The notes under the pieces are model-generated. The model was not told the DNA's origin, searched no databases, and saw only the letters and a list, made by a program, of their open reading frames with translations. Below, one piece after another: positions 1-64,000 of a stretch of 64,000 bases of DNA. Origin of the DNA: Candidatus Peribacteria bacterium (lineage in GTDB: Bacteria; Patescibacteriota; Gracilibacteria; UBA1369; 2-02-FULL-48-14); contig CALQZQ010000001.1 in the NCBI GenBank assembly GCA_943349825.1, positions 1 through 64,000 of the forward strand, written 5' to 3'. Position 1 is the first letter of the stretch; the number at the start of each line of letters is the position of its first letter. The translations under genes were made by a program, and so were the position numbers.

Positions 1-12
1 TAACTTTATTTA

Positions 13-603
13 ATGAAGAAAACTCTCGCCCTATTTTTTGTTCTCTCTTTGTTTGCTCTAGGATGCCAAGGTGCGACCGTTGACGAAACAATAGACCAAA
101 TGCCAGCCCAGGTTACTGTTGAAACTGAAACTTCTACGGTTAAACACTACACCGACGGTCATGGATTCAGTTTTGATTATCCAGGAGACGTTTTGATTTT
201 TAGGTCTGTCGTAGGTGAAGGTGGCTATAGTGAAGAATTGACTTTCTTAGAAGAGGAAGAAGACGGGGTTTACGGCTATGCCGGACCAATGATCACCATT
301 AGAGATTGGGGTGAAGTAGGAACTGCGGAAGAACAATATGCAAAAGATCAAAAGGATGTGGGAGAGGCTGCTGAGCCAGTGACTTTGTCCACGGCTGAGG
401 CTTTTGAAGTACCTGTTGTCGATGATTTTGGGGGCCAGAACTATACTCTACTGGAATTCTTATTTGAGAATTCTCGCTATACTCCTTCTGACTCCTCTCC
501 TCAACAGTACTTGTATGGAGTCATCTCTAGGCCCTTCGCCGCTTCCAACGAGCGCTATCAGGAAATCCTCGACCTCTTTGAACAGACGGTGGTTTTTAAC
601 TAG
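13..603 (+). CDS. Putative lipoprotein of unknown function
   Basis: A 196-residue exported protein. The N-terminus has a Lys-Lys positive start, a hydrophobic stretch and a lipobox (Leu-Phe-Ala-Leu-Gly-Cys) with Cys18 as the predicted lipidation site, so it should be a substrate of the Lgt encoded at 6405-7220. The rest is a small acidic domain starting with a 'GFSFDYP' motif, a pattern common in PsbP-like or stress-type lipoprotein domains; I do not recognise a specific family. A possible -10 box (TAACTT, positions 1-6) lies six bases before the ATG, matching the leaderless spacing seen elsewhere here, but the -35 would lie outside the window. It ends six bases before dnaG. Confidence 0.8.
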   Translation: MKKTLALFFVLSLFALGCQGATVDETIDQMPAQVTVETETSTVKHYTDGHGFSFDYPGDVLIFRSVVGEGGYSEELTFLEEEEDGVYGYAGPMITIRDWGEVGTAEEQYAKDQKDVGEAAEPVTLSTAEAFEVPVVDDFGGQNYTLLEFLFENSRYTPSDSSPQQYLYGVISRPFAASNERYQEILDLFEQTVVFN

Positions 604-609
604 TCCTCG

Positions 610-2373
610 ATGACCGATCCCATTCAAGAAATCAAAGCGAAATTGTCCGTGGAAGATGTGGTGGCGCCGTATGTGCAGCTGAAGAAAAGCGGCAAATATT
701 TGAAGGCTTGCTGTCCTTTTCATGCGGAAAAGACGCCGAGTTTTTATGTGAGTGTCGAGCGCCAGTTGGCCTACTGTTTCTCCTGTCACAAGGGGGGCGA
801 CATGTTCCAGTTCATTCAGGACATTGAAGGAGTGGAGTTTCGTGGGGCGCTGGAGATTTTGGCTGAAAAAGCCCACGTGGATTTGCCAAAAGGAGGTGGC
901 TCGGGCCCGAAAATTTCCAAAGATGAAAAGGAGCGGCTCAAGGGCGCCTCCTACGATGCGAGCAAATTTTTTGTTCAAAGGCTTTGGGAGCCGGGAGATG
1001 GTGAGAAAGTGCTGCAGTATTTGAGGGCGCGCGGCATGACCGACGAAACGCTCAAGACTTTTCAGGTGGGTTTTGCCCCTGATGGCAAGGACACGCTGTA
1101 TCGTTACTTGCTCGACAAAAAACACGAAAAGGCCGATTTGCTGGAGAGCACGTTGGTGCTCGCCCGAGATTCGGGCTCGCAAGACATTGTGGATCGGTTT
1201 CGCCTTCGCCTCATGTTTCCCATCGACGCCACCCAGGGCGAAGTGATTGGCTTTGGAGGTCGGGCGCTGAAAAAAGGGGATCAGCCTAAATATTTGAATT
1301 CGGCGGAGTACGTGCTCTACCACAAGGGCGAAGTGCTGTTCAATCTGAGCCGGGCTAAGGAATTCATCAAGAAGGAGGATGCGGCGGTATTTGTGGAAGG
1401 TTACTTCGACGTGATGGCCTCCTGGCAAGCCGGCGTAAAAAATGTGGTGGCGACTTCCGGCACGGCGCTCACGGCGGAGCAGCTCAAGCTGGTGAAGCGT
1501 TTCAGTAAAAAAGTTGTCTTTGCCTTCGATTCGGACAATGCCGGGCAAGAAGCATTGCTGCGCGCGGTGCTCACGACTCAGCCCTTGGATTTGGAAATTT
1601 TTGTGGTGAGCATTCCTCAAGGCAAGGATGCGGCGGACGCTGTGAAAGAAAATCCGCAGCTCTGGCTGGATGCGGTGGCCGCGCGCGTGCCGTACTTGGA
1701 CTTTTTCTTGGTGGAATGGCAGCGAAAGTACGATCTCAAAACTTCCACGGGCAAACGCGAATTCACGGATGCGGTTTTGGAGTTGCTCAAAGCCGTGACG
1801 CATCCTGTGGAGCAAGACGAGGCGGTGAAGAAACTCTCCAAACTGGTGGGTACGCCCACGGACATGCTCTACGATTATTTGAAGCAGCTGAAGGCGGAGC
1901 GAAAGGCGAGGACTGTGAAGCAAGAAAAACCGCACGAAGAAGCTTTCAACCGTTCGGAAAAGTTGGTTTTGTATTTTTTCGGGCTTTTGTTGGCTTATCC
2001 CGCTGCTTTTTTTGAACTCTGGAAGAACCCCGCGTCCTTCGATGATTTTTATAAAAAAGCGGTGAAGCAAGACCTCATCAAACCTTACTTCCGGCTCGAT
2101 GATTCGCGTTACCAGCAGTTCTGTCGGGAGCTCCCGGAGTTGCTCGGCCGGCTTTCGGCTTCCTTCCCTGCAACTTCTGTTTACAAACAGATTGAAGATC
2201 ACTATAATCGCGCAGGCGCTCTGGACGATCTGTTCTATGCCGATCATGCACAGGGCCCCGAACTGAAGAAAATGGCGTTTGAAGCCGAGGTGGAAAACCC
2301 GGATCAGCGGACCGTACAGGAAGAAATGGAAAAGGTGCTCACTCTGCTCTACTTCGAAACCCTTACCCTCTGA
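610..2373 (+). CDS. dnaG: DNA primase DnaG
   Basis: Synthesises RNA primers for DNA replication, acting with the replicative helicase. The 587-residue protein has the N-terminal CHC2 zinc finger (Cys35, His38, Cys56, Cys59, with the CPFHxEKTPSF signature), then the catalytic core and TOPRIM fold with Glu263 in VEGYFDV and Asp307/Asp309 in FDSDNAG. The C-terminal region, where the helicase-binding domain normally sits, is divergent. Length is typical. The gene is the first of a dnaG-rpoD-greA series on this strand with only six bases to rpoD, the classic macromolecular-synthesis operon order (without rpsU). There is no Shine-Dalgarno sequence before the ATG. Confidence 0.97.
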   Translation: MTDPIQEIKAKLSVEDVVAPYVQLKKSGKYLKACCPFHAEKTPSFYVSVERQLAYCFSCHKGGDMFQFIQDIEGVEFRGALEILAEKAHVDLPKGGGSGPKISKDEKERLKGASYDASKFFVQRLWEPGDGEKVLQYLRARGMTDETLKTFQVGFAPDGKDTLYRYLLDKKHEKADLLESTLVLARDSGSQDIVDRFRLRLMFPIDATQGEVIGFGGRALKKGDQPKYLNSAEYVLYHKGEVLFNLSRAKEFIKKEDAAVFVEGYFDVMASWQAGVKNVVATSGTALTAEQLKLVKRFSKKVVFAFDSDNAGQEALLRAVLTTQPLDLEIFVVSIPQGKDAADAVKENPQLWLDAVAARVPYLDFFLVEWQRKYDLKTSTGKREFTDAVLELLKAVTHPVEQDEAVKKLSKLVGTPTDMLYDYLKQLKAERKARTVKQEKPHEEAFNRSEKLVLYFFGLLLAYPAAFFELWKNPASFDDFYKKAVKQDLIKPYFRLDDSRYQQFCRELPELLGRLSASFPATSVYKQIEDHYNRAGALDDLFYADHAQGPELKKMAFEAEVENPDQRTVQEEMEKVLTLLYFETLTL

Positions 2374-2379
2374 AAGCCT

Positions 2380-3696
2380 ATGGCTCGGACGAAGAAGTTT
2401 ATCGCTCACTTCTCAGAGGAGAATTTAGCAAAATACCCGCCGGAAGTACGCGATCTTGTGGATAAAGGTCGCCAACGTGGTTTTGTGACGCAGCAAGAAC
2501 TCATGCACGCTCTGCCCAATATCGAGGACGATATTGAATTTGCCGATGAAGTTTACACATTGCTCCTTGAACTTGGAATTGATCTGATCGATGTGAAAGA
2601 TGAAATGATCTGGGGGAAGAAAGAAAAAGACGAGCCTAGCGATGAAGACCTTTTGGCTGACGATCTTTTGGAATTGGTAGATGTGGTGGAGGATGAAGAT
2701 GAGCTCGAAGATGGAGTGGTTGTGGACGAAGAAGAGGAGGGGGCTACTCCTGCCAAAGGCAAAGATAAAAAGAAGAAAGGTAAGAAAGTAGAAGAAAAAG
2801 CTCCAGAGCCTGTTGCCGTTGTGGCCCCAAAAAAGAAAGAAAAGGTGAAGAAGACCGTGGATCTTTCTGAAATTGCCAACGATTCCATTCGTATGTACCT
2901 CTGTGAAATTGGAAAGGTGGATCTGCTCACCGCCAAAGAAGAGGCCGATCTCGCTCGTAAAATTGCTAAAGGGGATCAATCGGCTAAAGCTAAGCTTGCG
3001 GAGGCCAATTTGCGTCTCGTGGTTTCCATCGCTAAGAAATACATCGGACGTGGACTCAGCTTCTTGGATCTGATTCAAGAAGGAAATATTGGTCTGTTCC
3101 GTGCCGTGGAAAAATTCGATCCAAACCGTGGATTCAAATTCTCAACCTATGCTACCTGGTGGATTCGTCAGGCTATCACTCGCGCCATTGCGGATCAGGC
3201 TCGCACGATCCGTATTCCGGTGCACATGGTGGAGACCATCAACAAACTCACGCACACGCAGCGTCGTTTGGTGCAGGAACTTGGACGCGAACCTTTGATT
3301 GAAGAACTCGCTGCAGAAATGGACATGGATGAGAAGAAAGTGCGCCACATCCTCAAGATTTCTCAGGACATCGTTTCCTTGGAGGCGCCGGTGGGTGCCG
3401 AAGAAGACAGCAAGCTCGGCGACTTTATTGAAGACGACGACGCGCTTTCTCCTTCCGAACAGACCAACCGTCAGCTCATCAAGGAGAATATTCATGAGAT
3501 GCTCCAGTATCTTTCTCCTCGTGAACGCAAGATCATTGAGATGCGTTTTGGACTCAAAGATGGAATTGGTCACACTTTAGAAGAGGTGGGCAATGAATTC
3601 GGCGTCACTCGTGAACGTATTCGTCAAATTGAAGCGAAAGTACTGCATAAATTGCGCGAACACCCCAAAAGTATTAAAATTCGGTCCTACTTCTAA
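2380..3696 (+). CDS. rpoD: Primary RNA polymerase sigma factor (sigma-70)
   Basis: The housekeeping sigma factor that directs RNA polymerase to -35/-10 promoters. The 438 residues comprise a region-1.1-like N-terminal domain (about 1-80), a long acidic then lysine-rich low-complexity linker (about 81-160), region 1.2 (from about 168), region 2 with the RpoD-type [17 protein letters not shown] and [10 protein letters not shown] segments (205-275), region 3, and region 4 with the helix-turn-helix ending [18 protein letters not shown] (to 438). Complete regions 1.2 to 4.2 identify it as a group 1 sigma. It starts six bases after dnaG and is probably co-transcribed. The TTG...TA...T promoters found throughout the window suit this factor. 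Confidence 0.97.
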
Positions 3697-3710
3697 ACTA
3701 ACACTTTTTT

Positions 3711-4235
3711 ATGGCTAAGGCTAAAGATCCCAAAGACGCTAAGAAAAACGTTCCTGCCGCTCCGGTTGAGGATGGTTTTGTGGTCACTAAAGAAGGGCTC
3801 AAATCTCTTCAAGACGAACTCGAAACCTTGAGCACCACGCGTCGTCGCCAGATTGCAGAACGTTTGAAGGAAGCCATCAGTTATGGAGATCTTTCCGAAA
3901 ACTCTGAGTACGAAGAGGCTAAGAACGACCAAGCTTTTGTGGAAGGACGCATCATGGAACTCGAAGAAATGATCAAGACGGCCAAGGTGGTGGATGAAAA
4001 AGCTCACTCCAAGAAAGTGGTGGAAATTGGTACGAAGGTCAAAATCCGCAATTTGAAGAAAAAGGAAGATTTTGAATTCACGCTCGTGGGTTCCACGGAG
4101 TCCGATCCTTTTGGAGGCCGTATCTCCAACGAAGCTCCTCTCGGTGTGGCTCTCATCGGTTCCAAGGTGGGCGATGTGGTTACCGTGACGATGCCCAATG
4201 GCAAGACGGACTACGAGATTCTCAAACTGGCTTAA
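3711..4235 (+). CDS. greA: Transcription elongation factor GreA
   Basis: Rescues backtracked RNA polymerase by stimulating cleavage of the transcript 3' end. The 174-residue protein has a short Lys/Ala/Pro-rich N-terminal extension, then the antiparallel coiled coil carrying the hallmark YGDLSENSEYEEAKNDQ tip with its catalytic acidic pair, and a C-terminal FKBP-like domain with the usual GxxVGD and PNGK elements near the end. It follows rpoD by 14 bases in the same direction, so it likely shares the dnaG-rpoD transcript. The C-terminal domain is complete and the length is near the family norm. Confidence 0.96.
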   Translation: MAKAKDPKDAKKNVPAAPVEDGFVVTKEGLKSLQDELETLSTTRRRQIAERLKEAISYGDLSENSEYEEAKNDQAFVEGRIMELEEMIKTAKVVDEKAHSKKVVEIGTKVKIRNLKKKEDFEFTLVGSTESDPFGGRISNEAPLGVALIGSKVGDVVTVTMPNGKTDYEILKLA

Positions 4236-4237
4236 TC

Positions 4238-4432
4238 ATGAATGCTCAACTTGCCAATGCTTTCCGGGCACTCCAGGAGGCTGGTGCTGCGGGGCTTCCT
4301 TCTGAGGAGGAAGTGATGGCGGCAGCTGAGGGGGCTACTTGGAGTGGGAAACTAGGCAATGGCAAAGAAGACCAAGTGTGGGAACTCGTGAAACACGGCG
4401 AAGAGAGTTACACGACGCACACGGGGTTTTAA
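4238..4432 (+). CDS. Small hypothetical protein
   Basis: A 64-residue acidic protein starting two bases after the greA stop, which suggests translational coupling. It has an Ala-rich helical N-terminal half (LANAFRALQEAGAAGLPSEEE) and a C-terminal half with 'GKEDQVWELVKHG'. No signal peptide or membrane segment is present. I do not recognise a family. The tight spacing behind greA and the absence of a competing frame support it as a real gene, but function is unknown. Confidence 0.55.
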   Translation: MNAQLANAFRALQEAGAAGLPSEEEVMAAAEGATWSGKLGNGKEDQVWELVKHGEESYTTHTGF

Positions 4433-4679
4433 CACAGTGAATCTTTGCACGTGCAAACGTAATGTGCGAGGATTTTTTTGGCTGTCAAATTCGCGAGGCA
4501 GAAAAAGTTCAGTTCCAAGAGTGTGATATTAACCTGTAAAGGCCGGACCGGTCCGGCGCTCAAACCTGTAAAGTTCACGGCAAGGTTTTTGTCAGAAAAA
4601 TGTCAGGTCCTGCCCGGGCAGGAGTGTTCACGAGTCGGGCCCCCATACTCCACCGGTTAGAGTATGGAAAGCCCCCGAC
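4433..4679. other. Intergenic region rich in perfect palindromes
   Basis: No convincing gene. Within about 240 bases there are three perfect palindromes: TTTGCACGTGCAAA (4444-4457), GCCGGACCGGTCCGGC (4542-4557) and TCCTGCCCGGGCAGGA (4608-4623), followed by a long imperfect hairpin (4633-4680). The word 'aacctgtaaag' also occurs twice here (near 4530 and 4563). An open 60-codon frame crosses the region but its codons follow the palindromes, so I do not call it. The region separates the dnaG operon from a convergent minus-strand cluster and may hold terminators or REP-like elements. Confidence 0.6.
4608..4623. repeat. GC-rich palindrome, copy 1 (CCTGCCCGGGCAGG family)
   Basis: The palindrome TCCTGCCCGGGCAGGA sits in a non-coding gap. 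A 19-base stretch around it (4605-4623, beginning AGGTCCTGCC) is identical to 20687-20705 inside the HNH gene. Two copies 16 kb apart, one in a coding and one in a non-coding context, suggest a dispersed REP-like element rather than a conserved codon run. Confidence 0.65.
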
Positions 4680-4680
4680 T
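4633..4680. terminator. Long imperfect hairpin at the end of the 4680-4910 gene
   Basis: The left arm (4633-4650, starting agtcggg and ending atactc) pairs with the right arm (4660-4680, starting gagtatgg and ending cccgact). The outer 7 bp and inner 8 bp stems are separated by an internal loop, with an apical loop of about nine bases. It abuts the stop codon of the minus-strand gene. There is no strong T-run, so termination is inferred and a REP-like role is also possible. Confidence 0.4.
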
Positions 4681-4910
4681 TAAAGTTCTATCCCCCTGCG
4701 GTAATCGCCTATGTGTTGAGCAATTTGACGCGCGCTGTCTCTAGCCTCAGCAATCCATCTCTGGATTTGGTTTTTTGCTTGAGGGCTTAAAGTGGAGGCC
4801 TCAGGAGTGCTTAAGAAAGCATCTAATTCTCCAAAAGTACCTTCTTCTTCCTTTGATCTGGCAAGTATGGAAGCTCGATATTCCTCGTCTGAATTCAAAC
4901 GTTCTGTCAT
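4680..4910 (-). CDS. Small hypothetical protein
   Basis: A 76-residue soluble protein with many charged residues and predicted helices (LSPQAKNQIQRWIAEARDSARQIAQHIGDYRRG). No signal peptide, membrane segment or recognised domain. It lies downstream of the zinc-ribbon/HTH gene on the same strand. A perfect TATAAT (4955-4960, minus strand) lies 44 bases upstream, so it may have its own promoter. Function is not inferable. Confidence 0.6.
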   Translation of the reverse strand: MTERLNSDEEYRASILARSKEEEGTFGELDAFLSTPEASTLSPQAKNQIQRWIAEARDSARQIAQHIGDYRRGIEL

Positions 4911-4954
4911 ATTGATTGGATTAAAAAGTGGATTGAAAAAAGTTTAAATTGAAA

Positions 4955-4960
4955 ATTATA
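4955..4960 (-). promoter_or_regulatory. Candidate -10 box (TATAAT) for the 4680-4910 gene
   Basis: A consensus TATAAT on the minus strand in an AT-rich 55-base gap. The best -35 at 17 bp is the weak TTCCAA (4978-4983, inside the upstream gene), so the call rests on the -10 alone. Confidence 0.4.
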
Positions 4961-4965
4961 CGTAC

Positions 4966-5277
4966 CTAAGGGGGAACTTGGAATTTTGCCTTCCACCGTT
5001 GAATAGTTGAAGTGCTAGCCTTGCACCTCTTTGCAATCATTCGAATCGTGAGACCTAAACTTAAGAGTTCTAGGGCTTTTTTTATTTTCTCTGGATCAGA
5101 TTTTAGATAGTAGTCAGGGCCATTTTTATGAAGTACCCAAGTTTTTCTACACGAAGTGCAACGTAAACGCTCAGGTTTTTTTCCGTGGATGGCAATATTT
5201 TGCTTCCCGATTTGTTTGTAGAAAGAACAGGCTTGGTTTGAACAGTACTGATCACGGATGGAAATGTATTTCTCCAT
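4966..5277 (-). CDS. Zinc-ribbon/helix-turn-helix protein, InsA-like (transposase N-terminal type)
   Basis: A 103-residue protein with an N-terminal zinc ribbon (CSNQAC ... CTSC) containing the HGKKPERLRC sequence typical of IS1-type InsA and related transposase N-termini, then a helix-turn-helix (SLGLTIRMIAKRCKASTSTIQRWK) that should bind DNA. No catalytic DDE domain follows in any frame; the next gene downstream is unrelated. It may therefore be an orphan remnant of an insertion sequence or a small regulator derived from one. An intrinsic-terminator-like hairpin (5289-5319) lies only 12 bases before its start on the same strand, so expression may depend on read-through. Confidence 0.65.
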   Translation of the reverse strand: MEKYISIRDQYCSNQACSFYKQIGKQNIAIHGKKPERLRCTSCRKTWVLHKNGPDYYLKSDPEKIKKALELLSLGLTIRMIAKRCKASTSTIQRWKAKFQVPP

Positions 5278-5288
5278 AAATTTAAATT

Positions 5289-5319
5289 AAAAAAAATCCC
5301 GTGGGGTGGGCCCGCGGGA
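5289..5319 (-). terminator. Intrinsic terminator or attenuator between two minus-strand genes
   Basis: On the minus strand a 9-bp GC-rich stem (5311-5319 with 5297-5305, one G-T pair, loop of five) is followed directly by eight T residues (5289-5296). It lies after the 46-codon ORF at 5346-5486 and just before the 4966-5277 gene, so it could terminate the former or attenuate the latter. Confidence 0.75.
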
Positions 5320-5345
5320 GTGTAAAGATTGTTTTAGTGGTTTAG

Positions 5346-5486
5346 TTAAATCCTCAACTCCGGCGAGCTGTATTTAACGACCACGACTGATTTCAAGAAT
5401 TTGGACATATTTTTTCGGAAAGTATCCTCAGGATAGAGGCGTTTTTGACGCCAGTCAATAATGTTGTATCTATATATTGTGCTCAT
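5346..5486 (-). CDS. Small basic hypothetical protein (46 aa)
   Basis: A short open frame encoding 46 residues, starting MSTIYRYNIIDWRQKRLYPE and ending KYSSPELRI. The composition is protein-like (aromatic and basic residues, few low-complexity runs). It is bounded by a start in the divergent promoter region of the GNAT gene and, 27 bases after the stop, by an intrinsic terminator. No family is recognised. Alternatives are a leader peptide for the downstream transposase-like gene or a fragment of a larger lost gene. I cannot distinguish these. Confidence 0.5.
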   Translation of the reverse strand: MSTIYRYNIIDWRQKRLYPEDTFRKNMSKFLKSVVVVKYSSPELRI

Positions 5487-5501
5487 TCCAATGTTTGCAC
5501 C

Positions 5502-5519
5502 CTTATCTTATGATAAGAT
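5502..5519. promoter_or_regulatory. Palindromic AT-rich box with -10-like elements on both strands
   Basis: Nested palindromes CTTATCTTATGATAAG (5502-5517) and ATCTTATGATAAGAT (5505-5519) place TAAGAT on both strands. The plus-strand copy (5514-5519) lies exactly six bases before the GNAT ATG, the spacing seen at other leaderless starts in this window. No good -35 is visible at 17 bp, so an operator is an alternative reading. Confidence 0.5.
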
Positions 5520-5525
5520 CAGTTC

Positions 5526-6014
5526 ATGACTGAATTGAATGTAAATATCCGGAGTGGAAAAGTTCAGGACTTCGAAAAACTGAACCATGAATGGGCGTGG
5601 TCTCCGTACAACGAATGGCAACAAATTGCCCAGAAAGATTATGCGAATGGCATTGAGGCAGGCACTCAAGAGTTTTGGGTGATCGAAAAAGGTGACGATA
5701 TCCTAGGAGAGTTTCATGTTTACTGGGATCACCAGGATAAAGATCAAGCCAATGGAATCAATCGTGCTTACCTTTCTGCTTTCCGGGTTCATCCTGATTA
5801 CAGAGGCCAAGGTTTAGGGACAAAACTCATGCGTAGAGTCATCGAGCGAATCAAAGAAAAAGGGTTTAATGAGGTGACCATCGGGGCTTATCACCACGAA
5901 GTTCAGATTCAGGAACTTTATAAAAAGTGGGGATTCACTGACTTCGTTAAAGAAGGCATTGAAGAAACTACCGAGGGTAAACCGAAGTTCTTACTCTTTC
6001 TCAGGCAGCTCTAG
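5526..6014 (+). CDS. GNAT family N-acetyltransferase
   Basis: Transfers an acetyl group from acetyl-CoA to an unknown amine. The 162-residue protein has the core GNAT motif A (FRVHPDYRGQGLGTKLMRRV, with the R-G-Q-G-L-G pyrophosphate-binding loop) and motif B (QELYKKWGF). The N-terminal substrate-binding part is not diagnostic. The gene stands alone between minus-strand genes, and its TAG stop overlaps the stop of the convergent membrane-protein gene at 6011-6014 (CTAG read on both strands). Confidence 0.9.
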   Translation: MTELNVNIRSGKVQDFEKLNHEWAWSPYNEWQQIAQKDYANGIEAGTQEFWVIEKGDDILGEFHVYWDHQDKDQANGINRAYLSAFRVHPDYRGQGLGTKLMRRVIERIKEKGFNEVTIGAYHHEVQIQELYKKWGFTDFVKEGIEETTEGKPKFLLFLRQL

Positions 6015-6427
6015 CGGCGTTTCTTCGCCTTTGGCAGGTACTTGTCCTCTACCTTTTTGTTGCCTTGCATGGCCAAACGGTGAGCGAAGTGGGTTTTATA
6101 GCTGCGGAAGACCCAGATGGCGTAGGCCAAGATGGCCAGGCCGATCAAAACCAAGAAGATACGCATTCCCAGGTAAGGGACGTTTTGGTCACGGAAGAAG
6201 GTGAAAAACAGTCCGATCACGGCAAATTCACGCATACGGAAGGGGACTCCGCCGAAGAACTCTTCTTCCACGCGAGCGTGGGGGCGGTTTGCCAAGGCTC
6301 GGCGCACCAAGAAACTGCCCACGAAGAGGAGCAGGAAAAAACCGTAGACGACCCAATTGTAGTGGAATTCTGCACCGGGAACGGAAGCGAAGAGGTAATC
6401 GGGACTAAAGAGTTTCAGGAGATCCAT
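6011..6427 (-). CDS. Small integral membrane protein
   Basis: About 138 residues with three predicted membrane segments (WVVYGFFLLLFVGSFLV, FAVIGLFFTFF, IFLVLIGLAILAYAIW) and a basic, lysine-rich C-terminal tail that should be cytoplasmic. No family recognised. I chose the ATG at 6427; an upstream in-frame GTG at 6448 would add seven residues and lengthen the overlap with lgt from 23 to 44 bases. The overlap with lgt and shared direction place it last in the pyrG-lgt series. Confidence 0.75.
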   Translation of the reverse strand: MDLLKLFSPDYLFASVPGAEFHYNWVVYGFFLLLFVGSFLVRRALANRPHARVEEEFFGGVPFRMREFAVIGLFFTFFRDQNVPYLGMRIFLVLIGLAILAYAIWVFRSYKTHFAHRLAMQGNKKVEDKYLPKAKKRR

Positions 6428-7220
6428 GTTGAGTTTTTTTAGGCGCACTAGCGTGCGTGTTATAACGTTTTAGGAGGGCCCATCCGGCCGCAAGGAACAG
6501 AACCAAGTAGAGTAGCATCGGCACACGGACGTTTAAGATCAGAAGTGTATCATCCCCTCTTAGAAATTCAAGAAGAAAGCTGCTGAGGGCCAACGTGGTG
6601 GTGAGGTAAAGAGCAGTATTCCCGTGGGTTTGGAAAAAGGTGCTTTTTTGAGCTATTTTCTTCTTGCTCCAGAGTAGGGCGATCAAGATGACCATGGAAT
6701 AGAGCTGCGTGGGGTGCACGGGCACGGTGTATTTCACATTGTAGCTCTCGTAGAGCACGCCCCAGGGGAGATTGGTGGGGACTCCGTAAGAATAGCCTCC
6801 AAAGAAAGCGCCCAGGTCTCCGATGATGATTCCTGTGTAGAAAGGAACGATCAGTGCGTCGGCCCATTTACTGAGGGGTTCACCTTCTTTTTTAAGCCGG
6901 TAGAGCAAGGCCAAGCCGATGGCTGAGGCGCCGCCCCAGAAGGAAAATCCTTGGTCCCAGATGGAAAAAAAGTTTTGTAGGGTGCGCAGATCCAAGCCGG
7001 GCGTGTAGGCGTCGGTGTGGAAAATGAAATAAGCCAAGCGTGCGCCTAGAATTCCACAGAAAAAAAAGAAGGTGCTGTGTTCGATGAGCAAGGTGAAATT
7101 CACTCGTTCTCGGCGCAGACGTTCCACGGTCAGATAACTGGAGATCAGAAGGGCCAGTACTACGAAAACCCACAAGGTTTGAATGGAGATCCAATTGGAC
7201 TCGTACAAGATAGGGATCAT
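6405..7220 (-). CDS. lgt: Prolipoprotein diacylglyceryl transferase (divergent)
   Basis: Attaches diacylglycerol from phosphatidylglycerol to the lipobox cysteine of exported prolipoproteins in the cytoplasmic membrane. The 271 residues form about seven membrane segments with Lgt landmarks: GARLAYF, the GFSFWGG loop, the YGVPTNLPWGV segment, VHPTQLYS, and a late FLRGDD. Two positions that are key in characterised Lgt enzymes look altered: the His of the usual HGG motif is Trp (FWGG), and the usual Arg of the 'GRxGNF' signature is Asp in IGDLGAFFGGYSYG. It may be a divergent active enzyme or a family paralogue. At least one lipoprotein substrate (13-603) is present. Confidence 0.88.
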   Translation of the reverse strand: MIPILYESNWISIQTLWVFVVLALLISSYLTVERLRRERVNFTLLIEHSTFFFFCGILGARLAYFIFHTDAYTPGLDLRTLQNFFSIWDQGFSFWGGASAIGLALLYRLKKEGEPLSKWADALIVPFYTGIIIGDLGAFFGGYSYGVPTNLPWGVLYESYNVKYTVPVHPTQLYSMVILIALLWSKKKIAQKSTFFQTHGNTALYLTTTLALSSFLLEFLRGDDTLLILNVRVPMLLYLVLFLAAGWALLKRYNTHASAPKKTQHGSPETL

Positions 7221-7230
7221 GGCCGCCGAC

Positions 7231-8601
7231 TTAAAGATTGAAGACTAAAGCGGCGTTTACTATAGCTCCCAAGCCCAGGGTGAGCAAGGTGGCTCCCGTC
7301 TTGTAGCGTAGGTATTGAAGGCGCAGGGTCAAAACCGTGTACCACACGAAAATACTGAGGAGGAGATTTCTGAGAAGAGGGGAGTTTAATAGGTTGAAAT
7401 CTCCGGGAAGTGGGTTGCCGGTGGGCAGAGTTTTGGCGGCGGTGTAAGCACTGATGAAGTAGGCGGCTAGATAGAAAGCCAGCAGCCACCCTAAAAATCC
7501 GGTGATTTCTTCGGCGATGAGAGGCTCTGGCACGTCTTCCGGGGCACGTTCGGCTCGTTTGCGTTTGAGAGCCTTGAGTTCTTGGCTGAGACGAGTGCGT
7601 TCATCGATGAGGCTGCGCAAGCTGCTGCGGGCTTCTTCTTTGATGTTGGCTGAGCTGGTCCAGACGATTTTTCGATAGGTCCAAATTTCGTTGCTGATGG
7701 AGCTGATTTTTTGGCCCAAGGCTTTTTCTTCGGGGCTGGGAATGAAGCGACCCAAAAATTGGCCCACTCCTTTTAAGAAAGGATTTTCGGACTCTGCCCA
7801 CTGGTCGTGCATCTGTTCGATGTTGTTTGTGAGGCTGATTTCCGTGGGTTTGGCATGGAGGGTCGCCATCATCTTTTGAGCTTCCAGGCGCATGTGGTCC
7901 CGCTGGCCCAGCATTTTTTCCTTGGTGAGGAAGAGTTCTTGGTCCTGGACTTTTTTCAACAGTTCTTCGGAAGTTTGTTCGATGTAATCCAAGTTGGTAC
8001 TGCTTTTGATGCGCAGGAGTTTGTCGATGTAGCCTTGGATGATTTTGTGGGATTCGGGTTTGAGGTCGTTGGTGAATTCCCCCAGCATGGCTTTGATTTT
8101 TTCCAAAATGAAATCCACCTTTGAAAGAAGTTCTTTGCGTTTTATTTCAAAATCGGCGCTTTGTTTTTCATCGGAAACTTGTTCGGAGCTTTTCTTGACG
8201 GCCCCTGCTTCGTACTCTGCTTTCAGCGCATCGATGCCGTCTTGTTTGGCTTTGAGCCGATCTTCCTCGCTGGCGCCGGCGGGCACCACGTAGGCCACTT
8301 CAAACTGATATTCGTCCATCAAACGTTTGAAGGCTTTGTAGGCGTTGGAGGCAGGAATGGTTCCCAGCACTTTGCGGCCGAGTTTGTCGAAAGCTTCGAA
8401 TTCGTATTTGGGGAGTTCGCTGGAAGTGCCCGGTTCTTGAGTCACCGTGGCCACTGGAGTGTCGCCCATCTTAGCTATAGCTAAAAGCGAGATACCAAAG
8501 GTATTCAATTGTTTGCGGGCATCGTCTTCGCTGGCGGCACCAATGACGCCGGAGAGCTTTTTGCCGGCACTATTGACTGCGGTGTACTGAAACTGAGCCA
8601 T
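7231..8601 (-). CDS. Membrane protein with two PilC/GspF-type N-terminal modules and a coiled coil
   Basis: A 456-residue protein of unusual architecture. Residues 1-45 (FQYTAVNSAGKKLSGVIGA...) match the short N-terminal module that precedes the membrane domain in PilC/GspF pilus platform proteins, and residues 66-108 (KYEFEAFDKLGRKVLGTIPA...) repeat it. Then comes a long charged helical/coiled-coil region (about 110-350) and three C-terminal membrane segments. The GspF membrane domain itself is absent. Its start overlaps the end of pyrG by 32 bases and it is followed by lgt. A role near pilus or envelope assembly is a guess from the modules only. Confidence 0.7.
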   Translation of the reverse strand: MAQFQYTAVNSAGKKLSGVIGAASEDDARKQLNTFGISLLAIAKMGDTPVATVTQEPGTSSELPKYEFEAFDKLGRKVLGTIPASNAYKAFKRLMDEYQFEVAYVVPAGASEEDRLKAKQDGIDALKAEYEAGAVKKSSEQVSDEKQSADFEIKRKELLSKVDFILEKIKAMLGEFTNDLKPESHKIIQGYIDKLLRIKSSTNLDYIEQTSEELLKKVQDQELFLTKEKMLGQRDHMRLEAQKMMATLHAKPTEISLTNNIEQMHDQWAESENPFLKGVGQFLGRFIPSPEEKALGQKISSISNEIWTYRKIVWTSSANIKEEARSSLRSLIDERTRLSQELKALKRKRAERAPEDVPEPLIAEEITGFLGWLLAFYLAAYFISAYTAAKTLPTGNPLPGDFNLLNSPLLRNLLLSIFVWYTVLTLRLQYLRYKTGATLLTLGLGAIVNAALVFNL

Positions 8602-10228
8602 GGGGCGTGGAGACTAGTTTCTTAGAGGCTTCAATGAAACCAAAAAATAAAGGATGGGGGCGATGCGGGCGGGACAGGAATTCCGGATGGGATTGAGTCC
8701 CAATCATGAAGGGGTGACTTTTGAGTTCGGCCATTTCCACGAGGTTGCCTTCTTCGTAGCTTCCGGAAGGAATCCAGTCGCTGCCTTCGAGCTTCTTCAC
8801 AAAGTCGTTGTTGATTTCGTAGCGGTGGCGGTGGCGTTCCATCACCATGTCTTGGCCGTAGAGTTTGTGAGCGAGCGTGCCTTCTTTCAGCATGCAAGGA
8901 TAAGCCCCCAAACGCATGGTGTGCCCCTTCGCTTTGTCGCGGTGTTGACCGGGCAGGAAGTGGATGACGTATTTACTGGGATCCAGTTTTTGATCGTCGT
9001 CGAATTCCTCGCTGGTGAGCTGAGTGTCTTTGAGTTTGTGGCGGGCGTATTCAATGGTCATGAGTTGGAGACCGAGACAGAGCCCTAGATAGGGAACCTT
9101 GTTTTCACGCGCGTATTCGGCCGACATGATTTTGCCTTCGGTTCCACGGGTGCCAAAACCTCCCGGCACCAAAATGCCTTGTGCTTCTTTGAGTTCATCC
9201 CAAGTGCCTTCGTCTTTTTCTTCGAGTTTTTCCGCATCGATCCAGCGTAAATCCAGGTCTACGTCTTGGTGGTAGCAGGCGATTTTGAGGGATTCGATCA
9301 CAGAAAGATAGGCGTCGTCCAGATCGGTGTACTTGCCCACGAGAGCAATGACGATGGGTGCACGCTTGGCTTCGATTTTACTAACGAGAGTTTGCCAGTC
9401 TTCGAGCATGGGGTTCACGTTGCCGAGGTGCAGTTTTTCCGCGACTAGTTCAGTGACATGGTATTCGTTGAAATTGAGAGGAACTTCGTAGATGGATTTT
9501 GCCGTGATGGCGGGAATCACACAGTTGGCTTCCACATCACAGAAGAGGGAGATTTTTTTGAGCACGTCCGTGGGGATATTTTTGTCCGCACGGGCGAGAA
9601 TGAGATCCGGCTGAATACCGATGGAACGCAGTTCGCGCACGGAAGCTTGAGTCGGTTTGGTCTTGAGCTCTTTGGACGCTTTGAGATAGGGAAGCAGGGT
9701 GAGGTGAACAAATAATGTGTTCTCTTTGCCAAGCTCGTGACGCATCTGGCGAATGGCTTCTAAATAGGGAAGTCCTTCAATGTCTCCCACGGTTCCGCCG
9801 ATTTCAATCATCACGATTTTGGCTCCGCTTTGCTTGGCTGCTTCTTTGATGCGATTCTTGATGGCGTCGGTGATGTGGGGAATGATTTGAATAGTGCCAC
9901 CGAGGAAATCACCGCGGCGCTCTTTGCCGAGCACTTCGGTATAAATTTTTCCGGTGGTGATGGAAGAGAGTTCGCTGAGGTTTTCGTCGATGAAGCGTTC
10001 GTAGTGACCGAGATCGAGGTCGGTTTCAGCGCCGTCGTTCGTCACAAAGACCTCTCCGTGTTGGAAAGGACTCATGGTGCCGGGATCCACATTCAAGTAG
10101 GGATCCAGCTTCATGGTGAAGACTTTGAATCCGGCCGATTTCAGGAGTGCACCGATGGAGGCAGTGGCAATTCCCTTGCCTAAACTTGAGCAAACTCCAC
10201 CCGTGACAAAAATGTACTTGGTCGGCAT
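8570..10228 (-). CDS. pyrG: CTP synthase
   Basis: Makes CTP from UTP, ATP and glutamine-derived ammonia, the last step of cytidine nucleotide synthesis. The 552 residues comprise the N-terminal synthetase domain beginning TKYIFVTGGVCSSLGKG with its P-loop, and a C-terminal class I glutamine amidotransferase domain with the nucleophile Cys in GLCLGLQ and the His/Glu of the SHPEFLSRP segment. Length is typical. It appears to have its own leaderless promoter (10235-10264), and its end overlaps the next gene by 32 bases, indicating a pyrG-lgt operon. Confidence 0.97.
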   Translation of the reverse strand: MPTKYIFVTGGVCSSLGKGIATASIGALLKSAGFKVFTMKLDPYLNVDPGTMSPFQHGEVFVTNDGAETDLDLGHYERFIDENLSELSSITTGKIYTEVLGKERRGDFLGGTIQIIPHITDAIKNRIKEAAKQSGAKIVMIEIGGTVGDIEGLPYLEAIRQMRHELGKENTLFVHLTLLPYLKASKELKTKPTQASVRELRSIGIQPDLILARADKNIPTDVLKKISLFCDVEANCVIPAITAKSIYEVPLNFNEYHVTELVAEKLHLGNVNPMLEDWQTLVSKIEAKRAPIVIALVGKYTDLDDAYLSVIESLKIACYHQDVDLDLRWIDAEKLEEKDEGTWDELKEAQGILVPGGFGTRGTEGKIMSAEYARENKVPYLGLCLGLQLMTIEYARHKLKDTQLTSEEFDDDQKLDPSKYVIHFLPGQHRDKAKGHTMRLGAYPCMLKEGTLAHKLYGQDMVMERHRHRYEINNDFVKKLEGSDWIPSGSYEEGNLVEMAELKSHPFMIGTQSHPEFLSRPHRPHPLFFGFIEASKKLVSTPHGSVSVHRSQ

Positions 10229-10234
10229 GGGTGA

Positions 10235-10264
10235 AGTATACCGAGTCTAGTACAGTTTTGTGAA
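10235..10264 (-). promoter_or_regulatory. pyrG promoter, leaderless spacing
   Basis: On the minus strand TTCACA (10259-10264), an 18-bp spacer and TATACT (10235-10240) are followed by six bases and the pyrG ATG, so the predicted transcript starts at about the A of the start codon. Confidence 0.6.
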
Positions 10265-10280
10265 GCCGAATTTAGGGTTT

Positions 10281-11252
10281 TCAAGGAATGTCGCAGCTGT
10301 AGGTTCCCGTGCTGACCAGCCTGCAGGTTTTGGTGCTGGTGCCATCGCTTATTTCCATAGTGCTTCCACTGGCGGAAATTTTGATGGTGAGCTCTTTGGT
10401 GATGGCGCTGGTGTCGCCGATGCTCACGCTGATGTTTTTTAAGAGCGCTGCAATGGCATCGCTGGTGCCGGGAGTGGTGGTGTTAGTGGTGGTTTTTACG
10501 GAGGCGTTTTGTTGCTCTTGGACGAGGTTGCCGGTTCCAACAGTGAGGTCGATGCTGGGGCTTGAACTGTTCGTTTTCCATAACGCGTTTTTTAGAGTAT
10601 AGCCACCATAAGTGTACTCTAAGGTGTATGTGAGGCTGAGGGTACTGCCCGTGGTGGATGCTTTTTGTTCCACGAAGGTCAAGAAATTGGCATCGGTATA
10701 TTCGACTTGAGTCCCGTTGGCCTGGGTGAGACCTAAGAAGGAGAGGGATACTTGTTTTCCGTCATACCCCTCATCCAAGTAAGTGTCGTAAGCTTCTGCT
10801 ATGGCTACTCCTGTGAGGGTGAAGGTGTAGGTTTTTCCTGCCGTCAGATTTACATTTGTGTAGGCGTTCGTGCAGAGACTAGACGGGAGTGTCTCTATAT
10901 TTGTACCGGACTCGCTGATTGCCACGCTGCAACTGCTAAAGAAGTTCGTGAGGAAGTCGTCTGAGGTTCCTATGGAGGTGGGCACTCCAAGGTGATAGGC
11001 TAGCCCATTAATACTTAGATTTTCATCTGCTTTTACGGTCCATGCTCCTAGGGTTACGGTCTCTCCTCCCCAGGAAATGCTGCTCTCTTTGGAAGCAGTG
11101 CTGCTCACGTGGAGGATAGCGCTGCTGCTTGCGACGGTTTTGGTGCTCGTGAGTTTGAAGGCGCCTTGAAGGTCACTGCCTTGAAGAGTAGCGGCGGCAA
11201 TGCTGCTGACTACGACGAGAGCGAGTAAAAGATAGAGAGTGCGTTTGGTCAT
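10281..11252 (-). CDS. Secreted protein of the SLH surface cluster (no SLH domain)
   Basis: A 323-residue exported protein: a basic start, a hydrophobic signal/anchor (LYLLLALVVVSSIAAATL), then a Ser/Thr-rich beta-type region with a cohesin-like flavour. Four cysteines are visible, two of them close to the C-terminus. Unlike its upstream neighbours it has no SLH domain, so it may be held by its N-terminal segment or released. After the hydrophobic stretch it has the 'LQGAF' motif resembling the LLxG motif in the neighbouring proteins. It is last in the trpS-surface protein series, 15 bases after the 935-residue gene. Function unknown. Confidence 0.75.
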   Translation of the reverse strand: MTKRTLYLLLALVVVSSIAAATLQGSDLQGAFKLTSTKTVASSSAILHVSSTASKESSISWGGETVTLGAWTVKADENLSINGLAYHLGVPTSIGTSDDFLTNFFSSCSVAISESGTNIETLPSSLCTNAYTNVNLTAGKTYTFTLTGVAIAEAYDTYLDEGYDGKQVSLSFLGLTQANGTQVEYTDANFLTFVEQKASTTGSTLSLTYTLEYTYGGYTLKNALWKTNSSSPSIDLTVGTGNLVQEQQNASVKTTTNTTTPGTSDAIAALLKNISVSIGDTSAITKELTIKISASGSTMEISDGTSTKTCRLVSTGTYSCDIP

Positions 11253-11267
11253 AAAAGGAGTTTTTGG

Positions 11268-14075
11268 TTATTCGAGTAGATCTGAGAGAGAGGCACGGTA
11301 GATGAGCGCGGCGGCTTCGGAACGCAAGATGAAGTCGTCGGGATTGAAGTGGGTTTCATCGACTCCTGTGACAATGGAGGTGCTCACGTCATTGTTCTGG
11401 TCGTCGATCACATAGGAGTTACTCAGTGCGTAGATGGCGTAAGCGTAAGGATCGCTGAGGTCTGTGACGTCGGAGAAAGGAGCGGGAAAATTGGTGGCTG
11501 TTGCCCCGAGTGCTCGTGCGACGTAAAGGGCTGCTACCTCTCTTGGAATGCTTGCATTGGGATCGATGGAGTAAGCGAAGGCGTCGTAAGATCGCACGAC
11601 TCTGGCTTCTTCTGCTATTGCCCAATAGTTGCGGAACCAATCGTCAGAATGCACATTACTGAAGCTTACTGGAAGGTCTTCGCCGTCGGAGTCGGTTTTT
11701 TCGAGGAGGGCGATGTCGATCATTTTGACCAGTTCTGCGTAGGAGACATTTCCATTGGTTCCATCGGGTACAAACAGAGTGGTGCTGCGTCCTATGATTA
11801 CACCGTGGCAGTACAATTGGTTGATGTAGTTGTAGGCATAATAGTCGTCTGCAACGTCTATGAATGGCAAGTAGGTACCACAAGAACTGCTGGTACTGAC
11901 GGTGTCTGGGACAACGCTGGTGTCATTGTCCGTTATTGTTGCGGTAACAGAAGCTGTAGAAAGTCCGTTGTAGGTGGTGTCTGTACTTGCCACCGTGTGT
12001 TTGATGACTCCACTGTGAGTTCCTTCAACCGTTGTGTCGTCGATGGCCGTGACGGTAACGGTTTGAGCAGTAGCCCAGTTGGTGGAAGTAAACGTGAGTA
12101 GACTGGGAACCACGGACACTTGCGTATCCGGACTGACGGTGACGGCGACGTCCGCCGTGGGAGCGGCGGTGAGCACTGCGGTGTAGGTGTCGGTGGTGCT
12201 GCCTTCAATCACGGCGGTGGACCCGCTCGATTCTGTGATGGTGACCGCGGCAGCAACGGTATCGTTGTCGGTCACAGTGGCAATCACGTCGGCGATGGCG
12301 ATGGATTTGTAGCCTAGATCTGTGCTGGTGGCCACATGTTTCATGGTGGCACTGTGAGTTCCTTCAACCGTTGTGTCGTCGATGGCCGTGACGGTAACGG
12401 TTTGAGCAGTAGCCCAGTTGGTAGAGGTGAAGGTGAGTGTGCTGGGGGAAACAGTGGCTTGAGCATCCGGAGTTATGGCAATAGATACGTCGGCGGTGGG
12501 GGCTGTGGTGAGAGCCATCGTGTAGGTGTCTGTAGCGCCGCCTTCGGTGATGGTGGTGACTGCAGAAGATTCTGTTACGGTGACTGCAGGTGTACCCGCT
12601 TGAGTGATGGTGAAGGAGGCTGAACATGTATACTTTTCATCTTTGATTTCGGCACGAATCACGTCTCCGGCCACGCCGCCGCTGAAGGAGACGGTGGTGT
12701 CGGTGGTGTCGGTTTTGTCTATTTGAAGAGGATTGGTTCCGGCTCTTCCATTGGAAAAGACTCCGGCGGTGCTGCTGGTTTTGAACACCAAAGTTCCAAA
12801 CCATTTGGTTTGAGCGTCGTAGGTTTGTACTGGGATGGCTTTGATGGTCCCCGTTATCTGTGCCCTTACTTGAAGTTCAACAAGGTTGAAAGTCATTAAG
12901 TTTTTCAGGGAAAAATTCCAGGCACTACCCTCGTCTGCCGTGCTGACGCTAGCGGTAAGGTCAAAAGCGGCACTGGTGTCGGTGCTGAGCATTTCGTAGT
13001 TGTTGGGGCTCAAAGTCAGACTGGTGCAGTCTGCCACTTTATAGCTGTTCGCTAGATTTTTAGAAGAGAGTCCTTTGGAGGCCTGGGTGGCGGCTTCATC
13101 TGCGGAGGCGAGAGCGGCGGTAAGATCCTCTCCAGATTCGTAGAGGATGTCATCTAAGCTTCTCGTCGTGAGAGCCAGCGCGGTGTAATTGATGACGGCG
13201 TCGTTATAAAGGCCTTCAAAGGTAGGGAGTGTGGCGTTTTTGGTGTTATAGTCGTCTTCATATCCGTCCAGACTGTAAGTGCTCCTGATGCTGTCTATGA
13301 TCGAGGTGGTGTCGTAGGTCGTCCAGTTGTTATTGATGGAGGTGTTGTAGTTGCTCACACAGGTAGAGGAATGCTTCTCCACATTTTGATTGTATTCATC
13401 AGAAATTAAACAGGCGTCGAAACTATTTTTGTAGGTCTCTGAATAGGCGGTACTGTTGGTGTCGCTGGTGGTGCATGCAGAGCGTTCTGTATCGTTCCTT
13501 GCATAGACACTGCAACTATAGTGGACCTGGTCGATGTAGGCTTTCACTTTGGCGTAATACCATTCGCCATGAGCTTTGGAAGTGTTGTACCAGGCGGCTT
13601 GCCAAAAGGTGTGGGCGAGATCGATGGCTTCTAGAGCATCTGCTGTATCGTCGTAACTGGTTTTCCAAGCATTGTAATCTGCATCGTAAAAAGCTTGAGC
13701 TTGAGCTGCGTAGAGAGCTGAGTTGTCTGAGGCAGTTTTGGAGTCGTCTCCGTTGTCTTCTGCGGCGTATTGAGCAGTGCTCAGGCCGTCTCGGTCGCTG
13801 TTGTTCCAAGCGGTTTCGGCGTCCGTAGCGTTAATTGCGGCTGCATCTGCAGCGGTTTTAGAGTTGACGTTTTCTTCTTCTGCGTACTTTGCTGCATCTT
13901 CAATGGAAGTGGTGATCATGACCATGTTCACATCTTCCATTGGATTGTAGGGGTCTGTCATGGCCGTGAACAATCCCAAAAGATTCTCCCTTTGGCTGGA
14001 GACGAAAGACACTCCCCCCACGATGATGAGGGTAGCGACGAGGTAAAAGGTTTTTTTGGAAGCGTTCATGGCCAT
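11268..14075 (-). CDS. Large SLH-domain surface protein with Calx-beta-like repeats
   Basis: A 935-residue exported protein. In order: an N-terminal hydrophobic segment (about 9-26); an Ala/Asn/Asp-rich region (about 50-330) of helical, low-complexity character; a beta domain bounded by two cysteines (about 349-490) that also occurs twice in the 644-residue neighbour; two Calx-beta-like repeats of about 113 residues (about 495-725; each with 'LTFTSTNWATAQTVTVTAIDDTTVEGTHS'-type cores); and C-terminal SLH modules (about 731-935, FIDVADDYYAYNYI...) that should bind a cell-wall polymer. A 73-base exact DNA repeat inside the Calx-beta units points to recent duplication. Probably an S-layer-associated structural or adhesive protein. 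Confidence 0.85.
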   Translation of the reverse strand: MAMNASKKTFYLVATLIIVGGVSFVSSQRENLLGLFTAMTDPYNPMEDVNMVMITTSIEDAAKYAEEENVNSKTAADAAAINATDAETAWNNSDRDGLSTAQYAAEDNGDDSKTASDNSALYAAQAQAFYDADYNAWKTSYDDTADALEAIDLAHTFWQAAWYNTSKAHGEWYYAKVKAYIDQVHYSCSVYARNDTERSACTTSDTNSTAYSETYKNSFDACLISDEYNQNVEKHSSTCVSNYNTSINNNWTTYDTTSIIDSIRSTYSLDGYEDDYNTKNATLPTFEGLYNDAVINYTALALTTRSLDDILYESGEDLTAALASADEAATQASKGLSSKNLANSYKVADCTSLTLSPNNYEMLSTDTSAAFDLTASVSTADEGSAWNFSLKNLMTFNLVELQVRAQITGTIKAIPVQTYDAQTKWFGTLVFKTSSTAGVFSNGRAGTNPLQIDKTDTTDTTVSFSGGVAGDVIRAEIKDEKYTCSASFTITQAGTPAVTVTESSAVTTITEGGATDTYTMALTTAPTADVSIAITPDAQATVSPSTLTFTSTNWATAQTVTVTAIDDTTVEGTHSATMKHVATSTDLGYKSIAIADVIATVTDNDTVAAAVTITESSGSTAVIEGSTTDTYTAVLTAAPTADVAVTVSPDTQVSVVPSLLTFTSTNWATAQTVTVTAIDDTTVEGTHSGVIKHTVASTDTTYNGLSTASVTATITDNDTSVVPDTVSTSSSCGTYLPFIDVADDYYAYNYINQLYCHGVIIGRSTTLFVPDGTNGNVSYAELVKMIDIALLEKTDSDGEDLPVSFSNVHSDDWFRNYWAIAEEARVVRSYDAFAYSIDPNASIPREVAALYVARALGATATNFPAPFSDVTDLSDPYAYAIYALSNSYVIDDQNNDVSTSIVTGVDETHFNPDDFILRSEAAALIYRASLSDLLE
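12011..12083. repeat. 73-bp direct repeat, copy 1
   Basis: Identical over 73 bases to 12350-12422, starting CACTGTGAGTTCC and ending CAGTTGGT. The offset of 339 bases equals 113 codons, one Calx-beta-like unit of the 935-residue surface protein, so the repeat is in frame and could change copy number by recombination. Confidence 0.85.
12350..12422. repeat. 73-bp direct repeat, copy 2
   Basis: Second exact copy of the in-frame repeat at 12011-12083. Diverged relatives of the same core (tagcccagttg...) also occur in the 816-residue gene near 16805 and 17140. Confidence 0.85.
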
Positions 14076-14091
14076 AAAATTAAAAGGTTAT

Positions 14092-16026
14092 TTAGTTGGA
14101 GTACCAATCGGATAAGTAAAGACGTTGGGCGAGGGCCATGGCGTCTGCACGAGAGAGGTAATCGCCGAGATTAGCTTTGCCGTCGCTGTCGCAGTTGGCG
14201 ATAGCGATTTCACCTTCTTCCGGGGTGGTGACTAGAGTTTTGTTGGCGAGGATGAAGGCGTAGGTGTAAGGGTCGCTCACACTCATGTCGTCGCAGAGCA
14301 TATCGGCTTCCGTCCATTCGGTTCCATAGGCCAGGGTTTTGCCTGCCGCACGTGTGGCGTAGAGCAAGAACCATCCTTTGGAGATGGGATCGTTGGGACC
14401 GTAGTAAAGTCCTGCGTCGATGGTGCGGATCACATCAGGTTGAGCGATGGCGATCCATGGGTGGTACCAATCACCTTCGGTGACGTCTAAGAAGTCCTCG
14501 GTTTTTCCTGCGGCGTCTGCAGTGGTGTAGCCGGCGAGAACGTCGATGACTTTTGCGGCTTGGGCTCTAGTGAAATAGCCTCCAGGGGAGTCCTTTGTCG
14601 CAGAAGTGCCTGTGAACATGCCTGCGTAGTACACGCGGCAGGCCGTGTCTTTGTACCAGGCGTCGTCGGGTATATCGGTGAAGGGTGTACCAGGGCAGAC
14701 GTATTCTTCGCCTCCGATGATTTTTTCGGCGCCTTCAACGAGAGAGCCGTCGTCTGTGGCGGCGACTGTAGTTGTTGTGGTGGTGACGGGTTCGGTGGTG
14801 GTCGTTGTAGTGCTTGTAGTCGTTGTTGCAGCTGGTGCCGCTACGGCTACTGGAGCAGCGGTCAAGGTGAGAGAGTCGGAGCAGAGATTTTCTTGGTCTT
14901 TGATGTAAGCTTTCATGGTTTCGCCACCGACCGGAGTTTTGTAGGTGACCTTTACGTTGGTAGCGGTGCCACTGATGACAACGTTGATGGAGGTGCCGGT
15001 CTTTGCATTTTTATCGTTGCTCAAGCTTCCGGTGCCATCGGTTTCAATAATGAGGTTGCCGAGTACTTCAGAACTGGTAGTGGTTTTGCCTGGAACGCCG
15101 CTGAAGGCCATCAGGTTCTTGGCAAAGTTTTCCCAACTGATTTGCATGGATCCTTTCACGATGACGTTGAAACTCATGGAAGTTTCACCCGTGGTGAGTG
15201 TGTAAGTGTCTGGAGTAATGTCGAGGTCAGTGCAGAGAAGGGTGTTTTTAGTGGTGACACCAGGCGTTTGAGTTTGGCCTGTGGCGCTTTGGGCCAGTTC
15301 TATAGTGAGCGTGTCGCTGCAGCCTTGTTCGTTTTCGATGTAAGCGCTGATGAGGTCTCCGCTGGCGCCGCCGGCATAAGTGAGGTCGAAACTGGTTTTG
15401 CTTTCGGTGGCGGGTATGGAGAGGGAAGTGCCTGTCTTTCCTTTGCTGTCGGTGAAGCTGCCTTTCCCGGAAGTGCGGATGATTAGGGTGCCTTTCCAGG
15501 TGCCGACTTGGCCGATGTCTACGTTTCCTGCCAGGGCGATGTCCACGGTGAAATCTACTCCGGCTGCCGCTTCTTCTTCACTCGCTACCGTGAGGGTGGC
15601 TGGATCGATAGTGAGGGCAGAACAGGTGTAGGTATTGGTTTGCTGGGTATTGGAGTTGGCTGCGGAGATCTCTGTCTTTTGGGTGTTTGTGGTGCCGGTC
15701 GCACTTTCTCCGGCAAGCAGTTCTGCATCGTCGCTGGGATCGTTGGGGTCCATTTCTTTTTTGTGTTCGACGCCGTCGGGAATTCCTCCACCGTCGGTGT
15801 CTTTGAGTTCCGGGTCGGAACCGAAATCTGCTTCTTGACCTGTGGTCAATCCGTCACCGTCTGGGTCAAGAACGTCGGCATTGAGGGATTGTACTTCATT
15901 TATCGTTTTATTTTCGGTGGCGACCTGCATGATCATGCTGCCTTGGAGTAGGCCGGAGGTGCTCATCCAATAGGCGATGCCGCCGATGGTGGTGAGTCCG
16001 AGGATAATGAGGAGGGCTTTTTTCAT
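14092..16026 (-). CDS. SLH-domain surface protein with two copies of a two-cysteine beta domain
   Basis: A 644-residue exported protein. Residues 1-25 form a hydrophobic signal/anchor. Residues 54-101 hold calcium-type DPDGDGL/DTDGGGIPDG repeats (thrombospondin type 3-like). Two related beta domains follow (about 135-245 and 265-391), each bracketed by a conserved N-terminal 'C-x-x-L-x-x-x-P' and a C-terminal 'C-S-D-x-L-T' cysteine. Then comes a Thr-rich spacer (about 395-428), likely wall-spanning or glycosylated, and SLH modules (about 440-640). A third copy of the beta domain is in the 935-residue neighbour. Sixteen bases separate it from that gene. Confidence 0.85.
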   Translation of the reverse strand: MKKALLIILGLTTIGGIAYWMSTSGLLQGSMIMQVATENKTINEVQSLNADVLDPDGDGLTTGQEADFGSDPELKDTDGGGIPDGVEHKKEMDPNDPSDDAELLAGESATGTTNTQKTEISAANSNTQQTNTYTCSALTIDPATLTVASEEEAAAGVDFTVDIALAGNVDIGQVGTWKGTLIIRTSGKGSFTDSKGKTGTSLSIPATESKTSFDLTYAGGASGDLISAYIENEQGCSDTLTIELAQSATGQTQTPGVTTKNTLLCTDLDITPDTYTLTTGETSMSFNVIVKGSMQISWENFAKNLMAFSGVPGKTTTSSEVLGNLIIETDGTGSLSNDKNAKTGTSINVVISGTATNVKVTYKTPVGGETMKAYIKDQENLCSDSLTLTAAPVAVAAPAATTTTSTTTTTTEPVTTTTTTVAATDDGSLVEGAEKIIGGEEYVCPGTPFTDIPDDAWYKDTACRVYYAGMFTGTSATKDSPGGYFTRAQAAKVIDVLAGYTTADAAGKTEDFLDVTEGDWYHPWIAIAQPDVIRTIDAGLYYGPNDPISKGWFLLYATRAAGKTLAYGTEWTEADMLCDDMSVSDPYTYAFILANKTLVTTPEEGEIAIANCDSDGKANLGDYLSRADAMALAQRLYLSDWYSN

Positions 16027-16049
16027 TTTTATTTTGTAGAGTTAGCTTA

Positions 16050-18500
16050 TTATTGATTCAGGTAGGCCTGCCACGCGCGGTAGATGGCGGCGGCGGCTTC
16101 GGAACGGGCGATGTTGTTGTTGGGGCCATAGGTACCGTCGCTGTAGCCTTCGATCACTTGGATTTCAGAGCTGCTGTCGTCGTAAGGATCGTCAAAGGTT
16201 TTTTCCGTGAGGATGGCAAGAACGTAAGCCCAGGGGTCAGAATGGTTTACGTCGCTGTAGTAGTCTTCATAATCCCAGGATTCGAGTTCGAGGGCGCGAC
16301 CGATATAGATGGCCAGCCAGCCTCGAGTACAAGGGAGGTCTCCGTAGAAGTAGCCTCCGTCGTCTTCGGTGCGGGCGACGCCGGCTTCTTCAGCAGCAAT
16401 GAGAATGTCTTCGTACCAATTGAGGCTGCTTACGTCCAGGAATGGGGTAACTCCGGAGGGGGTAGGGTTGTCCAAGAGCAAGAGGGTGATCATCTTCATG
16501 GCTTCGGCGCGAGTCACTTGATCGTTCGGGCTGAATAAGGTAGCGCTTTTCCCCTCTACTATACCTTTGTCGTGGAGTTGGTAGACGTAGGGGCAGAACC
16601 AATCGTCGGCACTCACGTCTGTGAAGGGCATTCCGTTGCAGTCGTCGCCGGTGGAGATTTCACTCACCGTTACGGTTAGGCTGGAAACGGTAATGGCATT
16701 GTAGTTGGTGTCTGAACTGGAGACCGTGTGTGCAATGGTTCCGGAGTGAGTTCCCTCTGTGGAGCTGTCCACGACGGCGCTCACGGTGAGGGTTTGGGCG
16801 GTAGCCCAGTTGCTGGAAGTGAAGGTGAGTGTGCTGGGGGAAACGGTCACTTGGCTGTCTGCGGTGAGGGTAAGAGTTACATCGTAAGTGGGGGCGCTGG
16901 TGAGTACTGCCGTGTAGGTGTCGGTGGCCCAGCCTTCTGTGACGGTGGTGCCGCCGTCTGTTTGGGTGAGGGTGACGTTGTAGCCTGGAGTGTAATCCGT
17001 AATGGTGGGGGTCACACTGCCGATGGTGCTTGCATTATAATTGGTGTCTGCACTGCTGGCGGTGTGGGCGATGCTTCCGTAGTGAGTTCCTTCGGTCACA
17101 CTGTCGTTCACGGCACTCACGGTGATTGTTTGTGGGGTAGCCCAGTTGCTGGAAGTAAAGGTCAGCGTGCTGGGGGAAACGGTGACTTGGCTGTTGGGAG
17201 TTGCGGTTATGGTGACGTCTGCAGTGGGAGCGCTGGTGAGCACTAAGGTGTAACTGTCGGCAGTACTGCCTTCCGTCACAGCGGTGCTGCTCTCCGACTC
17301 CGTGATGCTGACGCTATAACCTATGGCAGCAAGATTCACGGAACTGGTCAGAGCCGCAGAGCTATCGCTGCTGCGCGTGGTGGTGAAGCTTCCTGTGCCA
17401 GTGGTGTAGGCACTTTTGCTCACGGAGTAGTCAATGGTGGCGGAAAGAGGAACGATGCAGCCGTAAGTTCCTGAGGTGGTCGTTTCTGCACAAGTGTAAG
17501 AGGGAGTAGTGGTGATGGTGGCGCCCGTGATGGCCGCACTGGTAGCAGAATCTTTTACGGTGATGGTGTGGCCGTAAGGCAAAACGACGGTGCCATTTTT
17601 TATACCACTGGGGCCGTCTATCGCAAAAGTACTTGTATTGCCAGTGACGTAGCCTGAAACGGCGGCGCTGACGGTACAGCTGGCGTTGTCTTGGTCGAAG
17701 CTCAAGCTGTAATAGCCGGGTCTAGTGCTGGATTCGGTGGCTCCCGTGATGACGAGTCCACAGCTGTTTGAAAAATTTGTAGTCGTGAGGCCGGTCACGT
17801 AAGCGGCGCTCGCGTTTCTTACTGATACATTCGCAGCAGAGTCTGAAGGATCTGTACCCACGGTCATGATGACGGTGGTGTTCAGCTCCGCAGAACTATT
17901 GCTGCTGCGTGCGGCGTAGAAAGTTCCTGTGACAGAAAGATAACCGTCTTTGGCTAGGTTATAATCGGCTGCCGTTGAGGAGATGGCATAGGGGCAACCG
18001 TACATTCCTGCGTAGCTGCTGGATTCGATACAAGCTGTGGGTATGCTAGAGCCCATGGTTACCGTGGCTCCGGTGATAGCGGTTCTGCTGGAATCTCCCA
18101 CAATGATGTGGTGGCCGTAGTTTAGTGAAACAGTGGCGTTTAAGATAGGAAGAGCGGTTGTTACCCCCGTAGCCGTTGTGGAAACATATCCTGAAGGTTG
18201 AATTGTGACTGTGTAAGAGGTTGTGTTGTAGCTGAAAGCTAGGTCGTAGCGGCCGGGCGTAGTGCCAGATTCAGTCACGCTTAAAATAGTCGAGGAGCCT
18301 GCGGAAAAGCTGGTGGCGTCGAGTCCGGTGATGGGGGTGCTATCTTCGGTATTGACCTGTACTTCTAGATAGTAGCTGGGTGTGTAGGCTCCCTTCAGCA
18401 GGGAACTGTTTTGGGTGCCCAGGGCGGTGAGAGTGCCCACAAAAACAAGAGCGAGTGCTCCAAGGGCCCATTTCTTGAACGTGTTGTTTGAAACCGACAT
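16050..18500 (-). CDS. SLH-domain surface protein with carboxypeptidase-regulatory-like and Calx-beta-like repeats
   Basis: An 816-residue exported protein. After a hydrophobic segment (about 11-27) come alternating repeats of about 100 residues (about 40-400) with the pattern 'YGHxIxVxDSxxxxAITGATVT', resembling carboxypeptidase-regulatory/Ig-like folds and containing scattered cysteine pairs (YGCP, YGCIVP). Two Calx-beta-like repeats (about 400-610; 'LTFTSSNWATPQTITVSAVNDS') and C-terminal SLH modules (about 620-815) follow. It has its own promoter upstream, inside the end of the preceding SLH gene, and is followed at 23 bases by the next surface gene. Role: cell-wall-bound structural or adhesive protein, inferred from domains. 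Confidence 0.85.
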   Translation of the reverse strand: MSVSNNTFKKWALGALALVFVGTLTALGTQNSSLLKGAYTPSYYLEVQVNTEDSTPITGLDATSFSAGSSTILSVTESGTTPGRYDLAFSYNTTSYTVTIQPSGYVSTTATGVTTALPILNATVSLNYGHHIIVGDSSRTAITGATVTMGSSIPTACIESSSYAGMYGCPYAISSTAADYNLAKDGYLSVTGTFYAARSSNSSAELNTTVIMTVGTDPSDSAANVSVRNASAAYVTGLTTTNFSNSCGLVITGATESSTRPGYYSLSFDQDNASCTVSAAVSGYVTGNTSTFAIDGPSGIKNGTVVLPYGHTITVKDSATSAAITGATITTTPSYTCAETTTSGTYGCIVPLSATIDYSVSKSAYTTGTGSFTTTRSSDSSAALTSSVNLAAIGYSVSITESESSTAVTEGSTADSYTLVLTSAPTADVTITATPNSQVTVSPSTLTFTSSNWATPQTITVSAVNDSVTEGTHYGSIAHTASSADTNYNASTIGSVTPTITDYTPGYNVTLTQTDGGTTVTEGWATDTYTAVLTSAPTYDVTLTLTADSQVTVSPSTLTFTSSNWATAQTLTVSAVVDSSTEGTHSGTIAHTVSSSDTNYNAITVSSLTVTVSEISTGDDCNGMPFTDVSADDWFCPYVYQLHDKGIVEGKSATLFSPNDQVTRAEAMKMITLLLLDNPTPSGVTPFLDVSSLNWYEDILIAAEEAGVARTEDDGGYFYGDLPCTRGWLAIYIGRALELESWDYEDYYSDVNHSDPWAYVLAILTEKTFDDPYDDSSSEIQVIEGYSDGTYGPNNNIARSEAAAAIYRAWQAYLNQ

Positions 18501-18523
18501 GTGTTTTTGTTTTAAATCTTTTT

Positions 18524-18552
18524 ATTTTACCACAAAATACCTTTTACCTCAA
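18524..18552 (-). promoter_or_regulatory. Promoter for the 816-residue SLH protein
   Basis: Minus strand: TTGAGG (18547-18552), 17-bp spacer, TAAAAT (18524-18529), then 23 bases to the ATG at 18500. The -35 lies within the last codons of the upstream SLH gene, giving the long surface genes an internal promoter. Confidence 0.65.
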
Positions 18553-19155
18553 GCTCTCCCAGGCGTGTTCCACCACTACGGCGGATTCTGCGCGGGTGAT
18601 CTCGTTGTCAGGGCGGAAACTTCCGTCGCCGTAGCCGTTGATGATGTCCATGTCCACGGCGGCAGCTACGGAAATCGCAAACCAGTCGGTTTCGTGCACA
18701 TCGGTGAAGGTGTGGTAAATATCGGAGGTGTCGTAGGCGGTGATGCCGGCTTCTTTCATCACGAGGGTAACGGCTTCAGCGCGAGTGATCGGCTCGTTGG
18801 GGTGGAAGCTGCCGTCGCTGTAGCCGGAAGTGAAGCCTTTGGAATGGGCAAAAGTGACGTATTGATAGTACCAATCGCCAGGGGCGGTGTCCGTGAAAGA
18901 GGCACTTTGTACGGAGTAAACAGCATAGCCTTTGTATTCGAGCACCATTTTTAAAAACTCAGCGCGGGTGATTTTGCTATCGGGTAAAAAGGTTTTTTCT
19001 GAATAGCCTTCGATGACCCCTTCTCTGTAAAGTATGCAAATTTCCTCTTCTGCCCAGTGGTCGATTACGTCGGTGAACGGTTGATCACAAGCGCTAGCGT
19101 GGGCTAGCGGTTGCAGCAGGGAAAGTCCGAGCAGGGTGGCAAGGATTTTTTTCAT
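18544..19155 (-). CDS. Minimal three-SLH-domain exported protein
   Basis: A 203-residue protein consisting of a cleavable signal peptide (KKILATLLGLSLLQPLAHASA) followed by three SLH modules and little else: about 24-80 (FTDVIDHWAEEEICILYREGVIEGYS), 85-140 (FTDTAPGDWYYQYVTFAHSKGFTSGYSDGSF) and 148-203. SLH modules bind pyruvylated or similar secondary wall polymers in other bacteria. With no effector domain it could cap or compete for wall sites, or help organise the layer. It lies 12 bases after trpS. Confidence 0.88.
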   Translation of the reverse strand: MKKILATLLGLSLLQPLAHASACDQPFTDVIDHWAEEEICILYREGVIEGYSEKTFLPDSKITRAEFLKMVLEYKGYAVYSVQSASFTDTAPGDWYYQYVTFAHSKGFTSGYSDGSFHPNEPITRAEAVTLVMKEAGITAYDTSDIYHTFTDVHETDWFAISVAAAVDMDIINGYGDGSFRPDNEITRAESAVVVEHAWESLR

Positions 19156-19167
19156 CGGGTCGGGGGT

Positions 19168-20130
19168 TTAGTATAAACCGGTGTTTTTGTAGACCAAGTC
19201 CATGGTGATGTTGGCGAGCTTTTGCGCTTTTTCTGCTCCCATGGCCATGATTTCTCCGAGGTTTTTAGTGTTGAATTGGGTGCGTTTTTCGCGGGCTTCT
19301 GCAAAAGATTCGAGTAGTTTTTTGAGCAGGGCTTTCTTGGCGCTGCCGTAGCCGAAGCCACCGGCTGCATAGTTGGATTTTAGTTCGTCTAGCTCTTGTG
19401 AACTAGAAAATTGTTCATAAAGCGAAAGGATGATGTCGTTTTCGATCGGCATGGGATCCTTCAAATCGATGGTGGCGGTCTTGATGCCCATGACCTGTTT
19501 TTTGAGCACGTCTTCGTCTTCAAAAATCCCGATGGTGTTGCCGTAACTTTTGCTCATTTTTCGGCCGTCTGTGCCGAGTATGGTGCCGACTTCTTTGGAG
19601 ATTTGAGGTTCCGGCAATTTGAAGGTTTCGCCGTAGTAGTGGTTGAATTTTTCTGCGATGTCGCGAGTCATTTCCACATTCTGTTTTTGGTCTGCGCCCA
19701 CCGGCACGATGTCCGGGTTGTACATCAAAATGTCGGCGGCCATCAGCACCGGATAGGTGAATAGGCCCACGTTCATGTCGCGATTCCCTTTTTCCACGGC
19801 ATCTTTCCAGGCATGGGCACGTTCGAGCAAGGCGTGTGGAGCGACGGTTCCCAAAATCCATGCGAGTTCAGCGTGCTGAGGCAAGTCGCTTTGATAAAAC
19901 AAGATGGCTTTGTTGGGATCGAGTCCGAGGGCGAGGTAATCCAAAGCCACGCCTTCGCGGTAACGTTTGAGGTCTTCACCGTTTCGCAGCGAAGTGAGCG
20001 CGTGGTAGTCCACCACAATGTAGAGGCAATCTTCGCCTGCTTCCTGCAAAGCCACGTGCTGGCGCATCGCACCCAAATAGTTTCCGATGTGGGGGCGTCC
20101 GCTGGGCTGGATTCCTGAAACAATGCGCAT
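19168..20130 (-). CDS. trpS: Tryptophanyl-tRNA synthetase
   Basis: Charges tRNA-Trp. A 320-residue class I synthetase with the HIGH-type motif as PHIGN near residue 13, the KMSKS motif as RKMSKSYGN near residue 190, and the YPVLMAADIL segment typical of bacterial TrpRS. Length matches the family. It is the first gene of the minus-strand series leading into the SLH surface proteins and has a well-formed promoter whose -10 lies six bases before the ATG. Confidence 0.97.
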   Translation of the reverse strand: MRIVSGIQPSGRPHIGNYLGAMRQHVALQEAGEDCLYIVVDYHALTSLRNGEDLKRYREGVALDYLALGLDPNKAILFYQSDLPQHAELAWILGTVAPHALLERAHAWKDAVEKGNRDMNVGLFTYPVLMAADILMYNPDIVPVGADQKQNVEMTRDIAEKFNHYYGETFKLPEPQISKEVGTILGTDGRKMSKSYGNTIGIFEDEDVLKKQVMGIKTATIDLKDPMPIENDIILSLYEQFSSSQELDELKSNYAAGGFGYGSAKKALLKKLLESFAEAREKRTQFNTKNLGEIMAMGAEKAQKLANITMDLVYKNTGLY

Positions 20131-20136
20131 GGACTA

Positions 20137-20165
20137 TTTATAGTTTAAAATGTTAGGAAGGGCAA
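20137..20165 (-). promoter_or_regulatory. trpS promoter, leaderless spacing
   Basis: Minus strand: TTGCCC (20160-20165), 17-bp spacer, TATAAA (20137-20142), then exactly six bases to the trpS ATG. Transcription should start at or next to the start codon. Confidence 0.75.
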
Positions 20166-20295
20166 GAAAGGGGGCCGGGGCGCACCAAAAGGTGAATATA
20201 TGCTCACCTACTAATTTGTCACGTCAAAGTCGCGTTTTTAACCTGTTAGAGTAAGGTTGTTCTTGATAAAATTGGACTTCATTACCTCACTCAAT

Positions 20296-21093
20296 ATGAC
20301 CGACCAAGAACTTTATGAAAAAGCCAGACTCTATGGGCAAAATGCTTTGTTGTGGCGCCAGAAATTCACAGGACTCCTGCCGGAAGTGAATCGCCGTCGT
20401 CTTCACGAGCGCCACGGCTTTGGCAGTATTTTTGAATTTGCGTACAAATTAGCGGGTCTTTCGGAGCAGCAAGTGAAAAATGCTCTAAATCTGGAGGCCT
20501 CGTTTTCGGACAAACCTATGTTGAAAGCACTTTTGGAGAACGGGCAGGTGAGTGTCAACAAGCTGGTTCGGGTGCAATCTGTAGTTACTGCAGAAAACGA
20601 AGAGTTTTGGGCGAACCAAGCCCAAGTGCTTTCTAAAACGGCTTTGGAAACTTTGGTGAGAGATGAAAGAGTTGCGAGTAAGCCGAAGGTCCTGCCCGGG
20701 CAGGACTTGCACCTGAGTGAAGAAGTGACAGCGCGCCTCCAAGAATTGCAGAGCAAAGGTATAGACCTGGACACGCTGCTCACGGAATTTCTGGACCAGC
20801 GGGAGGGAAAAATCGCCGAGGAAAAAGAGGCCATTTCTGAAGACCTGTCCAGAGCCAGATCTCGCCACGTGCCCGTCCGTATTCAAAGAATCATCCGAAA
20901 AGTACACGGCAGCAAGTGTTCTATTCAAACGTGCCATCGTCCAGCCGAGCAGTTGCACCACACGCAAACCTTCGGGCTTTCCCACCGGCACGATCCTCAC
21001 TACTTGGCCCCGCTCTGCAAAGCCCATCACCAAATTGTTCACACCATAAACCTCAAGGTGCAAGAAAAAAGATCGCCGGTTGCACTTTTATGA
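20296..21093 (+). CDS. HNH endonuclease-domain protein
   Basis: A 265-residue protein with an N-terminal helical region (about 1-190; 'RRRLHERHGFGSIFEFAYKL') resembling the non-catalytic part of DUF222/13E12-type HNH proteins, and a C-terminal HNH domain: CSIQTC, LHHTQ, HYLAPLCKAHHQIVH. The Cys pairs should bind structural zinc and the histidines form the metal-dependent nuclease centre. I chose the ATG at 20296 over an upstream TTG (20257). The gene contains the CCTGCCCGGGCAGG palindrome that also occurs at 4608-4623. It lies 21 bases before the EVE gene. It could be a selfish or restriction-type nuclease; target unknown. Confidence 0.85.
   Translation: MTDQELYEKARLYGQNALLWRQKFTGLLPEVNRRRLHERHGFGSIFEFAYKLAGLSEQQVKNALNLEASFSDKPMLKALLENGQVSVNKLVRVQSVVTAENEEFWANQAQVLSKTALETLVRDERVASKPKVLPGQDLHLSEEVTARLQELQSKGIDLDTLLTEFLDQREGKIAEEKEAISEDLSRARSRHVPVRIQRIIRKVHGSKCSIQTCHRPAEQLHHTQTFGLSHRHDPHYLAPLCKAHHQIVHTINLKVQEKRSPVALL
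20689..20706. repeat. GC-rich palindrome, copy 2, inside the HNH gene
   Basis: Perfect 18-base palindrome GTCCTGCCCGGGCAGGAC, in the linker between the helical and HNH parts, encoding Val-Leu-Pro-Gly-Gln-Asp. Nineteen bases (20687-20705) match 4605-4623 exactly, suggesting insertion of a mobile palindromic unit that stayed in frame. Confidence 0.65.
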
Positions 21094-21108
21094 GCCTCTT
21101 ACTATCAT
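21080..21108 (+). promoter_or_regulatory. EVE gene promoter, leaderless spacing
   Basis: TTGCAC (21080-21085), 17-bp spacer, TATCAT (21103-21108), then six bases to the ATG at 21115. The -35 overlaps the end of the HNH gene, so the EVE gene can be expressed on its own. Confidence 0.65.
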
Positions 21109-21114
21109 GGCGCC

Positions 21115-21510
21115 ATGAACCACTGGCTTTTAAAAACCGAACCCGATTGCTATTCTTGGGAAGAGATGGAAAAGGATGGAGAGACCTTTTGGGATGGCAT
21201 TCATAATTATCAGGCGCGCAACAATCTGCGTGCCATGAAAAAAGGCGACCTGGCTTTCTTTTATCACACCGGGGGCGAGCGCCGCATTTTGGGAATTGTG
21301 GAAATCGTGAAGGAAGCCTATCCGGATCAAATGGATCCGGTCTGGTCTTGGGTGGATGTGAAGAAGGTGCGTGGGGTGAAGCGTCCTGTGAGTTTGGACG
21401 AACTCAAAGAGCACCCGGCGCTTGGCGGCATGGATTTGTTTCGACAAGGCCGGCTCTCCGTAGTGGCGATCACTGAAAAAGAATGGGAGACGATTTTGGC
21501 GCTCAAATAG
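21115..21510 (+). CDS. EVE domain protein (PUA-like, modified-base binding type)
   Basis: A 131-residue single-domain EVE protein: it begins NHWLLKTEPDCYSWEEM and has the WDGIHNYQARNNLRAMKKGD stretch and the late 'LFRQGRLSVV' typical of the family. EVE domains adopt a PUA-like fold and bind modified cytosines or other modified nucleotides; in some bacteria they are fused to HNH nucleases as modification-dependent restriction enzymes. Here an HNH gene lies 21 bases upstream, making a split pair possible, although stand-alone EVE proteins are common. Its last codons overlap the convergent priA stop. Confidence 0.9.
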   Translation: MNHWLLKTEPDCYSWEEMEKDGETFWDGIHNYQARNNLRAMKKGDLAFFYHTGGERRILGIVEIVKEAYPDQMDPVWSWVDVKKVRGVKRPVSLDELKEHPALGGMDLFRQGRLSVVAITEKEWETILALK

Positions 21511-23455
21511 AAATCAGTGGATCCACGTCGATGCGGACCTTGCTCAAATCTTCGGGCGAGAGTTTTTTCAGTAGTTCGCTGGGATTGGGCCCTTGAATCA
21601 AAAGATTCCATTGATATTGGTCGCGGGTTTTAGCGAAGAGGGCCGGGGCGGAGAAGATTTGATGCTCGGGATCGACGAGGAGTTTCTTTAGGGCTTCGGC
21701 TTTTTTCTGAGCGAGTTCCATGGTTTTTTCGAGGATCAAGAGTTTGATCATTCTAGTGAAGGGAGGGAAATGGCCCTGTTCTCTTGCACTAATTTCTTGT
21801 TCATAAAGCCCGTCGTAGTCGTGAGTTTTGCTGAAGCGGATGGCAGGGTGTTCGGGATTGTAGGTTTGGAGTACGACTTGGCCTTGCTTCTCACGGCGAC
21901 CGGCACGGCCGGCGACTTGGGTGAGGAGTTGGAACATACGCTCCGTAGTGCGAAAATCGGGAATGTGCAGGCCCAGATCGGCCATCAGAATTCCCACGAG
22001 GCTCACTTTGGCGATGTCGAAACCTTTGCCGATCATTTGAGTGCCGATCAAAATATCGATTTCATGGCTATTGAGCTTTTCGTGCAGCTCGGTGTGGCTG
22101 TCTTTTTTACTCATGGTGTCTTTGTCGGCACGGGCGATGCGAGCCAGAGGAAAGAGTTTTTGGAGCTCGGTTTCTACGCGCTCGGTGCCCAGGCCCAGAT
22201 GGCGGATGCGCGTGCTACGGCACTTAGGGCAGACGGTGGGCACGGGATCGAGATGGCCGCAGTGATGGCAGATGAGCAGCGGTTTGCGGAAATTGTGAGC
22301 GTGGTAAGTGAGGGGAAGTTCGCAATCGGGGCATTTAGAGTTGTAGCCGCAGTCACGACACACGGTGGAGGAAGCCGAGCCACGCCGGTTTAAGAAAAGA
22401 ATCACTTGTTCTTTGGCGTTGAGTACTGAGCTAATTTTTTGTTCAAGTGAAGTACTGAAGAGGCTGAAGTTGCCGCCTTTCAGTTCGTCGCGCATGTCCA
22501 CCACTTCTACCTTGGGCAGCGCGGTGCCGGAAATACGTTCCTTCAAAGTGAACAGAGCGTAATTGCCTTGGCGGGCCTGCCACATGCTTTCGATGCTAGG
22601 GGTGGCGGAACCGAACACTACCTGAGCCCCTGTTTTTTCGGCGATTTTTAGAGCCACGGTGCGGGCGTGGTAGCGCGGACTTTGCTCCTGTTTGTAACTC
22701 CACTCGTGCTCTTCATCCATGACGATGAGGCCCAGTGTTTTGAATGGCGAAAAAACGGCAGAACGGGAGCCGAGCACTACGTCGATTTCTCCTTTTTGAA
22801 TTTCGCGCCACAGTTCTGCGCGGCGAGCTTCTGTGACGCGGCTGTGGATTACAGCGATGCGGGGGAAGTGAGCTTCGAAAGTTTTGAGCAATTGTGGAGT
22901 GAGGGCGATTTCTGGGGCTAAGACCAGAGCTTGCTTGCCTTTCTGAATACAATTTTTGATCAACTGGGTGTAGATCTCTGTTTTTCCTGCTCCTGTTACG
23001 CCGTAAATCAGGGAGATGGGAGGCTTTTTGCTCAGGATTTCATCCACGATTTTACTTTGATCCTCGGTGAGAGCACGGGCGGCGGCCTCTTTCTGAACAT
23101 TTTTCTTGTTCGTTACCCCGGCCTTACGCTTTCTGATTTTAAAAATCTGCTTGGGTAAAAATAAACTGATGGCGTCGTATTTTGAACAAAAATAGTATTC
23201 ACTAATCCACTCTGCGATTTCAATCTGCCATTCTTGGAGGAGAGTTTCTTCGCCGAGTTTTCGAACCACTTCTTTGGTGGCAAAACCGGGTTTACGGTCG
23301 TGGATATCCATCACCAGGCCAGCTTTTTCTGAACTTTGAAAAGACACTACGACGCCTTCCCCTTTTTTAAGCAGGAGGTCTGAGGGGATTGCATAAGTGA
23401 AGGACTCTTGTTTCCGAGAGTAAGCGTGTTGGATGAGGATGTCTGCGAAGCGCAT
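21503..23455 (-). CDS. priA: Primosomal replication restart helicase PriA
   Basis: Recognises stalled replication forks and reloads the replicative helicase. The 650-residue protein starts MRFADILIQHAYSRKQESFTY (3'-DNA-binding domain), then has Walker A (GVTGAGKTE), a DEEH box (VMDEEHEWSYKQEQSPRYH), the zinc-binding insertion with cysteine pairs (CRDCGYNSKCPDC ... CHHC ... CPKC), and the helicase C-domain (GTQMIGKGFDIAKVSLVGILMADLGL). The open frame extends 205 codons upstream, but that part is antisense to the metalloprotease gene; the ATG at 23455 gives the expected N-terminus. A TATAGT box (23465-23470) lies nine bases upstream. Confidence 0.96.
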   Translation of the reverse strand: MRFADILIQHAYSRKQESFTYAIPSDLLLKKGEGVVVSFQSSEKAGLVMDIHDRKPGFATKEVVRKLGEETLLQEWQIEIAEWISEYYFCSKYDAISLFLPKQIFKIRKRKAGVTNKKNVQKEAAARALTEDQSKIVDEILSKKPPISLIYGVTGAGKTEIYTQLIKNCIQKGKQALVLAPEIALTPQLLKTFEAHFPRIAVIHSRVTEARRAELWREIQKGEIDVVLGSRSAVFSPFKTLGLIVMDEEHEWSYKQEQSPRYHARTVALKIAEKTGAQVVFGSATPSIESMWQARQGNYALFTLKERISGTALPKVEVVDMRDELKGGNFSLFSTSLEQKISSVLNAKEQVILFLNRRGSASSTVCRDCGYNSKCPDCELPLTYHAHNFRKPLLICHHCGHLDPVPTVCPKCRSTRIRHLGLGTERVETELQKLFPLARIARADKDTMSKKDSHTELHEKLNSHEIDILIGTQMIGKGFDIAKVSLVGILMADLGLHIPDFRTTERMFQLLTQVAGRAGRREKQGQVVLQTYNPEHPAIRFSKTHDYDGLYEQEISAREQGHFPPFTRMIKLLILEKTMELAQKKAEALKKLLVDPEHQIFSAPALFAKTRDQYQWNLLIQGPNPSELLKKLSPEDLSKVRIDVDPLISI

Positions 23456-23477
23456 AGTATGCGTACTATAGAGGGTT

Positions 23478-23506
23478 TTGCTAAAAGCACGAAGCCGTGT
23501 TTTAAT
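23478..23506 (+). promoter_or_regulatory. Promoter for the SLH metalloprotease
   Basis: TTGCTA (23478-23483), 17-bp spacer, TTTAAT (23501-23506) in the divergent gap with priA, 36 bases before the ATG at 23543. Confidence 0.45.
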
Positions 23507-23542
23507 GAGGTGCCTCTCTAGTAGCACTAAAGCGCCTGCGCC

Positions 23543-25729
23543 ATGAAAATCACTACCGTTTATTCTTTGGGTCTCGCCTTGAGTTTTCTCAGCTTTTCCT
23601 CGGTTTCTGCTGCCAGTATAGAAAACGGCCTCATCAAAAAAAATGCTTATGAAACCGACTATTTTAGTATTGAGTTTTCGGATTTGATTTTGGACCAGAT
23701 GGATGAGGACGACAACGGGCTCCCGGATATTGTAGATACGATTGCGGAGGCGGCGGAGCACAGTCGCGACGTGGTGATCAACGATTTGAATTATCTGGAT
23801 CCTATGGAGGGTTATGATCGTAAACTCATTGTGGTCTTGGACGATAAAGACACTTATTTGAGTTCTGGAGCGATGGGCATTACGGGCCTTTTGAGCAATG
23901 GAGATCCCTTTGTGGCGATTGATCCTTGGATGGTGGAAAGTGATTTGCAAATCACCATGGGCCATGAGTATTTGCACGCGGTGCAGTTTGGTTATGACGA
24001 CGGTTTTGCTTCTGTGTCTCAGGGGATCAATTGGGCGGAGGCGACGGCCATGTGGGTGGAAGACCTGCAATACGACAGCAACAATGATTATGTGTATTAC
24101 ATCCCTGAATACTTTAACTATGTAGACTATTCTGTTTTTGCTTCGCTTTTGCCGAGTGGCTCACTCTACGAATATGGGTTGAATATTTGGCCCCGTTTTC
24201 TTTCTGAGTATTTTGAAAATGACGTGATTAAGGATATTTGGGAAGCTTATTTTGATTCTTCCACTGACTATGGAGACGACAGAAAACTTTACAATGCGGT
24301 GAATGGTGTGGTGGAGGATCACGATAATGATTTGCGTACGGTTTACCGTGATTTTAGCTTGTGGAATTTGGACCTTTCTCAATACGAGGAGGGAAACAAT
24401 TACCCCGATGTTTATACCTTGGAGGCGGAGACTTCTTCGGACTACCAAGACAACGACACAGCGTTTTCTCCGGCTCTCTTTGGCACAAACTATCTTTATT
24501 TCGACAATAGTGACGAGGACAATACTTTCTATTTTCATCTCTTAAAGCCTGAAGGGATTAGTTTTGCGGTGACCCTTGTTCCTTACGACAACGGTTCGGT
24601 GGATCTTTCTGAGAAAGAATCGCTTATTTTGGAACAGGACGGTGAGATGGATAGTATTTTGGACTTGGGCAGTCTCAAAAATGCTGATGGTGTTTATGCG
24701 GTACTGTCGCCTTTGGACAGTGATTTTGACGGGGATCATGAGAGTGATTTTGACCTGGCTTACTCGTACAAATTTTTTGCTCAATATGGGGATTCGGGCG
24801 AAGACTATAGCGACATGATTTCCTCGAGCACAGTCACCACGGAGACTACCGAGGAAAAAGAAGGAACTTCTGAGAGTTCTGTGCCCCTTTCTGACGATTT
24901 GGTGCTGACGGTGGTGAATTACGATGAAGACTCGGTGAGTTTCTCGTGGAACCGTCTGACGGATTCCGAGATCGATTCTTATGAACTTCGTTATGGTACG
25001 GAAAGTGGAGACTACAGCGATGAGCTGGAAATCGACCATGCTTACACCACGGCTGGCACGGTGTCCGGTTTGAGCGAAGGTGAGAAATACTATTTTGAGC
25101 TCGTGGCTTTGAGCAGCAGTGGAGATTCCGTGGGAAGTCCCAGCTCGGAAGTGAGCGTGACTCCGCAGGAATGGATTTTTACGGATGTGTCCTACTTGGA
25201 TGAACAGTACGACGCCATTGCTTCGCTCACGGATGAGGGTATTTTTGCCGGCTATTCCAATGGATCTTTCAAGCCGGACGACACCATCAACCGTGCTGAA
25301 CTCTTGAAGATTTTGGTGGAAGGACGCGACTTGGATCCTTCGGCGAGTACTTATAAAAATTGTTTCACCGATGTGGGTACCGAATGGTATGCGAAATACG
25401 TGTGTTACGCCAAGGCTGAGGGTTGGGTGACTGGCTACAGCGATGGCAGTTTCCGTCCAGGCAACGCCGTGAACAAAGTGGAAGCCCTCAAGATTTTGTT
25501 CCAAGTCTATGAAGCCGGCTTGCAGGATGGCGCCTCTTCCTCAGCTCTTTCGTATTCCGATTTGAGCCAAACGGCTTGGTATGCCAGCTATGTAGAGAAA
25601 GCTTCTGAACTGGGAATTTTGAGCGAAACACTCGGAGGAACTTTTGCCCCCAGCGCCAGCCGCACCCGTGGCGAAATGGCTGAAGAGCTCTATCGTTACT
25701 TGGTAGTGGAGGAGCTGATTAAGGAGTGA
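23543..25729 (+). CDS. SLH-anchored exported HExxH metalloprotease with fibronectin type III domain
   Basis: A 728-residue exported protein. A signal peptide (about 1-23) is followed by a protease-like domain: DEDDNGLPDIVDTIAEA, then the zinc motif HEYLH (141-145) and a downstream Glu166 in WAEATAMW that suits a third ligand. This arrangement resembles the MXAN_6640-type putative metalloproteases. A fibronectin type III domain (about 451-541) and three SLH modules (about 544-725) follow, so the enzyme should be fixed to the cell wall facing outward. It could process surface proteins or attack host or partner proteins. Calcium-like DEDDNGL is typical of the family N-terminus. It ends immediately before a convergent gene. 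Confidence 0.88.
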   Translation: MKITTVYSLGLALSFLSFSSVSAASIENGLIKKNAYETDYFSIEFSDLILDQMDEDDNGLPDIVDTIAEAAEHSRDVVINDLNYLDPMEGYDRKLIVVLDDKDTYLSSGAMGITGLLSNGDPFVAIDPWMVESDLQITMGHEYLHAVQFGYDDGFASVSQGINWAEATAMWVEDLQYDSNNDYVYYIPEYFNYVDYSVFASLLPSGSLYEYGLNIWPRFLSEYFENDVIKDIWEAYFDSSTDYGDDRKLYNAVNGVVEDHDNDLRTVYRDFSLWNLDLSQYEEGNNYPDVYTLEAETSSDYQDNDTAFSPALFGTNYLYFDNSDEDNTFYFHLLKPEGISFAVTLVPYDNGSVDLSEKESLILEQDGEMDSILDLGSLKNADGVYAVLSPLDSDFDGDHESDFDLAYSYKFFAQYGDSGEDYSDMISSSTVTTETTEEKEGTSESSVPLSDDLVLTVVNYDEDSVSFSWNRLTDSEIDSYELRYGTESGDYSDELEIDHAYTTAGTVSGLSEGEKYYFELVALSSSGDSVGSPSSEVSVTPQEWIFTDVSYLDEQYDAIASLTDEGIFAGYSNGSFKPDDTINRAELLKILVEGRDLDPSASTYKNCFTDVGTEWYAKYVCYAKAEGWVTGYSDGSFRPGNAVNKVEALKILFQVYEAGLQDGASSSALSYSDLSQTAWYASYVEKASELGILSETLGGTFAPSASRTRGEMAEELYRYLVVEELIKE

Positions 25730-26065
25730 TTAGACGCTGAAGGAGATGGTGCCTGGCTTGTGGATACCTACAGCTATTCCTTTGCATGCTAGTTGAAGGG
25801 TGTCCACGTGGACTTGTACGCAAACCAGTTCATAGGCACCACAAACCCAGATTTGGCGCGTTCCTTCGGGGATGGTGTAGGGAACTTTGTAGGGGTCGCC
25901 TGTTACTTCTCGAAACACTTCTTCTCCTTTGATTCGAGCCAATTCTTGGCTGACAGAGGGGTAGTCTTCTGGGCGCGTCAAACCTGGATCTTTACCGGCG
26001 GCGTGGTCCGCCATGTCGATAGTGATGCAGTGTTCATGGACGATGACGAAGAGAGCTTCTTTCAC
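25730..26065 (-). CDS. Hypothetical protein
   Basis: A 111-residue soluble protein with a hydrophobic strand-like start (ALFVIVHEHCITIDMADHAAG) and 'RQIWVCGAYELVCVQVHVDTLQ'. No recognised domain. The only start that keeps the N-terminal strand is a GTG at 26065, because an in-frame stop lies three codons upstream; ATG at codon 18 is the alternative. The stop codon abuts that of the convergent metalloprotease gene. Confidence 0.6.
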   Translation of the reverse strand: MKEALFVIVHEHCITIDMADHAAGKDPGLTRPEDYPSVSQELARIKGEEVFREVTGDPYKVPYTIPEGTRQIWVCGAYELVCVQVHVDTLQLACKGIAVGIHKPGTISFSV

Positions 26066-26137
26066 GTAGATTTATGAGAAGACATTATTAAACTGCAAAT
26101 ATATAGAAACGTCAAAGCCCTCGTTTATAGCGAGGAA

Positions 26138-26214
26138 TGGTGCACCCAGAGGGAGTCGAACCCCCAACCTTCGGTTCCGAAGACCGACGCTCTATCCAGT
26201 TGAGCTATGGGTGC
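26138..26214 (-). tRNA. tRNA-Arg (anticodon UCG)
   Basis: A complete cloverleaf on the minus strand: acceptor GCACCCA/TGGGTGC, D-arm GCTC...GAGC, anticodon stem TCGGT/ACCGA with loop CTTCGGA (anticodon TCG, reading CGA and CGN), variable loop AGGTT, T-arm with TTCGACT loop, discriminator A and an encoded CCA end. Length is 77 bases including CCA. Confidence 0.97.
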
Positions 26215-26225
26215 ACAGCGGGGCT

Positions 26226-26254
26226 ATCTTAGCCGCGGATCTTTTGGTTTGCAA
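26226..26254 (-). promoter_or_regulatory. tRNA-Arg promoter
   Basis: Minus strand: TTGCAA (26249-26254), 17-bp spacer, TAAGAT (26226-26231), 11 bases before the mature tRNA 5' end. Confidence 0.7.
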
Positions 26255-26308
26255 GAACACTAAGGTTCTCCGTGAGAGCGAGCTGGTATTCCTGAACGCA
26301 ACTGGAAA

Positions 26309-26340
26309 GAAAAAGAGCAGCTCATGAGCTGCTCTTTTTC
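26309..26340. terminator. Bidirectional terminator, perfect 32-base palindrome
   Basis: GAAAAAGAGCAGCTCA followed by its exact reverse complement (26309-26340). The GC-rich core is flanked by five A and five T, so either strand yields a stem followed by U-rich RNA. It lies 19 bases after the secDF stop and before the tRNA gene, and probably ends the secDF transcript. Confidence 0.85.
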
Positions 26341-26358
26341 GCTTCAAGTGAAGGAATA

Positions 26359-29300
26359 CTAGTTCGCTCTTTTCTCGCTCCATTCTGCCCACCAGACCAT
26401 GAGTGGGCTGGCGATGAAGATGGAGGAGTAGGTTCCTGCGGAGATTCCTACCACGAGAGCCAAGACGAACATGCGGATGCTGTCGGCTCCGAAGAGCACG
26501 AGCGCCACGATGGTGATCAAGGTACAGACGGAAGTGTTCACGGAACGAGCCATGGTTTGGTTCAGGGCTTTGTTGGTGGTTTCACGCAGGGTTTCGCCAC
26601 TGTCACGGTACTTGAGGTTTTCACGAATACGATCGAATACCACGATGGTGTCGTGAACTGAGAATCCCATCACCGTTAGCAGGGCGGTGATGAAGAGTGC
26701 GTCGATTTCCACGCCGTAGAAGTGGCCGAGGATCACGAAGAATCCAATCACCATGATCACGTCGTGGAGCAGGGCTACGATGGCGGAAACTCCGAAACGC
26801 CAAGCGCTGACTTCACGAGGTAAGCGGCGGAAGGCAAAGGCGATGTAAAGTACAATGAAGACGGAAGTCAGGATTAGAGCCAGCAGAGCCTTGGTTTTGA
26901 GGGTGGCGCCGATGGTTGGTCCAACGGTGGTGAAGCTCACTTCTTCCAGTTTCGGACTGCTGATTTTGAACTGGGCGATGAGTGCGTCGTGCTGTTCTTC
27001 GCTCACGTGTTTGATGCGGATGATGAATTCACCGTTGTCGGCACTCACCACTTGAGGAGTTCCAAAGTCGGCCTCCGTAGCGGTGGCGACGGCGTTGATG
27101 TCATCGGTGACGGTTTGAATCGTGGCGGTTTCATTGTTCAATTTGAGATCCAGCATGGTTCCACCTGTGAAATCGAGACCCAGATTGAGACCGAACACGG
27201 CGATGGCTACGATGGAGATGAGGGCGAGGGATCCGGAAATGGCTCCCCAGATTTTGGACTGCTTCATGATGGGCCACATTTTTGGTGTTTTCTTCACACG
27301 GCTCCAGAGCCAGAGTTTGTCGGCCAGCTTCGTGTCCGAAACGAGGGTGAGCATGGTGCGGGTCAGCATGATGGCGCTGAACATGGAGAGCAAAATACCC
27401 AAGGCCAAGTTGGTGGCGAAACCACGGATGATGGAGGAACCGAAGTAGAACAAAATGGCACAAGTGATGAGAGACGAGAAGTTGGAATCACGGATGGAAT
27501 CCCAAGCACGTTTGAATCCTTCGTCGATGGCTTGGTGCAAGGTGCGGCCTTCTTTCATTTCTTCCTTCATGCGTTCGAAGATCAGCACATTGGCGTCCAC
27601 GGCCATACCGATGGAAAGGATGACTCCGGCGATACCAGCGAGAGTCAGGGTGATTTGGCTGGCGAGTACCATGGAGAGGAAGAAGAGCACGAAACATGCG
27701 ACCAAGAAGGCGATGAATTTTTCACCTCCTGAATCGCGGTTTTTAAGGATGATGTGTACCACGATGGCAAAGACTCCAAGGCTGATCAAGATGGAGAGCC
27801 ACAAGGGCAGCGCTGTTTTGATGATGAAGAGTATGAGGAGGGAATAGATGCCGAGAGCGCCCACGGCGATGAGGCCGGGGAGACGGTAGTAGAGGATCAT
27901 GAATAGAGCGAGTGCGAGGACTCCGATGAGACCTGCGAAGAGGCTTTGGTCGAGGGCTTCTTGGCCGAGGGTGGCGCTGATATTGTGTTGACCGGCAAGG
28001 GTCACAGGAGCGGGAATGGCTCCGGTATTCAGATCACGAGCGAGGGCTTGAGCTTGTTCCAACGTGAAGCTGCCGGAAATCTGAGCTTGGCCTCCGGAGA
28101 TTTGAGCTTGAACGACTGGGGCAGAAATAAGGTCTCCTCCTACGAAGATGGCGATTTTCTTTTGGATGTTGTTTCCCGTCATTTCTTCAAAAAGCTTGGC
28201 ACCTTCTTCATCGAAGGTGATGCTCACGTAAGGTTGGTAGGCGGAATTGAAGGCCACGTCTGCGTGTTTGAAGTTTTTACCGGTGAGGCCGGCTTCTTGT
28301 TTCCATGGGCTGGCGGTTTTGCTCCAGACCACATAGTTGAGAGCAGCTTTTTCTACGGTTTTGTCGGTGCTGCCTGCCTCTACTTTGTCGTAAACCGTGA
28401 TGAGGTGGTAACCGAATTCACTTTCCACGATGTCTGAAGTTTGTCCTACGTCGAGGGCAAAGGAGGCCTCTTCAAACGCCTGAACCATGGCACCTTCTCC
28501 AAAGCTGCCCAAATCGCCCCCTTTGTCTTTGGATCCGGGATCGTCGGAGTACTCGGTAGAGAGGTTTTCAATACTTTCACCGGCATCGATTTTGGCTTTT
28601 ACTTCTTCAATACGAGCAAGCGCTTCTTCTTTGGTTCGAGTGGTAGAGGAGTCTGCATTGGGTGCTTCTGCAAAAGAAACGAGGATGTGGCGAGCGCTGA
28701 CTGTAGCTTCCACTTCAGACGCTTCGATTTCCGTGCTGCGGTCTAGGATTTGGATCATGGCGAAGCCTTTGAATTCGCTCACACCGCCGAAGCTGTCGGC
28801 TGCGTACCCGTCAGAAATTTCTATAGGACCAACAATGTCACCGATTTCTTTCCCGGCAATCGCGTCTTGAATGGTCTGGTCATAAATGCTCAGCTCTTGG
28901 GATTCAATTTGATTGAAATGGATCTGTTCCGCATCGCTGTTTTTGGCTTGATTTCCTAAGATGACGAAATCACCGCCCTCGTTTACTGCTGCGAGGAAAC
29001 TGTTGGCGTCGTCTTTAGCCCAGGCTTCTTGAGCCGCGTTGTCTGGGTTGGGTTCTTCTTCTTTGAACTCGAGTTGGATGGTTTTCCCTACTACGGCTTT
29101 GGCTTCTTCAATATCGCTGATGCCGGCGAGCTCCACTATGATGTGGTATTCGCTGCCTACATTGGAGATGTAGATGCTGGGTTCGGAGACGCCGAGGGTG
29201 TCGACACGGCGGCGGATCACTTCTTTCACGCCCTCCACAATTTGGTCGCGGTCGGCTTGGTCCACGCTGGTGAGGTCGATGGAATAATCGAGTTGAGTGC

Positions 29301-29421
29301 CTCCCTTGAGGTCCAGACCCAAACTGAGTGGGCTGGTCCAATCGAAATAGGAAAGTGTTCCTGCGAAGAGGAGGATGAGCAGGGCTTTAGCGGCCATGGC
29401 TCGTTTGTTGGTCCAGAACAT
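26359..29421 (-). CDS. secDF: SecD-SecF fusion with parvulin-type prolyl isomerase inserted in SecD
   Basis: Uses the proton gradient to help the Sec translocon pull proteins across the membrane. The 1020 residues hold SecD (about 1-700): TM1, LGLDLKGGTQLDY, the P1 domain, then the TM bundle with GIAGVILSIGMAVDANVLIFERMKEE; and SecF (about 735-1020) with its own LGLDFTGGTMLDL and VMGFSVHDTIVVFDRIREN. Between the SecD P1 halves is a complete parvulin/PpiC domain (about 242-346: ARHILVSF, YSDDPGSKDKGGDLGSFGEG, FGYHLI), preceded by what looks like a second, partial parvulin half (about 150-235). Fusion of SecD and SecF is known in some bacteria; the isomerase insertion is unusual and would place a folding catalyst at the exit side of the channel. 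Confidence 0.93.
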   Translation of the reverse strand: MFWTNKRAMAAKALLILLFAGTLSYFDWTSPLSLGLDLKGGTQLDYSIDLTSVDQADRDQIVEGVKEVIRRRVDTLGVSEPSIYISNVGSEYHIIVELAGISDIEEAKAVVGKTIQLEFKEEEPNPDNAAQEAWAKDDANSFLAAVNEGGDFVILGNQAKNSDAEQIHFNQIESQELSIYDQTIQDAIAGKEIGDIVGPIEISDGYAADSFGGVSEFKGFAMIQILDRSTEIEASEVEATVSARHILVSFAEAPNADSSTTRTKEEALARIEEVKAKIDAGESIENLSTEYSDDPGSKDKGGDLGSFGEGAMVQAFEEASFALDVGQTSDIVESEFGYHLITVYDKVEAGSTDKTVEKAALNYVVWSKTASPWKQEAGLTGKNFKHADVAFNSAYQPYVSITFDEEGAKLFEEMTGNNIQKKIAIFVGGDLISAPVVQAQISGGQAQISGSFTLEQAQALARDLNTGAIPAPVTLAGQHNISATLGQEALDQSLFAGLIGVLALALFMILYYRLPGLIAVGALGIYSLLILFIIKTALPLWLSILISLGVFAIVVHIILKNRDSGGEKFIAFLVACFVLFFLSMVLASQITLTLAGIAGVILSIGMAVDANVLIFERMKEEMKEGRTLHQAIDEGFKRAWDSIRDSNFSSLITCAILFYFGSSIIRGFATNLALGILLSMFSAIMLTRTMLTLVSDTKLADKLWLWSRVKKTPKMWPIMKQSKIWGAISGSLALISIVAIAVFGLNLGLDFTGGTMLDLKLNNETATIQTVTDDINAVATATEADFGTPQVVSADNGEFIIRIKHVSEEQHDALIAQFKISSPKLEEVSFTTVGPTIGATLKTKALLALILTSVFIVLYIAFAFRRLPREVSAWRFGVSAIVALLHDVIMVIGFFVILGHFYGVEIDALFITALLTVMGFSVHDTIVVFDRIRENLKYRDSGETLRETTNKALNQTMARSVNTSVCTLITIVALVLFGADSIRMFVLALVVGISAGTYSSIFIASPLMVWWAEWSEKRAN

Positions 29422-29474
29422 AAACAGTACGGAGTTAGAGATTAGGTTAGGGCACGGTTGGTGCTTGCGGCGAA

Positions 29475-29502
29475 ATTATACGAGCAAAATAGGCGAACAC
29501 AA
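29475..29502 (-). promoter_or_regulatory. secDF promoter
   Basis: Minus strand: TTGTGT (29497-29502), 16-bp spacer, consensus TATAAT (29475-29480), leaving a leader of about 47 bases before the ATG at 29421. It is divergent from the pilB promoter. Confidence 0.7.
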
Positions 29503-29545
29503 GCCATGAAGTGGGGGTTGGCTAGGCAAAGACCTGAAAATAAGG

Positions 29546-29551
29546 TATAAT
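29546..29551 (+). promoter_or_regulatory. pilB -10 box (TATAAT)
   Basis: Consensus TATAAT 22 bases before the pilB ATG; the -35 is weak (TAGGCA at 17 bp, 29523-29528). Likely drives the pilus operon. Confidence 0.6.
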
Positions 29552-29573
29552 ATTTAGATTAAAACAAAGACCC

Positions 29574-31253
29574 ATGCTTGATCTGGACAAGGAGCTCGCC
29601 GCGGCGGTCCTGGAGAAAAAACTCATCACGGAGAAAACTTTGGAAAGTGTGCGCCACCGATCCGAGGCAGAAAAGGTGAGTTTGGAACAGGCTCTTTTTG
29701 AATCAGATCAGATCCCGCATGAGGTTTTGGGCCCTCTGGTGGCTGAACTCTATGGAGTTCCATTTGTAACTCTGTCGGACAAAAATATTCCGGAATCTTT
29801 GCTCCCCATTGTGCCGTATCGACTGGCTTCTTATCAGAATTTGATTCCTTTCGAACAAACGGATCACACTATGAAGGTGGCCTTCAATAACCCTAAAAGT
29901 TATGAATTGATTAACTTTTTGGAGAATAAAACGGGTTTTAAAATTGAGCCGTATTACGCCACCAAAGGGGATATTCAGAGGGCTCTGAAGGTTTATAACC
30001 GAGACATAAATCAAAAATTTGCGAAGCTTTTGGAGGGAAAAATCACGCAAGATGCTTCCAAGATTGTGGATACGATCATTTTGTTTGCGTACCAAAACAA
30101 TGCTTCCGATATTCACATTGAGCCGCACAAGGATTTTGTGGTGGTGCGTTACCGTATCGATGGACTGCTCAGTACCATTACGGAACTGCCTATGAATGTG
30201 GCCGATCTGATTTCTACTCGTATCAAGGTGCTTTCGAATCTGCGTACCGATGAACACCGTGCGGCTCAAGACGGTCGTTTTAAGATTGATCTGGAAAACA
30301 ACGAGATCACTCTGCGTGTCTCTATTGTTCCGATTTACGACGGAGAAAAGATCGTGATGCGTATTTTGTCTTCGACCAGCCAAGGACTGGATTTGGAAGC
30401 GCTGGGTTACACTACCCGTAACTTGGATGTGATCCACAATGCCATCCTCAAAACCTACGGAATCATTCTGGTCACGGGGCCTACGGGATCGGGTAAAACC
30501 ACCACGCTCTATACGGTTTTGAAGCTCCTCAATAGCCCCGAGGTGAATATCTCCACGATTGAAGATCCGATTGAGTACCGCTTGGAAGGGATCAATCAGA
30601 TTCAGGTAAATACCAAGACGAATCTGACTTTTGCGAATGGGCTTCGGTCTTTGCTTCGCCAAGATCCGGACATTGTGATGATCGGAGAAATTCGTGATGA
30701 AGAAACCGCCAGCATCGCCATCAACGCGGCTTTGACCGGACACTTGGTGCTCGCCACTCTGCACACCAACGACGCCGCTTCTACTTTGCCTCGTATGCTG
30801 GAGATGGGAACCGCCTCATTTTTGCTCGCTGCCACGGCCAAGTTGGTGGTGGCTCAGCGTCTAGTGCGAAAAATTTGTGAGCATTGTAAAGCTCCGTACC
30901 AAATGGAGTTGGAACAGTTGGATCGTTTTGGAAAAAAGTTCAATTTGAAAGAAGATTTGCTCAAGGTGCTCACGGCTTTGTCCGGGGGCACGCTGGCTCC
31001 CCAGCTGACTTTTTATAAAGGAGCCGGTTGTGATTTTTGTCACGGCAGCGGCTTTAAGGGACGTGTGGGTATTTCTGAAGTGATGGAAGTTTCCGATGAG
31101 ATCCAAAAATGTATTTTGGCCAACGATTCTCCCAAAGTGGTGGAAGAAGTGGCCAAAAAAGAAGGGATGACCACCATTTTCATGGATGGAATGACTAAAG
31201 TTTTGCAAGGAGTGACGACCATTGAAGAAATCCTTCGTGTGATGCGTTCTTAA
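29574..31253 (+). CDS. pilB: Type IV pilus assembly ATPase PilB (GspE family)
   Basis: Cytoplasmic hexameric ATPase that powers pilus extension. The 559-residue protein has an N-terminal MshEN/T2SSE-N-type domain (about 1-150), the catalytic domain with Walker A GPTGSGKTTT (about 302-311), Asp box (STIEDPIEYRLEGINQIQ), Walker B (RQDPDIVMIGEIRDEETA), His box (LTGHLVLATLHTND) and the zinc-binding tetracysteine (CEHC ... CDFC) characteristic of PilB/GspE rather than PilT. It is the first gene of the pilus locus and eight bases from pilC. No pilT (retraction) gene is in this window. Confidence 0.96.
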   Translation: MLDLDKELAAAVLEKKLITEKTLESVRHRSEAEKVSLEQALFESDQIPHEVLGPLVAELYGVPFVTLSDKNIPESLLPIVPYRLASYQNLIPFEQTDHTMKVAFNNPKSYELINFLENKTGFKIEPYYATKGDIQRALKVYNRDINQKFAKLLEGKITQDASKIVDTIILFAYQNNASDIHIEPHKDFVVVRYRIDGLLSTITELPMNVADLISTRIKVLSNLRTDEHRAAQDGRFKIDLENNEITLRVSIVPIYDGEKIVMRILSSTSQGLDLEALGYTTRNLDVIHNAILKTYGIILVTGPTGSGKTTTLYTVLKLLNSPEVNISTIEDPIEYRLEGINQIQVNTKTNLTFANGLRSLLRQDPDIVMIGEIRDEETASIAINAALTGHLVLATLHTNDAASTLPRMLEMGTASFLLAATAKLVVAQRLVRKICEHCKAPYQMELEQLDRFGKKFNLKEDLLKVLTALSGGTLAPQLTFYKGAGCDFCHGSGFKGRVGISEVMEVSDEIQKCILANDSPKVVEEVAKKEGMTTIFMDGMTKVLQGVTTIEEILRVMRS

Positions 31254-31261
31254 TTGAGCTT

Positions 31262-32476
31262 ATGAAAAAATTCCACTACGTCGTCACTAATCCCAATGGG
31301 AAAAAGCAAAAAGGAACTCTCTATGCTTCCACAAAAGAGTCGGCTATTGAAGAACTTAAAGAAGGGGGAAATATTTTGCTGACCTGTGATGAAGAAGTGG
31401 CGGAGAAGGGTTTTATGTTTGGCCTAAACCGGCCCTCTTTTTCGTTTGAAGAGAAAATGCTGATGGCCGGGCACATGGCCACGATGCTCGGGGCCGGAGT
31501 CACTCTCACCGAATCTTTGGAGATTTTGATAGATCAGACTGATTACAAACAGAATAAATTGATGTTGGAAGATGTTTTGCATCGAGTGAACGCCGGGCAA
31601 ACTTTTGCCGACAGTTTGTCGGAATACCCCGATGTTTTTTCAGAAATCTATGTGAACATGGTGGCTGTGGGGGAGAAAAGTGGAAGTTTGGTGGAAGTGC
31701 TGGCTTATTTGCAGCAACAGTTGGAGAAAGAATATGAACTTCGCCGTAAAGTGGTGGGAGCTTTGGTTTATCCGCTGGTGATCGTCTCGCTTACGGTGAT
31801 GATGGTGTTTGGCATCATGTTTTTCATCATGCCCAAGATCATGAAGATTTTTACCCAGTTTGATGTGGAGTTGCCTTTGCCCACTCAGATTCTGATGTTT
31901 TTTACCGAGTTGGCTACGGGGAAACCCCTCGTGTTTTTTGCTTCAGTGCTCGCTGTTTTGGGCTTGGCCGTTTATTTGCTCAAAGCGCAATTCATGAAGC
32001 CTTTTTGGCGAACTATACTCATGCATGCGCCTGTTTTTGGACGCCTCATGGTGGATGTGAACATGGCTCGTTTTTCTCGCAGTTTGTTCTCTTTGCTCAA
32101 AGCAGGAGTGGCCATAGATAAGGGGCTTGAAATCACCAGTAAAATGTTCAGTGACCCCTTGTATCGCGAGCTTGTCTTGCAGGCCCGTGACAAGGTTCAA
32201 AAAGGAGCTGCACTGGAAGATGCCTTCAAAGGTCATGAAAGGTATTTCCCCATTCTTGCTGTAAAAATGCTGACAGTGGGCGAAAGAACGGGTAATCTAG
32301 AACAGACTACAGAGCACCTCGCCGTTCTCTATGAGCAAAATGTCGACAACATCACGCGAAATCTTTCGGTTCTTTTGGAACCGATGCTGCTCGTGTTCAT
32401 GGGAATTCTTGTGGGAGGCGTGGCCATTTCGGTCATATTGCCGATTTATCAACTGCCCAGTCTCATCGGTCGTTAG
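31262..32476 (+). CDS. pilC: Type IV pilus inner-membrane platform protein PilC (GspF family)
   Basis: Membrane platform that couples the PilB motor to pilin insertion. The 404 residues have the short N-terminal module (FHYVVTNPNGKKQKGTLYAS) and two repeated T2SSF domains (about 65-190 and 270-395), each with 'LxxGVxLTESLEI' or 'LKAGVAIDKGLEI' and 'VGEKSGSL/VGERTGNL' signatures, plus three membrane segments. Length is standard. It lies between pilB and the minor pilins. Confidence 0.95.
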   Translation: MKKFHYVVTNPNGKKQKGTLYASTKESAIEELKEGGNILLTCDEEVAEKGFMFGLNRPSFSFEEKMLMAGHMATMLGAGVTLTESLEILIDQTDYKQNKLMLEDVLHRVNAGQTFADSLSEYPDVFSEIYVNMVAVGEKSGSLVEVLAYLQQQLEKEYELRRKVVGALVYPLVIVSLTVMMVFGIMFFIMPKIMKIFTQFDVELPLPTQILMFFTELATGKPLVFFASVLAVLGLAVYLLKAQFMKPFWRTILMHAPVFGRLMVDVNMARFSRSLFSLLKAGVAIDKGLEITSKMFSDPLYRELVLQARDKVQKGAALEDAFKGHERYFPILAVKMLTVGERTGNLEQTTEHLAVLYEQNVDNITRNLSVLLEPMLLVFMGILVGGVAISVILPIYQLPSLIGR

Positions 32477-32489
32477 TTAATCTTTTCAC

Positions 32490-32951
32490 ATGACCCTTCG
32501 CCGTCCTGCTTTCAGTTTGTTGGAGACGCTGGTGGTAGTAGCCATCATGGCTGCCGCAGTGGGGTTTAGTGTGCTTTATGCTCAGACGGATACTGTGCGA
32601 ACGGATCTGCGTACTCAGGCGGCTCTTTTTACATCTTACATTCGTGAAATGCAGACGGATGCGGCTTCTGGCAAGGGGAATACGAGTGCAGGCATTCACT
32701 TAGAGTCGGATCAGTATGTTCTCTTTCATGGAGCCAGTTACAACGCTCTTGATGCCAGTAACTTTGTGGTGGTTTTACCGAGCGTGATTCAAATCACTAA
32801 CATTAGTTTGGCTGGGGGAGGCAGTGATATCATTTTCACGAGCCCTTTGGGGGAAACTTCTCAGTCGGGATCGCTCGACTTCAGTTCTTTCTCCATTGGC
32901 CAAACTGTTCATATCACCATCAATCCTTTAGGTTCTGTCGACTATGAATAA
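32490..32951 (+). CDS. Minor pilin / pseudopilin (FimT/GspH-like)
   Basis: A 153-residue pilin-like protein: a short basic leader, prepilin cleavage region PAFSLLETLVVVAIM with Glu at the +5 position of the mature protein, a hydrophobic N-terminal helix, then a beta-rich head. It should be processed by the prepilin peptidase at 39979-40728. Size and position (first of four pilin-like genes) resemble GspH/FimT, which help prime pilus assembly. It overlaps the next gene by eight bases. Confidence 0.85.
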   Translation: MTLRRPAFSLLETLVVVAIMAAAVGFSVLYAQTDTVRTDLRTQAALFTSYIREMQTDAASGKGNTSAGIHLESDQYVLFHGASYNALDASNFVVVLPSVIQITNISLAGGGSDIIFTSPLGETSQSGSLDFSSFSIGQTVHITINPLGSVDYE

Positions 32952-34782
32952 AAAAAATGTTCATGCCGGATTTTCTTTGATTGAGGTCCTTCTGGGGCTT
33001 ACGCTTTTTGTGCTCTTTTCTGCCGGTGTTTTTTATACCGCCGTGGACACGGCGGATTCTGATTTGCGCCAAGACTTTAAATCGGAAGCGCTGAATTATG
33101 CTCAAGAGGGGCTAGAGGCCACCCGTATGATTCGCAACGTGGATTTTTTGGATCTGACTACTGGGTCTCACGGAGTGGTTTATACTGCCGGGGCCTGGGC
33201 TTTTTCCGGGACATCGGATGCCATCGATAGTTTTTATACTCGCACCGTCACGATTTCGGACGTGTACCGCGATGGTAGTAACAATATTGCTGATGTGGGA
33301 ACTTTGGATCCCATGACCAGGAAAGTGGTTTCCACGGTTTCATGGACGTGGAAGGGCTTTTTGCCAGAAGATGTGACTTTGACCACTTATTTAACAGACT
33401 GGTCCGGGGATCAATGGACGCAGACCACTTGTACCGAATTTGCAGCAGGGACTTACAGTGGTGTACAAGCCACTGGAGCCAGTTCTCCACCTGCCGACAA
33501 TTGTGTCATCACTATGACGCTTTCTGAAAGTCAGAGCAGTTTCTTCAAATCGGTGGATATTGGAGATCATGGAGTGGACGTGGTGGTCTCGGGAAACTAC
33601 GCTTACCTCGCTACGGGGAAGACTCAACAAGGCCTTGCCATCAGCGACATTTCTGTTCCTGAGAGCGCTTATGTGGTGAAACAGTTTGATATTGGAGGTA
33701 AAGGGCGTTATCTCTCTAAATCAGGAAATTATCTTTACATTGGCGTGGAAAGTTCCAGCAAAGGGCTGGCTATTGTGGACGTGAGCAATGTGAATTCGCC
33801 TGTGCTCAAAAGCCAGACCAATGTGAATGCCAGTGGAAATCAGACTTTTGTGGTGGGAAATTATCTTTATATGGGGACTCAAAGCAGTACTAAAGGGTTC
33901 ACCATTTATGATATTTCCAATCCCAGCAGCCCTGTGAAAAAGAGCGAACTCAACGTGGGTGGCATTGTGACCGCGGTGCAGGTGAGTGGAAATTATGCCT
34001 ACCTTGGTACGGGCAATAGCTCGAAAGAATTTCAAATCTTCAATATTTCCAGTCCTACTGCACCGAGTGAGGTGGGTTCCCTGAATCTTTCTAGCACAGT
34101 GCAGGCAGTTGCGTTGAATGGCGTTACCGCTTATTTGGGGCTTTCCACCAGTACCAATGGTTTCGTGACGGTGAATATTTCTAATCCTAGCAGTCTTTCT
34201 TATGGGACGGTGAACGTGAGCAATGAAATTCAAGACATTGGAGTGCTGGGCAATTACGCTTACTTGGCCTTGGATACGCAGGGCACCGGCTTGGGGGTGA
34301 TGAATATTGTTTCTCCCACGGCGCCGTTTCTCTCTTTTACTCAAGATGTACAGGGCAAGGGTACGGGGGTTTCTGTGGCGGGTTCTTATGTTTACGTTTC
34401 TCTGGACACCAGCAATAAAGGTTTGGTGATCACGGGAACTACTGTGGTGGGGGTAGCTACCAGTGGGAACTATGTTTCTTCGATTGTGGATACGGGAAGC
34501 ACGGATACGCGTTATAACTATTTGTCTTGGTCTGCGACAGTGGTTTCTGGAAGTACCATTAAGTTTCAACTTCGCACGGCCAGCACTTCCGGAGGAATAG
34601 CGAGTGCTACTTTTGTGGGACCGGATGGCACCGCGAGCACTTATTACACCACTTCTCCGACTCAGATTGTACTTTCTCCCACACGTACTGGTCAGCGTTA
34701 TGCTCAGGTGAAGGTTTTCTTCACTTCCGATGGAGTCAATTCTCCAGCGGTGGATTACTTTACTCTCGATTATCATCCTTAA
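32944..34782 (+). CDS. Large minor pilin with C-terminal LVIVD-type beta-propeller repeats
   Basis: A 612-residue protein that starts like a prepilin (HAGFSLIEVLLGLTLFVLF, Glu+5) and continues with a pilin-like head to about residue 180. Residues about 205-500 hold seven or so repeats of 'VSGNYAYLATGxxxKGLxIxDISNPSSP', the LVIVD repeat thought to form a beta-propeller. A final beta domain (about 515-612) follows. This would place a propeller at the pilus tip, a natural site for adhesion, by analogy with large tip minor pilins such as PilY1-associated systems. Overlaps on both sides indicate co-expression with neighbouring pilins. Confidence 0.85.
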   Translation: MNKKNVHAGFSLIEVLLGLTLFVLFSAGVFYTAVDTADSDLRQDFKSEALNYAQEGLEATRMIRNVDFLDLTTGSHGVVYTAGAWAFSGTSDAIDSFYTRTVTISDVYRDGSNNIADVGTLDPMTRKVVSTVSWTWKGFLPEDVTLTTYLTDWSGDQWTQTTCTEFAAGTYSGVQATGASSPPADNCVITMTLSESQSSFFKSVDIGDHGVDVVVSGNYAYLATGKTQQGLAISDISVPESAYVVKQFDIGGKGRYLSKSGNYLYIGVESSSKGLAIVDVSNVNSPVLKSQTNVNASGNQTFVVGNYLYMGTQSSTKGFTIYDISNPSSPVKKSELNVGGIVTAVQVSGNYAYLGTGNSSKEFQIFNISSPTAPSEVGSLNLSSTVQAVALNGVTAYLGLSTSTNGFVTVNISNPSSLSYGTVNVSNEIQDIGVLGNYAYLALDTQGTGLGVMNIVSPTAPFLSFTQDVQGKGTGVSVAGSYVYVSLDTSNKGLVITGTTVVGVATSGNYVSSIVDTGSTDTRYNYLSWSATVVSGSTIKFQLRTASTSGGIASATFVGPDGTASTYYTTSPTQIVLSPTRTGQRYAQVKVFFTSDGVNSPAVDYFTLDYHP

Positions 34783-35298
34783 ATGAAATTCCTGAAATCC
34801 AGGCCGGCAAGCACTTTGATTGAAATAGTGATTTATTTTGTACTCTTGGCCGTGGGCCTTTTTGTAGCCATGAATTTTGCTATTACGATCGGGGATCTTT
34901 ACGGTCAATCTTCCAACCACAACGAGCTACAAAGCAACGCGGACCTTTTGGAGAACCGCTTCAGCTATGCGGTGCAGACAGCTACCAGTGTGACTGCCGG
35001 GAGCAGTTCTTTTGGAGTGGATAGTGGTCGGCTCACCTTGGTGATGAGCGATGCCAGTAAATCACCGACGGTGTTTTATTTACAGAACGGAGTGGTTTAT
35101 ATGCAACAAGGAGTTGCTGCGGCCGTGGCTTTGACGAGTCCGGCGGTACAAGTGGATTACTTTAGACTCACGCAGATCACTGCGACCAAAGCACCCGCTC
35201 AAATTCAACTCGATGCACAACTCAGTGTTTTGGGCGTGGATAGAGACGCAATGGATGGCACCACGTCGATTCATCTCACGGTAACCCTTCGCCAATGA
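34783..35298 (+). CDS. Minor pilin (PilW/GspJ-like)
   Basis: A 171-residue pilin-like protein: basic leader, then ASTLIEIVIYFVLLAVGLFVAMNF with the Glu+5 of prepilins, and a beta-rich C-terminal part. The residue before the cleavage site is Ala rather than the usual Gly. Start ATG immediately follows the TAA of the previous gene; its end overlaps the next start (ATGA). Assigned by position and size as a PilW/GspJ-like initiator pilin. Confidence 0.8.
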   Translation: MKFLKSRPASTLIEIVIYFVLLAVGLFVAMNFAITIGDLYGQSSNHNELQSNADLLENRFSYAVQTATSVTAGSSSFGVDSGRLTLVMSDASKSPTVFYLQNGVVYMQQGVAAAVALTSPAVQVDYFRLTQITATKAPAQIQLDAQLSVLGVDRDAMDGTTSIHLTVTLRQ

Positions 35299-35681
35299 AA
35301 GCTTTTAATTCTCGAGCTTCGGTACTCCTCATGAGTGTTTTGGTCATCGGTATCTTTACCCTGTTTTTGGCCTTGGCCATGGCGGAGGTGAATCTTTCTA
35401 CGGGCTATCAGGTTTTGAATCAACACGAGGCTACTCATAGTTACTACACGGCGGAGGCTTGTATGGAAGAGAGTGTCTTGCGTTATGAACGAGACAATAC
35501 TTTTACGGGAACCACTTTGGCGGTCGATAGTGAAACGTCTTGCACCAGCACGATGACGGTCACCACCGTCACGGTGACAGTCACCAATGGGTCTTATACG
35601 GAAGTTTTTGTAGGCACGATTTCCTCTACGGCTAGCGGAACAGTGAACAATGTGCATCTTACGGGTTGGAAAGAGACCTGA
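35295..35681 (+). CDS. Minor pilin-like protein (PilX/GspK-like)
   Basis: A 128-residue protein with a short basic leader, a hydrophobic segment (SVLLMSVLVIGIFTLFLALAMAEV), then a sequence 'HEATHSYYTAEACMEESVLRYE' that matches the post-helix region of PilX/GspK-type minor pilins. The +5 Glu is absent, as in GspK-type members. A Thr/Val-rich beta tail follows. Overlaps the upstream pilin gene by four bases. Confidence 0.78.
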   Translation: MKAFNSRASVLLMSVLVIGIFTLFLALAMAEVNLSTGYQVLNQHEATHSYYTAEACMEESVLRYERDNTFTGTTLAVDSETSCTSTMTVTTVTVTVTNGSYTEVFVGTISSTASGTVNNVHLTGWKET

Positions 35682-35703
35682 TTTTCTCTACAATGGGGTA
35701 GCC

Positions 35704-37299
35704 ATGATTCCATTCCTCCGTTCCAGTGTCGTTGGTGTTGATTTCCATGATGGACTTTTGCAGCTCGTGGAGGTGCGTGCCAAAGGCAAGCAATTGGAAC
35801 TTTTGGCTTTCAACCGTTTGGATCTTCCAGAAGGTGTGATTGTGGATGGAGGTATTAAGGATGAAGATCAACTCAAGATCGGTGTGACTCATTTGTTGCA
35901 AACTGCTAATCCGCGTCCTGTGGATGGTGGAAGGGTGGTTTTAGCCCTGCCTTCTAAGCATGTCTTCACACATATTTTTAAATTTCCCTCTAGTTTTAGC
36001 CTCAAAGACATTCGTAAAGCCTTGGTTTTTGAAGTGGAAACGGTGATCCCATTTTCCATTGAGGACATGATTTGGGATTGTTATGTGCTCAGCAGTTTGA
36101 ATTCCAAAGTGGAAGGAGGTTCTCAGTCGATTTTCTTTTCCGGTGTGCCCAAAGTAGTGGCGGAGGAATATGTGCGTTTTTTCGAATCTATTGGCATTCG
36201 GCCACGGCTTTTCGCCACGCATGCCGATGCGCTAACAGCGGCTTTGGAAAGTGATTTGACGACAGAAAATAGTTTGGTTTTGGAGCTGGATCCTTATGCC
36301 AGCAACTATTTGATCATGAAAGGGAAGGTGCTGCGCTACTACCTAAGCGTTGCCGAAGGCAGCCAGTGGATGGAATCGGGATTAAAAAATCCCGCCGACC
36401 CTGAGTTTCAGACTAAGCTCAACGGTTTCGCTTTGGAACGGATCATGCAGGCCAAAAAAATCCTTGAAGAGCAGGAAGCGGATGGGCAGATGGGCCCCAT
36501 CAATCAAATTTTCTTGACGGGGGAGTATGCACATATTTCACCTTTTTATGACAAGCTTAAAATGGCTTTCCCTACGAAAAAGGTAGAGGTGGGAGATCCC
36601 AAACACCAGCTCACCGTGGACAATCGTCGCTTTTGGGAGGAGTACCAAAAACACGGAGGCAGCATTCCTTATTCAGTTTTCTTCGTGGACGCCCTGGGTG
36701 TGGCGCGTCAGTATTTATTCAATAGGCAGGGCAGTAATCTTTTGCCGGAAGCTTTGAAAAAGAGTTTTTTCTTTGAAAAAATGCAACTGCTCATGTTGCT
36801 CGGTGCCGTGCTCATGACCGTATTTTCCTTGATGGTGGCGTCTTATTTATTGATCCTTCATGGTAAATTGGTGCAAACTCGGGATGAGTTGGCTATTGAT
36901 AAGAAGCGTGTGGAGAACGTTCTTTATGGAACCCGGTACCAGGAAATCAAAGCTCAGCTGACTCAGTTCAATAATGAAATCAATCAACTCTCTCAGATTG
37001 ATGCGGCCCTCTTTTCTGTTCCGGATACCTTGAAGGAGATTTTGGAGACCCTTCCCCCCGGCATTCGTTTGACGGCTTATGTCTACGATGATGCTGCTTT
37101 GGATTTAAAAATCACTGGGGTGGCCGACAGCCGTGAAGAACTCTTAGGATTGGAGGATCAATTCAAGGCGCTTGGTTTTGTGAAGGATGTGTTTGCGCCA
37201 CTTTCAAATTACGATGAAAAACAAAATGTTTCTTTTACCATTGAACTTCAACTTTCTTTTTCCCTACTCCCTATCTATGGAAGTGCCAATCCCTCTTAA
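35704..37299 (+). CDS. pilMN: PilM-PilN fusion protein
   Basis: Residues about 1-350 are PilM, an actin-like ATP-binding protein (SSVVGVDFHDGLLQLVEV; later LTGEYAHISPFYDKL) that recruits the pilus membrane complex in the cytoplasm. After a membrane segment (about 365-391) residues about 392-531 are PilN (coiled coil, then TLPPGIRLTAYVYDDAALDLKITGVADS), which normally is a separate protein binding PilM by its N-terminal tail. Here both are one polypeptide. The ATG at 35704 is preferred to an upstream in-frame start (35650) that lies inside the previous gene. It overlaps pilO by 23 bases. Confidence 0.9.
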   Translation: MIPFLRSSVVGVDFHDGLLQLVEVRAKGKQLELLAFNRLDLPEGVIVDGGIKDEDQLKIGVTHLLQTANPRPVDGGRVVLALPSKHVFTHIFKFPSSFSLKDIRKALVFEVETVIPFSIEDMIWDCYVLSSLNSKVEGGSQSIFFSGVPKVVAEEYVRFFESIGIRPRLFATHADALTAALESDLTTENSLVLELDPYASNYLIMKGKVLRYYLSVAEGSQWMESGLKNPADPEFQTKLNGFALERIMQAKKILEEQEADGQMGPINQIFLTGEYAHISPFYDKLKMAFPTKKVEVGDPKHQLTVDNRRFWEEYQKHGGSIPYSVFFVDALGVARQYLFNRQGSNLLPEALKKSFFFEKMQLLMLLGAVLMTVFSLMVASYLLILHGKLVQTRDELAIDKKRVENVLYGTRYQEIKAQLTQFNNEINQLSQIDAALFSVPDTLKEILETLPPGIRLTAYVYDDAALDLKITGVADSREELLGLEDQFKALGFVKDVFAPLSNYDEKQNVSFTIELQLSFSLLPIYGSANPS

Positions 37300-37834
37300 A
37301 TTCGAATCCATTTTTCGCATCTGTCTTGTGCTGACTTTTGTGAGTGCCTTTGCGATCTTTTTTATTGGTCATGCCGATTCAGAATTGCGAGGGGAAGCTA
37401 AGGTCATAGAAAAGTTTTTAGAGGCAGCCGCGGATCTTCAGCCTAATTTTGAAAAAAGTTTGACGATGTATACGGAAAACACTCAAGAAACCATGGACTA
37501 CTTGGAGCTGCTTCGGCCGGAAGATGAGAATGGCTATATCCAATTCATTTCCACTGTAGAGAATTTGGGGCAAACTCAAGGAGTGAATTTGAGCCTACAA
37601 ATTCTGGATGGGGACATTGTAGTGAAAGATGAAACCGGCAGTCATTACATCGATTATAAGGTACAATTCTATGGTCGCGAAGATCAAGTTCTTAGTTTTC
37701 TTTCTGAGATGGAAGCCCTTCCGTATTTTACCCGCGTTATGGATATTCACTTCCAATCCTTTGAATTCATTGAAGCGGGTAAAGTTTCTGATGTTCCTAA
37801 TGTCACTTTAACGCTTCGACTTTATGTTAAATAA
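37277..37834 (+). CDS. pilO: Pilus alignment protein PilO
   Basis: A 185-residue bitopic membrane protein: short cytoplasmic start, TM (ICLVLTFVSAFAIFFIGHA), a coiled-coil stretch (about 35-75) and a ferredoxin-like exterior domain ending in 'VTLTLRLYVK', as in PilO, the partner of PilN. The ATG at 37277 is chosen because the longer frame runs within pilMN. It overlaps both neighbours (23 bases with pilMN, 11 with the next gene). Confidence 0.85.
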   Translation: MEVPIPLKFESIFRICLVLTFVSAFAIFFIGHADSELRGEAKVIEKFLEAAADLQPNFEKSLTMYTENTQETMDYLELLRPEDENGYIQFISTVENLGQTQGVNLSLQILDGDIVVKDETGSHYIDYKVQFYGREDQVLSFLSEMEALPYFTRVMDIHFQSFEFIEAGKVSDVPNVTLTLRLYVK

Positions 37835-38009
37835 GAACTTCATCTTCTTTCTATTGTCGGCGATACTTTTTACTTCCGCAGCGATTTTTTTGAGCACCAT
37901 CTATTGGTCTTGGAACAAAGGGCCGGTTTTGGATGGAGATGTCCTTGAGGTGTCTTTGCCCGTTATCAATTGGGAGAAATATATGAATTTGTCAAAACAC
38001 TTGGATTAG
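37824..38009 (+). CDS. Small single-span membrane protein of the pilus operon
   Basis: A 61-residue protein with one hydrophobic segment (NFIFFLLSAILFTSAAIFLSTIY) and a short exterior tail. It starts inside the last codons of pilO, so it belongs to the same transcript. Position corresponds to where diderms encode the lipoprotein PilP, but it has no lipobox and no PilP features. Function unknown; probably an accessory of the PilMN-PilO complex. Confidence 0.7.
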   Translation: MLNKNFIFFLLSAILFTSAAIFLSTIYWSWNKGPVLDGDVLEVSLPVINWEKYMNLSKHLD

Positions 38010-38017
38010 GTTAGAAT
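37989..38017 (+). promoter_or_regulatory. Major pilin promoter
   Basis: TTGTCA (37989-37994), 17-bp spacer, TAGAAT (38012-38017), 33 bases before the pilin ATG. It overlaps the end of the previous gene, allowing the major pilin to be made in excess of the assembly proteins. Confidence 0.75.
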
Positions 38018-38050
38018 CCTCTCGACCTTTTTATTTCTTTTTTCATTTCT

Positions 38051-38500
38051 ATGAAAATCTCTCCACGCCACCGAGGGTTCACCCTCATTGAAGTTTTGCT
38101 CGTAGTAGTCATCATCGCGATTCTTGCCGGAATCGTCATCATTGCCGTCAACCCGGCACGTCAGATCGCTCAGACCAATAACGCGCAACGTGACAACGAT
38201 GTCCGCGCTATTTTGGATGCGGTCCACCAATACGGTATTGATAACCGTGGAGTGCTGCCCTCTGCTATTACTGCCGTTGCTACGGTAGTGGGCAGTGGAG
38301 TTGGGGAAATTGATATTTGTGCAGATCTCGTTCCTACCTATGTTTCTGCTATGCCTTACGATCCTACGACAGCTACGGCAAGCTATACAGACTGTACGGA
38401 CTACAGCACGGGTTACACCATCGCAGTGGATGCCAACGGTCGCGTGACTGTTGCTGCTCCGGATGCAGAAGTTGCTGCCACCGTCTCGGTGACTCGTTAA
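38051..38500 (+). CDS. pilA: Major type IV pilin
   Basis: A 149-residue prepilin: basic leader, canonical cleavage site RGFTLIEVLLVVVIIAILAGIVI with Gly-1, Phe+1 and Glu+5, the hydrophobic assembly helix, and a small globular head with a C-terminal pair of cysteines spaced for a loop (DICADL ... YTDC). It is the last plus-strand gene of the pilus locus, with its own promoter and a strong terminator, as expected for the abundant structural subunit. Confidence 0.93.
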   Translation: MKISPRHRGFTLIEVLLVVVIIAILAGIVIIAVNPARQIAQTNNAQRDNDVRAILDAVHQYGIDNRGVLPSAITAVATVVGSGVGEIDICADLVPTYVSAMPYDPTTATASYTDCTDYSTGYTIAVDANGRVTVAAPDAEVAATVSVTR

Positions 38501-38510
38501 TTTAGAACTT

Positions 38511-38544
38511 TTAAAAGAGCCCTTCGCAAGAAGGGCTCTTTTAA
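38511..38544. terminator. Intrinsic terminator after the major pilin
   Basis: A perfect 15-bp stem (ttaaaagagcccttc with its complement) and a four-base GCAA loop, with A and T tracts at the two ends. It can act in both directions, ending pilA and the convergent cupin gene, whose stop is at 38551. Confidence 0.9.
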
Positions 38545-38550
38545 GTTTTG

Positions 38551-38955
38551 TTAGTTTTGAGCTAAGTGGGCGTCTTGTTCAAAATCATTTCCTTTGCCGC
38601 TGCGACCGTAGTCGTCCGCGAGTTTCACCACGTCGTCGAGATCGTCGGTGGAGACTTCCAGGATTTCAACGTCTTCCAAAGCTTCGGCGCGGTGAATCAT
38701 GTGGGGGTAGACGTCCAATTTATCACCGGGGTTCAGGATGATTTCACTCAAGGTATCGGGGCTTTCACCGAGGTAGAATTTCACTTTTCCTTTCAGTACG
38801 TATTGCGTTTCTTTTTTGCGTTCGTGGTATTGCAAGGAATAGCGGTGGCCTTTATTGATGTGTAAAATTTTCCCCACGTATTCGGGTTGATTGGCGAACC
38901 AAATTTCCTTGCCCCAGGGCTTAAGGATTTCCTTGATTTCCGTTTGCTGATTCAT
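38551..38955 (-). CDS. Cupin, mannose-6-phosphate isomerase type II-like
   Basis: A 134-residue cupin with 'KPWGKEIWFANQPEYVGKILHINKGHRYSLQYHERKKE' and a conserved 'LNPGDKLDVYPHMIHRAEALED', the metal-binding beta-barrel found as the C-terminal domain of bifunctional ManC/AlgA (interconverting fructose-6-P and mannose-6-P). The ATG at 38955 is favoured; a longer frame would run deeper into manC. It overlaps manC by 35 bases, so the two enzymes are split but translationally linked. Confidence 0.85.
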   Translation of the reverse strand: MNQQTEIKEILKPWGKEIWFANQPEYVGKILHINKGHRYSLQYHERKKETQYVLKGKVKFYLGESPDTLSEIILNPGDKLDVYPHMIHRAEALEDVEILEVSTDDLDDVVKLADDYGRSGKGNDFEQDAHLAQN

Positions 38956-39982
38956 GGAGTTTTTTGAGTAAGATTTTGAGGTCGGCGCTGCGGTTTTTGG
39001 GACAGATGAGGGTGTGGCCGTCGGCATTCACCACCACCATGTCTTTGAGGCCGAAAGCGGCCATGAGGTCCGGGCCTTCATTGTAAAGAAGACAGCCTTC
39101 TGAGTCCACGGCCAGCACTTTGCCTTTGGTGAGGTTAGCACCGGGTTCGTTCGCGAGTTCGTCGTGCAAGGACGCAAAAGTGCCGATGTCGCTCCAGCCC
39201 AGATCCGCAGGAATGATGCGTACGCGGTGTGGGTCCACTTTTTCCATCACGCCGTAGTCGATGGAGATTTTATCGCAGAGCGGGTAGGCCTCTGAGAGTG
39301 GAGTGCCGTTTTGGATACGCACGAGTTGTTCGTAGGTTTGGGGCAGGTGTTTTTCGAATTCTTTGAGAATGGTGGAAACGCGCCAGACGTAGTAACCGGT
39401 GTTCCACAAATAGCTGTAGGAAGAAAGAAAACGCTTGGCGGTTTCGTAGTCGGGTTTTTCTTTGAAGGCTTTGAATTCGTAAACTTCCACGCCGTTTTCT
39501 TCTTTGAGCATGCGCCCGATGCGCACGTAGCCCAAGTTGGTGTTGGGGTATTTGGCTTTCACTTCCATGATGTTGAGGGTGTCCTCTTTTTCAGCGAGAG
39601 CTGCTGCCGCTTCTAATTTTTCGCGGAATTCTTTTTCGTCTTGAACCAGGTGATCGGCGTAGACCACGGCCATGATGGCGTCTGGATTTTTTTGGGCAAT
39701 GAGGGCGGCAGCCAGGCCGATGGAAGGGCCGGTGTCTTGCACAGTGGGTTCGAGGATGAGGTTTTCGGGGCTAAGCTCGGGGATTTGTTCGCGGACCAAG
39801 CTTTCGTACTCTTTGTTCGTGCAAATGGTGATATTTTCGATGCCTACAAAAAGCACGCGCGCTACGGTTTCTTGGAGCATGGTTTTGCTGGAGACCAGCT
39901 TTTGAAACTGTTTAGGTTTTTCTTTGGAACTCATGGGCCAGAGCCGAGTGCCGGCGCCGCCTGCGAGAATGACGATGTTCAT
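38921..39982 (-). CDS. manC: Mannose-1-phosphate guanylyltransferase
   Basis: Makes GDP-mannose from mannose-1-phosphate and GTP for surface polysaccharide or glycoprotein synthesis. The 353-residue protein has the nucleotidyltransferase signature GGAGTRLWPMSSKEKPKQF (8-26), then the metal-site 'VVYADHLVQDEKEF' and the conserved 'FKEKPDYETAKRFL ... YLWNTGYYVW' motif. In many bacteria this domain is fused to the cupin isomerase that here follows as a separate overlapping gene. It overlaps the end of the prepilin peptidase gene by four bases. Confidence 0.92.
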   Translation of the reverse strand: MNIVILAGGAGTRLWPMSSKEKPKQFQKLVSSKTMLQETVARVLFVGIENITICTNKEYESLVREQIPELSPENLILEPTVQDTGPSIGLAAALIAQKNPDAIMAVVYADHLVQDEKEFREKLEAAAALAEKEDTLNIMEVKAKYPNTNLGYVRIGRMLKEENGVEVYEFKAFKEKPDYETAKRFLSSYSYLWNTGYYVWRVSTILKEFEKHLPQTYEQLVRIQNGTPLSEAYPLCDKISIDYGVMEKVDPHRVRIIPADLGWSDIGTFASLHDELANEPGANLTKGKVLAVDSEGCLLYNEGPDLMAAFGLKDMVVVNADGHTLICPKNRSADLKILLKKLHESANGNQGNP

Positions 39983-40728
39983 AGGCTCAGATAAAACGCG
40001 AGGAGTTGATCACTCCAGAAGAAGCTTAACAGAGTTCCCAAAACGAGGAAAGGACCCAAGGGCACGGCGGTTTGGCCGTCGGCTTTTTTGGTGGCCAAGA
40101 GCACGATTCCGATGAGACTGCCCAAGATGTAGCTGAGTAAAAGTGCAAGTAAAGTAGCTTTCCAACCGAGCATGGCGCCCATGAAAGCTCCGATGCGGAG
40201 GTCTCCACTCCCAATCCATTTTCCTTTGGAAATTAGGTATTGCGCGCCAAAAAAAGCTACGGGAATGGCAGCTCCCAGGAGGCTGTCTTGAAGATGGCCC
40301 ATTTGCCAAGCCAAAAACAGAGCATAAACGATTCCCGGGGCCATCACCGCGTCGTGGATTTCTTTGTAGCGCAGGTCGTAGAAGAAGATGAAAACTAAAA
40401 CGGCGAAGAGAGGGGCGAGCCAGAGAAAATTGATCCAGTCGGCGGTGTTCAAGAATACACTGCCAAAGAGCAGGGCGGTGGCGAGTTCGGTGAGCGGGTA
40501 CCAGGCCGTGATGGGCTTTTTGCAGTAACGGCAACGGCCGCGGAGAGCCAGGTAGCTGAGGAGAGGAATCAGATCCAGTATGCCCAAGGTGTGGTGGCAG
40601 TGGGGGCACTCGGAGCGGCCCGCCACGATTCCTTTTTTATCTTCGTGGAGCCGAGGAATGAGCATGCTGAGGAAGCTGCCTACGATGAGGCCGAGAATCA
40701 TGCTGCCGATGAATTGCAGGGTGTTCAT
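39979..40728 (-). CDS. pilD: Type IV prepilin peptidase / N-methyltransferase
   Basis: Membrane aspartic protease that removes prepilin leaders, and usually methylates the new N-terminus. The 249 residues have the N-terminal cytoplasmic domain with two CxxC zinc pairs (Cys41/44 and Cys66/69; ECPHC ... CRYC), and the catalytic aspartates Asp118 (FYDLRYKEI) and Asp176 (GSGDLRIG) in a multi-spanning core. Both domains are present, so both activities are expected. Although on the other strand, it serves the pilins at 32490-38500. Confidence 0.95.
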   Translation of the reverse strand: MNTLQFIGSMILGLIVGSFLSMLIPRLHEDKKGIVAGRSECPHCHHTLGILDLIPLLSYLALRGRCRYCKKPITAWYPLTELATALLFGSVFLNTADWINFLWLAPLFAVLVFIFFYDLRYKEIHDAVMAPGIVYALFLAWQMGHLQDSLLGAAIPVAFFGAQYLISKGKWIGSGDLRIGAFMGAMLGWKATLLALLLSYILGSLIGIVLLATKKADGQTAVPLGPFLVLGTLLSFFWSDQLLAFYLSL

Positions 40729-42128
40729 TGTTGAGGGGCGGGATTAGGGAGGAGGGCGTTATACCTCTCTGCCGCCTGGCTGTGGAGGGGATCGTCTTCA
40801 CTGGAAAGTTCGAAAGTTTTTTTGTATTCCCATCGAGCCCCTTCAGGGTTGTTTTGGGCTTCTCGCACTTGGCCGGCCAAGTAGTGGCCGAGCACGAAAT
40901 TGGAGTCGATTTGAAAAGCGATGTCGATTTCGCTGCTGGCAAGTTCCGGTTTCCCTTGAGCCAAATAAACCTTGGCGAGCAAGCTGTGGCTCAGGGCTTC
41001 GCTGGGGAAGAGGCTGGTGGCCTTTTGGGCTAAGGTCAAGGCGCGGTCTTGGTCTTTGAGCTGGTCCAGGCAGAGCTCAATCGGCTTTTGAAACAGGCTG
41101 ACGCTGCTGGGGCTCAGATTGAGCAGCGCCTCGTAAGCTGCCACCGCGTCGGCCCACTCTTGTAGGGCTTCGTGGCCGTCCGCTATTTTTTTGTAAGCTT
41201 CTTCTGCAGGTTCAAAACCGTAGAGTAGGGCGAGTTCGAGCTCATCGATGGCATCGGAATATTTTGCCTCTTCCTTCAAGGTGCTCCCCAAGAAATAATG
41301 GACTTCTGGCTTGAGGGAGTCGATTTTTTTAGCCTGCCTGAAGGCATCTTCGGCGTCGCTGTACTGTTCCAATTTGTACTTGGAATAGCCCAGCAGCATC
41401 CACACGTCGCGGTAATCGTTTTTCTGAGTGAGGACTTGTTTGGAGAGCACGCTAGCCAATTCGTATTCTTGGGCATCCACTAAAGATTTGCAGAGTAGTG
41501 CTTCCAAATAAGTATTTTCAGCTCCTTGAGCTGCCTCAAAAGTGCTGTAACTGGTGAGGAAGTTTTGAAGGGTGGCGGGCAGGAGAGGGCCACTGCTTTG
41601 GAGCGCAGCTTCCAATTCAATTTTGGCTTGGTCGGGGTGGTTTTGAACCACATTGAACAGCGCTTTTTCGTAGAAGAGTTTTTGGTTTGCCTCTGGGATG
41701 CTGCCCAAAATGCTTTGGGCTTCAGCCCAGTTTTCGCTGACCATCAAGATGTGCCCGTAAAATGCGGCGCTGTCGGCGCTGGGACTTAGTGTGTAAGCCG
41801 TTTTAAAGTTCTCCAAGGCCGCTTCATTTTGGTGCAGAGCCAGTTGGGCGGAGCCGAGCTTCATGAATCCTTCTGCGTTTTGAGCATCCAACTCTATGGC
41901 GTACTGGTATTCTTGCACGGCTTCTTCGTAATGGGTTTCAGCGAGCAGTTTGTCTCCTTTGGCGAGACGGGTTTCGTAACTCAAGGAGCCGGTGTCTGTG
42001 CTTTCGTCGCTCACGTTCAAAACACTGACTTGGTTCCAATGACTATAGAGTTGTATTCCTCCAAAACCCACTCCTACGGTGGCTACTGCCGTCAGCACGA
42101 TCACGCTCACTTTGAGTGGAGAATCCAT
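40725..42128 (-). CDS. TPR-repeat membrane-anchored protein
   Basis: A 467-residue protein with an N-terminal signal anchor (VSVIVLTAVATVGVGFGGIQLY) and about ten tetratricopeptide repeats covering the rest ('LLAETHYEEAVQEYQYAIELDAQNAEGFMKLG'), a scaffold for protein-protein contacts outside the membrane. Between ruvC and the prepilin peptidase, with four-base overlap to the latter, so a link with pilus assembly (a PilF-like role) is possible but unproven. TAAGAT lies eight bases before its start with TTGCTC 18 bp upstream, a possible own promoter. Confidence 0.85.
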   Translation of the reverse strand: MDSPLKVSVIVLTAVATVGVGFGGIQLYSHWNQVSVLNVSDESTDTGSLSYETRLAKGDKLLAETHYEEAVQEYQYAIELDAQNAEGFMKLGSAQLALHQNEAALENFKTAYTLSPSADSAAFYGHILMVSENWAEAQSILGSIPEANQKLFYEKALFNVVQNHPDQAKIELEAALQSSGPLLPATLQNFLTSYSTFEAAQGAENTYLEALLCKSLVDAQEYELASVLSKQVLTQKNDYRDVWMLLGYSKYKLEQYSDAEDAFRQAKKIDSLKPEVHYFLGSTLKEEAKYSDAIDELELALLYGFEPAEEAYKKIADGHEALQEWADAVAAYEALLNLSPSSVSLFQKPIELCLDQLKDQDRALTLAQKATSLFPSEALSHSLLAKVYLAQGKPELASSEIDIAFQIDSNFVLGHYLAGQVREAQNNPEGARWEYKKTFELSSEDDPLHSQAAERYNALLPNPAPQQ

Positions 42129-42134
42129 ATGAAG

Positions 42135-42605
42135 CTATCTTAATGTACAGGCGAGCGAGAGAGCAAGGCTCACCGCATCGGCGGCGTCGTCGGGTTTGGG
42201 GACTTCTTTGAGGCCCAGTTCCAGGGTGACCATTTTTTGGATCATTTTTTTGTCGGCACGTCCGTCGCCGGTGAGGGCGCGCTTCATGGCGCTGGGGGAG
42301 ACTTCACTGAAAGGAACTTTGAAAGTTTCCAGAGCCATGAGCAAAGCTCCGCGGGCGTGGGAAACGGCAATTCCCGTGGTGACATTCTTTGAGAAAAAAA
42401 GTTGTTCAATGCTGCATGTTTCTGGTTTGTACTGCTGAATAATCGCCTTCATGTCTTTTTCAATTTCGAGTAAACGCTCGGAAAGACGCAACTTGGGGGA
42501 GGTGCGGATCACGCCACAAGTGATGAGTTTTTTTTGGCCCGCGTGCAGGTCGAGAATGGCAAAACCGGTGGTGGCGAGGCCGGGGTCGATGCCGAGTATG
42601 CGCAT
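42135..42605 (-). CDS. ruvC: Holliday junction endonuclease RuvC
   Basis: Dimeric nuclease resolving four-way DNA junctions made by recombination, with RuvAB. A 156-residue RNase H-fold protein with Asp7 (LGIDPGLATTG), Glu67 (SIEQLFFSKN) and the C-terminal acidic cluster KPDDAADA (Asp139/140/143). The GRADK segment and length are typical. The partner ruvA is at 53337-53900; ruvB is not in the window. A TAGACT box (42612-42617) lies six bases before the ATG. Confidence 0.95.
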   Translation of the reverse strand: MRILGIDPGLATTGFAILDLHAGQKKLITCGVIRTSPKLRLSERLLEIEKDMKAIIQQYKPETCSIEQLFFSKNVTTGIAVSHARGALLMALETFKVPFSEVSPSAMKRALTGDGRADKKMIQKMVTLELGLKEVPKPDDAADAVSLALSLACTLR

Positions 42606-42611
42606 GAGCGC

Positions 42612-42617
42612 AGTCTA
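42612..42617 (-). promoter_or_regulatory. Candidate ruvC -10 box, leaderless spacing
   Basis: TAGACT on the minus strand, six bases before the ruvC ATG, in the 20-base gap after pyk. No good -35 is visible at 17 bp, so confidence is moderate. Confidence 0.45.
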
Positions 42618-42625
42618 GCACAGAC

Positions 42626-44023
42626 TTAAATGCCCATCACTACGAGTGAACGGTTTTCTCCTTGCAGGCCCAGGTAAACAACGGTGCCTTTAACAGTTTT
42701 TGTTTTTTTGAGAAAAGCTTTCACTTCGTCGCTGCGCAGGGGGCCTTTGTGCACTAGAATTTTTTCTACTCCCCAGTGCAGGTGCAGTAGGCGAGCGGTT
42801 TCTTGGTAAGGAGTCACAATAAACACCGGTAGGCTGGGGCGCATGCGGAGGGCTGCACGGGCGGTGTAGCCATGGTGCGTGCCCAAAATCAGAGCTTTTG
42901 CGCCAATATCATTGGCCAGTTCGATGGCTTCTTTGGCCATATGGTGGTCGTGCATCCAATCTTTGGTGGGGGTCAGGGCGATTGGCTGAGTCCATTGATA
43001 GTCGTTTATGGCGGCTTCCGTGCTTTCGGCCACACGAGCCAAAGTTTGCACCGCTTTTATGGGATATTTTCCTACGGCACTTTCGTTGGAAAGCATGAAT
43101 CCATCGGCTTGTTCGAAGACCGCGGTGGCGGCATCGCTCATTTCCGCGCGAGTGGGAAGGGGACTGTTCGTCATGGATTCCAGTACTTGAGTGGCGACGA
43201 TCACGGGTTTGCCCAGTTCGCGGCCCATGGCAAGGATGCGTCTTTGTTCCACAGGCACTTGTTCTCCGGGAATTTCAATGCCCAGGTCACCACGGGCAAC
43301 CATGAGTCCGTCCGCTGCCGCTGCGATTTCGCGCAAATTTTTGAGGGCTTTGGGGCGTTCGATCTTGGCCACCAAAAAAACGGGACGCTTGGTCCAACGG
43401 GCGATCAGCTTTTGCACACGCAAAATGTCCTCGGCTTTTTCTACAAAAGAAAGAGCCACGGCATCCACTTTGAGTTTGAGAACGCCCATGCGTAAATCGG
43501 CATGGTCTTTTTTGGAAAGGGTTTCGCTGGAGGGGAGAGCAGAATCGGGAATATTCACGCCTTTGTGGCGTTTGAGCAGGCCACCCACTTCTACTTTTGC
43601 GCGGATGTCCTCTCCTTTTATGGACAAAATTTTTGTTCGTATCAAGCCGTCTTCGATCAACAGAGGCTGGCCGGCTTTGAGAATACGGGTGAGGGGGGCG
43701 TAAGGAATGGGGATTCGCCCTTTGTTGACGGTTTTCCCCGTCCAAAAAGTCACGAGCTCACCGCGTTTTATAAGGATGCCCTCCGGAGCGATTTCGCCCA
43801 GGCGGATTTTGGGGCCTTGAAGATCCAGCAAAGTCAGGATGGTTTTTCCACTTTCACCTTCGATTTCGCGAAGCTTATCCACCATGCCTTTGAACTGTTC
43901 GTAGTTCCCGTGGGAACAATTGAGGCGAGCTGTATTCATGCCCGCCTTCACGAGTGCCACTAGGGTCGCTTTGTCTTGCGACGCGGGACCCAGCGTGGCG
44001 ATGATTTTAGTGTGTCGGTTCAT
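42626..44023 (-). CDS. pyk: Pyruvate kinase
   Basis: Last step of glycolysis: phosphoenolpyruvate plus ADP to pyruvate plus ATP. The 465 residues include the N-terminal TKIIATLGPAS, the GMNTARLNCSHG substrate segment, the catalytic Lys in VAKIERPKAL, the metal-binding MVARGDLGIEIP signature, and the C-terminal domain with 'ALILGTHHGYTARAALRMRPSLPVFIVTP'. Length is typical. The ATG overlaps the stop of the giant beta-helix gene (ATGA), so translation is coupled to a surface protein, an odd pairing. Confidence 0.96.
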   Translation of the reverse strand: MNRHTKIIATLGPASQDKATLVALVKAGMNTARLNCSHGNYEQFKGMVDKLREIEGESGKTILTLLDLQGPKIRLGEIAPEGILIKRGELVTFWTGKTVNKGRIPIPYAPLTRILKAGQPLLIEDGLIRTKILSIKGEDIRAKVEVGGLLKRHKGVNIPDSALPSSETLSKKDHADLRMGVLKLKVDAVALSFVEKAEDILRVQKLIARWTKRPVFLVAKIERPKALKNLREIAAAADGLMVARGDLGIEIPGEQVPVEQRRILAMGRELGKPVIVATQVLESMTNSPLPTRAEMSDAATAVFEQADGFMLSNESAVGKYPIKAVQTLARVAESTEAAINDYQWTQPIALTPTKDWMHDHHMAKEAIELANDIGAKALILGTHHGYTARAALRMRPSLPVFIVTPYQETARLLHLHWGVEKILVHKGPLRSDEVKAFLKKTKTVKGTVVYLGLQGENRSLVVMGI

Positions 44024-47000
44024 TTACGAGAAGGGGTCTTCTTGCGGAAGTATAGTCCTACTGCGGCAAGACTGGATAGCACTGCGATACTGCCGAGGAC
44101 AAGAGTCCAAGGAGAGGTTCCACTGGTTTGTCCGCTCACGAAGGCTTCGTTGGTGACGTTGAAGGAAACTTGAGTGGGGTTGCTGGTCTTGTTCGTAGTG
44201 GGATCGATGGCGTACCAAGTGACCGTGTGAGGACCTACTTCAAGGTCTTCTGCCGGTTCGGCGTAAAGGATTTGATCGTCTGCATCAGCGATGAGTATTT
44301 GGCTGTAGACCGTGCTTCTGAAGGATACGAGCACAATATAACCTTTTTCAGTAGTCAGGTCGATGGCGGGGGTGGCATCTGTAACGTTACCCGTCTTGAA
44401 GGCAAGACTGATGTACTCGGGACGTTTTGTGCCTTCCCACACGCTTACTGTGTAAGGTTCCGTGATGTCTTCCATATTCTCTTCGGTTCCTTGAATTCCT
44501 ACGAGGGTATGAGTTCCTGGTTCGAGAGCCACATCGGTATAGATGCTGATGAGCCCTGTGCCGTCTGAGACAGTGGCACCGAGCAAAGTGAGGGTTCCGT
44601 CCTCGCTCACTTCGTAGAGTCCTACGTCGGAATTTGGAGTGGTGCTGCCTAGCACGAAGATTTCTCCTTGGCTTTGTTCATCTGGCACATTGAGCGTGAA
44701 GCCGCTACCCGCAGAACCGCCGTTGTTGGGGTCGGAATCTCTGTAAATGACTTCTTCACCGTCGGATACTCCGTCGGCGTCGGAGTCGTCGTCTGCAGGG
44801 TCAGTACCAATGGCGAGTTCATACTCATCAGGAAGCGTGTCTCCATCGTAGTCGGAGCTTCCAGGAGCTAGGGCGATTTGTTTTTCTTCCATCCAGTTGG
44901 TGAGAGTGATGGAATCTAAGTTGTCCAAAGGATTGTTGTAGACGAGAGGTTCTTTATCCAGATTGTCTGGGATCTTATCTCCATCGGTGTCGTATTTTTT
45001 GGGATGGAACCCGAGGAATTGGATTTCGTCGAAGTCACTGAGGCCGTCGGCATCGGTGTCTTTCATTTTAGGGTTGCTGCCCGCTAAGATTTCTTCACTG
45101 TTGAGCAGTCCGTCGTTGTCGTCATCTTCACTGAGATCGGCTTCCGTTGCGTCGGCGCCCAACTTGATTTGGATCAGCTTGATGGGGATGCCTGCTAAGG
45201 TTTTGTCGCCGAGGAATTTAGCTTTGAGGAATTTTGCATCGTAGACATCCTTGCGTGCCGGTTTTGCAGGCATGGTGTCACGAATGCTCACCGGCTTTAT
45301 TGCGATAGGCTGAATGTACTTTGTGATTCCACTGTAGAAGTTTTTCACTTTGGGAGTAGTGATGACTGGTTGGGTTGTGGTTTGCGTTGTTGTCCCGACT
45401 GTGGTGTTTGTGGAGGAAGAGTTGGAAGTGGTGGGTTCTACTGTTGTAGTAGGTTCTACGGTTGTGGGTGCGGGTTCTGTTGTGGGTTCAACAGGGGTGT
45501 CTACTGGATCTGCCACTTCAATGTCTCCGGCAATGGCAATGGGGTCTTCACCCAAGTCGCCGGTGTCGATGGGGTCTTCGGTTGGTGTGCTGGGTTTAGG
45601 CGGGGTGATTCCACTGCCGCTGCCGCCCCCTCCTCCGACTGATGGGGTTACTGCTACGCCTTCAATGCCAGTGATGGTAGCTGTTGCTGCACTGGAAACA
45701 TTGGACATGGCGTCCACGAGGGTGACACTGAAGGTATTGGTGCCTAAAATGAGCGCCACTGTAGTGGAAAAGCTCGTGTCTGCAGCGACGATGTTACTTG
45801 TGGCTACCCCGTTTACATAGACCGTGGCACCGACTTCTCCTACGCCGTAAATGGCGGTGGTGCTTCCCGCAATCCCTGAACTAGCGTAGTTGATGCTGGT
45901 TGGAGTGGCTGGCGCCGTAGTGTCCACAGGAATATTGGTGAAGGCAGTCGATCCAGAAGTACTTCCTCCGGCTGATGTGGAAAATGCAGTGATTTGAGTT
46001 CCTCCTGTGTCGGTGACACTGGTGGAGAAGTTTCCATTGCCGTCGGCGACGACGGTGGCCTTCAGTTGGCCGCCTGGGCCGCCGGGTGAGTTTAGAACGT
46101 AGATGTGTACAGTACTGTTGGCTGGGGCGGTTCCGCCAACGTTGAAGCTGTTGGGATTACTTCTCAAAATAGACGTGAAAGTGGGGCTTGCCCAATTTTC
46201 ATTGGAAGCCCCCTGCCTTTGAGCATAACCGTTCCCTCCTCCCACTGCGTAAAAGTTGTTATTGAAAGTGTTGAAGTTTCCTCCGTTGGAGATGATCCCA
46301 TATTGTCCGCCGGCGATGTTGATTCCATTGCCTTGAACCAGGTTACTGGCAGCCGTACCTTGGAATTGTATGGCATTGTTGACGTTGATGAGATTTGGGA
46401 CGAATTGGAAGTCTTTGTTGTAACCGAAATAGCCGCTCAAAATTTGATTTGAGTTCGAGTCGACTCGAAGTCCAAAACCACCGTTGGCATCGATGATATT
46501 GCGGCAGGTTGTGCACCCGATAGCCCCCAATATATTACTGTCTCCACTTTGTAGGTAGACTCCACCAAGCGCGTTGTTTAAAGGGGTATAACCGTCTGAA
46601 GCCAGTCCAATGTTGCTTCCACCTATGTTTGTGACGGTAGCTCCATTGATGAGGATGCCGTAGCCCCCGTTGCCAGAACTGACATTTCCTCCCGTAGCGC
46701 CCCCGATGACAACGCCTGAAATGGTGCCCCCTTGGAGTAAGATCCCCGCGGGACCCGCGTTGGGAATGGCTTGTGGCCCAGTGGCAGCTTGACCGATCCA
46801 GTTGCTTTGAATCGTTCCCGCCGTGATATTTCCGAATCCTCCGCTGGCGTCTACCTGAATTCCCGAACCACTATTTCCGGAAATCACGTTCCCTTCAGCG
46901 GCGGTGGGTCCGCCTATTAAAAATCCTGTAGCTTCTGCTTTGATCCCTGCTTGACCATTGGGTTTGGCTGAAGCGCCGTTCTGGTCTGTACCTATGAAAT

Positions 47001-47886
47001 TTCCTTTCACCGTTACTCCGGTTGCGCGGATGTCGATTCCTTGTAGGGTGTTTTGGCTGATGATGTTACGTTCCCCTGCGGTAGTTCCACCAATCACAAC
47101 GTTGGTGCCTGTTTGTACAAAAATACCACGGCCACCGTTTCCGGCAGGGGCACCGTTTTTATCCAGACCGATGTAATTTCCTTTAATGGTAATACCATTG
47201 CCCCCTCCGGAGGTGTTGATTCCATGGTTGGTGCTGCTTTGGATCACGTTACGTTCTGCGACAGTGGTTCCTCCCACTAAAATATTTGTTCCGTTGGTGA
47301 TTTGGATTCCTACGCCGTTTCCTCCGGCTGCTCCGATGATAGTGTTTTTAATGGTCACGCCCGTACTTCCATTCAGCAAAATTCCGTTTCCAGCACAGCT
47401 GTTTATATTGACGCCGCCTTGTGCTGCGGTGCTGCCGATGGTAGTATTGGTGGCACCCGCTCCTACTTGGATACAATTGCCTGGCTGTTGAATGGTGAGG
47501 CCCATGATGAGAGTACCGTCTCCACCGGTGATATTGAGACCGTTCGCGCGGCCTGGGCCTGCAACGACGAAGGTGGGGTTTTGGGAACTTCCATCGATAG
47601 TGACTCCTTCTGTGATGTTGGGTAAATCGGATGCTAGGTTGAGTGTGCCGGTGAAGCTGAAGTTGATGATGTCACTTCCTCCCACGTTGGCACTGGCGTT
47701 GGCATCCGTGATCGCTTGGCGCAGGGAACCTGCTCCGGCGTCGTTGATGTTGCTCACCGTGAAGGTGGCTACGGCCGAAGCGCGTGGAGCGTTGGCTAGA
47801 AAAACCCCCGGCGCCGTCGCCACGAAGGTGAAGACGAGCGTCAATAGTCCGCTGAGGGACTTTTGAATAGTGGGGACTTTTGCCAT
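44020..47886 (-). CDS. Giant beta-helix surface protein with calcium-type repeats and C-terminal membrane anchor
   Basis: A 1288-residue exported protein. A signal peptide (about 1-38) precedes 'FTVSNINDAGAGSLRQAITDAN', the CSLREA-type entry to a right-handed parallel beta-helix (about 45-580; repeated 'GNGGRGIFVQTGTNVVIGGTTAGERN' coils). Ig-like domains (about 590-760), a Pro/Thr-rich spacer (about 770-890), thrombospondin type 3-like DxDxDG repeats (about 955-1090), more beta domains, and a C-terminal hydrophobic span with basic tail (about 1255-1288, FRKKTPSRK) follow. No LPXTG is seen before the span. Likely a long adhesin or polysaccharide-active protein held in the membrane. Confidence 0.85.
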   Translation of the reverse strand: MAKVPTIQKSLSGLLTLVFTFVATAPGVFLANAPRASAVATFTVSNINDAGAGSLRQAITDANASANVGGSDIINFSFTGTLNLASDLPNITEGVTIDGSSQNPTFVVAGPGRANGLNITGGDGTLIMGLTIQQPGNCIQVGAGATNTTIGSTAAQGGVNINSCAGNGILLNGSTGVTIKNTIIGAAGGNGVGIQITNGTNILVGGTTVAERNVIQSSTNHGINTSGGGNGITIKGNYIGLDKNGAPAGNGGRGIFVQTGTNVVIGGTTAGERNIISQNTLQGIDIRATGVTVKGNFIGTDQNGASAKPNGQAGIKAEATGFLIGGPTAAEGNVISGNSGSGIQVDASGGFGNITAGTIQSNWIGQAATGPQAIPNAGPAGILLQGGTISGVVIGGATGGNVSSGNGGYGILINGATVTNIGGSNIGLASDGYTPLNNALGGVYLQSGDSNILGAIGCTTCRNIIDANGGFGLRVDSNSNQILSGYFGYNKDFQFVPNLINVNNAIQFQGTAASNLVQGNGINIAGGQYGIISNGGNFNTFNNNFYAVGGGNGYAQRQGASNENWASPTFTSILRSNPNSFNVGGTAPANSTVHIYVLNSPGGPGGQLKATVVADGNGNFSTSVTDTGGTQITAFSTSAGGSTSGSTAFTNIPVDTTAPATPTSINYASSGIAGSTTAIYGVGEVGATVYVNGVATSNIVAADTSFSTTVALILGTNTFSVTLVDAMSNVSSAATATITGIEGVAVTPSVGGGGGSGSGITPPKPSTPTEDPIDTGDLGEDPIAIAGDIEVADPVDTPVEPTTEPAPTTVEPTTTVEPTTSNSSSTNTTVGTTTQTTTQPVITTPKVKNFYSGITKYIQPIAIKPVSIRDTMPAKPARKDVYDAKFLKAKFLGDKTLAGIPIKLIQIKLGADATEADLSEDDDNDGLLNSEEILAGSNPKMKDTDADGLSDFDEIQFLGFHPKKYDTDGDKIPDNLDKEPLVYNNPLDNLDSITLTNWMEEKQIALAPGSSDYDGDTLPDEYELAIGTDPADDDSDADGVSDGEEVIYRDSDPNNGGSAGSGFTLNVPDEQSQGEIFVLGSTTPNSDVGLYEVSEDGTLTLLGATVSDGTGLISIYTDVALEPGTHTLVGIQGTEENMEDITEPYTVSVWEGTKRPEYISLAFKTGNVTDATPAIDLTTEKGYIVLVSFRSTVYSQILIADADDQILYAEPAEDLEVGPHTVTWYAIDPTTNKTSNPTQVSFNVTNEAFVSGQTSGTSPWTLVLGSIAVLSSLAAVGLYFRKKTPSRK

Positions 47887-47919
47887 ACGATTTTGGTTTT
47901 AAATTTTATAAATCTTTTC

Positions 47920-47948
47920 ATTATAGCAAAAAACCATGCATTCAACAA
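47920..47948 (-). promoter_or_regulatory. Promoter of the beta-helix protein gene chain
   Basis: Minus strand: TTGTTG (47943-47948), 17-bp spacer, consensus TATAAT (47920-47925), 33 bases before the ATG at 47886. It may read through the chain down to the cupin gene at 38551. Confidence 0.7.
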
Positions 47949-47976
47949 GTGTCAAACCGGGTGTTTCTACTGGTTT

Positions 47977-49755
47977 TCACTTCACCGTGACCGATTTTGC
48001 CAAATTTCGTGGCATATCTGGATTGTTTTGGCGCAAAACAGCGAGTTTGTAGGCCAAAATTTGAATTGGAATGAGATCCATGATGGGTGAGGCATTTCCG
48101 GCACTGGGCACTTTGATCCAGATGTCGAAGATTTCGGCGTTGTCCGGGGACACTCCAATCAGCAGGGCGCCGCGAGCTTTGAGCTCCATGGCGTTGGATA
48201 GGATTTCTTGTTTGTATTCGTCGTTCGGCGCGATGATGATGCAAGGGGTGCCTTCGGAAATCAGGGCGATGGGTCCGTGTTTGAGTTCGCCACCCGCAAA
48301 ACCTTCCGCGTGAATGTAGGAAACTTCTTGCAGTTTGATGGCGGATTCTAGGGCGATGGGGTAGTTCATGTCGCGACCGATGATCATGATGTCTTTGGCA
48401 CCTTTGATTTGATCCGCCACGCTTTCGATGTGCTCTTCGTAACGAGGGTTCAGCATGTCGTTCAGTTTGCCTTCGGCTTCAATCAACATTTGTTTACCTT
48501 CTTTCAGGCGATCGGCCACGGCGTAGGCCAGTAGTGTGAGGATGGCGATTTGAGAAGTGGTGGCTTTGGTGGAGGCGACGGCCTTTTCGGGGCCGGCTTT
48601 GAGGGGGATCACCAGGTCGGAAAGACGAGCCATGGTGGAGGTTTCCACATTCACAATGGAAAGGATTTTGGTGCCTTTGGTTTTGGCAATTTCTATCGCT
48701 TCCAGCGTGTCTGCGGTTTCACCGGATTGGGAGATGGCGATCATCAGGGAACGGTCCGTGAGAAAGTGGCGTGCGCTCTTGAACTCGGAACCAAACTTCA
48801 CGTTCACGTGTTTTTTGGCGACATTGGCAAAGAGGTATTCGCCGACCATCGCGACTTTTCCGGCAGTGCCGCAGCCCACCAGCGTGGTGCCGTAGGCTTT
48901 TTTGATCATCTCAGCGGCTTTGAGGATCAGCTCCGTGTCGGAGTTGATGGCACGGGCCAAACTTTCTTTTTGTTCCATGATTTCTTTGAGCATGAAGTGG
49001 GCGTAGCTGCCTTTTTGAGCTTCTTCTTCTTTCCAGTCGATGGTGATGAGGCGTTTTTCTAGGGATTGGTCGGTTTCCATGTCGTAGAAGCGGGCCGTCT
49101 TGTCAGCGAGGATCACCATCTGATTGTCGTCGAGGTACATGATGTCCTTGGTGTATTCCAGGAAGGCGGGCACGTCGGAGGCGATGAAGAGGGCTCCGTC
49201 TTTGGCTTTGCCCACGATCAACGGCGAGCCGCGGCGAGCCGCAATGAGAGTCTTTTCGCCTTTGTGCATGGCCAGCACTCCGAAACGTCCGTGCACTTTT
49301 TTGCAAGCACGACGGAAAGCGACTTCAAAACCTTCTTCCATTTCTTCCTCAATCAAATGGGCGAAAATCTCGGTGTCGGTTTCGGAGCGGAACTGGTGGC
49401 CTTTTTTAATGAGATCTCCTTTCAACTCGAGGTAATTTTCAAAAATACCGTTGTGAACCACCACAATGTCTTGGTTCTCTGTGGTGTGAGGATGGGCGTT
49501 GTACTCTGTGACGCCACCGTGCGTGGCCCAACGCGAATGACCCATGGCCAAATGCGCGGGCTCGGTGAGCTCTTTCCCTAAAGTGACGACTTCAGAAATT
49601 TTTCCCACGTGCTTTTCAATCACGATCTCTCCGTTTTCTTGTTCGGCAGCAATGCCCCAAGAATCATAGCCGCGGTACTCGAGTTTCTTGAGCCCCTTGA
49701 GCACAATTTCCGCCGCTTTTTCCGATGGCCCGAGATAGGCAAAGATACCGCACAT
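47977..49755 (-). CDS. glmS: Glutamine-fructose-6-phosphate aminotransferase
   Basis: Makes glucosamine-6-phosphate, the entry to peptidoglycan and amino-sugar synthesis. The 592-residue protein has the N-terminal nucleophile Cys2 (MCGIFAYLG), the GHSRWATHGG glutaminase motif, two SIS sugar-isomerase domains (LFANVAKKH ... SQSGETADTLEAI; and the C-terminal one), and the canonical C-terminus LAKSVTVK. Length matches. It stands alone, divergent from the FAD oxidoreductase. I see no glmS ribozyme or riboswitch in the 118-base upstream gap. Confidence 0.96.
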   Translation of the reverse strand: MCGIFAYLGPSEKAAEIVLKGLKKLEYRGYDSWGIAAEQENGEIVIEKHVGKISEVVTLGKELTEPAHLAMGHSRWATHGGVTEYNAHPHTTENQDIVVVHNGIFENYLELKGDLIKKGHQFRSETDTEIFAHLIEEEMEEGFEVAFRRACKKVHGRFGVLAMHKGEKTLIAARRGSPLIVGKAKDGALFIASDVPAFLEYTKDIMYLDDNQMVILADKTARFYDMETDQSLEKRLITIDWKEEEAQKGSYAHFMLKEIMEQKESLARAINSDTELILKAAEMIKKAYGTTLVGCGTAGKVAMVGEYLFANVAKKHVNVKFGSEFKSARHFLTDRSLMIAISQSGETADTLEAIEIAKTKGTKILSIVNVETSTMARLSDLVIPLKAGPEKAVASTKATTSQIAILTLLAYAVADRLKEGKQMLIEAEGKLNDMLNPRYEEHIESVADQIKGAKDIMIIGRDMNYPIALESAIKLQEVSYIHAEGFAGGELKHGPIALISEGTPCIIIAPNDEYKQEILSNAMELKARGALLIGVSPDNAEIFDIWIKVPSAGNASPIMDLIPIQILAYKLAVLRQNNPDMPRNLAKSVTVK

Positions 49756-49873
49756 AAACTATTGAGTAACAATGTGGGTATTTTACTCGTTCCCACCGGT
49801 GCAGGCAACTGTGCTAAATTTCCTTTACTGCAAGCCAAAAACTTGTTACTTTTTCACCGCTTAACGGATTGCT

Positions 49874-50764
49874 ATGTTGTACAATGAGGAGCAGGTGCCA
49901 CCTGAGGGTGATTTGAATCGTTTGTCCTGGGGGGATGGTCCTCAAATGGATTCTTTAGGTGCTGCTGTGGTGGCGCATCGAGCCTTTCGAGTGAAGACAC
50001 GAGAAGAACTGGCGAGAGTGCTTGAAGCTGCAAGAGAAAAAAGAGTTTTAGTGAGGCCTGCTGGAGCTTTAACTTCTTCTAAGGCTTTTGTGGCCCCGCC
50101 CGCTGGTTTTATGGCTGAGCATAAAAAAGAGGGAGTTTGGCTCGTTGGCTTTGATCCATCGGGTGAATTTGGAGAAATTCATGTCGATTTTGCACGAGAA
50201 GAGGTGAGTGTGGGCGCCGCGGTTTCACTCCAGCAGATGGATGATGCGGTTTCTGAAAGAACCCGTATACAGAATGGTTCCAATAGGCCTCGGTTAGCCA
50301 ACCGTATGAAGATCACTACCATGGATGCATTGGCTGTCGCTACTGCTTTGGGCAGTGGTGGGGTTTCTGATGCGGGGCATTCTTCCGTTACTGACATGAC
50401 TGGGTCTACCTGGATGGATGGACGTGGCATTGTTCACAGGGAAAATTATGACCCGGGAAATTATTTTGATCTAGCCAGCTCCAGTTTTGCTCGAGTTGAC
50501 CACAGAAAAGTGGGGCGTGATATGAGCGGACGTGGTGGGCCTTTTGGCATTGGCTTAACGAGTCGATTTAAACTCGTAGAAGCGCCTGTTTCGGTGAACG
50601 CTTCGGTTTACCCTTTTTTCGGGTCACCTCAAGATGTTCGTGAGCAATTGGCTCGTTTCATTGTGGATATGAATAGAAAGGCAGTTCAGCTGGAAGCGGA
50701 ACAGTCTTCTCTTCAAATTGCTTCCATGGAACTCATGGATATTCATGCGATGAATGTAGCTTGA
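49874..50764 (+). CDS. FAD-binding oxidoreductase, N-terminal part of a frameshifted gene
   Basis: The first 296 residues match a PCMH-type FAD-binding domain (GlcD/FAD_binding_4-like): 'FRVKTREELARVLEAAREKRVLVRPAGALTSSKAF', then 'VDFAREEVSVGAAVSLQQMDD' and 'MDALAVATALGSGGVSDAGHSS', where such enzymes hold FAD. The frame ends at a TGA (50762-50764), but the next frame continues the same fold from base 50760 (LEGTGSRPFTFVGQEPALVVIVEFAQYD), so one gained or two lost bases near 50759 split the gene. Either a pseudogene or a sequencing/assembly error. No partner gene suggests a substrate. Confidence 0.75.
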   Translation: MLYNEEQVPPEGDLNRLSWGDGPQMDSLGAAVVAHRAFRVKTREELARVLEAAREKRVLVRPAGALTSSKAFVAPPAGFMAEHKKEGVWLVGFDPSGEFGEIHVDFAREEVSVGAAVSLQQMDDAVSERTRIQNGSNRPRLANRMKITTMDALAVATALGSGGVSDAGHSSVTDMTGSTWMDGRGIVHRENYDPGNYFDLASSSFARVDHRKVGRDMSGRGGPFGIGLTSRFKLVEAPVSVNASVYPFFGSPQDVREQLARFIVDMNRKAVQLEAEQSSLQIASMELMDIHAMNVA

Positions 50765-51485
50765 GGGTACGGGATCACGGCCTTTCACTTTTGTAGGTCA
50801 AGAGCCTGCCCTTGTCGTGATTGTGGAATTTGCGCAGTATGATTTTTTTGATGAGGACAGTGAGCCATGGGGCTCAGATGATGCTGCAGTCAATGCTATG
50901 GGAAAGGAACTTGTCCCGTTTCCGTTTGAGGAGTCTTTGGTGGTAGTGCCGGCGGGTCAGCGTCAACGAGATATGACTACTTTTAGGTTGCAAGGGCCGG
51001 AGCATATGCGATCCATCCTCAAAGCTCGAAAAAGGACGGTTCCTCTGGTGGGCTCCGACTCTACCGACTGGGCTGTGGATCCTCTCAATGAAGAATTGGT
51101 CCGATGGTATTTGGGCGAGTTTTATTCTCTTCACGATCGTGTCCAGCAAGATACTCATGGCCAAGCTCTTTATGGTCACTTGCTTCGAAGGCTTGATCTT
51201 CACCACCGTGTGATCGTTGACGATCCTCTGGCTTTGAAAAAACATTTGGCACGTTCTACTGAACTGGGTCATAAAGTGGCTGCCCGTCAAAAAATGGGAG
51301 AGGCGGTTAGAGTAAGAGGAGAGAAAGTGGAGCTTCCTTTTGGCAGAGATTTGGAGACCATTGGAAAACTTAGAGAAGGAGCACATCGGGATTCGAATGT
51401 GCGTTTGTTGCGGCGGGTGGATCCCAGCGGTTTGTTCAAAGACCGTGCCCCTGAACGTTGGGGTGGCAAGTACGATTATAAGTAG
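50760..51485 (+). CDS. FAD-binding oxidoreductase, C-terminal part of a frameshifted gene
   Basis: Continuation, in the next frame, of the oxidoreductase at 49874-50764. Coding sense resumes at 50760, right at the stop region of the first part ('PALVVIVEFAQYDFFDED', the typical start of the cap domain in this family), and runs to a normal stop; an internal ATT/GTG near 50817 would be the first start if it were expressed separately. The end is basic ('FGRDLETIGKLREGAHRDSN'). Together the parts make about 537 residues, a usual length for the family. Confidence 0.7.
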   Translation, partial: LEGTGSRPFTFVGQEPALVVIVEFAQYDFFDEDSEPWGSDDAAVNAMGKELVPFPFEESLVVVPAGQRQRDMTTFRLQGPEHMRSILKARKRTVPLVGSDSTDWAVDPLNEELVRWYLGEFYSLHDRVQQDTHGQALYGHLLRRLDLHHRVIVDDPLALKKHLARSTELGHKVAARQKMGEAVRVRGEKVELPFGRDLETIGKLREGAHRDSNVRLLRRVDPSGLFKDRAPERWGGKYDYK

Positions 51486-51488
51486 ACG

Positions 51489-52484
51489 TTACTTCTCCAT
51501 CCTCATAAAATTCTCGTAGCCTTTCTCTGTGACGAGGCCGCAGTCTTCGATGCGGACGCCGAAGCGGCCTTCCAGGTAGATGCCGGGTTCCACGGTCACG
51601 ACCATGCCGGCTTTTAGAGTGTCTTTGCTGCGGCTGGAGAGGTTGGGAGCTTCGTGCACGTCCAGGCCCACGCCGTGGCCGAGGGAATGGCCGAAGAATT
51701 CGGCGTCGCTGCCCATGGACTTGCGGGCGATTTCGTCGAGTTTTTTGCAGGCGATCCCGGGTTTGATGGCGTCTATGGCTAGAGTTTGCGCGCGCAAGAC
51801 TTTGTCGTAAACGTTTACTTGTTCGGCGCTGGGCTTTTTGGGGAGGAAAGTGCGGGTCATGTCGCTGCAGTAGCCATCGAATTTCATGCCCATGTCTATG
51901 AGCACCAGCTCGTTGGCTTTCAGTTTGGTGGCCGTGTTTTGATGGTGGGGAATGGCGCTGTGTGGCCCAAAGCCCACAATGGGTTCAAAGGAAATGTCTT
52001 CGGCGCCCAGCTCATGGCCGACGACTTTGATCTGCCAGGCCAGCTCCAATTCAGTGACTCCAGGCTTGAATAACTTTTGTATTCGCTTCAGCGTTTCTTC
52101 GTTGATCTGCTGCGATTTTTTGAGCTTTTTTATTTCGTCCGGAGTTTTGAGCAGACGCTGGTCTTCGATGGTATTTTTGTTTGCGATGAACTTGCTTTTG
52201 GGCAGTCGTTTCTTCCATGCAGCCAGTTCATCGATGGTCACATGGGCGGATTCGTATTCCACGGTTTGAGCTCCTGTGAGGGTGAGCAGTTTTTTCCAGC
52301 CGGCTTCGTCGAGTTCCACAAAGGTGAATGGGATTCGTGTGGGGCTTTTTTCCAGGGCCTGAGCCACTCCACGGTAGCGAAAATCCGTGAAGAAGTAGTT
52401 CTTGGCACCGAGCAACATGAAGCCGCTGGTCCCGGTGAAACCGATGAGGTAACGGAGGTTTTGAAGATGAGTGATGAGGCGCAT
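51489..52484 (-). CDS. Xaa-Pro aminopeptidase-like M24 metallopeptidase
   Basis: Removes N-terminal residues before proline. The 331-residue protein has a creatinase-type N-domain (about 1-115) and the pita-bread catalytic domain with all five metal ligands: Asp in LVLIDMG, Asp in CSDMTRTF, His in GHSLGHGVGLDVHE, Glu in TVEPGIYLE and Glu in RIEDCGL. Shorter than E. coli PepP, as is usual for the PepQ/YpdF group. Single gene with its own leaderless-type promoter. Confidence 0.93.
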   Translation of the reverse strand: MRLITHLQNLRYLIGFTGTSGFMLLGAKNYFFTDFRYRGVAQALEKSPTRIPFTFVELDEAGWKKLLTLTGAQTVEYESAHVTIDELAAWKKRLPKSKFIANKNTIEDQRLLKTPDEIKKLKKSQQINEETLKRIQKLFKPGVTELELAWQIKVVGHELGAEDISFEPIVGFGPHSAIPHHQNTATKLKANELVLIDMGMKFDGYCSDMTRTFLPKKPSAEQVNVYDKVLRAQTLAIDAIKPGIACKKLDEIARKSMGSDAEFFGHSLGHGVGLDVHEAPNLSSRSKDTLKAGMVVTVEPGIYLEGRFGVRIEDCGLVTEKGYENFMRMEK

Positions 52485-52490
52485 GGATTT

Positions 52491-52519
52491 ATCTTATGGT
52501 CTGGAGGTTTGGATCGCAA
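52491..52519 (-). promoter_or_regulatory. M24 peptidase promoter, leaderless spacing
   Basis: Minus strand: TTGCGA (52514-52519), 17-bp spacer, TAAGAT (52491-52496), then six bases to the ATG at 52484. Confidence 0.7.
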
Positions 52520-52524
52520 GTGGA

Positions 52525-52554
52525 TTGACCTTGAGCTTTGATTTCCTTTAAAAT
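52525..52554 (+). promoter_or_regulatory. Promoter of the 52565 gene
   Basis: TTGACC (52525-52530), 18-bp spacer, TAAAAT (52549-52554), 10 bases before the ATG at 52565. It overlaps upstream candidate starts (52538, 52553), which argues for 52565. Confidence 0.5.
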
Positions 52555-52564
52555 GGCGACTTCT

Positions 52565-53362
52565 ATGGGCTTAGACACTTTAAGAACGGCTTTGCGCGAT
52601 GTGGAGGAGAATGTTCCTTACAATAATTTCCGCCCGCTTTTTGATTTAATGGATAAAGATTTTCCAGATTCTTTGGGTGGCGATTGTTATCTTCAGGCGC
52701 GTCATGTTGCGGGACGTCTGGGAGAGGATTTTAAAGTCGAGTTCATGCGAGAAATAGAGGGCAATCATGTAGTGGTTTTTGCCAAGCATCGTCCTACTCA
52801 GCAGCGTTTTGTCGTTGATCCTTTGATGTTGATTGGAGAACCCATCCCTATGGGTCATGTGCTTCGTAGGGATGCTGAACCTTTGACGTTTCCTTTGGGA
52901 GGTCCTGATCGTGCTGGCCATACTCGGGCTCGTGTAGAGTATGGGAATCGTGGCCCGCATCATTTTGCGGCTACGCTTTATAACAATCGTTTTGATCCGG
53001 ATGATTATGTGGAGTATTTGTATGATTCTCGGCAGAGAACTTTGGATGTGCCCAGTTGGACTTCAGAGCTTCTGGTGAAGTCTATGACAAAAGAAGAGAA
53101 ATTTGTTTTGAGATTTGCACTCCCTGATCGAGGAGTGGTGGTTTTTCGTTACGATATACCTGAACGTGTTTTTCATTGCACTCACCATACGAATATCGGA
53201 GTCTATAGACTTTATTCTGAACGAACCAATGAGGCCTCTTTGGAAAAATTTGGTGATCTTGTTCTTGAACGTTTGGGAACGACCACTAAAAAGTTCAGAC
53301 GTTTGTTGGTAGATGCTTGCCGCATTCGAGAACAAGTTAAGCCCTCTGCAAAAAGACTCTGA
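52565..53362 (+). CDS. Hypothetical protein with a possible Cys-His-Asp triad (NAT/transglutaminase-like)
   Basis: A 265-residue soluble protein. In its first half a Cys in 'LGGDCYLQARHVAGRLG', a His in 'EGNHVVVFAKH' and an Asp in 'RFVVDPLML' occur in the order and local context of the catalytic triad of papain-like folds such as arylamine N-acetyltransferases and transglutaminase-like enzymes. This is a pattern reading, not a family match. The second half is unrecognised. I start it at the third possible codon (52565) because the promoter's -10 covers the earlier ones. It overlaps ruvA tail to tail by 26 bases. Confidence 0.65.
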   Translation: MGLDTLRTALRDVEENVPYNNFRPLFDLMDKDFPDSLGGDCYLQARHVAGRLGEDFKVEFMREIEGNHVVVFAKHRPTQQRFVVDPLMLIGEPIPMGHVLRRDAEPLTFPLGGPDRAGHTRARVEYGNRGPHHFAATLYNNRFDPDDYVEYLYDSRQRTLDVPSWTSELLVKSMTKEEKFVLRFALPDRGVVVFRYDIPERVFHCTHHTNIGVYRLYSERTNEASLEKFGDLVLERLGTTTKKFRRLLVDACRIREQVKPSAKRL

Positions 53363-53900
53363 TTCGTTCCTCGGTGGTGAGTTCTTCGTTGAGTTCGCCG
53401 AAGACTTTTTGTATATGGTGGCGTTTGTAGCCCAGGGATTCCAGGGCGGCGACGGCGTCTTCGTCCAAGTTTCCTAGGGAGGATTTTACAGCTTGAGTGC
53501 TGATATCGCCCGGCACGACTTTGCCTTTGAGTTCCAGTACCAGTCTTTCTGCCAATTTTTTACCGACTCCAGAAATTTTGGTGAGTGCGGGAAGATTGCC
53601 CGAAAGGATGGCGTTTTGGATCACGGCTGCGGGTTCGTTCATGATTTCCATTGCCATTTTGGGACCGATGCCGTTCACGGTGATGAGCAGCTCAAAAAAA
53701 GCGAGGTCTTCTTTGCTGGCGAAACCGTAGAGAGCCAGCGTGTCCTCGCGCACGTGCGTGTGGATCCAAAGGGAAAGGTCTTGCTCGGGTAGGGCGGTCA
53801 GCGTTTCGGGAGTGGTCACCAAGTAACCGACGCCGTTTGTTTGTAAAACGATGGAGCGCGCGTCTTTATCGATGACTTGGCCGGAAAGGAAACGGATCAT
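53337..53900 (-). CDS. ruvA: Holliday junction DNA helicase subunit RuvA
   Basis: Binds four-way junctions and recruits the RuvB motor. The 187 residues have the N-terminal OB fold (MIRFLSGQVIDKDARSIVLQTNGVGYLV), the acidic-pin region, two helix-hairpin-helix motifs (VNGIGPKMAMEIM and ISGVGKKLAERLVLEL), and the C-terminal RuvB-binding domain (AALESLGYKRHHIQKV). Own leaderless-type promoter, although it follows tgt by only 36 bases. Confidence 0.95.
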   Translation of the reverse strand: MIRFLSGQVIDKDARSIVLQTNGVGYLVTTPETLTALPEQDLSLWIHTHVREDTLALYGFASKEDLAFFELLITVNGIGPKMAMEIMNEPAAVIQNAILSGNLPALTKISGVGKKLAERLVLELKGKVVPGDISTQAVKSSLGNLDEDAVAALESLGYKRHHIQKVFGELNEELTTEERIRVFLQRA

Positions 53901-53906
53901 GTGGCC

Positions 53907-53935
53907 AGTTTACGAGAATCTGTGCGTGCGCACAA
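53907..53935 (-). promoter_or_regulatory. ruvA promoter, leaderless spacing
   Basis: Minus strand: TTGTGC (53930-53935), 17-bp spacer, TAAACT (53907-53912), then six bases to the ruvA ATG. It fills the gap between tgt and ruvA. Confidence 0.7.
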
Positions 53936-53936
53936 C

Positions 53937-55046
53937 TTAAGCTTTCAGAAAGCGCGTCAGGAAATCTTTTTTGAAGCTTTGGAAGGTGCCTGTTTTGATG
54001 TGCGCACGGATTTGTTTCATGAGGTGAAAGAGAAACGCGATGTTGTGCAGGGTGAGCAGGCGCATGCTGAGCAGCTCGTTTTCCATGGTGAGGTGGCGCA
54101 GGTAGCTCTTTGAAAAATCGGTGGAGGCGTAGCAGGGGATTCCCGCACAAAGTGGGCTTTCGTCTTCGCTGTATTTTTGATTGGTGATGTCGTGGCGGCC
54201 GTCGAAATCCCAGAAAGATTTGTGGCGGGCGAGACGGGTGGCGAGCACACAGTCGAACATGTCGCAGCCGCGGTCCACGGCCTCCAGAATGTCATCGGGG
54301 GTGCCGACGCCCATCAGGTAGCGAGGCTTGTCTTTGGGCAAGTGTTTTATAGCGGCATCTACTGCATAAAATTTTTGTTCAGTGTCTTCGCCAACACTCA
54401 CTCCACCGATGGCGATTCCAGGGGTTCCGAGGCTGGCCATGAACTGGGCGGATTCTTCACGCAAGTTCGCGAAACGGCTGCCTTGGACGATGGGAAAGAG
54501 GGCTTGGTCGGCACGGGTTTTGGCGGCGAGGCAACGTTTAGCCCAAGCGTGAGTGCGTTCCATGGCTTTGCGCGCGTAGGCTTCGTCCACACCGGCGGGA
54601 GCACATTCATCAAAAGCCATGATGATGTCTGCGCCCAGATTTTCTTGAATTTCGATGACTTTTTCGGGGCTGAAAAAGTGTTTGTTGCCATCGAGGTGGG
54701 ATTGGAATTCCACGCCGTCGTCTGTGATTTTGGCACTGTCTTTGAGGGAAAACACCTGAAAACCGCCGGAATCCGTGAGGATGGGGTGATCCCAGTGCAT
54801 CCATTTGTGGAGACCGCCCATCTTTTTTACGAGTTCGCTACCGGGGCGCATGGCCAAGTGGTAGGTGTTGGCCAAAATGATCTCGGCGCCGAGGGCTTCA
54901 AGGTCTTTGTAATCCAAGGATTTGACCGTGGCTTTGGTGCCGACGGGCATGAATACGGGCGTTTCGATGTCTCCGTGAGGTGTACGAAAATTCCCCACGC
55001 GGGCTTCGGAGTCGCCGGCGCTGGCTTCTACGGTGAAGTCGAACAT
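53937..55046 (-). CDS. tgt: Queuine/preQ1 tRNA-guanine transglycosylase
   Basis: Exchanges guanine-34 of Asp, Asn, His and Tyr tRNAs for the queuosine precursor. The 369-residue TIM-barrel protein has 'TPVFMPVGTKATVKSL', LTDSGGFQVFSL with a catalytic Asp, VQGSRFANLR, GGVSVGE, MGVGTPDDILEAVDRGCDMFDCVLATRLARH with the nucleophile Asp, and the C-terminal zinc site. The zinc site reads CAGIPC instead of the usual CxCxxC, so the middle Cys is Gly; the His (TLHNI) is kept. No other queuosine synthesis gene is in the window, so the base is probably salvaged or encoded elsewhere. Six bases or fewer from rpmE. Confidence 0.94.
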   Translation of the reverse strand: MFDFTVEASAGDSEARVGNFRTPHGDIETPVFMPVGTKATVKSLDYKDLEALGAEIILANTYHLAMRPGSELVKKMGGLHKWMHWDHPILTDSGGFQVFSLKDSAKITDDGVEFQSHLDGNKHFFSPEKVIEIQENLGADIIMAFDECAPAGVDEAYARKAMERTHAWAKRCLAAKTRADQALFPIVQGSRFANLREESAQFMASLGTPGIAIGGVSVGEDTEQKFYAVDAAIKHLPKDKPRYLMGVGTPDDILEAVDRGCDMFDCVLATRLARHKSFWDFDGRHDITNQKYSEDESPLCAGIPCYASTDFSKSYLRHLTMENELLSMRLLTLHNIAFLFHLMKQIRAHIKTGTFQSFKKDFLTRFLKA

Positions 55047-55051
55047 ATCGT

Positions 55052-55408
55052 TTAGGCCTCGTTAGAGGTCTCTTTGCTCACGACCTCTTTCTTGGCAGCC
55101 TTTTTAGCTTCTTTCTCTTTTTCCTTGTGGAGTTGAGCAGCCAATTCGTCGTTCACTTTTTCTTCGAGAGTCTTCTTGCTGCGTTCCTTCTTCACACGGC
55201 CGGTAGCTGCTGCACGTTTTTGAGTGAATTTGTCCACACGTCCTTCTGTATCGATAAGAACTTTCTTACCGGTGTAGAAAGGATGACACTTGCCACAGAT
55301 TTCCACCTGGATTCCTTCTTTGGTTCCACCAAAGGTGAAGAGATTGCCGCAGTTGGCACATTTAGTACCTGCGTCCTGGAAGTATTGAGGGTGAATTTCC
55401 GTTTTCAT
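55052..55408 (-). CDS. rpmE: 50S ribosomal protein L31
   Basis: Small ribosomal protein of the large subunit. The first 65 or so residues are L31 of the zinc-binding type, with Cys17/Cys20 and Cys38/Cys41 (TKCANC ... EICGKC) and '[20 protein letters not shown]'. An unusual extension follows (about 68-118), rich in Lys, Glu and Ala ([25 protein letters not shown]), roughly doubling the protein's usual length. Five bases separate it from each neighbour, indicating one transcript. Confidence 0.95.
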
Positions 55409-55413
55409 AGCAG

Positions 55414-56700
55414 TTATTTCTTCTTTTTAGAGGTTGGTTTTGCAGCTGATTTTGGGCTTGTTATAAGCTTTTTTGACCGCAAAGCCCGGCGATTATAGCG
55501 ATACAGGAGATAGAACGCAAGCAAAAGAAGGAGCAGGCTGAAGGCCATGGCTTTCATCACAAAAGCGTAATCGAAAATGTGAACGTCTACAGAGCTGGAA
55601 TCGGATTGGCCGTTTTCATCGAAGACGGTGAGCGTGGCGGTTTGGAAGCCTTTCGTGTCGAAGGTTCGAGTGACGTTGGCGCCCTCCACGGTGTCCTCGG
55701 GATTGTCACCGAATTGCCAGATGTACTTCACAATACCTGCGTCGTCCACGGAGTTGCTGGCGTTGAAAGTAACGGTATCACCCACATTGGCAATGACCAC
55801 GCTTTGGTCAATTTGCGCTACAGGAGCGGGATTGCTGGGATCGCCGTCCTCGGAATTTTTGAGGCCGTCTCCGTCGATGTCCTCATCGCTGTTGTCACCG
55901 GTTCCGTCTTGATCCACGTCGGACCATTCTTGAGGGTCCAAAGGGAAAGGATCGTTCTTGTCGTCGACTTTGTCGCCATCGGTATCGGTGAGGGTGGGAT
56001 CGGTGCCCAAGGACTCTTCTTCTTCGTTGCTGAGGCCTTCACCGTCGATGTCGTCGTCGCTTTCATCGGGAGTGCCATCTTTATCGGTATCAGCCGTGAA
56101 GTTGGGATCCAGAGGGAAGGCGTCGGCAATGTCTAGGGTGCCGTCGTTGTCGTCGTCGGTGTCTTCGTTGTCGCCGGTACTGTCGCCATCGGTATCGGTA
56201 GTTTCTTTATTGTTGAGAGGGAAGGCGTCGATGGTGTCTCCGCTGCCGTCGCCGTCGTCGTCGTTATCTACGCTATTGGCGTAACCGTCGTGGTCGGTGT
56301 CTTGATCCACGTAAGCGCTTTTGCTGGCACTGTTGTTGTCTGGGTTGTCTCCGTTGTTGTCCCAGGGCTGAATAGTGGCTTTGATGGTGTAGGATCCATA
56401 AATGGCCGGGACCCAATCTACAAAGACGTCGTCGGTTTTACCAGCGAGCGCTGAAATGGGTTGGTCGGAGCCGATTTGAGCTCCGTTGGCGGTGAAATGC
56501 ACGGTGCCGAGTAGGTCGTTCCCGCTGTTGTTGTGCACACTGGCCCAGATGCGAATGGTGTTCCCTTCTAAGTAGGAGTCGGTGCTGAAGTTGAGGTCCG
56601 TGCTGGAAATTGCCAAATCTCCGTCGGCGGCCCAGGCGGGCGCAGCGGTGAAGAGTAGGCTAGAAATAGCAAGAAGGGAGAGGAGGTGGCGTGGTTTCAT
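55414..56700 (-). CDS. Exported protein with calcium-type repeats and PKD domain, membrane anchored
   Basis: A 428-residue surface protein: signal peptide (about 1-25, ending AWAA), a CARDB-like adhesion module (about 30-130, '[23 protein letters not shown]'), a long run of thrombospondin type 3-like DxDGDGxxD repeats (about 130-290) that should bind many calcium ions and form a stiff stalk, a PKD domain (about 300-375, '[12 protein letters not shown]'), a C-terminal membrane span ([14 protein letters not shown]) and a lysine-rich cytoplasmic tail. No SLH modules, so it uses a membrane anchor. It sits oddly between gyrA and rpmE with 18- and 5-base gaps. Confidence 0.85.
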
Positions 56701-56718
56701 AGGAGGAAGAAGAAAAGC

Positions 56719-59328
56719 TTAAACAAGAGCGGTTTGAGTTTCTTCGGTTTCTGTTTCTTCCGCACTGGCGGGAGCTTCATCTCCTTTGGCGATGAAGGAC
56801 ATGGAAGCGACTTTGTCGTCGCTCTTCATCCTCATGATATACACACCTTGGGTGGCTCGTCCACGGGAAGGTACATTTTCCAGATTGGTGCGAATGATGA
56901 CTCCCTTTTTGGAAACGAGCATTACGTCGCCTTCGGTGCCGGGTTCGATCACACGAGCGCCCACGAGTTTCCCGGTTTTAGTGGTGAGGTTGGCGGTTTT
57001 GACGCCGGTTCCTCCACGGGTTTGGAAGCGGTATTCTTCAATGGGTGTGCGTTTTCCAAGTCCGTTTTCCATCACCACGAGCAGATCGGATTTCATGTCT
57101 TTTACAGCGTCCATTTCCACCACGGAGTCTCCGGTGCGGAGTTTGATTCCACGCACTCCGGTGGAAGCGCGGCCCATCGGGCGCACGTCGGCTTGGTCGA
57201 ATTGAATGCATTTTCCTTCGTGAGTCACCATCATGATGTGGTCGCCGGCGCTGCTTTGTTTGACCCAAGAGAGGCAATCTCCGTCACGCAATTTGATGGC
57301 GATGAGCCCGGATTTTCGGACGTTCTTGAAGTCTTCCACAGGAGTTTTTTTCACGGTTCCGTCGTGCGTAGCCATGAATAGGAATTCGCCGCCGAATTTT
57401 TCGTCGGTCACCACGAGCATGGCGGTCACGGTTTCATCCTTGGTGAGTTGCACCAAGTTGATGAGAGGAGTTCCTTTTGCTTGGCGAGTGGCCATGGGCA
57501 GTTCGTAAACGGGGAGTTGGAAGGTGCGGCCGGTGTTCGTGAAGAACAAGAGTTTATCGTGGTTCTTGGCGAAGCGCAGAATCGCAATTTCGTCTTCGTC
57601 CTTCGTGGTCATACCGATCTTTCCTTGGCCACCGCGCGCTTGGCGGGTGAAAGCAGAAGGGTTCACCCGTTTGATGTAGTTTTCTTGAGTGAGTACCACC
57701 ACCATGTCCTCATTGGGGATGGTGTCTTTAACGGAGAATTCTCCCAAAGCGTGGGGCACGATTTCCGTGCGGCGAGCGTCTCCGTATTGTTCTTTGATCT
57801 CTTTGAACTCTACTTGCATGATTTTGAGCACTTTCTTTTCGTCGTGCAGAATGCCTTCGAGTTCGGCGATGAGTTTGATCTTTTCTGCGAGTTCGTCTTC
57901 GATCTTATTGCGCTCCAGTCCGGCCAGGGTTTGCAAACGCATTTCCAGAATGGCGGTGGCTTGGAGTTCGCTGAGTTTGAATTTCTTTATCAAAGCCGCG
58001 TGGGCTTCTTCTTTGGTGTCGGCGGCACGAATGGTGGCGATGACTTCATCAATATGGTCGAGCGCGATTTTGAGTCCTTCCAAAATGTGGGCGCGGGCTT
58101 TGGCCATCTTTAGCTCGTAGATGGTACGGCGCGTGATCACTTCCTTGCGGTGCAAGATGAAGTATTCGAGCACTTGTTTCAGGTTCAAAAGGCGAGGTTG
58201 GAGTCCGTCCACCAGCGCGATCATGTTCATGTTGAAGTTGCTCTGCAGAGGAGTGAGCTTGTAGAGCTGATTGAGGATTTTGTTGGGATAGGAATCCTTT
58301 TTGAGTTCAATCACGATGCGCATTCCTTCACGGTTGGATTCGTCGCGAAGATCGGAAATTCCGATGATTTTTTTGTCGGTGACGAGTTCGGCGATTTTTT
58401 CCACCAGTGTGGCTTTGTTGATTTGATAGGGGATTTCGCTGACCACAATGCGGTAGCGCCCATTCTTTTCTTCTTGGATTTCAGCTTTGGCACGCACGGT
58501 GACTCCGCCACGGCCGGTGGTGTACATTTCTTTGATCGCTTCACGGCCATACATGGTGGCACCGGTGGGGAAGTCGGGGCCCTTGATGTATTTCATCAAA
58601 TCGTCGATTTCCAGCTCAGGATCCTCGGAAAGTGCGGAGAGTGCGTCCATCACTTCGTTGAGATTGTGAGGAGGAATGTTGGTGGCCATACCCACAGCAA
58701 TACCCATGGTTCCGTTGAGCAAGAGTTGAGGAACACGCGTGGGGAGCACGCGAGGTTCGTCGTAACGTCCGTCGTAGTTGGGCACGAAATCCACGGTTTC
58801 TTTTTCGATGTCGGCCATCATTTCATCCGTAATCTTCTCCATTTTGGCTTCCGTATAACGCATGGCAGCGGCGTTGTCCCCGTCGATTGAACCGAAGTTA
58901 CCTTGGCCACGGACGAGGGTATAACGCATGGAGAAATCCTGGGCCAAACGCACCATGGATTCATAAACGGCGGCGTCTCCGTGAGGGTGGTATTTGGCGA
59001 GCACTTCTCCGACTACAGCGGCGGATTTTCGGTAACCGGCAGAGCTGCGGAGGCCGAGCTCGTGCATGGCGTAGAGAATACGGCGGTGCACAGGTTTCAT
59101 ACCGTCACGCACGTCGGGCAGAGCACGGGAAACGATCACGCTCATGGCGTAATCCAGGTAGCTTTCTTCCATTTCATCCACAATGTGGCGAGGGAAGATT
59201 TTTCCGAAGGCAAAAAGTTCGGTAGGGGCTTCGGGTGTAGCGGGGGTTTCTGGCTTGGCTTCGGGCTCTTGATTTTGATCGTTTTCTTCAGGGTTTTCTG
59301 CTTCGGGGTTGTCTTTTTTCTTTGCCAT
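56719..59328 (-). CDS. gyrA: DNA gyrase subunit A
   Basis: Breaks and rejoins DNA to introduce negative supercoils with GyrB. The 869 residues have a Glu/Pro-rich N-terminal extension (about 1-38), the winged-helix/tower core with the catalytic Tyr158 ([10 protein letters not shown]) and quinolone-region '[23 protein letters not shown]', a coiled coil, and the C-terminal beta-pinwheel with a GyrA-box variant [10 protein letters not shown] (about residue 563; consensus QRRGGKG), which marks gyrase rather than topoisomerase IV. gyrB is not in the window. It heads the minus-strand series down to ruvA. Confidence 0.96.
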
Positions 59329-59409
59329 AAGGGTTTTTAAGTCGCGCGTAGTTTAGCACAAAGATTTCTTTATCAAACGTTAAAAGTGGCCCCACGGCTG
59401 GCGGTTTTG

Positions 59410-59437
59410 TTGATTAAGTCACGAAATATGTTATAGT
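59410..59437 (+). promoter_or_regulatory. Promoter of the 59445 gene, leaderless spacing
   Basis: TTGATT (59410-59415), 16-bp spacer, TATAGT (59432-59437), then seven bases to the ATG at 59445. Confidence 0.6.
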
Positions 59438-59444
59438 GCGCGCC

Positions 59445-60089
59445 ATGATTCTTGAGCCCTTCTTTTCTGGACCCGGACCACGCTTGGAGAAGCATCGGCC
59501 CGACTTGGAGCTTTTGCGAGATCAGGCTCGTGAAATTTTGCCTGGTTTGGAAAGGAGTGAGGGGCGCCCTGGACGCCCACCGTATAACTCCACGGATTCT
59601 TCTTTCAATTCTTTGGAAGCGCGGTCTTCAGAGCCAGCTGCTCAGGCTGGTCAACGAGTTGCCTTGGCGGTTTCTGACGCCTTGGGGTGGTCGGTCGTTC
59701 ATCGTCCTGAATCTTTAGCGCGTTTGAATTGGAACTTTTTCTATGTTTCGGTTCCGGGGTTTAAAGCGGAACCTGGTTCTACGGAAGATTTACATGCCGA
59801 TACGCTCCGAGAGAGAAGAGGTTTTGGGCTTTGGGTTCCTGACCCTACTTTGGCTTCCTTTCGACTTTTGGTGCCTCGAGATGAGACCAATCGCGTTTTT
59901 TGCAAAGAATCTGAGCGAGAATCTCCTCAAGTTCTTCTTGATTTAGGTAAGGCGAAACTACTTAGTTTCTCTGGAAACTGTGTATTTCATCTTCCTGCCG
60001 GGGCCTACCACGATAGAGCGCCCATCGATTTTTCCGCTCAACCAGAACAGCCACAAGAGCGTTTTGCTCTCCGCGTTTGGGTTTCCTAA
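59445..60089 (+). CDS. Hypothetical protein (possible double-stranded beta-helix fold)
   Basis: A 214-residue soluble protein, not recognised. An 'LHADTLRE' (His-x-Asp) in the middle, a distal 'HLPAGAYHD' histidine and a following 'FALRVWV' Arg are spaced as in 2-oxoglutarate/Fe(II) oxygenases or cupins, but this is only a pattern. The first 75 residues are Arg/Pro/Ser-rich and look disordered. The promoter puts the start at the ATG of 59445, not at an upstream in-frame codon (59436). Confidence 0.6.
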   Translation: MILEPFFSGPGPRLEKHRPDLELLRDQAREILPGLERSEGRPGRPPYNSTDSSFNSLEARSSEPAAQAGQRVALAVSDALGWSVVHRPESLARLNWNFFYVSVPGFKAEPGSTEDLHADTLRERRGFGLWVPDPTLASFRLLVPRDETNRVFCKESERESPQVLLDLGKAKLLSFSGNCVFHLPAGAYHDRAPIDFSAQPEQPQERFALRVWVS

Positions 60090-60130
60090 ATTTTTCTGCC
60101 TGTTTCGTTCTATGAAAACTAGCCTTTTTG

Positions 60131-60139
60131 TGATACAAT
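60131..60139 (+). promoter_or_regulatory. Extended -10 promoter of the VirB4-like gene
   Basis: TGATACAAT (60131-60139): a TGn extension before TACAAT, which can work without a strong -35. The ATG is 26 bases downstream. Confidence 0.5.
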
Positions 60140-60165
60140 GATAAGATTAAAAAAAGCGAAAATCC

Positions 60166-62700
60166 ATGAGCGACGCCACGCCCACGCCAAATCCCGCTCC
60201 AGTAAGCCAAAGTTCACCAAATCCAGTGAATCCGGTTTCGCCGACTCCGGTCGCGGCCCCAGTGACGCCAGCTCTTGTGGCACCTGCCGGAGGAACGATG
60301 GCTCAGCAAGCAACGGCGGCTGTGGCTAGTGCGAGCACGGCGGTTCAAGCGGCCATCAACGAAGCTAAGCCAGAGTTCAAACAGATCTCTGAGGGGGCGA
60401 AAAAACTCGCCGGTGAAGCGGCTGCTAAGGTGACGAGCACGGTGAACACTGTGAGCGCGAAAGTCAGCCCTAAAATTGTGGATGCCGCGGAACGCAAGAA
60501 ACTGCTGGAAGCTGAAAAGATTTTTCAGGAGGGAATTGCTTCCATTCGTGATTTGATTGCGCCTTCTTCGTTTGAAATCGGTTATGACCATTTGAAGATC
60601 GACGGCATGTATTCGCAGACCTTTTTTGTTTACACCTATCCTCGTTACATCGACACGAACTGGCTTTCGCCGGTGGTGAATTACGACGTGACCATGGATG
60701 TGGCGCAGTTCATCTATCCGATTTCGTCCGAGGACATCATGAAGATTTTGAAGACGAAGGTGGCCCAGTTGCAATCGTCCATTCGCATGGCTGCTGAGAA
60801 AGGAAACGTACGTGATCCTGGCCTGGAAACGGCTTTGGAAGACGCGGAAAGTCTGCGTACGGAGTTGCAGCGTGGTCAAGAAAAATTCTTCCAATTTGGC
60901 CTTTATTTTACGCTTTACTCGCCCAACGAAGAGGAGCTGCGCCGTTCTTCCAAAGAACTGCAAAGTTTGCTCGCGGGGAAACTCGTGCTCACCAAGCGTG
61001 CCGATCTGCAAATGGAGCGTGGAATGAACTCCACTATTCCGATTTGTCTCGACGAAATTGCCGTGCAGCGCAACATGAACACTTCGCCTCTTTCCACGAC
61101 TTTCCCCTTCATTTCTTCCGAACTCACTTCCAACGACGGAATTTTGTACGGGCTCAACCGTCACAACGAATCCTTGATCATTTTCGATCGCTTCTCTTTG
61201 GAAAATGCCAATTCCGTGGTGTTCGCTAAATCTGGAGCCGGTAAATCCTACGCCATCAAACTCGAGATTTTACGCTCCCTGATGTTTGGCACGGACGTGA
61301 TTGTGATCGACCCGGAGAACGAATATCGCGCACTTTGTGAAACAGTTGGGGGAACTTATTTGAATGTTTCTCTCAATTCCGATCGACGTATCAATCCTTT
61401 TGACTTGCCCACGCCACTCGAAGGTGAAGACGTGAAACCCGGCGATTTGCTGCGCAGCAGTGTCATCAATTTGACCGGTCTCATGCGTTTGATGCTCGGC
61501 ACCACGACTCCTCAAGAAGAAGGGATTTTGGACAAGGCGCTGATCGATACCTATGCCACCAAGGGAATCACTATGGACAGTGTGGATCCTTCTAAGTTCC
61601 CCGTGCCGACAATGGTGGACTTCTACAACGTGCTCTCTGCGATGGACGGCGCTGCCGATATGGCGCAGCGCATCAGCAAATTTGTGACAGGAACTTATGC
61701 CGGAGTCTTCAACAAAGAAACCAACGTGACTTTGGATACGGGACTCATGGTCTTCTCTGTGCGCGATTTGGAGGACGAACTCCGCCCCATCGCCATGTAC
61801 ATCATTTTGAACTACATTTGGAGTCGTGTGCGCTCGTCGCTCAAAAAACGCATGCTGATCATCGACGAGGCTTGGTCTTTGATGCAACACGAAGACAGTG
61901 CTAAGTTCTTGTTTGGTCTGGTGAAACGCGCTCGTAAATATTATTTGGGAGTGACCACCATCACGCAAGACGTGGAAGATTTCGTGAGCAGTGCTTACGG
62001 AAAACCGATCATCACGAACTCCTCGCTGCAGCTGCTTTTAAAGCAATCGCCGTCGGCTATTGAGCCGCTCACCAAGATTTTCAACCTGACAGAAGGGGAG
62101 AAGTACATGCTGCTCAACTCCGGAGTGGGGCAGGGACTCTTTTTTGCCGGGCTTAAACACGTGGCCATTCAGGTCATCGCTTCGTTTAGCGAAGATAAGA
62201 TCGTGACGACCAACCCAGAAGAATTGCTGGCTCAAAACGCAGTCGCCGCTGAATTTGAAACGGATGAGACTGCGAGCGGAAGTGAAACAGCTCCTGCTGC
62301 AGAACCTGCTGCTCCTGAAGCAGCCCCCGTAGTGTCCACTGAACCAGTGCCTGCAGCGCCGGTGGCTGAGGCTCCAATGATGACAGAAGTTCCAGCGCCG
62401 ACTCCTGCGCCTGCTCAAGAATTGGAACCAGTGACTTTGCATGTGTCTGCTCCTCACGAGCCCTCTGAAGAAGACTTCACGGAAAATGTAGCGGCCGTTT
62501 TGGATCAACCGATTGATGCACCGATCTCTGTGGTGGCACCTGAGCCAGTGGCGCCGACTCCAGTAGCTCCAGCAGTGGAGGCTGTTCCCGTGGCTTCTGT
62601 TGCACCAGCTATTGAACCGGCTATCATGCCTGTCGCACCTGCCGTGACGCCAAATCCTTCTGCGCCTCAGGAGGTTCCTGTGGTGTTTGAGGCCAAATAG
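60166..62700 (+). CDS. VirB4/TraC-like type IV secretion ATPase with disordered Pro/Ala tails
   Basis: An 844-residue P-loop ATPase of the VirB4/TraC/HerA group, which in other bacteria drives conjugation or pilus-like machines. A Pro/Ser/Ala-rich N-terminal tail (about 1-125) precedes a VirB4-type domain (about 135-340), then Walker A AKSGAGKSYA (about 354-363), 'IVIDPENEYRAL', Walker B RMLIIDEAW (about 562-570), and the late 'TTITQDVEDFVSSAYGKPIITNSSLQLLLKQ' typical of VirB4-like ATPases. The C-terminal tail (about 695-844) is Pro/Ala/Val-rich. No other secretion gene lies near it, a situation common in CPR genomes. Substrate unknown. Confidence 0.9.
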   Translation: MSDATPTPNPAPVSQSSPNPVNPVSPTPVAAPVTPALVAPAGGTMAQQATAAVASASTAVQAAINEAKPEFKQISEGAKKLAGEAAAKVTSTVNTVSAKVSPKIVDAAERKKLLEAEKIFQEGIASIRDLIAPSSFEIGYDHLKIDGMYSQTFFVYTYPRYIDTNWLSPVVNYDVTMDVAQFIYPISSEDIMKILKTKVAQLQSSIRMAAEKGNVRDPGLETALEDAESLRTELQRGQEKFFQFGLYFTLYSPNEEELRRSSKELQSLLAGKLVLTKRADLQMERGMNSTIPICLDEIAVQRNMNTSPLSTTFPFISSELTSNDGILYGLNRHNESLIIFDRFSLENANSVVFAKSGAGKSYAIKLEILRSLMFGTDVIVIDPENEYRALCETVGGTYLNVSLNSDRRINPFDLPTPLEGEDVKPGDLLRSSVINLTGLMRLMLGTTTPQEEGILDKALIDTYATKGITMDSVDPSKFPVPTMVDFYNVLSAMDGAADMAQRISKFVTGTYAGVFNKETNVTLDTGLMVFSVRDLEDELRPIAMYIILNYIWSRVRSSLKKRMLIIDEAWSLMQHEDSAKFLFGLVKRARKYYLGVTTITQDVEDFVSSAYGKPIITNSSLQLLLKQSPSAIEPLTKIFNLTEGEKYMLLNSGVGQGLFFAGLKHVAIQVIASFSEDKIVTTNPEELLAQNAVAAEFETDETASGSETAPAAEPAAPEAAPVVSTEPVPAAPVAEAPMMTEVPAPTPAPAQELEPVTLHVSAPHEPSEEDFTENVAAVLDQPIDAPISVVAPEPVAPTPVAPAVEAVPVASVAPAIEPAIMPVAPAVTPNPSAPQEVPVVFEAK

Positions 62701-62740
62701 TTGGACATGCCGTGATTGACAGGGGTGTTTTTATTGCGCC

Positions 62741-62760
62741 GCAACCCCACGTGGGGTTGC
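62741..62760. terminator. Perfect 20-base GC-rich palindrome after the VirB4-like gene
   Basis: GCAACCCCACGTGGGGTTGC, 40 bases after the VirB4-like stop. It can form a 10-bp stem, and a T-rich stretch (ttcttcttttgtc) begins some ten bases later, so a terminator is possible. It also fits the family of GC-rich palindromes with restriction-site-like centres (CACGTG here, CCCGGG and ACCGGT near 4.6 kb). Confidence 0.5.
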
Positions 62761-62787
62761 CCTGAAACAATTCTTCTTTTGTCAAAC

Positions 62788-62815
62788 TTGCCTTGATTTG
62801 TGACGATTTTATATT
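62788..62815 (+). promoter_or_regulatory. Promoter of the 62829 gene
   Basis: TTGCCT (62788-62793), 16-bp spacer, TATATT (62810-62815), 13 bases before the ATG. Confidence 0.6.
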
Positions 62816-62828
62816 AAAACTTTTATTT

Positions 62829-63050
62829 ATGGCAGATTTTAAGGGTGGTGAACGTCAACCGGTATCTTTGGATAGATTGAGTGATGGAGACCGAGCTGCC
62901 TTCTTGGAACTCGATGCGAGTGGAGCGTTTGCTTCTTCAGAAGCACGAGTTACCTTTTTGAGAGATTTAACTGGTGAAGCGGTTATCACGGCTCTTAGTC
63001 GAGCTGGAGGAACAGATTGGCGTACGGCTGCACGTGTTGCGCGTCGCTAG
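62829..63050 (+). CDS. Small hypothetical protein
   Basis: A 73-residue charged, helical protein ('LSDGDRAAFLELDASGAFASSEARVTFLRDLTGE ... ALSRAGG'), ending in Arg-rich ARVARR. The ATG at 62829 is preferred to an upstream in-frame ATT near 62793, which would lie in the promoter. No family recognised. Promoter of its own. Confidence 0.6.
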   Translation: MADFKGGERQPVSLDRLSDGDRAAFLELDASGAFASSEARVTFLRDLTGEAVITALSRAGGTDWRTAARVARR

Positions 63051-63066
63051 TGTTTAAGGCGGTATA

Positions 63067-63094
63067 TTGACAAAACTCCTAAACTTGTTATTAT
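63067..63094 (+). promoter_or_regulatory. Promoter of the 63115 gene
   Basis: Consensus TTGACA (63067-63072), 16-bp spacer, TATTAT (63089-63094), 20 bases before the ATG. Confidence 0.7.
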
Positions 63095-63114
63095 ATCCAA
63101 GTTGATTTTTCCCT

Positions 63115-63699
63115 ATGAATCAAGGCATTGAAGCCACTTTTAAAACGGATTTGTCGATTCCTAGATCGTTTCGGGCGGGATCGAACTCATTTTTGGAGAC
63201 CTTGAAGTTGCGTCACGCAGGTTCGCGTTTGGCCAATGGATGTTTTGAAGTTGAAATGGCTCATCCATCACCTTTGACTGTGAAGATGGATAGTCCTGAT
63301 GAAGATCTCGTGGCCAAGCTCACTGGGGGTTGGCAGCCGGGTTCTTTGGTGGCGACGAATATGGATCGTTTGTTTCCGCTACACATCTTGGAAGCTCTTT
63401 CCAGTTCTCCCCTACGTCGTTTGGAATTGGATAAAATTCAACAGGGAAGGTGCTCCTTCAGCCAGGAACGTGAAGCTCAACGAGCGGCGTTGGAGGCTTG
63501 GTTTACTCGTTATAAGGCTTTTGAACCGGGCAGTCCTACGGGAAGGCCAGCTTTAGAGGCTTTGGTGCGTGGTGTTGTGGCAAAAAATCGAGGACTTACT
63601 CGGCAGGATTCTGATTTTGTTACTCCTGATGACGTGCGAGTTTTGGTGGGAACCTCCATTTTTGAACAATTCAAGAAGGCTGGAGTGGTTCACTTTTAA
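63115..63699 (+). CDS. Hypothetical protein
   Basis: A 194-residue soluble protein with mixed composition ('FKTDLSIPRSFRAGSNSFLETLKLRH', 'CSFSQEREAQRAALEAWFTRYKAF'). No signal peptide, membrane segment, known motif or conserved cysteine pattern visible. It has one of the best promoters in the window. Unknown function; the same plus-strand cluster of single unknown genes includes 59445 and 62829. Confidence 0.65.
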   Translation: MNQGIEATFKTDLSIPRSFRAGSNSFLETLKLRHAGSRLANGCFEVEMAHPSPLTVKMDSPDEDLVAKLTGGWQPGSLVATNMDRLFPLHILEALSSSPLRRLELDKIQQGRCSFSQEREAQRAALEAWFTRYKAFEPGSPTGRPALEALVRGVVAKNRGLTRQDSDFVTPDDVRVLVGTSIFEQFKKAGVVHF

Positions 63700-63728
63700 T
63701 TGGCGCTTTCCCGCGTTCCCGTTAGAAT
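63700..63728 (+). promoter_or_regulatory. Promoter of the SprT-like gene, leaderless spacing
   Basis: TTGGCG (63700-63705), 17-bp spacer, TAGAAT (63723-63728), then six bases to the ATG at 63735. The -35 begins right after the stop of the previous gene. Confidence 0.7.
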
Positions 63729-63734
63729 CCCCGC

Positions 63735-64000
63735 ATGCGCACCGATGCTTGGCTTCGTGAACAACTGGATCAGCTCCTTCGGGGGCCGTTTTCAGACATG
63801 ACGGTGGCGAATCGGCTCACTGTGCATTTTGGTCGTCGGGCCGGTCGGCGTTTTGGGTCTATCCTTATGACTCGAGATAAACGCGAAAGTCGCATTACCA
63901 TCAATGGGCATTTTAGAGATGAAACCGTGCCGGAGGCGATTGTTCAGGCGACTTTGGCGCACGAATTGTCGCATTATGCTCATGGATTTTCGTCGCCCTT
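63735..64000 (+). CDS. SprT-like zinc metalloprotease (partial, runs off the window)
   Basis: The first 88 codons of an open frame that runs past the window end. The protein starts MRTDAWLREQLDQLL and contains 'VPEAIVQATLAHELSHYAHGF', an HExxH zinc motif in the context seen in SprT-like and related metalloproteases. The catalytic metal motif is complete but the C-terminal zinc ribbon that would confirm SprT lies outside. A leaderless-type promoter supports the ATG at 63735. Confidence 0.7.
   Translation, partial: MRTDAWLREQLDQLLRGPFSDMTVANRLTVHFGRRAGRRFGSILMTRDKRESRITINGHFRDETVPEAIVQATLAHELSHYAHGFSSP

Follow-up and report, generated by a model that had tools for sequence, protein, structure and literature searches.

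In other bacteria the parvulin folding helper is a separate protein. The case for parvulin chaperones acting at SecDF on a chain still in the translocon has reportedly been built on crosslinking and modelling of E. coli proteins that are separate from one another. SurA of E. coli binds the SecYEG-SecDF-YidC translocon, and in all of the top AlphaFold models its parvulin domains lie on the SecD P1 head (PMC9987972). PpiD, another parvulin protein of this bacterium, contacts the P1 head and has been proposed to hand substrate to SecD (PMC11470409, PMC9643414); according to work cited in PMC9643414, its parvulin domain retains the fold and is inactive. PpiD-YfgM and SurA (PMC9643414, PMC11470409, PMC9987972) share with the gene described here a parvulin-containing chaperone placed at the P1 head and at translocating chains, but there the proteins are separate and in contact whereas here a single polypeptide is specified. 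By analogy the latter looks like a cis, one-chain counterpart of the E. coli SurA/PpiD-SecD contacts.

The window (the whole stretch of DNA analyzed, 64,000 nucleotides) carries a secDF fusion gene of 1020 amino acids (26359–29421, minus strand, as are all of its parts given below) composed of a SecD P1 with a parvulin insert, the SecD membrane part and SecF. Its identification as a SecDF fusion in a sequence-only reading of this DNA is borne out by Pfam and NCBIfam. Following TM helix 1 of SecD (residues ~8–26, 29344–29400, from hydropathy) are the P1 base (SecD_1st, residues 63–122, 29056–29235, E 1.4e-16), which ends in the conserved strand KTIQLEF, and, beyond the insert, the P1 head, that is, the substrate-binding, moving subdomain (SecDF_P1_head, residues 373–471, 28009–28305, E 2e-28). 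The RND-like SecD membrane part (residues ~493–708, 27298–27945; Pfam, NCBIfam and hydropathy) bears the motif GMAVDANVLIFER at residue 605, and the SecF part (residues ~717–1015, 26377–27273; NCBIfam and motifs) bears GLDFTGG at 748 and FSVHDTIVVFDRIREN at 920. These SecD/SecDF parts occur in the expected order, with Rotamase_3 at residues 236–346 between SecD_1st and SecDF_P1_head, and the SecD/SecF C-terminal domains thereafter. All of the Pfam matches lie above the curated cut-offs, which excludes chance matches. NCBIfam returned SecDF, SecD and SecF models for the product and PrsA models for the insert itself, while the SurA model PRK10770 matches residues 125–376 and spans both parvulin domains. 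As a member of the SecDF family, judged by its sequence, the fusion would be expected to pull exported chains at the expense of the proton gradient.

In common with SecDF/SecD proteins (PF21760, PF22599, TIGR01129; Thermus thermophilus 3AQP, 5YHF) the fusion possesses the P1 base and head, GMAVDANVLIFER and the SecF GG motif; it differs in adding two parvulin domains at the base-head hairpin and an extra TM hairpin (residues ~541–589, 27655–27801; alignment and hydropathy). The latter, of about 50 residues, sits between TM3 and TM4 of SecD, is not a feature of plain SecDs; it is common to L010, L012, L141, L145 and L183, and is missing in L033, L039, L161, L191 and L195. A neighbor of secDF (23543–25729, plus strand) appears, by reading only, to specify a 728-residue exported protein that has a segment resembling fibronectin III and, at its C terminus, SLH-like repeats.

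The insertion, at approximately residues 122–350 (29058–28372), amounts to about 230 extra residues which form the two parvulin domains, and its point of entry is the hairpin between strand KTIQLEF of the P1 base and W..GL.GK.F of the P1 head. In plain SecDs from this phylum the hairpin is some 10–50 residues long (19 in L191). The sequence-only reading had delimited the feature as 28384–28974, or residues 150–346, which lies within the insertion and falls short of its full extent. The P1 region including both parvulin domains was modelled with AlphaFold2 (451 residues, pLDDT 88, pTM 0.66); at this pTM the position of the parvulins relative to the P1 head is uncertain. Foldseek matches of this model in the PDB were the P1 of SecDF (3AQO, 5YHF), which was best, together with SurA, PrsA and Pin1. 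The insert is a SurA-like parvulin tandem within the extracytoplasmic P1 of SecD, its first domain dead and its second intact. At the same SecD hairpin L187 and L194 have an acidic low-complexity insert of about 120 amino acids in place of the parvulin, and in L136 and L151 the P1 head itself is split by some 90–100 extra residues, besides the parvulin insert.

Domain 2 (residues ~238–348, 28378–28710) is beyond doubt a parvulin, as the sequence-only reading had proposed for the segment between the P1 halves. It is matched by the Pfam families Rotamase_3 (E 2e-29, residues 236–346) and Rotamase (E 7.7e-25, residues 245–343), the motifs ARHILV, YSDDPGSKDKGGDLGSFGEG and FGYHLI are all present, and the corresponding part of the P1 model has Foldseek matches to PrsA, Pin1 and SurA. 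Among solved structures the parvulin domains of PrsA come nearest in sequence, at about 39% identity and E 3.5e-22, followed by small parvulins, Pin1 and SurA. The active site was compared at nine positions taken from the listing for Pin1, PrsA and Par10 in PMC12524980, and acceptable residues were found at all nine: for Pin1 H59, C113(D), L122, F125 and M130 there are H245, D293/D294, L304, F307 and M312, and for F134, T152, S154 and H157 there are F316, S334, F336 and H339. By these equivalences His245 (28687–28689) corresponds to Pin1 His59, one of Asp293-Asp294 (28540–28545) to Cys113 and His339 (28405–28407) to His157. Most bacterial parvulins have Asp at the Cys113 position, and Tyr or Phe occupies the position of F336 in PrsA and Par10 also (PMC12524980).

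The equivalents of His245 and His339 are invariant in 36/36 homologs at the order and class levels. A larger set comprised 154 SecD-embedded domains. Of these, 140 have a residue at the position of the first His (Pin1 His59), and it is His in 135; the last His (Pin1 His157) is present in 149/154, Phe316 in 148 and Leu304 in 147 copies. With this fold and active site domain 2 is most likely a prolyl isomerase.

The sequence-only reading had also suggested an eroded second parvulin ahead of the intact one. The region in question (residues ~115–236, 28714–29079; profile match, structure model and alignment) is a degenerate parvulin, to judge from the following, and begins near residue 115 rather than 150 as had been supposed. 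In profile-profile comparison with the intact domain 2, segment 112–238, as a profile of 33 homologous segments, gave 95% probability and E 1.9e-8. The profile was also used to search PDB sequences; SurA was best (E 4e-4) and otherwise parvulins only were found. The AlphaFold2 model (48 sequences, pLDDT 84) has its elements in the order strand-helix-helix-strand-helix-strand-(hairpin)-strand, as in parvulin, and its best Foldseek matches in the PDB are to SurA, with a TM score of 0.68 to parvulin domain 1 of that protein (2pv1) at probability 1.00. Of the seven best matches, at probability 0.97–1.00, six are chains of SurA and the remaining one is a PpiC-type domain; since their E-values are just 0.005–0.05, the assignment leans on the profile, PDB sequence and structure lines jointly. 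Alignment shows that the catalytic His pair is gone, with Gln (IQLEF) and Ala (GFAMIQI) instead, that SecD's own strand IQLEF stands in for beta1 of the domain, and that the active site is lost in nearly all aligned relatives. A third parvulin, made up of the ~65 and ~57 amino acids flanking domain 2 in Peribacteria, was considered and is not claimed, the profile probability being just 20–32%.

The sequence-only reading had brought in PrsA of Bacillus for comparison; in layout the insert resembles the SurA tandem at least as much as PrsA. Compared with SurA of the diderm periplasm, which also has tandem parvulins and whose parvulin domain 1 is structurally closest to domain 1 of the fusion, the present protein is not soluble and lacks the N- and C-terminal helical chaperone core, its flanks being the SecD P1 base and head. 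Compared with the Bacillota lipoprotein PrsA, it has neither a lipobox nor the chaperone domain formed by the N and C arms, and the parvulin is part of a motor rather than of a free lipoprotein.

It had been taken as a peculiarity of this cell that the folding catalyst is joined to the motor; the arrangement is instead class-wide. All six genomes of the family have the fusion; in the order 82/89 genomes give a match, almost all over the full parvulin and head, and the fusion is spread over much of the class. The scan of the genome collection was seeded with 13 homologs, the full alignment of 36 being too varied. In a sample of 380 genomes of the phylum, parvulin and P1 head occur on one frame in 32 genomes from outside the class, representing about 19 families; most of the other genomes have a plain SecD of 430–500 amino acids. 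In a second class (that of G423) a contiguous match was found in 85/95 genomes and both parts on one frame in four more, or about 89/95. The design is therefore common to most of the genomes examined in two classes of the phylum, and the survey of homologs found the same insertion with its active-site residues kept. No parvulin match was found in E. coli SecD. Among PLSDB plasmids no match covered 80% of the query, those listed being on the parvulin side or the SecD side only.

The number of parvulin modules varies. The distance from base to head in SecDs of the second class corresponds to one module (~126–150 residues) or two (~229–244), and in the source class to two (~230–275) or to longer inserts (~345–412). 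In families f25, f29 and f33 (code 25) the SecD frames are mostly broken by TGA in the standard code and open with TGA as Gly; the insert is shortened and domain 2 is absent. In the SecD of L048 domain 2 is eroded. Domain 2 is consequently dispensable to SecD itself. A SecD tree calculated without the insert requires several changes of module number, while in a tree of parvulin domains (112 columns) most domain-2 copies of both classes group together, with moderate support, apart from most free parvulins; the supported branches of the latter tree are too few to establish one origin. The simplest reading of these sequences would be an old shared origin followed by repeated loss and gain of modules.

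Several variants deserve mention. L041, L068, L086, L101, L131 and L133 have about 345 amino acids from base to head, with domain 2 between stretches of ~65 and ~57, possibly a split module. In ten single-parvulin SecDs of the second class (L169, L171, L172, L175–L177 and L179–L182) an ARHILI-like His strand is placed after the domain and leads into the P1 head, while SecD's QLEF strand precedes the domain; the His is kept in 8/10, and from their sequences these SecDs look like carriers of a circularly permuted parvulin. Free P1-parvulin paralogs of ~470–545 amino acids, without the motor membrane part, are specified by L044, L045, L155 and a second L043 frame (minus strand), those of L044 (FSGCS) and L155 (LSGCS) with lipoprotein-like signals and that of L043 with a signal-peptide-like start. 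It seems that the SecD-derived chaperone has been released as a free protein more than once.

A search with PF00639 of the genome, which is 98.8% complete, revealed no parvulin besides the SecD-borne one. Among the class members sampled, 35 gave a parvulin match, and in 25 of these, the source genome included, the SecD-borne copy is the sole PpiC parvulin. We considered and rejected the idea that genomes with the fusion generally lack a free parvulin, since in the second class many of them have both. The source genome encodes trigger factor and an FKBP with a lipobox (LLAACG) as well; cyclophilin was not found in it. Judged by sequence, this FKBP lipoprotein gives the cell another exported prolyl isomerase besides the SecD-borne parvulin.

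The reading which we prefer, with a probability of about 0.6, is that of a SecDF motor equipped with a SurA-like parvulin pair, domain 1 binding or positioning the chain and domain 2 isomerizing it during export. Having lost its catalytic residues, domain 1 would most likely be a chain-binding or positioning unit, and domain 2, with a full active site, would most likely isomerize prolyl bonds. The pair presumably adjoins the substrate-binding, proton-driven P1 head at the SecY exit, where it might capture the emerging chain and prevent back-sliding or misfolding, prolines being isomerized by domain 2 while the head of SecDF pulls. The sequence-only reading had suggested that this might suit a cell with many long beta-rich exported proteins. 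Against catalysis during export are the FKBP lipoprotein, which could supply exported prolyl isomerase activity, and those SecDs of the source class in which domain 2 is lost or eroded. Nor is the predicted catalysis at the translocon assured, because the parvulin of PpiD, according to work cited in PMC9643414, has kept the fold and is inactive. For this reason a pure holdase is the main rival: both parvulins would bind the extended chain or a partner (YidC, SecY) as a docking platform, isomerization being irrelevant. PpiD, with its inactive parvulin in a protein contacting SecD (PMC9643414), is a precedent for this, and the loss of the domain 1 active site in nearly all aligned relatives and a copy number of 0 to 2 or more among relatives point the same way. 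Yet in 154 sequences from two classes domain 2 shows strong conservation at its catalytic positions, although elsewhere in the domain identity has fallen to ~40%; mere binding gives no obvious reason for such a pattern, and we regard a holdase as possible but doubtful.

The same conservation bears upon a neutral or structural spacer, captured by chance and tolerated in the P1 hairpin with no role in export. Lineages without the insert are common and the hairpin accepts low-complexity inserts in L187 and L194, as such a spacer would; maintenance of active site and fold over two classes and many families is, however, not expected of it, nor does it agree with the 25 class members of the sample whose sole PpiC parvulin is the insert, so that this explanation is quite improbable. 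That two genes were joined by an annotation or assembly artefact is hardly credible: metagenome-type genomes can be misassembled, but there is no direct sign of this at secDF, and the fusion stands in intact frame in every one of the six family genomes, across the order, and in numerous other families sequenced in independent studies, whose separate assemblies refute an artefact. Going beyond the preferred reading of a motor with one binding and one isomerizing domain, one might envisage a proton-driven foldase in which the swing of the P1 head presents and withdraws the chain, giving one pull-trap-isomerize cycle, and whose P1-parvulin unit has also been freed repeatedly, sometimes as a lipoprotein; this is speculative and, in our estimation, unlikely.

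Both parts belong to known families and their contact in trans is known; the one-chain fusion and its breadth over two classes are the new part. In the open-access literature, to which the search was confined, no paper on a SecD-parvulin fusion was found. Evolution has covalently joined those partners, beside the predicted contact, in the majority of the members sampled from two classes. The fusion lends independent support to the SurA/PpiD-SecD contact and offers a single polypeptide for assaying translocation coupled to folding catalysis. It may also be one answer to how exported proteins are folded in cells without a separate PpiC parvulin.
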